Shown piece after piece: positions 1-36,025 of a stretch of 36,025 bases of DNA; position 1 is the stretch's first letter; every line of letters begins with the position of its first letter. The stretch is from positions 1 through 36,025 of the forward strand of contig JAFGRJ010000022.1 of the NCBI GenBank assembly GCA_016935235.1, in the 5' to 3' direction. This stretch comes from Candidatus Cloacimonadota bacterium (GTDB lineage: Bacteria; Cloacimonadota; Cloacimonadia; Cloacimonadales; TCS61). The position numbers were made by a program, and so were the translations under genes. The notes under the pieces are model-generated. The model was not told where the DNA came from. It ran no database searches and was given only the letters and a program-made list of their open reading frames with translations.

Positions 1-462
1 AGGACGCTGTTTGATATTTTTGCCGGAGCAGGCAGAAAAGCTGCCATAGTGGCAGTAGAAAATTCCAGTATTGACCTTATATTTCGGGGAAGAAATATTT
101 CTTATTACAGCGAAAAATATGACAGTGAGGTATCATCACGGGTTATAAAATTGCTGAAATTGGATTTGTATGATCTGATCGTGGTTTATAATCAGGAATA
201 TGATGATGCTATCCATCGAACCACTCCCTACAGCAGGCTGGCTCTCCGAGCAGCAGGCAGACATTACAGGACTTTTCGAATGCTGGACCGGATAGTGAAC
301 AGGTGCTGGAAAGATCATGACCGATTGTTGCTTTTCGCTCCCGATCATGGGGTTCACCTGAACACGGAAACCGGTAGGGGAGATCACGGACTCGACATCC
401 CCGCAGATATGGAACTTATCCATTTCTGGAAATTTGGCAAAGGAAGGAGGAACTGGATATGA
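1..462 (+). CDS. Alkaline-phosphatase-superfamily enzyme, C-terminal part (5' end outside window)
   Basis: The reading frame is open from base 1, so the GTG at 49 in the ORF track is probably internal and the gene starts upstream of the window. The visible C-terminus carries two His-containing metal-ligand-like motifs, APDHG and GDHG, spaced as in the alkaline phosphatase superfamily (phosphodiesterase, phosphopentomutase and phosphoglycerate mutase relatives), where Asp and His near the C-terminus bind the catalytic metals. No signal or membrane segment can be judged because the N-terminus is missing. The stop overlaps the start of the next gene (ATGA), so the two are almost certainly co-translated. 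The exact substrate cannot be told from this fragment. Confidence 0.6.
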   Translation, partial: RTLFDIFAGAGRKAAIVAVENSSIDLIFRGRNISYYSEKYDSEVSSRVIKLLKLDLYDLIVVYNQEYDDAIHRTTPYSRLALRAAGRHYRTFRMLDRIVNRCWKDHDRLLLFAPDHGVHLNTETGRGDHGLDIPADMELIHFWKFGKGRRNWI

Positions 463-1595
463 AAAATATTATCGTCCTGGGATGCGGCATGGTGGGAAGG
501 GCAATAGCTCTAGATCTCTCGCTCAGTAATAGTATAATAGGTGTTGACGTTTCCCCGGAAAATCTCATTCGCTTGGCAGGGGTAAGCAATATCCGGACAG
601 TACGGGCAGATCTCTCCCGGGATACTGAGATCAGCAGGCTGATCAGTGGCAGCGATCTGGTGATCAATGCCCTGCCGGGCCACCTGGGATTTGCTGTTTT
701 GCGCCAGGTTATTGGTAGTAATAAAGACATCATTGATATATCCTTCTTTTCCGAAGATCCTTTTCAACTGGATGGATTAGCCAGGGAAAAGGGAGTCACC
801 GCTATTGTGGACTGCGGTGTTGCACCGGGGATGAGCAATATGATTCTGGGTTATCACCATAAGAGAATGAAGATAACTTCATTTCATTGCCTGGTGGGAG
901 GATTGCCCGTGGATAGATCCTGGCCCTATCAATATAAAGCCCCCTTTTCACCTGTAGATGTTCTGGAAGAATACCTGCGCCCGGCCCGGTTTAAGATCAA
1001 TGGTAAAATGATTATTAAACCCGCTCTTTCCGACTCTGAACTGGTGGAACTGGAAAATGTGGGAACACTGGAAGCCTTCAATACTGACGGATTACGCAGC
1101 CTGCTGTGTACAGTTGATATTCCGGAGATGATAGAAAAAACCCTGCGTTATCCCGGTCATATCGAATATATCAAGGTTCTGCGGGATAGCGGATTTCTTT
1201 CTTCCGAACCTGTAAATATCAGGGGCAACCTGGTCAGACCGATAGATCTTACCGCTAGTCTGCTCTTTCCCCTCTGGCAGTTGGAAGATAATGAGAGAGA
1301 ATTCACTGTGATGCAGATAAATATCAGGGGCTATGAAAATGGTGATAATGTGGAGTATCAATATGACCTGCTGGACAGGTATGATGCTGCCAGCGGAATT
1401 ACTTCCATGGCCCGTACCACCGGTTATACCTGTACGGCCGTGGCAGATCTTCTCCTGCGGCATGTTTATTCCCGTAAAGGCATATCACCTCCTGAATTTA
1501 TCGGTTTTCAGGAAGGCTGTCTGGAACAGGTGCTGGCTTATCAGGAAAAAAAGAATATAACTTATAATGTAACCAGAAAAGGGAGTAAATGTTGA
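459..1595 (+). CDS. Saccharopine dehydrogenase family oxidoreductase (possible lysine 6-dehydrogenase)
   Basis: A 378-residue cytosolic protein. It opens with a Rossmann nucleotide-binding motif, GCGMVGRAIA (residues about 8-17), followed by an acidic residue after the second strand (GVDVS), which usually favours NAD(H). A conserved DCGVAPGMSN segment (about residues 118-127) and the later catalytic/dimer domain fit the saccharopine dehydrogenase (Lys9/LYSDH) family. Known members reduce or oxidise the C-N bond of lysine derivatives, and L-lysine 6-dehydrogenase has this domain layout and size. The ATG is set by an AAGGAGG ribosome binding site 8 nt upstream. The start overlaps the preceding stop (ATGA), and the end overlaps the next gene by 7 nt. 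Family is fairly sure; the exact substrate is inference. Confidence 0.75.
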   Translation: MKNIIVLGCGMVGRAIALDLSLSNSIIGVDVSPENLIRLAGVSNIRTVRADLSRDTEISRLISGSDLVINALPGHLGFAVLRQVIGSNKDIIDISFFSEDPFQLDGLAREKGVTAIVDCGVAPGMSNMILGYHHKRMKITSFHCLVGGLPVDRSWPYQYKAPFSPVDVLEEYLRPARFKINGKMIIKPALSDSELVELENVGTLEAFNTDGLRSLLCTVDIPEMIEKTLRYPGHIEYIKVLRDSGFLSSEPVNIRGNLVRPIDLTASLLFPLWQLEDNEREFTVMQINIRGYENGDNVEYQYDLLDRYDAASGITSMARTTGYTCTAVADLLLRHVYSRKGISPPEFIGFQEGCLEQVLAYQEKKNITYNVTRKGSKC

Positions 1596-2017
1596 AACCA
1601 CAATTTTTTGCTCTTTTAACTGCTGTTGCCTGGGGAGTGGGTGGTTTTTTTGAGAAGAAGGGAATGCATCTGGGTAACCTTTCACCTCAGGTTGGCATAA
1701 CGATCCGAACGGCGGTAGCCTTGATCATATTGGCGATTATCAGCTATCCCCGTTGGAAGAGCTTGTCTCAGGCTGGTACCGGTTCGCTTCTCTATATGAT
1801 AATAGGTGGCGGTATAGTGGCAGGCGCACTGGGAATGTTATGTTTCTATGTTGCTATCCGGGGAGCTGCCCTGAGCAGAGTGATGCCGATCGCCTTTACT
1901 TCACCTTTGTTCGGAGCTCTGATGGGCATTATTTTTGCCGGTGAACAGGTTACGAGCAGGGGCATTGTCGGGATCATTATGTCGGTTGGTGGGATTATAC
2001 TCTTGACCTGTGGTTAA
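1589..2017 (+). CDS. Single-domain EamA family transporter-like membrane protein
   Basis: A 142-residue very hydrophobic protein with about five membrane segments. It starts with an AVAWGVGGFFEKKG stretch typical of the first helix of EamA/DMT transporters and ends in a hydrophobic helix (IVGIIMSVGGIILL). Classical EamA transporters contain two such repeats (about 300 residues); this one has a single repeat and would have to form a homodimer, as small members of the family do. The ATG overlaps the end of the dehydrogenase gene (ATGTTGA), so it belongs to the same operon and may move an amino acid or related metabolite. The substrate is unknown. Confidence 0.75.
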   Translation: MLKPQFFALLTAVAWGVGGFFEKKGMHLGNLSPQVGITIRTAVALIILAIISYPRWKSLSQAGTGSLLYMIIGGGIVAGALGMLCFYVAIRGAALSRVMPIAFTSPLFGALMGIIFAGEQVTSRGIVGIIMSVGGIILLTCG

Positions 2018-2351
2018 TTGCTGCTGTAATGGGAAACAGTAGTCACCCAGGCTGTAGCGAGCACTGGAACACTAACTCTCCAGGAAATTGTTCTTTATTC
2101 TTGACACGGTATTTTATAGGATATATTTAATAAATTGCTTTTCTGAATTATTGCATTGACGAGACAGGAGGGTGCTCTAATTTTGTTTTGTCTGGGTGTA
2201 ACAGGTTTAAGTGCTGGTCTCGGAAGCAGGTGACCAGTTCTCATAACTCTCGGCAGTAAATTTCCGTTGAGCCGGATGTTGCATCCTGCAGGGCTTTACT
2301 GCAGTTATAGGTAATATTATAAATGACGTTAAATAATACTGGTGGGGTAAC
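2018..2351 (+). other. 334-bp gene-free stretch with a promoter and a hairpin-rich leader
   Basis: No coding frame with a ribosome binding site is visible here. Downstream of the promoter at 2101-2129 the sequence can fold into a string of hairpins: AGACA/TGTCT (2162-2166 with 2189-2193), CTGGTC/GACCAG (2214-2219 with 2232-2237), GGATG-ttg-CATCC (2274-2286) and CTGCAG/CTGCAG (2286-2291 with 2299-2304). This would give the GWxTD operon a structured 5' leader of roughly 210 nt, or it could be a separate small RNA. I could not match it to a riboswitch class I know by its conserved boxes. Confidence 0.4.
2101..2129 (+). promoter_or_regulatory. Sigma-70-type promoter for the GWxTD-LemA-TPM operon
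   Basis: A consensus -35 box TTGACA (2101-2106) is followed after 17 bp by TATTTA (2124-2129), or after 15 bp by TATATT (2122-2127), in an AT-rich setting. It points toward the gene at 2352 and lies after the end of the EamA gene. The distance to the start codon implies a long leader. Confidence 0.5.
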
Positions 2352-2963
2352 ATGAAAACAATCTACATTACTTTAATTTCTGTTTTACTTCTCGGCAATC
2401 TTACCGCAGTGGAAGGAACCATCGTCATGCAGGAACAAAAACCTGACAGTACACTCTATCCGGTACGTGTGTTTGATGATATTGAATCCGATTATATGGT
2501 GGCCAGGATTTTCTTCTCCAATAAACAAAAGAAGAATTATAAGAAGCTGGATGATGAGGGGAAAAGGGATTTTCTTGACGAGTTCTGGGCTGATAATGAC
2601 CTCAATCCGGTAACGGAGAACAACGAGTTCATTGAAGTACTGGCTGACAGAATTAACTACTGCAATACCTTCTTCTCTCACTTCAAGGATGGATGGACCA
2701 CCGACCGGGGTCGAATATATATCAAATATGGACCACCCTATGAAAAGTACAAGGACAAGACTGAAATCTACAGCAAATACGGTACAAAGGATTTTGAGAT
2801 CTGGAAATACAGATTGGATCATTACATGACCTTTATTTTTATCGATATCCAGACTCATGGTGATTACCGCCTGATCTTCAGTGATGGTGATGACTCCGAA
2901 AGCTCATTACCTGACTGGCGGGATTACCTGGGTGATAATTTCGATGATAACCTGCTGTATTGA
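2352..2963 (+). CDS. GWxTD domain-containing exported protein
   Basis: A 203-residue protein with a short Sec signal peptide (about residues 1-20) and the family-naming motif GWTTD at residues 114-118, followed by RGRIYIKYGPP. The GWxTD domain is found in secreted or periplasmic proteins of Bacteroidota, Cloacimonadota and relatives, and its biochemical role is not established. This copy is short: it consists of little more than the signal peptide and the domain, with a C-terminal tail rich in Asp and Ser. The ATG follows GGTGGGG at a normal distance. It is the first gene after the promoter at 2101 and lies 47 bp before lemA, suggesting a cell-envelope operon. Confidence 0.85.
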   Translation: MKTIYITLISVLLLGNLTAVEGTIVMQEQKPDSTLYPVRVFDDIESDYMVARIFFSNKQKKNYKKLDDEGKRDFLDEFWADNDLNPVTENNEFIEVLADRINYCNTFFSHFKDGWTTDRGRIYIKYGPPYEKYKDKTEIYSKYGTKDFEIWKYRLDHYMTFIFIDIQTHGDYRLIFSDGDDSESSLPDWRDYLGDNFDDNLLY

Positions 2964-3010
2964 TATAGGATTCTTGATCTAAATATTAATAGCAATTTCA
3001 TGGAGGAAAT

Positions 3011-3622
3011 ATGAACAAAAAACTGTTGGTCGGATGCTTGATCATTATTGCAGCAATAGTAATTATAGCGATTATTCTCTATCTGTATGGGGTGCGTGTC
3101 TATAACGGTATGGTAAAACTCGACGAAGGTGTTAAGGAAAAATGGAGCCAGGTGGAAAATGTTTATCAGCGACGCTTTGATCTTATTCCCAACCTGGTGG
3201 AGACAGTTAAGGGTTATGCAAAATTTGAACAGGAAACCTTTACCATGGTAACGGAAGCCCGGGCCAAAGCAGGTGGTACATTTAACATTTCAGAAGAGGT
3301 ACTTAATAATCCAGAGACCTTTGCCAAATTTCAGGAGGCTCAGAACTCCCTGGGAGGTGCCCTGCAGAGACTTCTCGTAGTAATGGAGCGCTATCCGGAA
3401 TTGAAAGCCAATCAGAATTTTCTTTCCCTGCAGGATCAGCTGGAGGGAACGGAAAACAGGATCACCGTGGAAAGGAAAAGATTCAACGAAGCCGCCCGTG
3501 AATTTAATACTTTCATTAAACAATTCCCCCGTATGATCCTTGCCAGTCTCTTCGGATTCCGGGAGAGACCTTATTTTACAGCAGCAGAGGGAACAGAAAC
3601 CGCGCCCCGCGTGGAATTCTGA
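3011..3622 (+). CDS. LemA family membrane-anchored protein
   Basis: A 203-residue protein with one N-terminal membrane helix (about residues 5-26) followed by a long helical extracytoplasmic domain. The segment VKEKWSQVENVYQRRFDLIPNLVETVKGYA is the hallmark region of LemA proteins (Gln/Arg/Asp/Leu/Pro pattern before NLV). The length fits the family (about 180-200). A GGAGG ribosome binding site precedes the ATG. LemA genes very often sit next to TPM-domain genes, as here (two follow directly). Function in the cell envelope is suspected but not known. Confidence 0.93.
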   Translation: MNKKLLVGCLIIIAAIVIIAIILYLYGVRVYNGMVKLDEGVKEKWSQVENVYQRRFDLIPNLVETVKGYAKFEQETFTMVTEARAKAGGTFNISEEVLNNPETFAKFQEAQNSLGGALQRLLVVMERYPELKANQNFLSLQDQLEGTENRITVERKRFNEAAREFNTFIKQFPRMILASLFGFRERPYFTAAEGTETAPRVEF

Positions 3623-3661
3623 TCATGATATTTCCAGGATGATATCAGGGGATAAAGCATT

Positions 3662-4336
3662 ATGCCCAATATAAGATTGAGTGATGCCGAAAAGAATCAG
3701 ATAGCTGATGCAGTTGCAGAAGCGGAGAAAAAAACTTCCGGGGAAATAGTTACTGCCGTTATCAGCCAGAGTTATGATTATGCTCTTTATGAGCTGATAT
3801 ACGCTATTGTCTGCGGCTTTGTCTATTTCGTTGTCGTCATGTTCTTCAGCGGTAATATCCAGACCTGGCTGGAAAATACCTTCTGGGATTATAATATCCA
3901 GTACCTGCTGGCATTTTACGGTTTTACGACTTTCCTGATTATCGCCGTCTTCTATTTCCTCTTCAATCTTCCTTTTTTAGATCGCCTCATCATTCCTCAG
4001 CGGGTCAAGGCAGGTAAAGTTAAAGAAAGAGCCCTGCGTTATTTCATGGAATCTGGGGTCTACAACACTCGCGATAGGACCGGGATTCTGATTTTCATCT
4101 CCCTGCTGGAGAAAAAAGTAGAACTCGTGGCTGACAGTGGGATCGATGCCAGGATAGAACCCGGTCAATGGCAACAGGTGGTTGATAATGTAATTGCGGG
4201 AATAAAAGGGGATAATTTTGCCGGAAGCTTGATAGAAGCTGTTAATGCATGCGGAAATATACTGCAACGTCATTTTCCCATCAGAAGTGATGACAGCAAT
4301 GAACTGAAGAATGATCTCACTATCCTGGAGGAATAG
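3662..4336 (+). CDS. TPM domain-containing membrane protein
   Basis: A 224-residue protein with an N-terminal stretch typical of TPM domains (LSDAEKNQIADAVAEAEKKT then SGEIVTAV), interrupted by two hydrophobic membrane segments (roughly residues 44-64 and 80-101). The second half of the TPM fold follows (TGILIFISLLEKKVELVADSGI). This split layout is the usual form of the second TPM gene in lemA-TPM-TPM clusters. It has no signal peptide. It lies 39 bp after lemA and 1 bp before the next TPM gene, so it is clearly in the operon. A weak AGGGGA lies about 10 nt upstream of the ATG. Biochemical role not established. Confidence 0.85.
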   Translation: MPNIRLSDAEKNQIADAVAEAEKKTSGEIVTAVISQSYDYALYELIYAIVCGFVYFVVVMFFSGNIQTWLENTFWDYNIQYLLAFYGFTTFLIIAVFYFLFNLPFLDRLIIPQRVKAGKVKERALRYFMESGVYNTRDRTGILIFISLLEKKVELVADSGIDARIEPGQWQQVVDNVIAGIKGDNFAGSLIEAVNACGNILQRHFPIRSDDSNELKNDLTILEE

Positions 4337-4337
4337 A

Positions 4338-5078
4338 ATGAAACGATGGCTGATCCTGATATTATTGCAGTCGTATTTCATCCTGAGCCTGGCTTTATCT
4401 GTACCACAGCTCGCTGGTCGGATCAACGATTATGCCGGGATTCTAACCTCCGATCAGGAGCAGGAACTGGAACTGATGATCCGGGAAATGGAATCTAAAA
4501 CTTCTTCCCAGGTGGTTCTGCTGACCATAACCTCCTTGGAAGATGAAGTATTGGAAGATTATTCTCTGCGCGTGGCAGAAACCTGGCAGATAGGTCAGAA
4601 AGAATATGATAATGGCGTTCTTCTATTGATTGCCCTGAAGGAAAAGAAAATCCGCCTGGAAGTTGGTTATGGCCTTGAATCCATAATCACCGATGCCAAG
4701 AGTGGTTATATTATAAGAAATCTGATAGTTCCCGGTTTCCGGGAAGGGAATTATTATGGAGGAATCTCCAGTGGTTTGACTGCAATTACCGGATTGATAA
4801 CAGCAGAGTTCGAGATTTCACCTGAGGAACTTGCTCGTTTCCAGCAGCAGGAGAAAAAAAGCAGAGGGATTCAGATACCGGTTGGTTTCATCTTTTTTCT
4901 GCTCATGATCATTTTTGGCGGACTGGGAAGAAGAAAAAAAGGCGGACTGTTACCCCTCCTCTTCCTGGGCACTGCGCTGGGAAGAAGCAGTGGCAGAAGC
5001 AGTGGCTTCGGGGGATTCGGTGGTTTTTCCGGAGGAGGTGGCAGCTTCGGTGGTGGTGGCGCCTCTGGTGGCTGGTAA
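4338..5078 (+). CDS. YgcG-type TPM domain protein with glycine-rich C-terminus
   Basis: The track frame begins at 4311, but the ATG at 4338 is better: it follows GGAGG directly and opens with a signal peptide (MKRWLILILLQSYFILSLALS). The TPM domain comes next (about residues 23-150: INDYAGILTSDQEQELE, TSSQVVLLTI, KEYDNGVLLLIALKEKK). A membrane helix follows (about 178-192), and the protein ends in a Gly/Ser-rich tail finishing GGGASGGW, the classic end of YgcG proteins. Topology: periplasmic domain anchored by the C-terminal helix, tail in the cytosol. It is the last gene of the GWxTD-lemA-TPM-TPM operon. TPM domains were named for a thylakoid phosphatase, but activity in bacterial members is uncertain. 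Confidence 0.9.
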   Translation: MKRWLILILLQSYFILSLALSVPQLAGRINDYAGILTSDQEQELELMIREMESKTSSQVVLLTITSLEDEVLEDYSLRVAETWQIGQKEYDNGVLLLIALKEKKIRLEVGYGLESIITDAKSGYIIRNLIVPGFREGNYYGGISSGLTAITGLITAEFEISPEELARFQQQEKKSRGIQIPVGFIFFLLMIIFGGLGRRKKGGLLPLLFLGTALGRSSGRSSGFGGFGGFSGGGGSFGGGGASGGW

Positions 5079-5208
5079 GATCTGATAAACAGGAAGCAGG
5101 GCAAATAATCCCTCACCGGTCCTTATCCTCCAAATATGGATGACCAGTTGTCTTCTCAACTGCGTGAAACAGTATGACAGAATTTCGCCTGGTTTTATAA
5201 AAACAACA

Positions 5209-6576
5209 TTATTTCCAGAATTGAATTAACAGGTCACCAATATCGGTATTGTCCAGATATTCTCCATAACAGGGATCTGTTTTCACGGCTCTGCGAGAAA
5301 GAAATTCTGCGCCCTGACCCTTGGCAAATAGCGGCACCAGCATGTTAGTATGACTTCCGCTATGCCACTCATGAACCGGAATCCTGCCCCTGCCCTCACC
5401 TTTTATGCTGTTCACTGTGGAATTTCCTGGCTCTCCCGAATCTGGCCCGGTAAGATAACCGCATTCATGATCCGCTGTGACAATGAGCAGGGTTTCTTCC
5501 CAGGAGCTGTTTTTTTCTATCCAAGCAATCACAGCTTCCACTGCCAGGTTGAAGTCGATCTCTTCCTCTATGAGGCGACAGGTGTTGTTGTGGTGACACG
5601 CTTTGTCAACAGCTCCACCTTCGATCATCAGAAAAAATCCTTTTTCATTGAAAGATAAAACCTGAAGAGCGATATTGCTCATTTCTGCCAGAGTGGGCAC
5701 ATTCTCATTCAATGGTACATCAAAAGGATGTCTGGATTCACCGAGCCTGCTGTATTGCAGGGTATTGTATATCAGGGGTATCCCCAGCAGTCTCTTTGGT
5801 ATGCTGTCCCGGCAGCAATAGAGGAACTCTTCCCTGGTTTCGATTAAAAACCAGGGATCGGGGATCCCGTCATGGTCAGCATCAGCTAATGCCGTGTCCC
5901 AGGTCCCGTCTCCATCAAGATCTAACTCTGTGCTTCCTTGCCTCATACCATGCCAGACAGCTTCCCCGCCAACATATTTAAACGATCTGGCTGTCTCCCG
6001 CTTTATACCGTCATTATCATACCAGGGATGGCCACAACCCATAATTACGTCGACTGAACTCTTCACCAGCATCTGCAGGGCTATGTCTTCATAGTCATAC
6101 CTGTTGCTGTGATGAACGATGAAGGCAGCAGGAGTGGCACTGGTAAAATGCACAGAGGTCACCACTCCCGTTGATTTCTTGCAGTTTTCTGCCACTTCTG
6201 TGATGTTCAGAAAATCCATGCCTTCCGGGCTCTTCCCCAAGAAACCGTTCCTGGTCTTGTAACCGGTAGCCAGTGCAGTTGCCGCCGCTGCAGAATCTGT
6301 CCAGTATTCCTCTGCGGCATGAAAATCAGACCAGATTCGAGCGGGATCATAACCGGGTGTATCTGCCGGATAGGTGCTTACCGCCAGCCGTACGGGGAAA
6401 GACTCATAACTCTGACTGCCTGTGAAACCATGCTGATAAAGGTCTGTGATCTCAATCTGGTTGTAGCCACAACCGTCACTTATCATGAGAATTATATTGC
6501 GGGGAGATTTTACATTCTGGCAGTATAGGCATCCTGCTGTAGATAATAACAGGAAAAGCAGTATTTTTCTTATCAT
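5209..6576 (-). CDS. PhoA-type alkaline phosphatase, exported
   Basis: The ATG at 6576 (residue 19 of the track ORF) gives a normal signal peptide, MIRKILLFLLLSTAGC, and avoids overlap with the upstream gene, so I prefer it. The Cys at residue 16 could be lipidated, but the lipobox is weak. The mature enzyme has the metal-binding ILMISDG (Asp34), the phosphorylated serine in TDSAAAATA (Ser95), a DADHDGIPDPW segment that looks calcium-binding, TADHECGYLTG, and a last ligand in SGSHTNM. These match alkaline phosphatases (EC 3.1.3.1), which release phosphate from monoesters in the periplasm. It lies 22 bp downstream of the DppA-like gene on the same strand. No Pho box is evident. Confidence 0.9.
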   Translation of the reverse strand: MIRKILLFLLLSTAGCLYCQNVKSPRNIILMISDGCGYNQIEITDLYQHGFTGSQSYESFPVRLAVSTYPADTPGYDPARIWSDFHAAEEYWTDSAAAATALATGYKTRNGFLGKSPEGMDFLNITEVAENCKKSTGVVTSVHFTSATPAAFIVHHSNRYDYEDIALQMLVKSSVDVIMGCGHPWYDNDGIKRETARSFKYVGGEAVWHGMRQGSTELDLDGDGTWDTALADADHDGIPDPWFLIETREEFLYCCRDSIPKRLLGIPLIYNTLQYSRLGESRHPFDVPLNENVPTLAEMSNIALQVLSFNEKGFFLMIEGGAVDKACHHNNTCRLIEEEIDFNLAVEAVIAWIEKNSSWEETLLIVTADHECGYLTGPDSGEPGNSTVNSIKGEGRGRIPVHEWHSGSHTNMLVPLFAKGQGAEFLSRRAVKTDPCYGEYLDNTDIGDLLIQFWK

Positions 6577-6598
6577 GACGCGTACAACTTTCTTTATG

Positions 6599-7426
6599 TT
6601 ACTTATACAAATTACGGACACTGCTGGCAACGTATATTATGGTCATCAGGTACTTGTAGAGAAGGATCATGCTGTCTGCTTCGAATTCAATTTCCCTGCT
6701 TCCCCGTGCCTGTATACCAGGAATGTTCTGGACTGCATAGGCAATGTTGGAATCGATCAGGATTATACGGCAGAGGTAACTTTCTTCCTGCGGGAACAGA
6801 AATCCTTTCTGTTCTCCCAGCCTTTCTCCCGATTCTTCCAGCTCTGCCATGGTTATGGCATAAGGTTTCATCCTGGCAGCGTAACGACCAATAGCAGTTT
6901 TGGCGACCAGGAATTCTATTCCGGAGGAAATACTCTTTTTCATCCATTCTGCTCCTTTGTCGTCAGTATAAACGAAAAGCAGGGGAACCTGATAATGTGA
7001 TGCCAGCATGGCGTTTATGGAGGCCTCATCTACTTCCCGATCATTGATCCTTATCTGGAAGATTGAAGCAGAGGAATAAGTGTGGTCCATATTGCCAGGC
7101 TGCCCGGCAGGAGCATGGTATCCAAATAATATCAATCCGTTGTAACTGGCGTCTATCCCTTCCATCATATAGAAGTGCCGGGGATAACCCTTGACCAGGG
7201 AGACATTGCCAATTAGCCTCTCCCAGTACAGGTTGTTACCCAGATGGTGAGAATCCACAATAGTGAATGCAGCTTCCGGTTCGGACCGGAAAACACCGCG
7301 TAAAAAAGCGTTCAACTGATCTGTAGCCAGTTCCCGGCAGCGTTCGTTGTCCAGGGTCTCCTGCCAGTTCGTTATTCCCGCCAGTCCTTCATAATCGAAA
7401 GAAATAAAATACTTTTTTGATTTCAT
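6599..7426 (-). CDS. M55 family D-aminopeptidase (DppA-like)
   Basis: A 275-residue protein when started at the ATG at 7426. The track start (7468) lacks a ribosome binding site, whereas GAGGGTG lies about 8 nt before 7426. The zinc ligands of Bacillus DppA (Asp8, Glu10, His60, His104, Glu133) are matched by Asp11/Glu13 (SFDYEG), His60 (DSHH), His104 (GYHAPAG) and Glu134 (VDEASINA). DppA enzymes are decameric zinc aminopeptidases that cut D-amino-acid peptides, linking them to use of peptidoglycan-derived peptides. No signal peptide, so cytosolic. It is the first gene of a two-gene unit with the alkaline phosphatase. Confidence 0.88.
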   Translation of the reverse strand: MKSKKYFISFDYEGLAGITNWQETLDNERCRELATDQLNAFLRGVFRSEPEAAFTIVDSHHLGNNLYWERLIGNVSLVKGYPRHFYMMEGIDASYNGLILFGYHAPAGQPGNMDHTYSSASIFQIRINDREVDEASINAMLASHYQVPLLFVYTDDKGAEWMKKSISSGIEFLVAKTAIGRYAARMKPYAITMAELEESGERLGEQKGFLFPQEESYLCRIILIDSNIAYAVQNIPGIQARGSREIEFEADSMILLYKYLMTIIYVASSVRNLYK

Positions 7427-7742
7427 GATCATCACCCTCTTCAGACATTTATCCTTAACAGAGAGCAAATAAGTAAAGTGATATTTTTTAAAAAAATGAA
7501 AATGTTCCCATTAATTAGAGATAATGAGTCTGCATTATCGGGATTTCAGGTCAGCTGGATTTCATTTGTTTTCTGATCACAATATTTTGATCACATTAGA
7601 TTTGAGAGCCTGGTTTAAAGAGGTCCAGGATGGGATTTAATGAATTGTCACTGTATATTTAGAAATATCATTCAGTATGAATCTTGGAAATATGTTGACA
7701 AAAAAGCAGGGGAGGTGATTTTACCGACCGGTAGGTAAGATA
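7427..7742. promoter_or_regulatory. Divergent intergenic region between dppA-like and tetR genes
   Basis: No gene is seen in these 316 bp. It holds a consensus TTGACA at 7695-7700 ahead of tetR, a perfect GGAGGTGAT at 7711-7719 that has no usable start codon at the right distance, the palindrome at 7721-7738 (listed separately), and a tandem direct repeat of TGATCACA (7574-7581 and 7588-7595, a 14-bp period) that could be a binding site for a second regulator. The AT-rich part next to 7427 probably holds the promoter for the minus-strand operon. Confidence 0.4.
7721..7738. promoter_or_regulatory. Palindromic operator, probable TetR autoregulatory site
   Basis: TTACCGACCGGTAGGTAA is an 18-bp inverted repeat matching at 8 of 9 pairs, centred on ACCGGT. 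The form resembles known TetR-family operators (ACCGACCGGT-type). It ends 4 bp before the tetR ATG and contains the only GGT/AGG-like ribosome binding site at a proper distance, so a bound repressor would block both the promoter at 7695 and translation start. That TetR itself binds here is inference from position and symmetry. Confidence 0.65.
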
Positions 7743-8351
7743 ATGAAGGGTGAAGATACCAAGACAAAAATCATTGTTACTGCAATGCAACTGGCTTTCA
7801 GCAATGGATATGATTATGTCTCCATGAAAATGATCGCTGATGCGGTGAACATTTCCAAGGCTGGTCTATACCATCATTTCACGAATAAAAAGGATTTATT
7901 CAAACAGGCGATAGATTATTTTCTTCAATCTATGGCGGATGCAAGCAGGGAAAAATTTGGTAAGGTAACCAGCATTGAAGAGTTTCTCCGCGTATTCTTC
8001 CTCAATTTCCGTCAGATCAGACGTGAATTTGAAAAAAGATTCTTCAGTGGTAAGGAGAAACCGGTCTATACATTTCTGGAAATACTCACCAGTGCCAGCA
8101 GGGCCGATGTTTCGATTAAACACCATATGGCCGGTGCTTATAGCATGACCCGGGAAAACATTACCCGTTTGCTGAGGTTGGGTGTGGAACAGGGTGAGAT
8201 AAGAGATGATCTTGATCTTGATATTGTTGCCATCGCGGTGGTCGCTCTTTTTGAAGGTTTGTCTCTGCAATGCCTTTTTGATATGGAAATGGATACAGAA
8301 ATGCTCAGCGGGAGGATTTTTGATAACCTCTGGAAAATGCTGACCAGCTGA
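7743..8351 (+). CDS. TetR/AcrR family transcriptional regulator
   Basis: A 202-residue protein of typical TetR length. The N-terminal helix-turn-helix is clear (about residues 8-54): KIIVTAMQLAF, then VSMKMIADAVNISKAGLYHHFTNKKDLF, the recognition-helix signature. The C-terminal ligand-binding and dimer domain is family-specific and gives no ligand. In-frame codons between the last upstream stop and 7743 include no other start, so the ATG is secure even though the ribosome binding site (in GTAGGTAAG) is weak and lies inside the palindrome. It heads a three-gene unit with a CPBP protease (50 bp on) and a TraB/GumN protein, which it probably represses. Confidence 0.92.
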   Translation: MKGEDTKTKIIVTAMQLAFSNGYDYVSMKMIADAVNISKAGLYHHFTNKKDLFKQAIDYFLQSMADASREKFGKVTSIEEFLRVFFLNFRQIRREFEKRFFSGKEKPVYTFLEILTSASRADVSIKHHMAGAYSMTRENITRLLRLGVEQGEIRDDLDLDIVAIAVVALFEGLSLQCLFDMEMDTEMLSGRIFDNLWKMLTS

Positions 8352-8401
8352 CTCTTTTGCAGATCATACTTGATTGATTGTAAGTAATAAAGGAGGAGAT
8401 A

Positions 8402-9121
8402 ATGAAAAAAGGTGTGAAATTCATACTGGTACTGGTGATTGCCCTGCTCGTTTATTGGGTAAGCATCAGCTGGGTTCCCGGTATCCCTTTTCTTAAGCAT
8501 TTATCGGACAGGGTGGCATGGATCAGCCCCTCTCTCTGGGTACAGGCAACCCTGCTGCTTTGCTCGATCATTCTTATTCTGATTTTCGGCAGAGGTAAAT
8601 TCGCTTCCTACGGCTTCCGGGGGACAGGTTTGATAAACATTATTAAACCTTTCTTCATTGCTTTTCTTTTTGCATTTGTCCTGTTTATCCTGAACATGAT
8701 TCATATCCGTGTTACGGGACCACCGCAGGGCAGTGGAAAAGGACCCTTGTCGGGTGATCTCATCAAGGATATAGTTTATATCTGGATTATCGCCAGTATG
8801 GTGGAGGAGATATTCTTCCGTGGTTTCGTGGTCACTTTCCTCCAGGATCTGAAGAAACAGGGGATCAGACTGGGCAGAATCCTTCTGAGCGTGCCAGTAT
8901 TAGTGGCAGCCCTCCTGTTCAGTCTTATGCATTTGTGTCTGTGGGATATCATGCCCCACCGGATAGTCTATTTCATACTTATAAATACATTTTTCCTGGG
9001 GTTGATCGCCGGGTACTGGCGGGAAAAAACAGGGAGTCTGATACCGGCTTACGTTGTTCACCTCATCTTTAACGTTGTTGGCATGATAATTCCACGATTA
9101 TTGATTGCTCTTGTTAGTTAG
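8402..9121 (+). CDS. CPBP (CAAX-like) family intramembrane metalloprotease
   Basis: A 239-residue protein with about seven or eight membrane helices. The diagnostic Abi/CPBP motifs are present in order: EEIFFRG (EExxxR; about residues 139-145), a His in FSLMHL (about 180), and HLIFNVVG near the C-terminus. These residues form the metal site of Rce1-like glutamate proteases. In bacteria such proteins are linked to bacteriocin self-immunity, membrane protein turnover and peptide processing. A strong GGAGGAG ribosome binding site precedes the ATG. Its place between tetR and a TraB/GumN gene suggests induced expression under the TetR repressor. Confidence 0.9.
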   Translation: MKKGVKFILVLVIALLVYWVSISWVPGIPFLKHLSDRVAWISPSLWVQATLLLCSIILILIFGRGKFASYGFRGTGLINIIKPFFIAFLFAFVLFILNMIHIRVTGPPQGSGKGPLSGDLIKDIVYIWIIASMVEEIFFRGFVVTFLQDLKKQGIRLGRILLSVPVLVAALLFSLMHLCLWDIMPHRIVYFILINTFFLGLIAGYWREKTGSLIPAYVVHLIFNVVGMIIPRLLIALVS

Positions 9122-9163
9122 ATAGTTTACCTTTAATAATCGGTATCAATGAAGAAAGGAAAC

Positions 9164-10063
9164 ATGAAAAAGGTCATATTGATTTTCCTTACGTGGTGGT
9201 GGCTTATTTTCCTGAAGCTGGAGCTGTCGGCAGAAGGTAACTTTCTCTGGGAGGTGAATGATGGTGGGACAAAACTCTATCTGCTGGGTTCTATCCATTT
9301 GATGAGGAAGGAGATGTATCCTCTGGATGAAAAGATTGAAGCTTCTTTCCAGAATTCGGACATTCTGGTGGTAGAGGCTGATCCCTCCAAGATCGATCAG
9401 CAGAAGATGACGGAACTGGTCATGCAGAATGGATTTTATAAGGAAGGGGAATCTCTCGAAACAAAAATTACCGCGGAACTGTACCAGAAGGTCAGTGAAA
9501 CTTTTAACAATTTTGACACACCTATCACTCAGATAAGAAAATATAAACCCTGGCTGATCTGTCTTAAACTGGGACTGATGAACCTGGAAAAGCTGGGTAT
9601 GAAATCAGAGTTGGGGGTGGATGTTCATTTTATAGCCAAGGCACAGGAAAGGGAGATGGAGATTCTGGAACTGGAATCAGCGGACCTACAGATCACTCTG
9701 TTGTCGTCTTTTCCCGAAGAACATCAGATCGATTATCTGGAACATGTTCTGAATGATACCGAGGATATAGAAAGGGCGGTCAACGACATGATAGCAGCCT
9801 GGAAAACAGGGAATGTAGACAGTATGAACGCCACTGTGAAACAGAGGATACTGGAAGATGCCGATAAACTGCCGGGTCTCCGGGATTATTACAATAATTT
9901 ATTTTCCCAGCGGGATGAGCATATTTTCCAGAAACTGATTACCTATCTGAAAAGCGACAGCGGAAAAACCTATTTCGTTATTGTGGGTGCCGGTCACCTG
10001 GTAGGGAAGGATGGTCTTCTCCAGATGCTGGAGGACAATGGATACAAAACGGTACAATTGTAA
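9164..10063 (+). CDS. TraB/GumN (Tiki-like) family protein, exported
   Basis: I prefer the second ATG (9164), which follows AAAGGA; the track start at 9149 has no ribosome binding site and adds five residues. The protein has a signal peptide rich in Trp and Leu (ending around LSAEG). The family core follows: FLWEVNDGGTKLYLLGSIHLM with the GxxH motif, ILVVEAD, and near the end VIVGAGHLVGKDGL with the second conserved His. TraB/GumN proteins are related to the metal-dependent Tiki/PrgY proteins; some act as proteases or pheromone-shutdown factors. Third gene of the TetR-CPBP unit, 42 bp after the CPBP gene. Confidence 0.88.
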   Translation: MKKVILIFLTWWWLIFLKLELSAEGNFLWEVNDGGTKLYLLGSIHLMRKEMYPLDEKIEASFQNSDILVVEADPSKIDQQKMTELVMQNGFYKEGESLETKITAELYQKVSETFNNFDTPITQIRKYKPWLICLKLGLMNLEKLGMKSELGVDVHFIAKAQEREMEILELESADLQITLLSSFPEEHQIDYLEHVLNDTEDIERAVNDMIAAWKTGNVDSMNATVKQRILEDADKLPGLRDYYNNLFSQRDEHIFQKLITYLKSDSGKTYFVIVGAGHLVGKDGLLQMLEDNGYKTVQL

Positions 10064-10105
10064 TTTTACCAGCCTTTAACTGAAGATACCTCCTAGTGCA
10101 TGGTC

Positions 10106-10190
10106 ATTGCGAATCCCTTCAGATGTGAGGGATCTTCAATATTTAGCCTTAGTTCTTTTATTGTTTCCTTTCCTGTTAAGGAAGGGGACA
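10106..10190. repeat. Paired imperfect hairpins, possible degenerate intergenic repeat
   Basis: Two adjacent inverted repeats occupy an otherwise gene-free gap. The first (10106-10140) nests ATTG/CAAT around ATCCCT/AGGGAT with a short loop. The second (10161-10190) pairs a TTTCCTTTCC arm with GGAAGGGGACA, allowing G-T pairs and one bulge, around TGTTAA. Neither is followed by a T-run, so they are not obvious terminators. The arrangement resembles the short palindromic repeats scattered between genes in many bacterial genomes. The small ORF called at 10107 runs across these arms and is probably not a gene. Confidence 0.35.
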
Positions 10191-10275
10191 CAGGTTATAT
10201 TATTTCAGGATGAATCAATTTGTATGAAAACAGGGCCAGACGCTTGCTGGAAATATCTGATCCATATTTTGTCAG

Positions 10276-10716
10276 TTAATCCTGTAAATCATTATCAAGC
10301 CAGTCAGGGAATTTGCCGTTTTTTATTCCCAGCCTGATCAGATTGGACATGCTGTCGAACTGCTGCATGCATAGTTCATATTCCTCTTTGGAGATACCCG
10401 CGGTTCGAGGATAACACCAGAGCAGCATTCCTGCTTTACTGGCCATGAGATTCTTCATTTTTGCACAGGGAAATTCAGCACATTCCGTGCAGCTGGTAAA
10501 TCCTTTCTCCAGAGCGCAAGGCCTTGCCTGGCAGTTGGTATCAGCATGAGGTCCTTCATTTCGGCAACCTGCGCAGATAACATTTTCCGGAGTGTAATTC
10601 TCATGTCCGAATATTTTCCGCCAACCTTCCACCATTTTTTTTCTTATCTCGTAATCTTCAGAACGAGCGGCACATAAATGACAATTGTAACCACAGAAAC
10701 CGATGTGTTCTCTCAT
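10276..10716 (-). CDS. DUF3795 domain-containing Cys-rich protein
   Basis: A 146-residue protein. The ATG at 10716 (MREHIGFCGYNC) is chosen over the track start because AAGGAG lies 6 nt upstream and the family's conserved motif begins right there. Cysteines occur in the DUF3795 order: FCGYNCHLC, CAGC, CQARPCALEKGF and CTECAEFPC. Such a pattern suggests a zinc or Fe-S binding protein; function in the family is not known. It stands alone on the minus strand, divergent from the caspase-like gene and converging on the TraB/GumN gene. Confidence 0.88.
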   Translation of the reverse strand: MREHIGFCGYNCHLCAARSEDYEIRKKMVEGWRKIFGHENYTPENVICAGCRNEGPHADTNCQARPCALEKGFTSCTECAEFPCAKMKNLMASKAGMLLWCYPRTAGISKEEYELCMQQFDSMSNLIRLGIKNGKFPDWLDNDLQD

Positions 10717-10832
10717 GGGCAACTCCTTGTTGGTGAAATGAAGATAGGGTGCATTTAATATAAATGGAACCACAAATAAATGATATTTATGTAAAGCTTT
10801 TTTTGAGAAACAATTTGTCCCGGAAAAAAAAC

Positions 10833-10886
10833 TTGACTGATTTTTTGAAATTAGTGCCTACTGCAAAATCAATTTTGCTGAGGGGG
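10833..10886 (+). promoter_or_regulatory. Promoter/operator candidate for the caspase-like gene
   Basis: A TTGACT -35-like box lies at 10833-10838, though no good -10 box follows at 17 bp. A 16-bp near-palindrome, GCAAAATCAATTTTGC (10863-10878; 7 of 8 pairs), sits directly before the AGGGGG ribosome binding site (10881-10886). It may be an operator or a short RNA hairpin at the translation start. The rest of the 178-bp gap to the divergent DUF3795 gene is AT-rich without other clear signals. Confidence 0.35.
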
Positions 10887-10894
10887 ATAAACTT

Positions 10895-11785
10895 ATGAAA
10901 AAGATATTTGCAGGATTATTATTTTTAATGGTGCTGCTGGTTTTTTTCAGCTGCAGCCAACAGGGAGAGCTAACCGATCCAGGAACTGATCAGCTTGATG
11001 GATCTATCTATCAACGTCCTGAATTCATTGAGACCAGGACTGATGCCGAAATCGAACGTTATCTGTTGAAAGCATCGGATAGCTATACACCGGAAAGAAA
11101 GAAACCTCAACCTCCAAATCCACCGGATCCTCCCGAAGATCCTAATCCCAATCCGGCTCACAAGTATGCTTACATAGTCGGTATTTCGGATTATGATGGC
11201 ACTCAAAACGATCTGCAGTATTGTGACGACGATGCTCAGGACTGGAAGAATTATTTGCAGACCCAGGGTTTCACAATCCAGTTTGATATAGATCAGAATG
11301 CTACCGCAAGCGCCATTGAATCTGGCCTGCAGTGGCTGATGACCAGCGCTGCGCCCGGTGATGAGATTGCCTTCATATATTCCGGTCATGGTGTTGATTA
11401 TGCACAATATGGAACCTGCATTATCTCCTGTGACCTTTATTATATCACCCATAGCTTCGTTATGGAGTATCTATCACTGTCCAATTGCACTAAGAAGATG
11501 GTGGCAATAGACTGCTGTTACGCTGGTGATTTTCTTGGTGACAGCGAAACAGGCATGATAGTTGCCACAGCTTCCACAAACAGCTATTCCTATGATGGCG
11601 ATGAAACAATGCAAAACGGAGTCTGGACATATTATTATATGGTCGCCTTGGTTGATAACGAAGTGATATTCAACGAAGATGCTGCCGGGTATGCCAAAAC
11701 CCAGATGAAAGCCTGGGGGAGGACATATCATGTCAGGGTCACTCCTGCTGTTAACGATGATTACGATGGATATTTCGACATATAA
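10895..11785 (+). CDS. Caspase-fold (peptidase C14) lipoprotein
   Basis: A 296-residue protein. It starts with a lipoprotein-type signal peptide whose Cys20 (FFSCSQQ) is the likely lipidation site. A variable acidic stretch and a Pro-rich linker (about residues 68-86) lead to a C14 peptidase domain from about residue 89. The domain has the first strand YAYIVGISDY, NDLQYCDDDA, the catalytic His165 in YSGHG and the catalytic Cys208 in DCCYAGDF. These are the His/Cys dyad motifs of caspases and metacaspases. The domain is expected in the periplasm or on the outer surface, tethered by lipid. The gene is alone, with an intrinsic terminator right after it. Substrate specificity and role are unknown. 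Confidence 0.87.
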   Translation: MKKIFAGLLFLMVLLVFFSCSQQGELTDPGTDQLDGSIYQRPEFIETRTDAEIERYLLKASDSYTPERKKPQPPNPPDPPEDPNPNPAHKYAYIVGISDYDGTQNDLQYCDDDAQDWKNYLQTQGFTIQFDIDQNATASAIESGLQWLMTSAAPGDEIAFIYSGHGVDYAQYGTCIISCDLYYITHSFVMEYLSLSNCTKKMVAIDCCYAGDFLGDSETGMIVATASTNSYSYDGDETMQNGVWTYYYMVALVDNEVIFNEDAAGYAKTQMKAWGRTYHVRVTPAVNDDYDGYFDI

Positions 11786-11800
11786 AAAACTATTATTAAG

Positions 11801-11830
11801 AAAAGCTCCCGGTGACGGGAGCTTTTTTTT
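11801..11830 (+). terminator. Rho-independent terminator after the caspase-like gene
   Basis: A perfect 11-bp stem, AAAAGCTCCCG/CGGGAGCTTTT, closes a GTGA tetraloop and runs into eight T residues (11823-11830). It lies 16 bp after the stop codon. Confidence 0.95.
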
Positions 11831-11846
11831 ATTATAAAACAATAAG

Positions 11847-11875
11847 GACCGGAAAGAGAGACTATCTTTCCGGTC
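11847..11875. terminator. Second perfect hairpin, possible terminator for the minus-strand operon
   Basis: GACCGGAAAG and CTTTCCGGTC form a perfect 10-bp stem with a 9-nt loop. Read from the minus strand it lies about 94 nt past the SIR2-like stop and is followed by a T-rich but broken run (CTTATTGTTTTAT). It may end the pepF-yciI-SIR2 transcript; its U-tract is weak, so this is less sure than the neighbouring terminator. Confidence 0.5.
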
Positions 11876-11968
11876 TCAAATTGAGAAAATACTCCTCAGC
11901 TATTTTCAAAAAATTATCCTCCTAAGTGCATATTTTATGTTATTGTCAAGATATATTCTTCGAATAGA

Positions 11969-12970
11969 TCAGCTGAAACTCAGATAATTATTCCGTAAAA
12001 AGGTTATGGCATCACATGAAATAACCCTGTCAGGACCAAACAACTGCTGCAGTCGCATTATTTCATTTTCACGGTCTTCTTCGTAATAAACCACAATTTT
12101 CTTTATCTTATCACGGTATTTACCGAAAAACAAGAGGTTATTGATGTCGGTTGCCGGGAAACCATATCCAATGAAATAGAGTTCTTGGGCTTGCTCCAGG
12201 TAATAGGCTGCCTTTACCCAGAGGGTATTGTAAAGCGTCCCCTTAAGAAAAAGTTCCTTGGCATGGATCATGGGGATGAAAACAGGAACATCATTCTGGT
12301 GGATGAAGAAATTCTCGTCATCAGGATCTACTTGATATATGGAGTTTATATTGGCATCAGAAGATCCCTTGGCCTGGAACCAGTTGAAAGAACCGTGTAG
12401 TTTTAAAAGTTGAAAGGGAACGAGATCGGAATCTTTTTTTCTTTCCGGATAACTCAGATAATAGCGCAGTTTAACTCCGTAATCAATCCAGAGGTTCAGT
12501 TCAGATTGATTTTTTTTCAGGAAATCTTCCAGAAGAAGATCGTAATTGAATGTAATCAGCAGATTTTTTCTTGTTCCACTGATCCCAGGTTTTTGAACAG
12601 CATACAGAAGAAAATCCAGCAGGAATTTTTCTTTTTGGGGATCGATACGGTTGTCCCTGAGATTCTCGTAGATAAATTGCAGAATCTGAATTTGAAGACG
12701 TTTATACCGTTCCTCTTCATAAAAATCACGGAAAACCCTCTTGGAAAAAATGGTGGTGGTTATATTCTCTATTGATAGAATATTCCTGACATCTGTCTGA
12801 AATGACTTGAAAGTATCTACCAGCTCTTTCAATTCCCGGTTGGCGCCATTACGGAAGAAATTGTTTTTTTTAAACAGGCGCTGGGTAAGGTCTTTCATGC
12901 TGAGCATTTTGCAGGAAAAGGATTTGGAAAACCCTGATCCAAGAATGAAAATTCTTTTATAATCTTTCAT
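11969..12970 (-). CDS. SIR2-like NAD-binding domain protein (SIR2_2 type)
   Basis: A 333-residue cytosolic protein. The sirtuin-like signatures appear in order: GSGFS at residues 11-15 for the dinucleotide, ITFNYD (TxNxD pattern), LKLHGSFNW with the catalytic-type His, and near the C-terminus LYFIGYGFPATDIN. No zinc-ribbon cysteines are seen, which fits the SIR2_2 group rather than true deacetylases. Several bacterial members of this group are NAD-degrading effectors in anti-phage systems, but others have no known role. The gene is last in an operon with an M3 peptidase and a YciI protein, 24 bp after yciI. The NAD-binding residues look intact; the biological role is open. Confidence 0.75.
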   Translation of the reverse strand: MKDYKRIFILGSGFSKSFSCKMLSMKDLTQRLFKKNNFFRNGANRELKELVDTFKSFQTDVRNILSIENITTTIFSKRVFRDFYEEERYKRLQIQILQFIYENLRDNRIDPQKEKFLLDFLLYAVQKPGISGTRKNLLITFNYDLLLEDFLKKNQSELNLWIDYGVKLRYYLSYPERKKDSDLVPFQLLKLHGSFNWFQAKGSSDANINSIYQVDPDDENFFIHQNDVPVFIPMIHAKELFLKGTLYNTLWVKAAYYLEQAQELYFIGYGFPATDINNLLFFGKYRDKIKKIVVYYEEDRENEIMRLQQLFGPDRVISCDAITFLRNNYLSFS

Positions 12971-12994
12971 GGTCCCTTGATTTGATCCTTAATA

Positions 12995-13309
12995 TTAGAA
13001 TCCCCATAATGCTGTATGATAGGGATAGAGTTCAGCCTTCATTACTCCGGACTTAACCGCGGGATCTGATTCCATAATCCATCTGGCTTCCCTTTCACTG
13101 GGTGCTTTAAAGATGACGATACCGAAACCGGAAGGATCTGTGTTCAGAGTTCTTCCGGCCAGGAGTACTATTTTTTGGGCAGAAAGATTTTTCAGATATT
13201 CGAAATGGGCATTGATTATCTCATCTTCTGCAGGGGTTGACCCGTTTGCCAGCAGTTCTGTTCTGACAGGCTGCAATTTGTATAGATATTCACTTGTTCT
13301 TATTATCAT
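12995..13309 (-). CDS. YciI family protein
   Basis: A 104-residue protein when started at the ATG at 13309; the track start is a TTG that would overlap the upstream stop. The dimeric ferredoxin-like YciI fold is indicated by HFEYLKNLSAQKIVLLAGR and by GFGIVIFKAPSEREARWIMESDPAV, where the conserved His/Asp pair lines the putative active site. YciI proteins are small enzymes of mostly unknown substrate. The start lies 4 bp after the M3 peptidase stop, so translation is probably coupled. Confidence 0.85.
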   Translation of the reverse strand: MIIRTSEYLYKLQPVRTELLANGSTPAEDEIINAHFEYLKNLSAQKIVLLAGRTLNTDPSGFGIVIFKAPSEREARWIMESDPAVKSGVMKAELYPYHTALWGF

Positions 13310-13313
13310 GTCT

Positions 13314-15035
13314 TTATCGTATTTTTTCAAGTTCAGTTCTTATGAAGCCAACCAGTTCCCCAACATAGACGGCGGAAAAATCAAATTTGATTCCGGCTGC
13401 TTTATAAAGCTGATCAACTGACCTGGTGTACCCCAGGCTGAGGAATTTTTCATAGTCAGCAAGCGTTTTCTCCCTCGATCGGGTGCGATAATTTCTATAC
13501 ACAGCTAAGGCTCCTAACTGCGCAATTGCATATTCAATATAATAGAAAGGTACTTCGAATACATGTAACTGGAACAGCCAGAACATTTTCTTGTATTCCT
13601 CCAGTCCACTCCAGTCAACACCAGTACTGAATCTATCCATCAAGCTGGCAAAGAAATCTTCCCGGGCGGCAGGGGTATGATCAGGGCATGTGTATATCCA
13701 GTGCTGGAATGCATCGATTATCATTGCCCAGGGCAGGAATTCGAGAGCACCAAGCAGCTGGTCCCTCTTAGCTTTCCTGAAATGTTCGGGTTTGTCGTAA
13801 AATATATTCCATTTATCCATGGTGAGAAATTCCATGGTCATGGAAGCAAGTTCAGCCACTTCACTGGGAGTTTCTTTGTAAGGGGCGATATGGATGTCCC
13901 GGGTGGCAAAGGTATGCATGGCATGACCGGATTCGTGGAGCAGGGTAACAACATTGCGGTGGATACCAACTGCATTCATGAAAATAAACGGTGCTCCCGT
14001 TTCCTGAAGCGGATAGTTATATCCGCCCGGGGCTTTGCCTTTCCTGTTGTCAAGATCAAGGAATGCGGAATTTTTCATCTTGTTGAGGCGGATACCGAAT
14101 TCCGGTTTTACTTCAGAAAGGATGAAAAGTGCCTTATCGACGAATTCATCGATTTTCTGAAAAGGTTTCAACACTATTCCATCAAGATCAACGGTTGTAT
14201 CCCAGGGGCGGACACTTTCAAGTTTGAGTTTGCGGCGTCTTTCATCTGTATGTTCCTTCAGGAAGGGAACTACTTCCTTTTCCACGGCAGTGTGGAATTT
14301 TATAAGATCATCGGGAGTATAGGAAAAACGACCCTTGGACTTGTGCATGAAATCGCGGTAATTAGCAAAACCGGCATTAAGGGCTTGTTTAATTCGTAGA
14401 ACCTTCATTGCATCGAAAAGTTCATTGAATTCTGCCCTCATTTCCATCATTTTATTCATGCGCAGGAACCACACCTCTTCTCTTGTCCTGCGGTCGGTTT
14501 CCTGAAGAAAGGGTGCCAGTTGAGACAGTGTTTTTTCCTCGCCCCGGTAGGTTACCGTTAACTTGGAAAATGCTGCTCCATATTTATTTGCCAGCTCTTT
14601 CTCCTTGATCTGCAGGGGAATATTTTCTTCACGGAACAGCTCTATCTCATTGGAGATTATCCTGTTCAGATGACTGTATTCTGAATCCGGCAGTTCCTTG
14701 CGGAAAGGGCTGTCATAAAACTTCTTGTTGAACTTGAAACTGTATGGTTTTGTCCTTGAAACGATATTGGCATAAAAATCGTTGAATTTCCGGGAATTCT
14801 CTTCTACATCAGCAAAACGCGTCATATTGATATAACGCCAGGCCATTTCTTCGGCCACGATATCTGATATTTCACAAACTTTTTCCAGAAAAGAAATCAG
14901 AGCAGTGGCGGAGTTGATCTTCACTGCCAGAAGTTTTTCCATTTCCCTTTCCAGATTTTCCCAGCAGGTAATGTCCAGATCTTCTGGAAAGAAGCGGCGT
15001 GGTTTTTTTGTTATCTTTTCCTTTGTATAATCCAT
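13314..15035 (-). CDS. M3 family oligoendopeptidase (PepF-like)
   Basis: A 573-residue cytosolic zinc metallopeptidase. The catalytic HESGH is at residues 367-371 (LHESGHAMHTFA) with the following E (TPSEVAELASMTMEF) that supplies the third ligand. The size matches PepF/oligoendopeptidase F enzymes (about 560-600), which cut oligopeptides of roughly 6-20 residues. No signal peptide. An AAGGAG ribosome binding site lies 7 nt upstream of the ATG. It is the first gene of the peptidase-yciI-SIR2 operon. The large plus-strand ORF at 13677-14399 is its shadow. Confidence 0.93.
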   Translation of the reverse strand: MDYTKEKITKKPRRFFPEDLDITCWENLEREMEKLLAVKINSATALISFLEKVCEISDIVAEEMAWRYINMTRFADVEENSRKFNDFYANIVSRTKPYSFKFNKKFYDSPFRKELPDSEYSHLNRIISNEIELFREENIPLQIKEKELANKYGAAFSKLTVTYRGEEKTLSQLAPFLQETDRRTREEVWFLRMNKMMEMRAEFNELFDAMKVLRIKQALNAGFANYRDFMHKSKGRFSYTPDDLIKFHTAVEKEVVPFLKEHTDERRRKLKLESVRPWDTTVDLDGIVLKPFQKIDEFVDKALFILSEVKPEFGIRLNKMKNSAFLDLDNRKGKAPGGYNYPLQETGAPFIFMNAVGIHRNVVTLLHESGHAMHTFATRDIHIAPYKETPSEVAELASMTMEFLTMDKWNIFYDKPEHFRKAKRDQLLGALEFLPWAMIIDAFQHWIYTCPDHTPAAREDFFASLMDRFSTGVDWSGLEEYKKMFWLFQLHVFEVPFYYIEYAIAQLGALAVYRNYRTRSREKTLADYEKFLSLGYTRSVDQLYKAAGIKFDFSAVYVGELVGFIRTELEKIR

Positions 15036-15334
15036 TAAAGAACTCCTTGATCAAAAATCAGATTCATATCAGTCATTTTAAAAAGATAAAAAAGCTGACA
15101 AGAGATTTTTCCTTTTTTTATTTTTTTAAATCATAAACAATATAAAATTACATTTGTATGAAACAAAACAACTGAAAGCTGCAGGAAAATTGGTTGATGA
15201 GAAAAAACAACTTCGGGTTTAATAGCAGGCCCGACGATGTGAAAAAATCAGCTTGACTACTCCCGGCATAAGTGGATAAAAGATAACCTATTGAAAAGGG
15301 CTTTGCTTTCAATCTTAGTAAAAGAGGAAATATC
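15036..15334. promoter_or_regulatory. Divergent region pepF/glnA with a glnA promoter and leader hairpin
   Basis: No gene is visible; the short minus-strand ORF at 15148 has no support. Toward glnA there is TTGACT (15253-15258) with a GATAAA-like -10 (15275-15280). Downstream is a hairpin, ATTGAAA/TTTCAAT (15290-15296 with 15307-15313), that ends about 10 bp before the GAGGAAA ribosome binding site. No TnrA/GlnR-type site (TGTNAN7TNACA) is evident. AT-rich sequence near 15060-15140 likely serves the minus-strand operon. Confidence 0.4.
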
Positions 15335-16666
15335 ATGGAATTATATGAGATCATTGACCGGTTGGGTGAGGATAAAGTCAAATTCGTACAGCTGCAGTTT
15401 ACAGACCTTTATGGGATAGTGAAAAGTCTCACTATTCCGGTTCAGCAGATTACTGATGCGATTGATAATGGTATCTGGTTTGATGGATCGTCCATTCTGG
15501 GATTTTCCAGGATCTGTGAGAGTGACATGTATCTTAAACCGGATCCATCCACTTATGCAGTTATTCCGTGGCTGCGTTCCGATAAGGGGAATACAGCCAG
15601 ATTCATATGCAATGTTTACAATCCTGATGGCAATCCTTTCAGCGGTGATCCCCGTTATGTTCTGCAGAAAATCGTGAGTGAAGCAGAAGCTCTTGATCTG
15701 GAATATTGCACTGGTCCCGAAATGGAATTTTTTCTCTTTAAGACCGATAACGGATTGAGTCCGTTGCCTCACGACCGGGCCAGCTATTTCGATCTGACCA
15801 TGGATGAGGCATATGATATCCGCCGGGATATAAGTCTGGCACTGGAGGAATTTGGGATTGAAATAGAAACGGTTCATCATGAAGTGGCTATTGGTCAACA
15901 TGAAATTTCATTCAAATATGATAATGCTCTTCGTACTGCAGATAATGCTATAACAGTACGTTTTGCGGTGAAGGCGATTGCCCAGAAGAATGGATTGCAT
16001 GCCACCTTCATGCCTAAACCCCTGGCAACGGTTAATGGATCAGGTATGCATGTTCATCAGAGCCTTTTTTACGTGGATTCCAGGAAAAATGCTTTTTATC
16101 GGGAAGAAGACAAATACAGTCTCTCAGAGCTGGCTTATCATTTCATCGCTGGTCAACTAACCCATATCAATGGCATGAGCGCAGTTTTATCACCCACGGT
16201 GAATTCCTACAAAAGGCTGGTCCCGGGATATGAGGCTCCGGTTTATATTTGTTGGGGAAGAACAAACCGCTCCGCTCTGATCAGGGTACCCAGCACCTTT
16301 CGGGGCAATCCCGACTCTACGAGGCTGGAATTGCGCAGCCCTGATCCCAGCTGTAACATCTACCTTGCTTTTGCAGTTATGCTGAAATCCGGATTGGATG
16401 GTATTGCTCACAAACTTGTACCACCCGCCCCTCTCGAGGAAGATATTTATCTTTTTTCTGATGATAAACTCCGTGATCTGACCATTGAAACGATACCTCA
16501 TAATCTCTGGCAGGCTTTGAAAGCTCTGAAGAAGGATAAAGTGATTCAGGAAGCACTTGGTGAACATACTCTGGAAAAATATGTCGAAGCCAAGACCAGG
16601 GAATGGGATGAATACAGCATTCAGGTCTCCCAATGGGAGATCGACAAATACCTGGAACTGTATTGA
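15335..16666 (+). CDS. glnA: Glutamine synthetase type I (alpha subgroup)
   Basis: A 443-residue enzyme making glutamine from glutamate, ammonia and ATP (EC 6.3.1.2), acting as a dodecamer in the cytosol. It has WFDGSSILGF near residue 50, the metal-site segment CTGPEMEFFLF, the conserved VHHEVAIGQHEI, the NGSGMHVHQSL signature and the TNRSALIRVP region. Its length (about 440) and the lack of the adenylylation-site Tyr loop place it in the GSI-alpha subgroup typical of Bacillus, Thermotoga and similar lineages. It would therefore be controlled by feedback or regulators, not adenylylation. GAGGAAA precedes the ATG. It stands alone between pepF and glyQ. Confidence 0.96.
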   Translation: MELYEIIDRLGEDKVKFVQLQFTDLYGIVKSLTIPVQQITDAIDNGIWFDGSSILGFSRICESDMYLKPDPSTYAVIPWLRSDKGNTARFICNVYNPDGNPFSGDPRYVLQKIVSEAEALDLEYCTGPEMEFFLFKTDNGLSPLPHDRASYFDLTMDEAYDIRRDISLALEEFGIEIETVHHEVAIGQHEISFKYDNALRTADNAITVRFAVKAIAQKNGLHATFMPKPLATVNGSGMHVHQSLFYVDSRKNAFYREEDKYSLSELAYHFIAGQLTHINGMSAVLSPTVNSYKRLVPGYEAPVYICWGRTNRSALIRVPSTFRGNPDSTRLELRSPDPSCNIYLAFAVMLKSGLDGIAHKLVPPAPLEEDIYLFSDDKLRDLTIETIPHNLWQALKALKKDKVIQEALGEHTLEKYVEAKTREWDEYSIQVSQWEIDKYLELY

Positions 16667-17049
16667 TCTGATGAAATCCGGTAGAAGAGAGCTGTTAAAG
16701 CCACCAGTTTTTTTTGCCATTTCTAACTGTGCTTCCTGGTTGCTAAAGCATCAAAAAACTGCAGACTGAGCGGAACTTCAATTAACAGGTATGCTATTGC
16801 CGGATATCTTGATGTTTTTTCCTATTGTTTCCTTTATCTTCTGATTATATAATGATCATGCTGATATGTTTTATGACTTCTGTTTCCCGGAATGGTAGAC
16901 TCATGATCGCAATAGGATGATCAGACTCAGGTCAGGGTAAAAGGGATCTAATTGAATGATAAACCTGGTAAGATGCTTTCTTATTTCCTTGACTTGAAAA
17001 GAATTATTCTGGAAAAGGAACCAATGTAAATATTTGGTTTGAGGTGAAC
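16667..17049 (+). other. Gene-free region between glnA and glyQ
   Basis: No supported gene in these 383 bp; the short ORFs here are shadows of the glnA end. A TTGACT at 16989-16994 could be a -35 box for glyQ, but the -10 is not clear. I looked for a T-box leader (conserved AGGGUGGNACCGCG-type core) ahead of this synthetase gene and do not see one. Confidence 0.4.
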
Positions 17050-17892
17050 GTGAATTTCCAGGAAATAATATTGAAACTGCATCATTACTGGGTTAAAAAG
17101 GGATGTAATATTCTGCAGCCCTATGATGAAAATATGGGTGCAGGAACATTTCATCCTGCTACTTTTTTCGGGGCGTTGGGGAAAAAACCGGTCGCAATAG
17201 CCTATACTCAGCCCAGCAGACGTCCCCGTGATGGGCGTTACGGGGAAAATCCCAACCGTCTGCAACATTACTATCAGTATCAGGTCATCATCAAACCATC
17301 ACCGGATGATATTCAGAAGCAATATTTGCAAAGCCTTCAGGCGATCGGGATCGAGACTGAAAAACATGATGTCAGGTTTGTGGAGGATGATTGGGAATCC
17401 CCCACTCTGGGAGCATGGGGATTGGGTTGGGAAGTATGGCTGGATGGCATGGAAATATCACAGTTTACTTATTTCCAGCAAGTTGGAGGTATCGAAGTTT
17501 TCCCCGTGAGTGTGGAATTAACCTACGGTCTGGAAAGACTGGCCATGTATATTCAGAATGTTGATAATTTCAGGGATATCAGATGGAATGATACCACTAG
17601 CTATGGAGAAATATTCCTGACCCGGGAAGTGGAATTTTCCGATTACAATTTCAATCATGCCAATGTGAAGTCACTATTCCATATATTCAATGATTACGAA
17701 AACCAGGTAAGTTCCCTGGTGGAACATGAGCTGGTGTATCCTGCTTATGATCATGTATTGAAATGTTCCCATATCTTCAATCTGCTGGATGCCAGAGGGG
17801 TTATCAGTGTTACCCAACGGGCTGCTTATATTGGCAGAATCAGGAAAATGGCGAAAGAATGTGCCATGTTATACATCAAAAAATATGAATGA
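17050..17892 (+). CDS. glyQ: Glycine--tRNA ligase alpha subunit
   Basis: The catalytic subunit of the bacterial alpha2beta2 glycyl-tRNA synthetase (EC 6.1.1.14), about 280 residues, matching E. coli GlyQ in length and in hallmark segments: [61 protein letters not shown] and a [11 protein letters not shown] class II motif. The GTG at 17050 is preferred over the track's GTG at 17044 because GAGG sits 5 nt before it. The gene for the beta subunit (glyS), which is usually next to glyQ, is not found downstream; an ABC exporter follows instead. The enzyme cannot charge tRNA without the beta subunit, so glyS must be elsewhere. Confidence 0.96.
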
Positions 17893-17981
17893 AATCATTC
17901 CCTGCCATTTTCTTGCTTATACCTTGTCTTTTATTAATCCTTTGAATTCAAATTACCAGAGATCATGAGAGTCACGATTAT

Positions 17982-19724
17982 ATGAAGACTTTTGCCAAGG
18001 TATCCCCTATTCTGAAAAAGAACTGGTTCCGCATTGCGATTGGTTTATTTCTCATTGTGGTGGTAGATGTTCTTCAATTGATTGTGCCGAAGGTAATGCA
18101 GAAGGCGGTCGATAGTCTCGAACTGCCCGGCTTCGTCCAGTCAGACCTGTTGAAATTCTCACTGTTCATCCTGCTCATAGCTGTACTTATTGCCATCATA
18201 CGCTTTTTCTGGCGTATTCTTCTTATCGGCAATGCCTGGATTATCGACAGGGATATTAGACAACTTTATTATGATCATCTGCTGACACTGTCACGAAATT
18301 TCTTTAACCGTTCCAAAACCGGTGACCTGATGGCTTATGCCACCAATGACTTGAACGCTGTGAGAATGCTGGCAGGTTTTGGTTTCGTTATTATCGTCGA
18401 TGTGGTTGTTTTTTCTATTGCTTCCATGGTATTCATGGTTAACATCAGCTTGAAGTTGACCCTGCTGGCGATAATCCCCATGCCTGTCCTGACTGTGATC
18501 ATTATCTTTTTCGGGCGTAGTATTCATCGTCATTTCCGCAGGGTGCAGAAATCCTTTGCCTCTCTGTCCGGTCAGGTTCAGGAAAGTATATCCGGAATCC
18601 GGGTGGTTAAGGCTTTCGTTCAGGAAACAGCTGAACTGCAGAAGGTTTCGCGTTCCGCTTATGAATATGTTAAGGAAAATATAGCCCTGGTCAAGATTTT
18701 TGGTTTATTTGATCCGACCCTTTTCCTGGTTATTTCCATAAGTATGGGTATTGTCCTGATTTATGGTGGAACTTATACCATGCTGGGAGAAATTACCATG
18801 GGTGAATTCATTGCATTTTTCTCCTATCTCGGCATGTTCGTCTGGCCCATGATAGCCATCGGCTGGTTCGTGAATTTATATCAGCGCGGTCGAGCTTCTC
18901 TGCTCAGGCTTAATTCCATCTTTGCTGAAAATCCCGAGATCACTGACGAAAATCCTGATTTCAGTATCACAACCCTGACAGGATCGATCAGAATGGAAGA
19001 GCTGTCTTTCAGGTATGGTGAGAAATCACCGTTGATCTTCGATAATATATCCTTTGAAGTACAGCAGGGACAAACACTGGCAGTGGTGGGACGCACCGGT
19101 TGTGGCAAGACCACTCTCGTCGATCTGTTAACGAGGGTTTATAACCCTCCTCATGACAAAATATTCATTGATGACCATGAAATATACGAAATATCGCTCA
19201 ATGTGCTGCATAGTAATCTGGTAACAGTACCGCAGGATATCTTTCTCTTTTCTGATACGGTTGCAGACAATATCAGTCTCGGTAAACCGGAAGCAACTCA
19301 GAAGGAAATAGAAACAGCGGCAGAATTTGCTCAGGTTCACAATGAAATAATGGAATTCGAGAAAGCCTATGAAACAGTTATCGGGGAGAGAGGGGTAACA
19401 CTCTCCGGGGGTCAGAAACAACGTCTGGCAATTGCCCGGGCATTATTGACCGACCCTGGCGTACTTATTCTGGATGATGCTCTTTCAGCTGTTGATACGA
19501 AAACTGAAAAACATATTCTGGAACATCTGATTAATATCAGGAAGGGAAAAACCACCATCATCATAGCTCATCGTATTTCTTCTCTGCAGCATGCTGATAA
19601 GATTATTGTCCTGGATAATAAAAAGATAGCAGAAACCGGCACCCATAAGGAACTGCTCGCAGTCAGCGGTATTTATCGTTCTCTTTATGAAAAGCAGAAA
19701 TTAAAGGAAAAATTGGAAAAGTAG
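17982..19724 (+). CDS. Heterodimeric ABC exporter, first half (YheI/BmrC-like)
   Basis: A 580-residue half-transporter: six membrane helices (to about residue 310), then a nucleotide-binding domain. Walker A is GRTGCGKTT (about 370-378), the signature is a canonical LSGGQKQR (about 473), and Walker B is VLILDDALSAVD, with Asp where the catalytic Glu is expected. That makes its own ATP site degenerate, as in BmrC/YheI-type subunits of heterodimeric exporters. Its LSGGQ completes the good site of the partner encoded 13 bp downstream. The likely role is ATP-driven export of drugs or lipids across the inner membrane. No clear ribosome binding site beyond a GAGAG. Confidence 0.95.
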   Translation: MKTFAKVSPILKKNWFRIAIGLFLIVVVDVLQLIVPKVMQKAVDSLELPGFVQSDLLKFSLFILLIAVLIAIIRFFWRILLIGNAWIIDRDIRQLYYDHLLTLSRNFFNRSKTGDLMAYATNDLNAVRMLAGFGFVIIVDVVVFSIASMVFMVNISLKLTLLAIIPMPVLTVIIIFFGRSIHRHFRRVQKSFASLSGQVQESISGIRVVKAFVQETAELQKVSRSAYEYVKENIALVKIFGLFDPTLFLVISISMGIVLIYGGTYTMLGEITMGEFIAFFSYLGMFVWPMIAIGWFVNLYQRGRASLLRLNSIFAENPEITDENPDFSITTLTGSIRMEELSFRYGEKSPLIFDNISFEVQQGQTLAVVGRTGCGKTTLVDLLTRVYNPPHDKIFIDDHEIYEISLNVLHSNLVTVPQDIFLFSDTVADNISLGKPEATQKEIETAAEFAQVHNEIMEFEKAYETVIGERGVTLSGGQKQRLAIARALLTDPGVLILDDALSAVDTKTEKHILEHLINIRKGKTTIIIAHRISSLQHADKIIVLDNKKIAETGTHKELLAVSGIYRSLYEKQKLKEKLEK

Positions 19725-19737
19725 GCTTGGTAAGATA

Positions 19738-21855
19738 ATGAGACCGCAGATGTATGGTTCTGAGGATGATCTGAAGGCAAAAGTCTACGACAGTAAGCTT
19801 TTTACCAGGCTTGTATCTTATCTGAAACCCTACAGAATACTGGTCTTGATTTCCTTTATTCTGCTGTTCCTTATCGCTACCGCCGAACTTGCTCTTCCCT
19901 ATGTTACCAAGATGGCAGTGGACAGGCTTATCACATCGAATACTAACCTGTTACAGTTCGATTCCCGGGAAAGCGCCCGGGACTTCATTGCCACATATAA
20001 GAGCGTAATATTCAAGGAATATTCTTTTGAAGAACACTGTTATCTTCTGTTTTCCAATAATAGAATGAATTATATCAGCAAACTCGATCTGGAATTGTTG
20101 CAGCAGGAAAACAGGTTGGTAACAAAGATAGTTCTGCTCAACCGGGACAGCAGTACTATGGAAATAATCAGCAAGATCGATCATGTAATAATATCTGACA
20201 ACCTTGTCGCTGTACCAGCCCTGCAACTGAGCAATATGAGGAAAGAAGGACTGATCAGTCTCCGGCAACTGCAGGGATTACGCCGTAACGACATGAGGCA
20301 GCTCAAGATTTACGGTGTGGTATTTTTCAGTATTATTGCGCTGCAGTTTGTGTTCACCTACTTTCAGATTTTTACCATCAATTATGCAGCCCAGCATGCC
20401 ATGTACGACCTCCGGCGCCAGTTGTTTACCCATCTGCAGAAAATGCCCCTCTCCTTCTTTGACCGTAATCCTGTCGGGAGATTGGTGACCAGGATTACCA
20501 ATGATGTGGGAACAATGGATGAAATGCTCAGCGCTGGTTTGATCAAATTGATCCAGGATCTGCTGGTAATGCTGGGTATCCTGGTAATGATGCTGGTTTT
20601 AAACTGGAAACTGGCTCTGGTGACATTTACGATTTTACCTTTCCTGATCACACTTCTGATAGTATTTAAAAATAAAATCATGATTGTCTACCGCATTGTC
20701 CGCAAACGACTGGCGGCAATAAATGCCAGCCTTTCGGAAGATATATCAGGGGTGAAGATCATCCAGCTTTTCAATCAGTATCTCCGCAAGAAGAAGGAGT
20801 TTGCCGAGGTCAATGAAAGGTTTTACAAGGCTTCCATGAGACAGATGCGGATATATGCCTCTTTTCGTCCGGTCATCCATTCTCTGCGGCGGGTCGCCAT
20901 TGCCATTATTATCTGGTTCGGCTTAGGACAGGTTATGAATAATGTTATATCCCTGGGAATATTCATGGCTTTTCTCAGTTACATGGACCGATTTTTTGAA
21001 CCGATAGATCATCTCAGTGAAAAATTCAATATTCTGCAGGCGGCAATGGCTGGTGCAGAAAGAATATTTGATCTCATGGATCATAAACCGGAGGATTACC
21101 GTGAGACCAGAAAATCCGGAATGAAACTGCAGGGTGACATAGAATTCCGGAATGTCTGGCTAAGATACAATGAAGATGGAGATGTGCTGCGTAATATATC
21201 CTTCAGGATCAAAGCAGGTGAGAAAGTAGCTCTGGTCGGTCATACCGGATCAGGGAAAACATCAATAATAAGCTTGATTGCAGGATTGTATCCTTATCAG
21301 AAAGGCGAAATTTTCATCGATGGCAGGAAGATTGATGATTACTCGCTCGAGGAGCTACGCGATAATATTGGTATCGTGCAGCAGGATGTCTTCCTGTTTA
21401 CCGGTACTGTCAGGGATAATATAGTTTTGAGCAATAATGACATAACCAGAGAAGAAATGGAAAAAGTCGCCAGATATGTCAATGTTCACGATTTTATCGA
21501 TAATCTGCCTGGAAAATATCTGGAACAGGTTATGGAGAGAGGTGCCACTTTTTCAGTGGGCCAGCGTCAATTGATCGCCTTTGCCCGGGTGCTAGCCTAT
21601 GATCCAGCCATTTTCGTACTTGATGAGGCAACTTCCAATATCGATACCGAAACCGAAATTCTAATTCAAGATGCCCTGAAGAAGCTCATGGAGAATCGCA
21701 CCTCTATTATAATAGCTCACCGCCTCTCAACTATTCAGAATGTGGACCGCATTATCGTGATGCATAAGGGAGAGATTAGAGAAGAGGGTTCGCATCAGGA
21801 ACTTCTGGAAAAGAAAGGACTTTATTATGACCTTTATCGATTGCAGTATACATAA
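19738..21855 (+). CDS. Heterodimeric ABC exporter, second half (YheH/BmrD-like, with extracytoplasmic insertion)
   Basis: A 705-residue partner of the preceding subunit. Between the first and second membrane helices lies an extra segment of about 110 residues (roughly 65-175) predicted to be outside the membrane, as known for BmrD. The nucleotide-binding domain has Walker A GHTGSGKTS, an altered signature FSVGQRQL and a canonical Walker B with catalytic Glu (FVLDEATSNID). The pair therefore has one full ATP site (this Walker A/B with the partner's LSGGQ) and one degenerate site, the standard asymmetry of this exporter class. Gene order and 13-bp spacing support co-expression. Confidence 0.95.
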   Translation: MRPQMYGSEDDLKAKVYDSKLFTRLVSYLKPYRILVLISFILLFLIATAELALPYVTKMAVDRLITSNTNLLQFDSRESARDFIATYKSVIFKEYSFEEHCYLLFSNNRMNYISKLDLELLQQENRLVTKIVLLNRDSSTMEIISKIDHVIISDNLVAVPALQLSNMRKEGLISLRQLQGLRRNDMRQLKIYGVVFFSIIALQFVFTYFQIFTINYAAQHAMYDLRRQLFTHLQKMPLSFFDRNPVGRLVTRITNDVGTMDEMLSAGLIKLIQDLLVMLGILVMMLVLNWKLALVTFTILPFLITLLIVFKNKIMIVYRIVRKRLAAINASLSEDISGVKIIQLFNQYLRKKKEFAEVNERFYKASMRQMRIYASFRPVIHSLRRVAIAIIIWFGLGQVMNNVISLGIFMAFLSYMDRFFEPIDHLSEKFNILQAAMAGAERIFDLMDHKPEDYRETRKSGMKLQGDIEFRNVWLRYNEDGDVLRNISFRIKAGEKVALVGHTGSGKTSIISLIAGLYPYQKGEIFIDGRKIDDYSLEELRDNIGIVQQDVFLFTGTVRDNIVLSNNDITREEMEKVARYVNVHDFIDNLPGKYLEQVMERGATFSVGQRQLIAFARVLAYDPAIFVLDEATSNIDTETEILIQDALKKLMENRTSIIIAHRLSTIQNVDRIIVMHKGEIREEGSHQELLEKKGLYYDLYRLQYT

Positions 21856-21995
21856 AAAGTCGCGTTCCAGAACAGGTTCCTGCAACTGAGCGGATTTTTG
21901 CCCAACTGTAAGGATCTCTCAAATAGTGAAATACATCTCATAATACTTGCCAGAATTCTGTCCTTCTTTATATTTTTATTTGAAAAGGAGCTCAG

Positions 21996-23252
21996 ATGAA
22001 ACTATATATTTTATTTCTGATTCTTATGGTATGGTCGGGTATTTCTGCTCAGAACTGGGTACAACTTGATTCGAATACCAGTGTCAACCTTAATGCGGTA
22101 ACATTCAATGATATCAATACCGGCATAGCCGTAGGGGATAATGGCACCATCCTGCGCACTGTAAATGGGGGTGAGCAGTGGGAATTGATACCGAGCAACA
22201 CTTCTAGCCACCTTAAGGATGTATCTTTTTCCAACCAGAATGTTGTGCTGGCGGTGGGTTATGGTCCAACCATACTTCGTTCCGCCAATAGCGGGGAAAG
22301 CTGGGAAGAAATAAGCGTAGCAGGATTGAATTACGACCTTTTAAGTGTGTCACTGCATTCTTCCGGTAATGGTATCGCGGGAGGTTTTGCTCAGACAATT
22401 CTGAGAACTGAAGATCACGGGCAGAACTGGGATGTAGTTCAGACTGATTATTTTGGAGGGGGTTTCTGGGGGGCTTACATGACCAGCAACAACATAGGTT
22501 TTGTAGCCGGTGAAAACTCTATCTTCCAGCCCCTGGTAGGCAGGACATTGAACGCAGGCAGCAGCTTTGGCTTTTATGCTTTCTATCTGGAAGATAATGG
22601 CAATTATCACGAGGGCAGGCTTTATGACTGTTATTTCTTTGATGACATCAGTGGCTTTACCGTCGCCGCCCGTTGGGATGGCTGGGGTTGTATCACTCAT
22701 ACAACCAATCTTTCCAACTGGATAAGTTCCCATTATCCTGATCCCATCTTCAGCATTGATTTTCATGGCAATGATGGTTACGTTGTCGGGGGAAGCGGTC
22801 TGATTAAATACACCTCCAACAGCGGAGGTGAATGGGAAGATGACTGGAGTGGTTACAGTGTGGATCTAAATGGGGTCGATGTTCAGGAAAATGCTGTCTA
22901 TGCGGTCGGTGATAACGGTTATATCCTGAAGAAGAATCTGGGAACAGTTGTGGATAAGAACAACATTCCCCAGTCAATCACTTTTCTCTCTGCCTATCCC
23001 AATCCCTATACCGGGGAAAATAACCGGAACAAGGGGATTACAATCAGTTTCAATCTGAAAATTCCCGGAAGAATCAAACTTGATTTATTCAATATTCAAG
23101 GGAAATTTTTAGACATACTTCTCCAAGATGATTTTGGGGCCGGAGAATACACAATATCCTGGGACATTGATCCGTATCCACCCGGAATTTACCTGTATCG
23201 ACTGCAAACTGAAAACAGCAGCCGTGTTCATAAAATCATTAAATTGAAATAA
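21996..23252 (+). CDS. Exported YCF48-like beta-propeller protein with Por-type (T9SS type A) sorting domain
   Basis: A 418-residue secreted protein. A signal peptide (ending WSGISAQ) precedes repeats of the YCF48/BNR type, recognisable as variants of AVGDNGTILRTVNGGEQWE, which build a beta-propeller (about residues 20-315). The last 85 residues (from LSAYPNPY) match the Por secretion tail: PNPY, a FNIQGKFLD strand, GEYTISWD, PPGIYLYRL and a Lys at the end. This domain directs proteins to a type IX-like export and cell-surface attachment path. AAGGAG lies 5 nt before the ATG. The ligand of the propeller is unknown. Confidence 0.88.
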   Translation: MKLYILFLILMVWSGISAQNWVQLDSNTSVNLNAVTFNDINTGIAVGDNGTILRTVNGGEQWELIPSNTSSHLKDVSFSNQNVVLAVGYGPTILRSANSGESWEEISVAGLNYDLLSVSLHSSGNGIAGGFAQTILRTEDHGQNWDVVQTDYFGGGFWGAYMTSNNIGFVAGENSIFQPLVGRTLNAGSSFGFYAFYLEDNGNYHEGRLYDCYFFDDISGFTVAARWDGWGCITHTTNLSNWISSHYPDPIFSIDFHGNDGYVVGGSGLIKYTSNSGGEWEDDWSGYSVDLNGVDVQENAVYAVGDNGYILKKNLGTVVDKNNIPQSITFLSAYPNPYTGENNRNKGITISFNLKIPGRIKLDLFNIQGKFLDILLQDDFGAGEYTISWDIDPYPPGIYLYRLQTENSSRVHKIIKLK

Positions 23253-23354
23253 ACAGGTTTTTCTTGCCAGCAGAGATGGGATCCTTTTATCCTGTATTGG
23301 TTGAAGTCAGCACAGTATTCCTATAAAATATATCTCAGCATTGCAGGAGGCTAC

Positions 23355-23804
23355 ATGAAAAAATTACTCATGGTCTTTCTGGTAATATCAATCAGCTATT
23401 CAGTAAAGCCACTTTTCTCCGATATTAAAACTCCCCCGGAAACAGGCGAAATCTGTGGAGTTGTACTGAATGATGAAAACGTTGCCCTTCCCGGTTGTAT
23501 CGTACTCAGGGATGATAATGGCACAGGAGTCGTTACAGATGATGCTGGTTTTTTCAAGATGACGGCAGTCCCGCTGGGCAGCTACCGCCTGCTTGTATCC
23601 CGGGCTGGCTATAAAAAGCTGTCTCACTGGATCAAGGTGGAAGCCGATAAAATAACATACCTGGCTTTAGCCTTAACTCCGGATACTGCCAATTCCCACC
23701 AGAGTGATCCTCCCAGAAAAGTTCTGGTTAATCCTGAACGAACCGGTTCCTGGTGGATAGTGCATTTTGATGATGATGATATGCCTGTCTTCTCCCTGAA
23801 ATAA
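23355..23804 (+). CDS. Exported carboxypeptidase-regulatory-like domain protein
   Basis: A 149-residue protein started at the ATG at 23355, which follows GCAGGAGG; the track start (23301) is 18 residues upstream with no ribosome binding site. It has a signal peptide (MKKLLMVFLVISISYSVKPLFS) and one CarboxypepD_reg-like fold (about residues 32-108): ICGVVLNDENVALPGCIV, GVVTDDAGFFKMTAVPLGSYRLLVSRAGY. Such domains usually form the N-terminal part of TonB-dependent receptors or sit in surface proteins; here it stands alone with a short acidic tail. It follows the propeller gene by about 100 bp and is followed by a terminator. Confidence 0.8.
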   Translation: MKKLLMVFLVISISYSVKPLFSDIKTPPETGEICGVVLNDENVALPGCIVLRDDNGTGVVTDDAGFFKMTAVPLGSYRLLVSRAGYKKLSHWIKVEADKITYLALALTPDTANSHQSDPPRKVLVNPERTGSWWIVHFDDDDMPVFSLK

Positions 23805-23826
23805 CAGGGGAAAGATAAACATCATC

Positions 23827-23855
23827 TGAAATATAAGTGCCTTATATTTCATTTT
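23827..23855 (+). terminator. Intrinsic terminator after the secreted-protein pair
   Basis: TGAAATATAAG and CTTATATTTCA form a perfect 11-bp, AT-rich stem around a 3-nt loop, followed by four T residues. It lies 22 bp after the stop at 23804. The short T-run and AT-rich stem make it moderate in strength. Confidence 0.65.
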
Positions 23856-24094
23856 CTCCTGCCGGGAGAAGATGTCCCCGAATTATCGGGGTCAGATGAG
23901 GTGAATGACAGAAATCAGAACAGGGGATTATTTCACTTCCGGAATAAAGAAGCTGTTAAAATGGAATTCATTGCAACATACAAAAATTACGGGAATGTGT
24001 TTTTTTGTATTTTGCCAACTTCTTGACCTGTAATAAGTTAGAAAAATGCGGATTAGGCTGTATCTAAAAAATTTTTTTTTTGTTAAAATATTTT
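23854..24094. other. Gene-free stretch with two further tandem hairpins
   Basis: Right after the terminator come TTCTCC/GGAGAA (23854-23859 with 23865-23870) and CCCCGA-atta-TCGGGG (23876-23891, perfect 6-bp stem with a 4-nt loop). Together with the stem at 23827 there are three hairpins within 65 bp. The remaining sequence to 24094 is AT-rich with long T-runs and no open frame with a ribosome binding site. Confidence 0.45.
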
Positions 24095-24122
24095 TTGCAT
24101 TTTAAAAATTTCATGTTATATT
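24095..24122 (+). promoter_or_regulatory. Promoter of the Lys-rich mini-gene
   Basis: TTGCAT (24095-24100) and TATATT (24117-24122) are spaced by 16 bp within a strongly AT-rich tract. The predicted start of transcription lies about 20 bp before the ribosome binding site at 24140. Confidence 0.55.
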
Positions 24123-24150
24123 TCATTCATCTCATATATGGAGGTTTGAA

Positions 24151-24222
24151 ATGAAAAAGAAAGCTAAAGTCAAAAAAGAAAAACCAGTAAAAGCTCCTGA
24201 AACCAAAAAATCAGCCAAGTAG
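24151..24222 (+). CDS. Lys-rich 23-residue peptide (not in ORF track)
   Basis: The frame is ATG to TAG and encodes a 23-residue peptide starting MKKKAKVKKEKP and ending TKKSAK. About half of the residues are Lys, with Ala, Pro, Val and Glu between them, resembling the basic tails of histone-H1-like or ribosomal proteins. A strong GGAGG (24140-24144) lies 6 nt before the ATG. The unit has its own promoter upstream and an intrinsic terminator about 100 bp downstream, and nothing else in the transcript is coding. I do not recognise a family. It might bind nucleic acid (inference from charge only). The alternative is that the RNA, not the peptide, is the product. Confidence 0.6.
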   Translation: MKKKAKVKKEKPVKAPETKKSAK

Positions 24223-24243
24223 GCAGAAAGGTTCTTGCAACTG

Positions 24244-24275
24244 CAAACTGTAAGTTATTAGAATTCTGCAGTTTG
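24244..24275 (+). other. Hairpin in the 3' part of the mini-gene transcript
   Basis: CAAACTG (24244-24250) and CAGTTTG (24269-24275) pair perfectly across an 18-nt loop, between the stop codon and the terminator. It may stabilise the transcript or be part of a structured small RNA. Confidence 0.4.
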
Positions 24276-24320
24276 ATGGTTGTTAAGTAGAAAAATTTTA
24301 ACGTTTTAACAGGTTTGCAT

Positions 24321-24359
24321 AACCCCTCTCCGATGATGAATCGGGGCGGGGTTTTTTTT
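24321..24359 (+). terminator. Strong intrinsic terminator of the mini-gene
   Basis: AACCCCTCTCCGAT pairs with ATCGGGGCGGGGTT (14 pairs with one mismatch and one G-U) around a 5-nt loop, running into eight T residues (24352-24359). It is one of the two strongest terminators in the window. Confidence 0.92.
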
Positions 24360-24736
24360 ACTTTTGAAATCCTGAAAAACAAAATAGAGATATGAGCATG
24401 ATTTACTATATTTCATTATCAAAACTGAAACTGGCTCTAAATAATTTATATCTCAGGATGCCTCATACAATAAACAATCAGTATGAAGAGGACAACCAAA
24501 AACAAATTTCGCATGATAACCTCAATGTGCTTTAAAACAGTGAAAATATGTGACAATATTACTGAAAGAATTTAAAGTAAAAAATATGTGAAGATATTCT
24601 CCTGAAAATTTGAGATTGAGAGCAAATCGTATCATTTATGTCAGCAGTTTTTTCCTTTACAATTAAGGACGTTGACAATTTCTTACCCAGCCTGAGATTG
24701 AGTAAGGAAATGTGATTTTGCTGATTGAGGTATAAC
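24360..24736 (+). other. Leader region of alaS
   Basis: No gene is supported in these 377 bp. A consensus -35 box TTGACA lies at 24672-24677, with only a weak -10 (near 24694-24699), and GAGG at 24727-24730 serves the alaS ATG. No T-box core is visible. Confidence 0.4.
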
Positions 24737-27388
24737 ATGATCAGAAGTAAGGATATCAGGAAACAGTTTATCAGTTTTTTTGAAAGCAGGGGCCATAGGG
24801 AAGTTGCTTCCGCATCTCTCATACCCTTAAGCGATCCCACCCTGCTTTTCACCAATGCCGGAATGAACCAGTTCAAGGATATCTTCCTGGGTTTTCGTAA
24901 AGAAGAATATTCCCGGGTGGTAAACAGCCAGAAATGCATCCGGGCCGGGGGAAAACACAACGACCTGGAAGAAGTGGGAAGGGATGGTTATCATCATACC
25001 TTTTTCGAGATGCTGGGCAACTGGTCTTTTGGTGATTACTACAAGAAGGAAGCCATTATCTGGGCCTGGGAGCTACTCACGGGGGTGTGGGGATTTCCCC
25101 GGGAAAAATTATATGCAACCGTTCATGATACGGACCGGGAAGCTTTTGAACTCTGGCAGAAACACACGAATATCGATCCTTCCCATATCGAATTTCATGG
25201 TGATAAGGACAACTTCTGGGAAATGGCAACGACCGGACCCTGCGGTCCCTGTTCCGAGATCCACTATGATATGGGTCTGCAAAGCTGTAACAGAAGAGGG
25301 GAGAAAGGTCATAAATGCAAGATCAATGGGGACTGCCACCGTTTCATAGAGGTATGGAATCTGGTTTTTATTCAATATAACCGTCAGGAAGATGGTTCCC
25401 TGAAGACGTTGGCCAGAAAATATGTTGATACTGGGGCGGGTTTTGAGCGTATCTGTCAGATCCTGCAGAAAGTTCAGACAAATTATGAAACCGATCTTTT
25501 TCTTCCCTTGCTGGAGGAAATCAGTAATCTTTCCGGGATAGTTTATCCCGGTTTGAAGGATGAAATGCAGACCCCTCTTGCCGCTGCCCAGTATGATGGC
25601 ATGTCGCACCGTGTTATTGCTGATCATATCAGGGCTCTCACTTTTGCTATCGCTGATGGCGGGATGCCCGCCAATGAAGGACGGGGTTATGTATTGCGCC
25701 GTATCCTGAGAAGGGCAGCCCGGCACGGAAGACTGCTGGATCTACATAAGCCTTTCCTGTATTCACTGGTGGAGGTTGTGATCGATATAATGGGGGATCA
25801 TTACCAGGAGCTCCGGGAAAAACAGGCTCATGTACAACTGGTGATTAAATCTGAAGAAGAACGCTTTAATCTTACCCTGGATTATGGTATCAGTAAATTC
25901 GAGGAAATCGCGGCTAAAAGTGACAGGATGATTCCGGGAAAGGATGCTTTCCTGCTTTATGATACCTTCGGCTTTCCTCTGGACCTGACCCGGGTCATGG
26001 CTGGTGAAAAGGGATTGGCTGTTGATGAAGCAGGATTTCGTAAAGAAATGGAGAAACAGAAACAACGGGCCCGGGATGCAGCACGTTTCACAATGTCCTG
26101 GGAGAATATTGACTGGATCGAGTTGAAACCTTCCCGTACAACGGAATTTGTAGGTTATCATCAGCCCCTGGTGGAAACCCTGATCCAAAAATATCACATC
26201 GATGATGAGAACAATGTTGGTATAGTACTGGAAAAGACTCCTTTCTATGCGGAATCGGGTGGTCAGGTGGCAGATACAGGAAGGATATACAATAAGGAAT
26301 GCGAAGTCAGGATAACAGATGTTCATAAGGACAATGATATTTTTGTTCATATAGGCAAGCTTGTTTCGGGTCAGATAAACCAGGAGCCGGTAACAGCGGT
26401 GATAGAATCTGAATTAAGGCATAATATCGCCCGTAATCATACTGCAACTCACCTGCTGCACAAGGCACTCCGCGATGTTCTGGGTAATCATGTGCAGCAG
26501 AAGGGCTCTCTGGTAAATCCTGATTATCTCCGTTTTGATTTTACCCATTACAAGCAGGTCAATGAACGCGAATTGCAGATGGTGGAACGGATAGTCAATC
26601 GCAAGGTCAGGGAATGTATACCGCTGGAGACTTCGGTAAAACCGTTGGAGGAAGCCAGGAAAGAAGGGGCGATGGCTCTGTTTGGCGAGAAGTACAGTGA
26701 TAAAGTAAGGATGGTTAGCATAGGTGATTTTTCCAGGGAGCTTTGTGGTGGCACCCATCTGGAATGTACTGGTGAGATCGGGCTCTTCAAAATTACCGCG
26801 GAATCTTCCATTGCTGCCGGTGTTCGTCGCATTGAAGCCATAACTGGAGAAAGGGCTGAGAAATATGTTGAGCTGCTGGAGAACGAGATTGATGAAATTG
26901 CCCGCAGCATTAATTCTCCACGGCGGGACATGCAGGAAAAGATCAATAGGATCCTGGAGGAGAACCGCAGGTTACATGTTCAGATCAAATCTGTCCGGAT
27001 CAGGTCAGCTGACAATCAACTGGATAAGATATTAAAAAAGGTTCCGGAAATAAACGGAATCAGGGTTGTTATTGCCAGGATTAAAATTGACAGTCAGAAT
27101 GAGATGAGGCAACTGGGGGATAGCCTGAAGGAAAAAATAGGTTCGGGCATAGGGGTGCTGGCAGCTGAGATCGAAGGTAAGGTGGCGCTTCTGGCAATAG
27201 TAACCAGAGATCTAACCGACCGCTATCACGCCGGCAAAATCGTTGGTAATATTGCCGGCATTGTCGGCGGCAGTGGAGGCGGCAGAGCGGATATGGCTAT
27301 GGCTGGGGGCAAGGATGTAAATAGAATAGATGAGGCTTTACAGGCAGTTCTGAAAATTGTGCGCCAAAATGATCAGAAAAGCCCGTAA
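24737..27388 (+). CDS. alaS: Alanine--tRNA ligase
   Basis: An 883-residue class II synthetase (EC 6.1.1.7) of normal length. The ATG at 24737 follows GAGG by 6 nt; the track start is a TTG four codons earlier. Catalytic domain: TLLFTNAGMNQFKDIFLG, CIRAGGKHNDLEEVG and HHTFFEMLGNWSFGDY. A tRNA-recognition region follows, then the editing domain with HTATHLLHKAL and CGGTHLECTGEIG (the zinc-binding HxxxH and CxxxH sites). The C-terminal domain has GGSGGGRADMAMAGG. It charges tRNA-Ala and clears mis-charged Ser/Gly. The GT9 gene follows 33 bp downstream. Confidence 0.97.
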   Translation: MIRSKDIRKQFISFFESRGHREVASASLIPLSDPTLLFTNAGMNQFKDIFLGFRKEEYSRVVNSQKCIRAGGKHNDLEEVGRDGYHHTFFEMLGNWSFGDYYKKEAIIWAWELLTGVWGFPREKLYATVHDTDREAFELWQKHTNIDPSHIEFHGDKDNFWEMATTGPCGPCSEIHYDMGLQSCNRRGEKGHKCKINGDCHRFIEVWNLVFIQYNRQEDGSLKTLARKYVDTGAGFERICQILQKVQTNYETDLFLPLLEEISNLSGIVYPGLKDEMQTPLAAAQYDGMSHRVIADHIRALTFAIADGGMPANEGRGYVLRRILRRAARHGRLLDLHKPFLYSLVEVVIDIMGDHYQELREKQAHVQLVIKSEEERFNLTLDYGISKFEEIAAKSDRMIPGKDAFLLYDTFGFPLDLTRVMAGEKGLAVDEAGFRKEMEKQKQRARDAARFTMSWENIDWIELKPSRTTEFVGYHQPLVETLIQKYHIDDENNVGIVLEKTPFYAESGGQVADTGRIYNKECEVRITDVHKDNDIFVHIGKLVSGQINQEPVTAVIESELRHNIARNHTATHLLHKALRDVLGNHVQQKGSLVNPDYLRFDFTHYKQVNERELQMVERIVNRKVRECIPLETSVKPLEEARKEGAMALFGEKYSDKVRMVSIGDFSRELCGGTHLECTGEIGLFKITAESSIAAGVRRIEAITGERAEKYVELLENEIDEIARSINSPRRDMQEKINRILEENRRLHVQIKSVRIRSADNQLDKILKKVPEINGIRVVIARIKIDSQNEMRQLGDSLKEKIGSGIGVLAAEIEGKVALLAIVTRDLTDRYHAGKIVGNIAGIVGGSGGGRADMAMAGGKDVNRIDEALQAVLKIVRQNDQKSP

Positions 27389-27421
27389 AGTTCCCAGAAA
27401 TAATTTTATTCTGATATTAAT

Positions 27422-28426
27422 ATGAATTTTCTCATCCTTCGTCTCAGTTCGCTGGGTGATATCGTTCTCACTCAACCGGTTACAAAACTATTGCGAGAAC
27501 GCTATCCCGCAGCCAGGATCGATTATCTCACCAAGCCAGCATATCGTGAAGCTGTGGCAGCATTTGGAACCATAGATAATATCTATCTTCATGCTGATGA
27601 AAAGAAAGCAACTTTCAGCGACCTGAGGAAGGTACATTACGATATTCTGATTGATCTGCAAACCAAAATAAATACTTGGATCATAAAGAGAAAACTTCAC
27701 AGTAAAAGGATTCTTACCTGTAATAAACAACACTGGCGGCGCTGGCTGCTCACGAAAAAGGTCATACGAAAATCCAATCAGACCATGGTAAATCTATACT
27801 TGCATGCACTGCGTGATCTGGGCATCAACTTCCATGATATAGAACCGAAAATAAAACCGGATGAGGAACAGCGGAAATCGGTCAGACGATTACTGCAACA
27901 AAAAAATCTGGATACTGGAAACAGAATAATCAGCATTTTCCCCGGATCTTTACATCCGACCAAGCAGTACCCTCCGGACAGAATTGCAGCTTTTATAAAC
28001 TCTATCCCTGATGACTGGAACTGTTCCTTCCTGCTCCTGGGTTCTTCTGCCGAGAGGGCACTTACTCTGGAAATAGTAGAACTTACCGATCACAGAGCGG
28101 TAGATATGTGCGGGGATTTGAAATTAGGGCAAATGATAGCCATGATAGCTGAAACAGATGTTGTCATATCGGGGGATACAGGTCCGATGCATGTTGCTGC
28201 CGCTCTGGGGAAACCACAGATAGCGATTTTTGGTGCAACCCATCCCTGTCTGGGATTTTCACCCCGGAATGATAAAGCTGTAATACTCAGCGCTGAACTG
28301 GATTGTCAGCCCTGTTCACTTCATGGCAGCAGGAAATGCCCCCGGGGACATTTTAGGTGTATGCTGACCCTGAAGCCGGAACAGCTTAGAGACAAATTAA
28401 AGGAACAGCTAAACAGGTATTTCTGA
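27422..28426 (+). CDS. Glycosyltransferase family 9 (heptosyltransferase-like)
   Basis: A 334-residue GT-B fold enzyme. The N-terminus MNFLILRLSSLGDIVLTQPV is the classical start of ADP-heptose:LPS heptosyltransferases. The C-terminal half has IISIFPGSLHPTKQYPP, the donor-site motif SGDTGPMHVAAALGKP and a Cys cluster (CQPC, KCP, RCM) common in this family. It is expected to add heptose or a related sugar to LPS inner core at the inner face of the cytoplasmic membrane, implying an outer membrane with LPS. It has no visible ribosome binding site, and lies 33 bp after alaS, so translation may depend on the upstream gene. Confidence 0.9.
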   Translation: MNFLILRLSSLGDIVLTQPVTKLLRERYPAARIDYLTKPAYREAVAAFGTIDNIYLHADEKKATFSDLRKVHYDILIDLQTKINTWIIKRKLHSKRILTCNKQHWRRWLLTKKVIRKSNQTMVNLYLHALRDLGINFHDIEPKIKPDEEQRKSVRRLLQQKNLDTGNRIISIFPGSLHPTKQYPPDRIAAFINSIPDDWNCSFLLLGSSAERALTLEIVELTDHRAVDMCGDLKLGQMIAMIAETDVVISGDTGPMHVAAALGKPQIAIFGATHPCLGFSPRNDKAVILSAELDCQPCSLHGSRKCPRGHFRCMLTLKPEQLRDKLKEQLNRYF

Positions 28427-28506
28427 TTAGATTTTTTCAGTAAGATATGTTATCAGTTATAAAGACAGTCGCCGTATTCACTTTCACAATCGTTTTGTAA
28501 ATATAT

Positions 28507-28553
28507 TTGACACAGAAAACTTTGTTGACAAATTATTACAGGTGAACTTTGTA
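28507..28553 (+). promoter_or_regulatory. Tandem TTGACA boxes before the sigma-54-type regulator gene
   Basis: Two consensus -35 boxes, TTGACA at 28507-28512 and at 28525-28530, lie 18 bp apart. The second has TTTGTA (28548-28553) at 17 bp as a weak -10. The arrangement could be two overlapping promoters for the gene at 28577. I see no sigma-54 -24/-12 (GG-N10-GC) element that I would trust here. Confidence 0.4.
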
Positions 28554-28576
28554 CGTTCATTCCATGCGCTGGAGAA

Positions 28577-31500
28577 ATGATGGACAAATCAGTTGATGAG
28601 GTTTTATCTGTTTATGTAACTAAGAATTTATCATTAGTCCGGGATATAATAGGCAAATTCAAGACGGATGAAAGTCAGATCATAGAAGTCATAGGCGATT
28701 CCGGATCAGGCAAGTCATTTATATTCAATAAACTTTCCCGGGAATTGAAACAGCTGAATATCGAACATAAAATATATATTCCCTATATATTTCATATAAA
28801 TCAGATAAAGCAGATTGTAAGCCTGATTACCGATATAACGGAAGAATATTTTCAGGATATAATCAAGCAGGCTAATGATATAGGGATTTCCACCAACAAG
28901 TACGATTTCTTTTATTTTCTGACCAGCAAAATTGAAGAGAGACGGCTTTTCAAAGTGAAGCATATCCTTATTTATGAAGGTTTCTATCTGGATAAATATA
29001 CTCTTGATTTCATCCAGTATCTGGTAGAATATTTCACTGAGGAGAAGGTGAATTTTGTTATTTTTACCAGGAGTGAAACCTATCCTTTCTCTGAAAAATT
29101 TCATATTAAGCAACCGAACCGGGAAGAGATAGCCGTGATACTGCAGTCATATACAAAGAATACCAACCTCAATTATGCTGTAGAGAGTGAATTGATACAA
29201 CGCATATCCGGTGGGAATCTATCCATTATTGCTCACATAATGGAAAAATATTTTGCAGATGGTGGTGAGTTCGACTTCACATCCCAGCTTGATCAGTCGA
29301 TCACCCTGGAAGGCATTTATGAGGAAGAGATTAAACGGCTCGATGAAGAAGAGAAGAAGTTGCTTTTTACGATTTTTCTGCTTGATACTGATACATCAGC
29401 CCTGAAGGAACTGTATGCAGGGGAGGATATTACCCTCCTGCTCGACAGCCTGATGAAACACAGGCTTATCTTTGCATTTGAAGGGAATTATCTGGTAAAA
29501 AAGGTTTCGGCAGTTCGTTCCTATTTCAATAAGCTGCCCCGGGTGAAGCAAAAACATTATTTCAAGCCTGTGATCAATAGACTGAAGCCAGCAGCAACCC
29601 GTCAGATGAAAGTATTCATCAAGGATTTCACCCTGGAGGACATAGAATTTCTGAGGGAATATTATTCTGGTATCCGAGATGCGGATGCACTGATCAATAT
29701 ATATGAAGCAGTCCTCACCCGGCAGAATCCTGTCGATAAAAAAGCAGAGATCCTGAAGCAGCTGGGAATATCCCATAAACAGAACGGACAGGAAGAACAG
29801 GCAATAGAAATATTTCGTAAAACCCTCAAGCTGTGCGTGGAGAATTCTCTTCCTGCTGAGGAAGTAGTCTATTACCTGGCGGAAACGCTTTTTTCTGTCA
29901 ATTCATCTAATTTTGCTCTGGAAATAATCAGGAAATATTCGCCGGAAAGCATAAATCTGGTAATGAAATGTCGTATCCTGCTGGTAAAAGCCGAGATTCT
30001 CATGGATATGGAGAAGTTCGATGATGCCCTGATGATTGTAAGTGATGTAAACTCAATTTCCGACGATATTGACAAGTCTCAGGCGCGTTATGCCATCAAA
30101 GCTAAGTTAAGGAAGATGAAGGGATTGATATATTATTACTCCAATGAATGGGGAAAGGCTCAGAGTGAATTCGAGGAAGCTGAGAACCATTATAAAAATA
30201 CCAACGATATCAAGGGGCTGGCAGCTGTCTACAATAATCTGGGCGGGCTTTCCATGCTGCAGGGTGACTGGGATAAGACGGAGGATTATTTTCTCAAGAG
30301 TCTGGATTATGAAAAAAAATTGTTCAGTTTAAGCGGTATATCTGGATGCTACAGTAATCTGGGATATCTGTACGAAGACAAGAACAATTATGAAAAATCT
30401 CTGGAATACCTGAATGAGGCATTGCGTATTCAGAAACTGCTGGGAGACCGTGATGTGATTTCTACCATCTATATCAATATTGGTGTTGCCTATATGGATA
30501 ACGGGAAATTCAAGGAAGCAGAGGAAGCCTTTAACAACTTACTGGAAATTTCCATTAAATTCAATCTTTACCGGAATCTTATTGCTGCCCTGAACAATCT
30601 GGGAGCCCTGTATTTCAAATCGGGAGACTGGAATCAAGCCAGGGACTTCTATGAGAGAGCCATCAAAAGGTCTCAGGATCATGGTTTCAGTGAAGGTATA
30701 TGTAAATCCTACAACAACCTGGGGGAGCTTTACGAGAAAAGGGGTGAATATATATTAGCCTTTGAGTGTTATTCCAAGAGCGAGGAATTAATCCCCAGCA
30801 TATCGGATGATTTTCTGAAAGCTGAACTTTTTGGCAATCTGGGCAGTGTTCTAACGTATCTTCATAAATTCAAGGAAGCTTATGGTTATCTGGTTGAGAG
30901 TTATGATTTCTTTAAAAATCTGAATGCCCGTGATAAGATAATTGAAGGTGCTGAGAAACAGGCATATTATTTCATTCAGACCAGGAATTATGAGAGTGCT
31001 AACTATTATCTCGACATAGCATTAAAACTGGCTGAGGAACTTAACAACAATTATCAGGTGGGAAGATGTCACTATCTTAAATCCATCCTGGAAAAAAACA
31101 ACCCGGAAACTGCTATTGAACATTTACAAAGGGCAATTCAGGAGTTTGTTAAATCCAGAAGCAATTATGATCTTGCTCTGGCAAACTATGAATTTGCCAT
31201 TTATCTCTTTGAAAAGGAAGAGTGGGAACAGGCATTGCAGTTGCTGAAAGACAACAAGAGTATCATCAAATCACTCGGCGCCATCAAATTTCTGGAAAAG
31301 AATGATATCTTCATAGATAAGATCGAGAAAAAATATGCTCTGGAGCTTAAGGAATCAAAAGAAGAAGAATCGCTGCTGAACAAATTCTACGAGATAACTC
31401 AGAATCTGAATAAGATTCTGGATTTTGATATTCTTCTAGATACTGCGCTGGACAGGCTGGTGGAATTCTCCGATGCTGACGGAGGGATCTTTTGCCTGTA

Positions 31501-32824
31501 TAAGAACCAGCTAGTGAAAGATTCCTGGGAATACATGATCCTGAACAATTTTTCCACAGCAGATAAGGATTTTTCTACTTTAATGAATTATATAGAAAAA
31601 ACCTTTTCAGAAAATACCATCTTGAATCTCAAACAACCCCAGGCCCTGCCAGAATATAATAACATCATTTCCTTTTCCCTTTCGGTAAGGAACGATAAAA
31701 AGGGAGTCATCTGCCTTTTCACCAAAAAGGGGGCCTATTACTTTACGGAGAGGATGTTCAATCTGCTCAGTGCCCTCTGCAATCAGATCGTGGTGATAGT
31801 GGACAATATATCCTACGAAAATCTGCAGAAGACTCATGCTGTTATCCGTGAAGAGCTTTCAACTGCCAGCACCTATGCCAATATTATCGGTAAAAGTAAG
31901 AAGATACAGGATATTTTCCAGGTAATAAACAAGATAAAGGATACACCGACAACCATTCTACTGGAAGGTCCCAGCGGTACCGGCAAAGAGCTCATTGCCA
32001 GGGCTATACATTTTAACAGCAACCGACGTAACAGCAAATTTGTTGCCCAGTATTGCGGCGCTCTTCCTGAAACCCTGCTGGAAAGCGAACTTTTCGGTCA
32101 TATTAAAGGCTCCTTCACGGGAGCAACCCATGATAAGAAAGGACTTTTTGAGATTGCCAACGGGGGTACTTTTTTCCTGGATGAAATAGCTGATATAAGC
32201 CTTTCCACACAGGCAAAACTCCTCCGTTTTCTTCAGGAAGGAGAAATCAAGAGGGTCGGTTCCACCAAGACCGAGAAAGTTGATGTACGTGTAATCTGCG
32301 CTACTAATGTACCTCTCAAGGAAAAAGTCGAAAAAGGAGAATTCCGTCTCGATCTTTATTACAGGCTCAATGTTATCAGGATCTATATCCCCTCACTCAA
32401 AGAACGTAAAACGGATATTCCACTGCTGGCGGTGCATTTTCTTGATAAATACTGCAAGAAGATTAACAAGAAAGTCAATGGCATCACCGATGAAGCCATG
32501 AAATATATGATGAATTACGACTGGCCCGGGAACATACGACAACTGGAAAACGAGATCGAACGTGCTGTCACCCTGGCTGAGAGTGATGTTTATATCAAGT
32601 CTTCCGACCTTTCGGAAGAGATATTCCGGTTCCAGGAAAATACCGAGACGATCAGCCTGCTGGAGAAGGAATCCCTGAAAGATGCGGTGGAAAAACTGGA
32701 AAGGGATATGATCCTGAAAACCCTGGAAGATAATAACTGGAACCAGACCAAAACGGCGCGGGAACTCGGTCTCAGCCGTCAGGGGCTGATCAAGAAAATT
32801 CAGAGATACAAGCTCGAAAAATAA
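28577..32824 (+). CDS. Multidomain sigma-54-dependent regulator: P-loop ATPase, TPRs, GAF, AAA+ and Fis HTH
   Basis: A 1415-residue cytosolic protein. The N-terminal STAND/AAA-like ATPase has Walker A GDSGSGKS (residues 40-47) and a LIYEGFYLD Walker-B-like strand. About ten TPR-like helical repeats follow (roughly 385-900), with clear units such as YNNLGGLSMLQGDWDKTEDYF. A GAF-like domain (about 940-1085) leads to a sigma-54 activator AAA+ domain with GPSGTGKE (about 1131) and a GSFTGA loop (about 1178; the usual form is GAFTGA), then FFLDEIAD. A Fis-type HTH (NWNQTKTARELGLSRQGLIKKI) ends the protein. Such proteins remodel RNA polymerase-sigma54. The start is either of two adjacent ATGs (28577 or 28580) after GGAGA. 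Target genes are unknown. Confidence 0.93.
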   Translation: MMDKSVDEVLSVYVTKNLSLVRDIIGKFKTDESQIIEVIGDSGSGKSFIFNKLSRELKQLNIEHKIYIPYIFHINQIKQIVSLITDITEEYFQDIIKQANDIGISTNKYDFFYFLTSKIEERRLFKVKHILIYEGFYLDKYTLDFIQYLVEYFTEEKVNFVIFTRSETYPFSEKFHIKQPNREEIAVILQSYTKNTNLNYAVESELIQRISGGNLSIIAHIMEKYFADGGEFDFTSQLDQSITLEGIYEEEIKRLDEEEKKLLFTIFLLDTDTSALKELYAGEDITLLLDSLMKHRLIFAFEGNYLVKKVSAVRSYFNKLPRVKQKHYFKPVINRLKPAATRQMKVFIKDFTLEDIEFLREYYSGIRDADALINIYEAVLTRQNPVDKKAEILKQLGISHKQNGQEEQAIEIFRKTLKLCVENSLPAEEVVYYLAETLFSVNSSNFALEIIRKYSPESINLVMKCRILLVKAEILMDMEKFDDALMIVSDVNSISDDIDKSQARYAIKAKLRKMKGLIYYYSNEWGKAQSEFEEAENHYKNTNDIKGLAAVYNNLGGLSMLQGDWDKTEDYFLKSLDYEKKLFSLSGISGCYSNLGYLYEDKNNYEKSLEYLNEALRIQKLLGDRDVISTIYINIGVAYMDNGKFKEAEEAFNNLLEISIKFNLYRNLIAALNNLGALYFKSGDWNQARDFYERAIKRSQDHGFSEGICKSYNNLGELYEKRGEYILAFECYSKSEELIPSISDDFLKAELFGNLGSVLTYLHKFKEAYGYLVESYDFFKNLNARDKIIEGAEKQAYYFIQTRNYESANYYLDIALKLAEELNNNYQVGRCHYLKSILEKNNPETAIEHLQRAIQEFVKSRSNYDLALANYEFAIYLFEKEEWEQALQLLKDNKSIIKSLGAIKFLEKNDIFIDKIEKKYALELKESKEEESLLNKFYEITQNLNKILDFDILLDTALDRLVEFSDADGGIFCLYKNQLVKDSWEYMILNNFSTADKDFSTLMNYIEKTFSENTILNLKQPQALPEYNNIISFSLSVRNDKKGVICLFTKKGAYYFTERMFNLLSALCNQIVVIVDNISYENLQKTHAVIREELSTASTYANIIGKSKKIQDIFQVINKIKDTPTTILLEGPSGTGKELIARAIHFNSNRRNSKFVAQYCGALPETLLESELFGHIKGSFTGATHDKKGLFEIANGGTFFLDEIADISLSTQAKLLRFLQEGEIKRVGSTKTEKVDVRVICATNVPLKEKVEKGEFRLDLYYRLNVIRIYIPSLKERKTDIPLLAVHFLDKYCKKINKKVNGITDEAMKYMMNYDWPGNIRQLENEIERAVTLAESDVYIKSSDLSEEIFRFQENTETISLLEKESLKDAVEKLERDMILKTLEDNNWNQTKTARELGLSRQGLIKKIQRYKLEK

Positions 32825-32873
32825 ACCCGCACCGGGATGACTTTCCTGATCAATCCCCCTAACACGAGGCAAG

Positions 32874-35684
32874 ATGGAATACTATTTTGATTTTGTTGCC
32901 CTTGATATTGAAACCACCGATCTGGATTTCACCGAGGACGATATCATCGAGATTGCTGCAGTCAGGTTCCTCGAGGGAAGGAAAGGTAAGCACTATTCAG
33001 TTTTAGTGAAACCTCATCGTAAGGTGCCAGAATTTATCAAGCATTTGACCCATATTACGGACAAGGAACTGGATTCCGGACAGAAACCAGCAGTTGCCCT
33101 GCAGGGTCTGCTGAATTTCATAGGCAGTGAAGAAATAATCGTCTGCCACAACTGTGAATTTGATATTGGTTTTATCAACACCAAGCTGGAAAAATATGGC
33201 TTTTCTCCTCTGCTGAATATTCGGCTAGATACGCTGGAACTGTCGCGCATCTATTTACCTTTCATCCGGGATCATCGCCTGGAAACAGTGAGTGAGTATT
33301 TCTCGCTGGAGCTGGAACAGGCTCACCGGGCTCTTAATGATGCTGGAGTGACAGGTGAAGTGCTCGTAAGATTGCTGCATTTTATGAATGAGGCAGTGCC
33401 CCTGGCTCTTAATCATCGAATTCACCAGATAGCTTTGTATGCAGGTTTGAGTGTGGTACCAGCAGTGGAGAAGGTTCTTGAATTCCAGCGACGCCATGCC
33501 CTGCTTTCCAGAAAGAAACCATCTCTGGAAATCCGGGACCGGAATTACCTGGAGCATAAACCGGCTGTCATTGAAATTGTGGATATAGACCGGGTTTTCA
33601 TGGATAAAGGGATATTCAGTAAATCATTTCCTCATTACGAGATCAGAAAAGGACAGATAGAAATGGCCAATTCTGTTCTGCAGGTGTTCGAAAATGATGA
33701 ATTTCTACTCATCGAAGCTGGTACAGGGGTCGGGAAATCTTTGGCTTACCTGGTTCCTGCTGTTATCTATACTTATGCTCACAACACCAGAGTTATCATT
33801 TCAACTAATACCAAGAATCTCCAGGAGCAATTGTTTTACAAAGATCTGCCTGCAGTAAGTGATTCCATAGCCATACCGTTTCGGGCAACATTATTAAAGG
33901 GGAGGAGAAATTATCTGTGTATGAAAAGGTGGGAGGATCAAGCCTTCGATTTTGAAAATCAACTATCTCCCCGAGAAGCGGCTTTATTTATCAATCTTGT
34001 CGTCTGGCAGGAATTCACCAGAACTGGTGACATCTCGGAAAATTCCTCCTTTGACCCTGTAAGGGATAATTATATATGGAAAAGAGTATCCTCGGACAGC
34101 CTGTTCTGCAGCGGTAAAAAGTGTCAATTCGCTGACAGGTGCTACCTGATGGATGTACGAAAAAAGGCAGACAACTCCTCTCTGGTCATTATCAATCACC
34201 ACTTACTGCTGGCAGACATGAAGACTGAAAATTCCACGCTGGGAGCATACGAGAACCTGGTTATCGATGAAGCCCACAATCTGCCTCATCTGGCTCCCAA
34301 TGAGCTGGGTTTGAATTTCTCCTATGCGGATTTCGCCAATTTCTTCTCCCAGATGTTTAATATTCACGGGAAATATCAGGCTGGTTTGCTGGTGAAATTG
34401 AAGGCGGATGCCGTGAAGAGCAGTTTCGTTCAGCAGGAATATCTAATCAAGAAAGTCGAGGGAATAATCGGTCTGCTGGAAGAGAATAAACATTTATTTG
34501 CAGACTTCTTCAGCAGGGTTGGCAAGTCTGTCAAGGAAAACGGGCAATATGGCAAGCTGAGAATAAGGGCTGAGGATGATTTTGGCTTTATTACTGAATT
34601 TCTGGGCGTAGCCATTATCTTTCTACGGCAGTTTGCAGAGGAAGTAATGACCGTGAAAAACATACTTTCCGGAGTCTCCGGTGCCCTTTTTGTAGAATAC
34701 GACAGAGATATGGAGAGCCTGGAAAGTGCACTACAACAACTTGGTGAATACCAGGAAGGGCTGTCCACCCTCTATAATGCCGACCTGAGGAATTTCGCCT
34801 ACTGGATGGAGAACATTGAGACCAACGATCCAGCCTATCCCGGAGGGATACTCAATTATGCCCCACTTAACATAAACCAGATCATGAATGACCTGCTTTA
34901 CAGTAAACTGAAAACCGTGGTCTTTACTTCAGCCACCCTTGCGATCCGGGGTATTTTCAAATATTTTGCCAACCGGATGGGACTGGATCTGATGGAAGCT
35001 GGTTTTGTCCATGAACAGGTTGTAGACTCCCCCTTTGATTATCGCAAACAGTCACTTGTTATCGTAGCAGGTTATCTTCCTGATCCGGCTGATCGTTATT
35101 TCCCTGCTCAGGGCGTGAGTTTGATCAGAAATTGTCTTCAGGTTGCCCGAACTGGCACCATGATACTTTTTACAGCATATAAGGATCTTAATCAGGTTTT
35201 CGATGAATTGAGCGAGGAATTATATGCCGAGGGCATATCTGTGTTCGCTCAGGGCAAAGGTATCAACCGCACGGTGATGCTGCGGGAATTCAAGGACGAC
35301 AGGAAAGCTGTCCTGCTGGGGACCAGTTCTTTCTGGGAAGGCGTTGATATTCCGGGAGAATCCTTATCTCTCCTGATTCTGTATAAACTCCCCTTCATGG
35401 TGCCTACCGATCCGGTGGTGGAAGCTTTTCTGGAAAAATTAAAGATTGAAGGGTTGGACAGCTTCATGCATTATATGCTGCCCAATGCTCTGCTTAAATA
35501 TCGGCAGGGGTATGGTCGACTGATCAGGAATAAAACTGACAGGGGCGTTGTGATTGTACTCGACAGTCGTATCCAGACGAAAAAATATGGGGGTTACTTT
35601 CAGGAAATTATACCCTCCAATACAGTTATTGCAAGCAGTCCTATTGAGATTCAGGACATACTGGGACAGTGGTTTCGCAGATAG
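32874..35684 (+). CDS. DinG-type protein: DEDDh exonuclease fused to Fe-S helicase
   Basis: A 936-residue protein. The N-terminal exonuclease (about 1-170) has Asp11/Glu13 (LDIETTD), CHNCEFD and HRALNDAG (DEDDh type, as in Pol III epsilon). A superfamily 2 XPD/DinG helicase follows: EAGTGVGKS (about 281), DEAH (about 465), GTSSFWEGVDIPGE and GYGRLIRN. Cysteines at 349, 412, 417 and 423 have the 5- and 6-residue spacings of E. coli DinG's cluster ligands (C194, C199, C205), so a 4Fe-4S cluster is likely. In Firmicutes the exonuclease fusion exists, often without the cluster. The expected role is unwinding and trimming DNA or R-loops in repair. The start follows GAGG. It lies 49 bp after the regulator gene. 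Confidence 0.93.
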   Translation: MEYYFDFVALDIETTDLDFTEDDIIEIAAVRFLEGRKGKHYSVLVKPHRKVPEFIKHLTHITDKELDSGQKPAVALQGLLNFIGSEEIIVCHNCEFDIGFINTKLEKYGFSPLLNIRLDTLELSRIYLPFIRDHRLETVSEYFSLELEQAHRALNDAGVTGEVLVRLLHFMNEAVPLALNHRIHQIALYAGLSVVPAVEKVLEFQRRHALLSRKKPSLEIRDRNYLEHKPAVIEIVDIDRVFMDKGIFSKSFPHYEIRKGQIEMANSVLQVFENDEFLLIEAGTGVGKSLAYLVPAVIYTYAHNTRVIISTNTKNLQEQLFYKDLPAVSDSIAIPFRATLLKGRRNYLCMKRWEDQAFDFENQLSPREAALFINLVVWQEFTRTGDISENSSFDPVRDNYIWKRVSSDSLFCSGKKCQFADRCYLMDVRKKADNSSLVIINHHLLLADMKTENSTLGAYENLVIDEAHNLPHLAPNELGLNFSYADFANFFSQMFNIHGKYQAGLLVKLKADAVKSSFVQQEYLIKKVEGIIGLLEENKHLFADFFSRVGKSVKENGQYGKLRIRAEDDFGFITEFLGVAIIFLRQFAEEVMTVKNILSGVSGALFVEYDRDMESLESALQQLGEYQEGLSTLYNADLRNFAYWMENIETNDPAYPGGILNYAPLNINQIMNDLLYSKLKTVVFTSATLAIRGIFKYFANRMGLDLMEAGFVHEQVVDSPFDYRKQSLVIVAGYLPDPADRYFPAQGVSLIRNCLQVARTGTMILFTAYKDLNQVFDELSEELYAEGISVFAQGKGINRTVMLREFKDDRKAVLLGTSSFWEGVDIPGESLSLLILYKLPFMVPTDPVVEAFLEKLKIEGLDSFMHYMLPNALLKYRQGYGRLIRNKTDRGVVIVLDSRIQTKKYGGYFQEIIPSNTVIASSPIEIQDILGQWFRR

Positions 35685-35692
35685 GCTAAAGG

Positions 35693-35723
35693 TTCCCTGC
35701 ACAAAGGTTTTTTTCACAGGGAA
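35693..35723. other. Hairpin after the dinG-like gene
   Basis: TTCCCTG (35693-35699) and CAGGGAA (35717-35723) pair perfectly across a 17-nt loop that contains seven T residues. There is no T-run after the stem, so it is not a standard terminator, though it lies 8 bp after the stop codon. Confidence 0.4.
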
Positions 35724-35753
35724 AGATTATTTTCCGAAAATGGGTATGAGTGT

Positions 35754-35777
35754 TAATCACTCAAGCTTAAGTGATTA
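35754..35777. promoter_or_regulatory. 24-bp near-perfect palindrome upstream of tuf
   Basis: TAATCACTCAAGCTTAAGTGATTA matches its own reverse complement at 11 of 12 pairs, centred on AAGCTT. It lies 34 bp upstream of the TTGACA box of the tuf promoter and is not followed by a T-run, so an operator for a dimeric regulator is more likely than a terminator. No known consensus was recognised. Confidence 0.5.
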
Positions 35778-35811
35778 CAATTCAGAAAATTACGAAAAAA
35801 TTAAAATTTTA

Positions 35812-35840
35812 TTGACATTTAAACCAATGATTTGATTTTG
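35812..35840 (+). promoter_or_regulatory. tuf promoter
   Basis: A consensus TTGACA (35812-35817) in a strongly AT-rich block (an A/T upstream tract from 35780) is followed after 16-17 bp by a weak -10 (GATTTT/ATTTTG, 35834-35840). It lies about 110 bp before the tuf start codon. Confidence 0.5.
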
Positions 35841-35859
35841 GCAACTCTGCTGAAACCAA

Positions 35860-35929
35860 GGTAGCAAAATACTGTTGCTACTGTAAAGCAAAACCTGCTG
35901 TAGAAGCTCGAAAGCCCAGACAGGTTTTT
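35860..35929 (+). promoter_or_regulatory. tuf leader with two hairpins, the second terminator-like
   Basis: The first hairpin pairs GTAGCA (35861-35866) with TGCTAC (35876-35881). The second is a long nested stem: AAAACCTG-CTG (35890-35900), then GCT-cgaa-AGC (35906-35915), then CAG-a-CAGGTTTT (35917-35928), ending in five T residues (35925-35929). GC-rich stem plus T-run directly before the tuf ribosome binding site is the shape of an attenuator. Whether it ends transcription in the cell is not shown. Confidence 0.5.
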
Positions 35930-35948
35930 AGGTCTTTGAGGAGGAGAG

Positions 35949-36025
35949 ATGGCCAAGGCAAAATTTCAGAGGACCAAGCCTCATGTTAATATTGGTACGA
36001 TAGGCCATGTAGATCATGGCAAGAC
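35949..36025 (+). CDS. tuf: Elongation factor Tu, N-terminal fragment (runs off window)
   Basis: The first 25 codons are MAKAKFQRTKPHVNIG followed by TIGHVDHGK, which is the start of EF-Tu with its P-loop GHVDHGK. EF-Tu carries aminoacyl-tRNA to the ribosome and is among the most abundant cell proteins. A long purine-rich ribosome binding site (GGAGGAG, 35940-35946) lies just before the ATG. The gene is cut by the window end. Not in the ORF track because it is short. Confidence 0.97.
   Translation, partial: MAKAKFQRTKPHVNIGTIGHVDHGK

Follow-up and report, generated by a model that had tools for sequence, protein, structure and literature searches.

The window, a stretch of 36,025 nt from the 2.2-Mb assembly of a Candidatus Cloacimonadota bacterium, contains a gap of 932 bases (23805-24736) between a 149-codon gene and alaS, the gene for alanyl-tRNA synthetase (AlaRS). 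This gap holds a mini-gene with a size of about 230 bases and a span of 24095-24359. In a comparison of AlaRS, the closest named relatives were Candidatus Cloacimonadota MAGs. The elements of the locus are as follows:

23355-23804, gene of 149 codons for a CarboxypepD_reg-like protein, with its own GGAGG at the start
24095-24122, + strand, predicted promoter of the sigma-70 type, TTGCAT, a 16-nt spacer and TGT-TATATT (sequence and consensus scan)
24095-24100, + strand, -35 element TTGCAT
24117-24122, + strand, -10 element TATATT, with TGT directly 5' of it (extended -10)
24140-24144, + strand, Shine-Dalgarno sequence GGAGG, 6 nt from the ATG (sequence; the same motif precedes real genes in the window)
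24151-24222, + strand, frame of 23 codons, MKKKAKVKKEKPVKAPETKKSAK, with its TAG stop at 24220-24222 (translation, composition test and background scan)
24234-24287, + strand, hairpin in the 3' UTR with more than 20 pairs, several of them G-U (RNA fold, -17.7 kcal/mol, z -3.1)
24321-24359, + strand, intrinsic terminator, a stem of 13-14 bp and eight Ts (RNA fold, -21.6 kcal/mol, z -4.8)
24737, ATG of alaS

This anatomy was read directly from the DNA. The first-pass annotation had described a TTGCAT-N16-TATATT promoter, a strong GGAGG at 6 nt, an ATG-TAG frame of 23 codons with about half Lys, an internal hairpin and a 14-bp terminator with eight Ts, and each of these was found in its place. 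The promoter, a predicted one, has the extended -10 in addition, the frame holds 11 Lys, and the terminator stem, running from 24321/24322 to 24352/24353, consists of 13-14 pairs around one mismatch. As the mini-gene occurs in a single copy in its own genome, it is not a repeat element. Elsewhere on the + strand of the window we observed a protein of 296 codons whose Peptidase_C14 domain is caspase-like and which also matches the PADLOC caspase model (10895-11785), a 1415-codon protein combining many TPR repeats with GAF, sigma-54 activator AAA and Fis-type HTH domains (28577-32824), and the apparent start of an EF-Tu gene with a GGAGG site (35949-36025), inside which the window stops.

The expression signals differ in their weight. 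The predicted promoter reaches 9 of 12 consensus matches, but since the same consensus scan yields 7 promoter-like sites in this 1-kb region against 3.8 expected, the promoter alone is weak evidence. A GGAGG located 4-9 nt 5' of an ATG marks mostly real genes, both in the window and in relatives. According to the pair probabilities the start codon is mostly open (77% unpaired); the GGAGG itself is only 28% unpaired, pairing in part with the start of the leader.

The encoded peptide contains 11 Lys, 2 Glu and no Arg, for a charge of about +9. After the initial Met it is built from K, A, P, V, E, T and S only, so that Val and that Met are the only strongly hydrophobic residues, and it is probably a disordered polycation. 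To judge how far such a unit departs from chance, the gap was subjected to 4000 dinucleotide shuffles. A GGAGG with an ATG and a frame of at least 15 codons arose in 1.3% of them; the same arrangement followed by a strong terminator within 170 nt downstream, or with a Lys content of at least 40%, arose in none of the 4000. The combination of signals in the mini-gene is thus no chance match. Note that Lys codons come cheaply here, as A accounts for 41 of the 72 bases of the frame and dinucleotide shuffles of its codons alone average 9.2 Lys, with the frame remaining open in 41%. These shuffles contain on average 3.5 residues of R, Q, N or I, and just 0.03% are confined to K, A, P, V, E, T, S, G and D, a residue set that was picked post hoc with the peptide already seen. 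In 404 kb of Cloacimonadota loci we counted about ten short frames with a Shine-Dalgarno sequence outside long frames, and MKKKAKVKKEKPVKAPETKKSAK is the sole Lys-rich one. As evidenced by anatomy and shuffling, the complete unit of about 230 nt that had been proposed in the first pass is well supported, as a prediction from sequence.

The proposal of a conserved lineage-specific protein, with conservation of the frame and of the ribosome binding site in relatives, is not supported by the comparison between genera; the relatives searched include no other genome of the window's own genus. The translated search detected no homologue of the peptide in 125 Cloacimonadota genomes, and the DNA search found none in 59 genomes, giving only weak and mostly A-rich matches, of which the ones looked at more closely proved to be stretches rich in A or Lys-rich segments of long proteins. 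As no homologue appeared in the 125 genomes, there is no evidence of purifying selection. Rfam, Pfam, NCBIfam and PHROGs returned no matches to the mini-gene or peptide, and searches of phage and plasmid DNA likewise found none. Several candidates were discarded: the lone translated match, in one relative (G058), is a fragment of a frame with 340 codons; the pattern GGAGG plus MKKK[A/T] retrieved from the 125 genomes long genes plus two frames of 21 codons that are unrelated in sequence; and matches in the PDB to zinc-finger linkers were short, low-scoring artefacts.

The syntenic site is more informative, as 23 biased residues give a homology search little power and the absence is firm only there. 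In the best-scoring relative (G001), AlaRS is 65% identical and the counterpart of the neighbouring BNR protein 55%; the gene for the latter shares a contig with alaS, and the gene order, with the ABC transporter first, is kept. This block of ABC transporter, BNR protein and alaS contains neither the mini-gene nor the 149-codon gene; the interval is instead taken up by another gene, about 400 codons long, and by about 400 bases whose sequence is unrelated, and BLASTN found no meaningful similarity. Other relatives with readable upstream sequence, their orientation checked, have no Lys-rich frame with a Shine-Dalgarno sequence before alaS. The interval between the BNR gene and alaS (23253-24736) is therefore variable across genera, holding the 149-codon gene and mini-gene here and, in G001 (L236), the unrelated gene with its roughly 400 codons. 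Either the mini-gene arose after these genera had separated, or the others have lost it or changed it so far that it is no longer recognisable.

We favor, with moderate confidence, the reading of the locus as a monocistronic orphan small-protein gene, whose product, probably a disordered polycation, most likely attaches to a polyanion through its charge. Transcription and translation of the mini-gene are what we infer from its signals: its own promoter would give an mRNA of about 230 nt, the strong Shine-Dalgarno sequence would direct the synthesis of the 23-residue polycation, and the stable 3' hairpin and the terminator would end and protect the message. The polycation would then bind DNA, rRNA or mRNA via its charge, in the manner of a free tail of the histone-H1 type or of a ribosomal protein. 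Nucleic-acid binding, although probable, is the weakest of all these inferences; it is suggested by the composition of MKKKAKVKKEKPVKAPETKKSAK, which is similar to that of H1-type tails and basic ribosomal peptides. The gene is best read as a young or fast-evolving orphan, and its structured 3' UTR could act as a small RNA.

This last property raises the question whether the RNA rather than the peptide is the relevant product, in a dual-function or purely regulatory small RNA that would act by base pairing of its structured 3' part, with the short frame as an extra or minor product. The 3' untranslated part is indeed structured (z -3.9) and the leader and coding part is not (z +0.8), and the several G-U pairs of the hairpin suggest pairing as RNA and not a DNA palindrome. 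The order of promoter, a frame of 20-30 amino acids, base-pairing region and terminator also resembles VcdRP of Vibrio, a dual-function RNA with a 29-residue frame for VcdP (PMC8672173). As predicted from its sequence, the mini-gene would likewise be a short unit with its own promoter, a 20-30-codon frame and a Rho-independent terminator, but in VcdRP the pairing site is C-rich and conserved, and targets are known (PMC8672173). For the present RNA, neither an Rfam match nor a convincing structural relative or homologous RNA with a conserved base-pairing region was found in the 125 genomes, which were searched with a two-hairpin model built from the single sequence. Foreign matches to this model (E 0.02 or worse) had no Lys-rich frame with a Shine-Dalgarno sequence upstream, with one side inspected and the strand not always matched. 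An mRNA with a good terminator requires no regulatory role, and we regard a small RNA as unlikely. A genus-specific version in which the 23-residue polycation helps the 3' region of its own transcript act on targets, as a self-encoded charge-neutralising partner, is very unlikely.

A fortuitous assembly or decaying remnant, in which an A-rich stretch happens to read as Lys codons and the terminator serves upstream transcription, would fit the A-rich sequence, the occurrence in one genome only and the lack of a counterpart at the syntenic site in G001. The shuffle tests, the strong and well-spaced Shine-Dalgarno sequence and a frame free of N, I, R, Q and internal stops speak against it, and we consider it rather improbable. 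A leader peptide with an attenuator, where ribosomes stalling at Lys codons would govern terminator formation ahead of alaS, is suggested by a Lys-rich short frame, hairpin and terminator following each other in that order 5' of alaS, but is very unlikely, because alaS is no lysine gene and its ATG lies 377 nt past the T-run with another promoter-like site between, because the terminator stem pairs almost completely, without a strong competing antiterminator in the pair probabilities of the kind that mutually exclusive hairpins require, and because relatives with readable upstream sequence have no such frame before alaS.

Among known systems, the orphan small-protein gene may be set beside the small basic ribosomal proteins bTHX/S31e, bS22 and bL36, which are very short and basic and which annotation often misses (PMC3353972). 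Its peptide is likewise very short and basic, but differs from them in being rich in Lys, Ala and Pro without Arg. No family profile of Pfam or NCBIfam matched it, although the sensitivity of HMMER is low for a peptide of 23 biased residues. The Lys/Ala/Pro-rich, histone-H1-like bacterial proteins Hc1 and AlgP have the same residue bias and are much longer; no sequence match between this type and the peptide was found. A viral contig (L188) carries a 26-residue Lys-rich frame, MKKKAKVKKPKVKKPIAKGKAKKGKY, that shares the first nine residues, the residue bias and a GGAGG site with the mini-gene, but is located directly 5' of another phage gene in an operon-like arrangement. This likeness is probably convergent, as the frame was found with a pattern that fixes its first six residues.

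The mini-gene is thus ordinary in kind and unusual in composition. Genes this short escape standard annotation, and a literature search retrieved no text mentioning both Cloacimonadota and small proteins. If translated, the mini-gene would be a clean case of an orphan microprotein equipped with a full set of expression signals; it would extend a known class modestly and involve no new mechanism.
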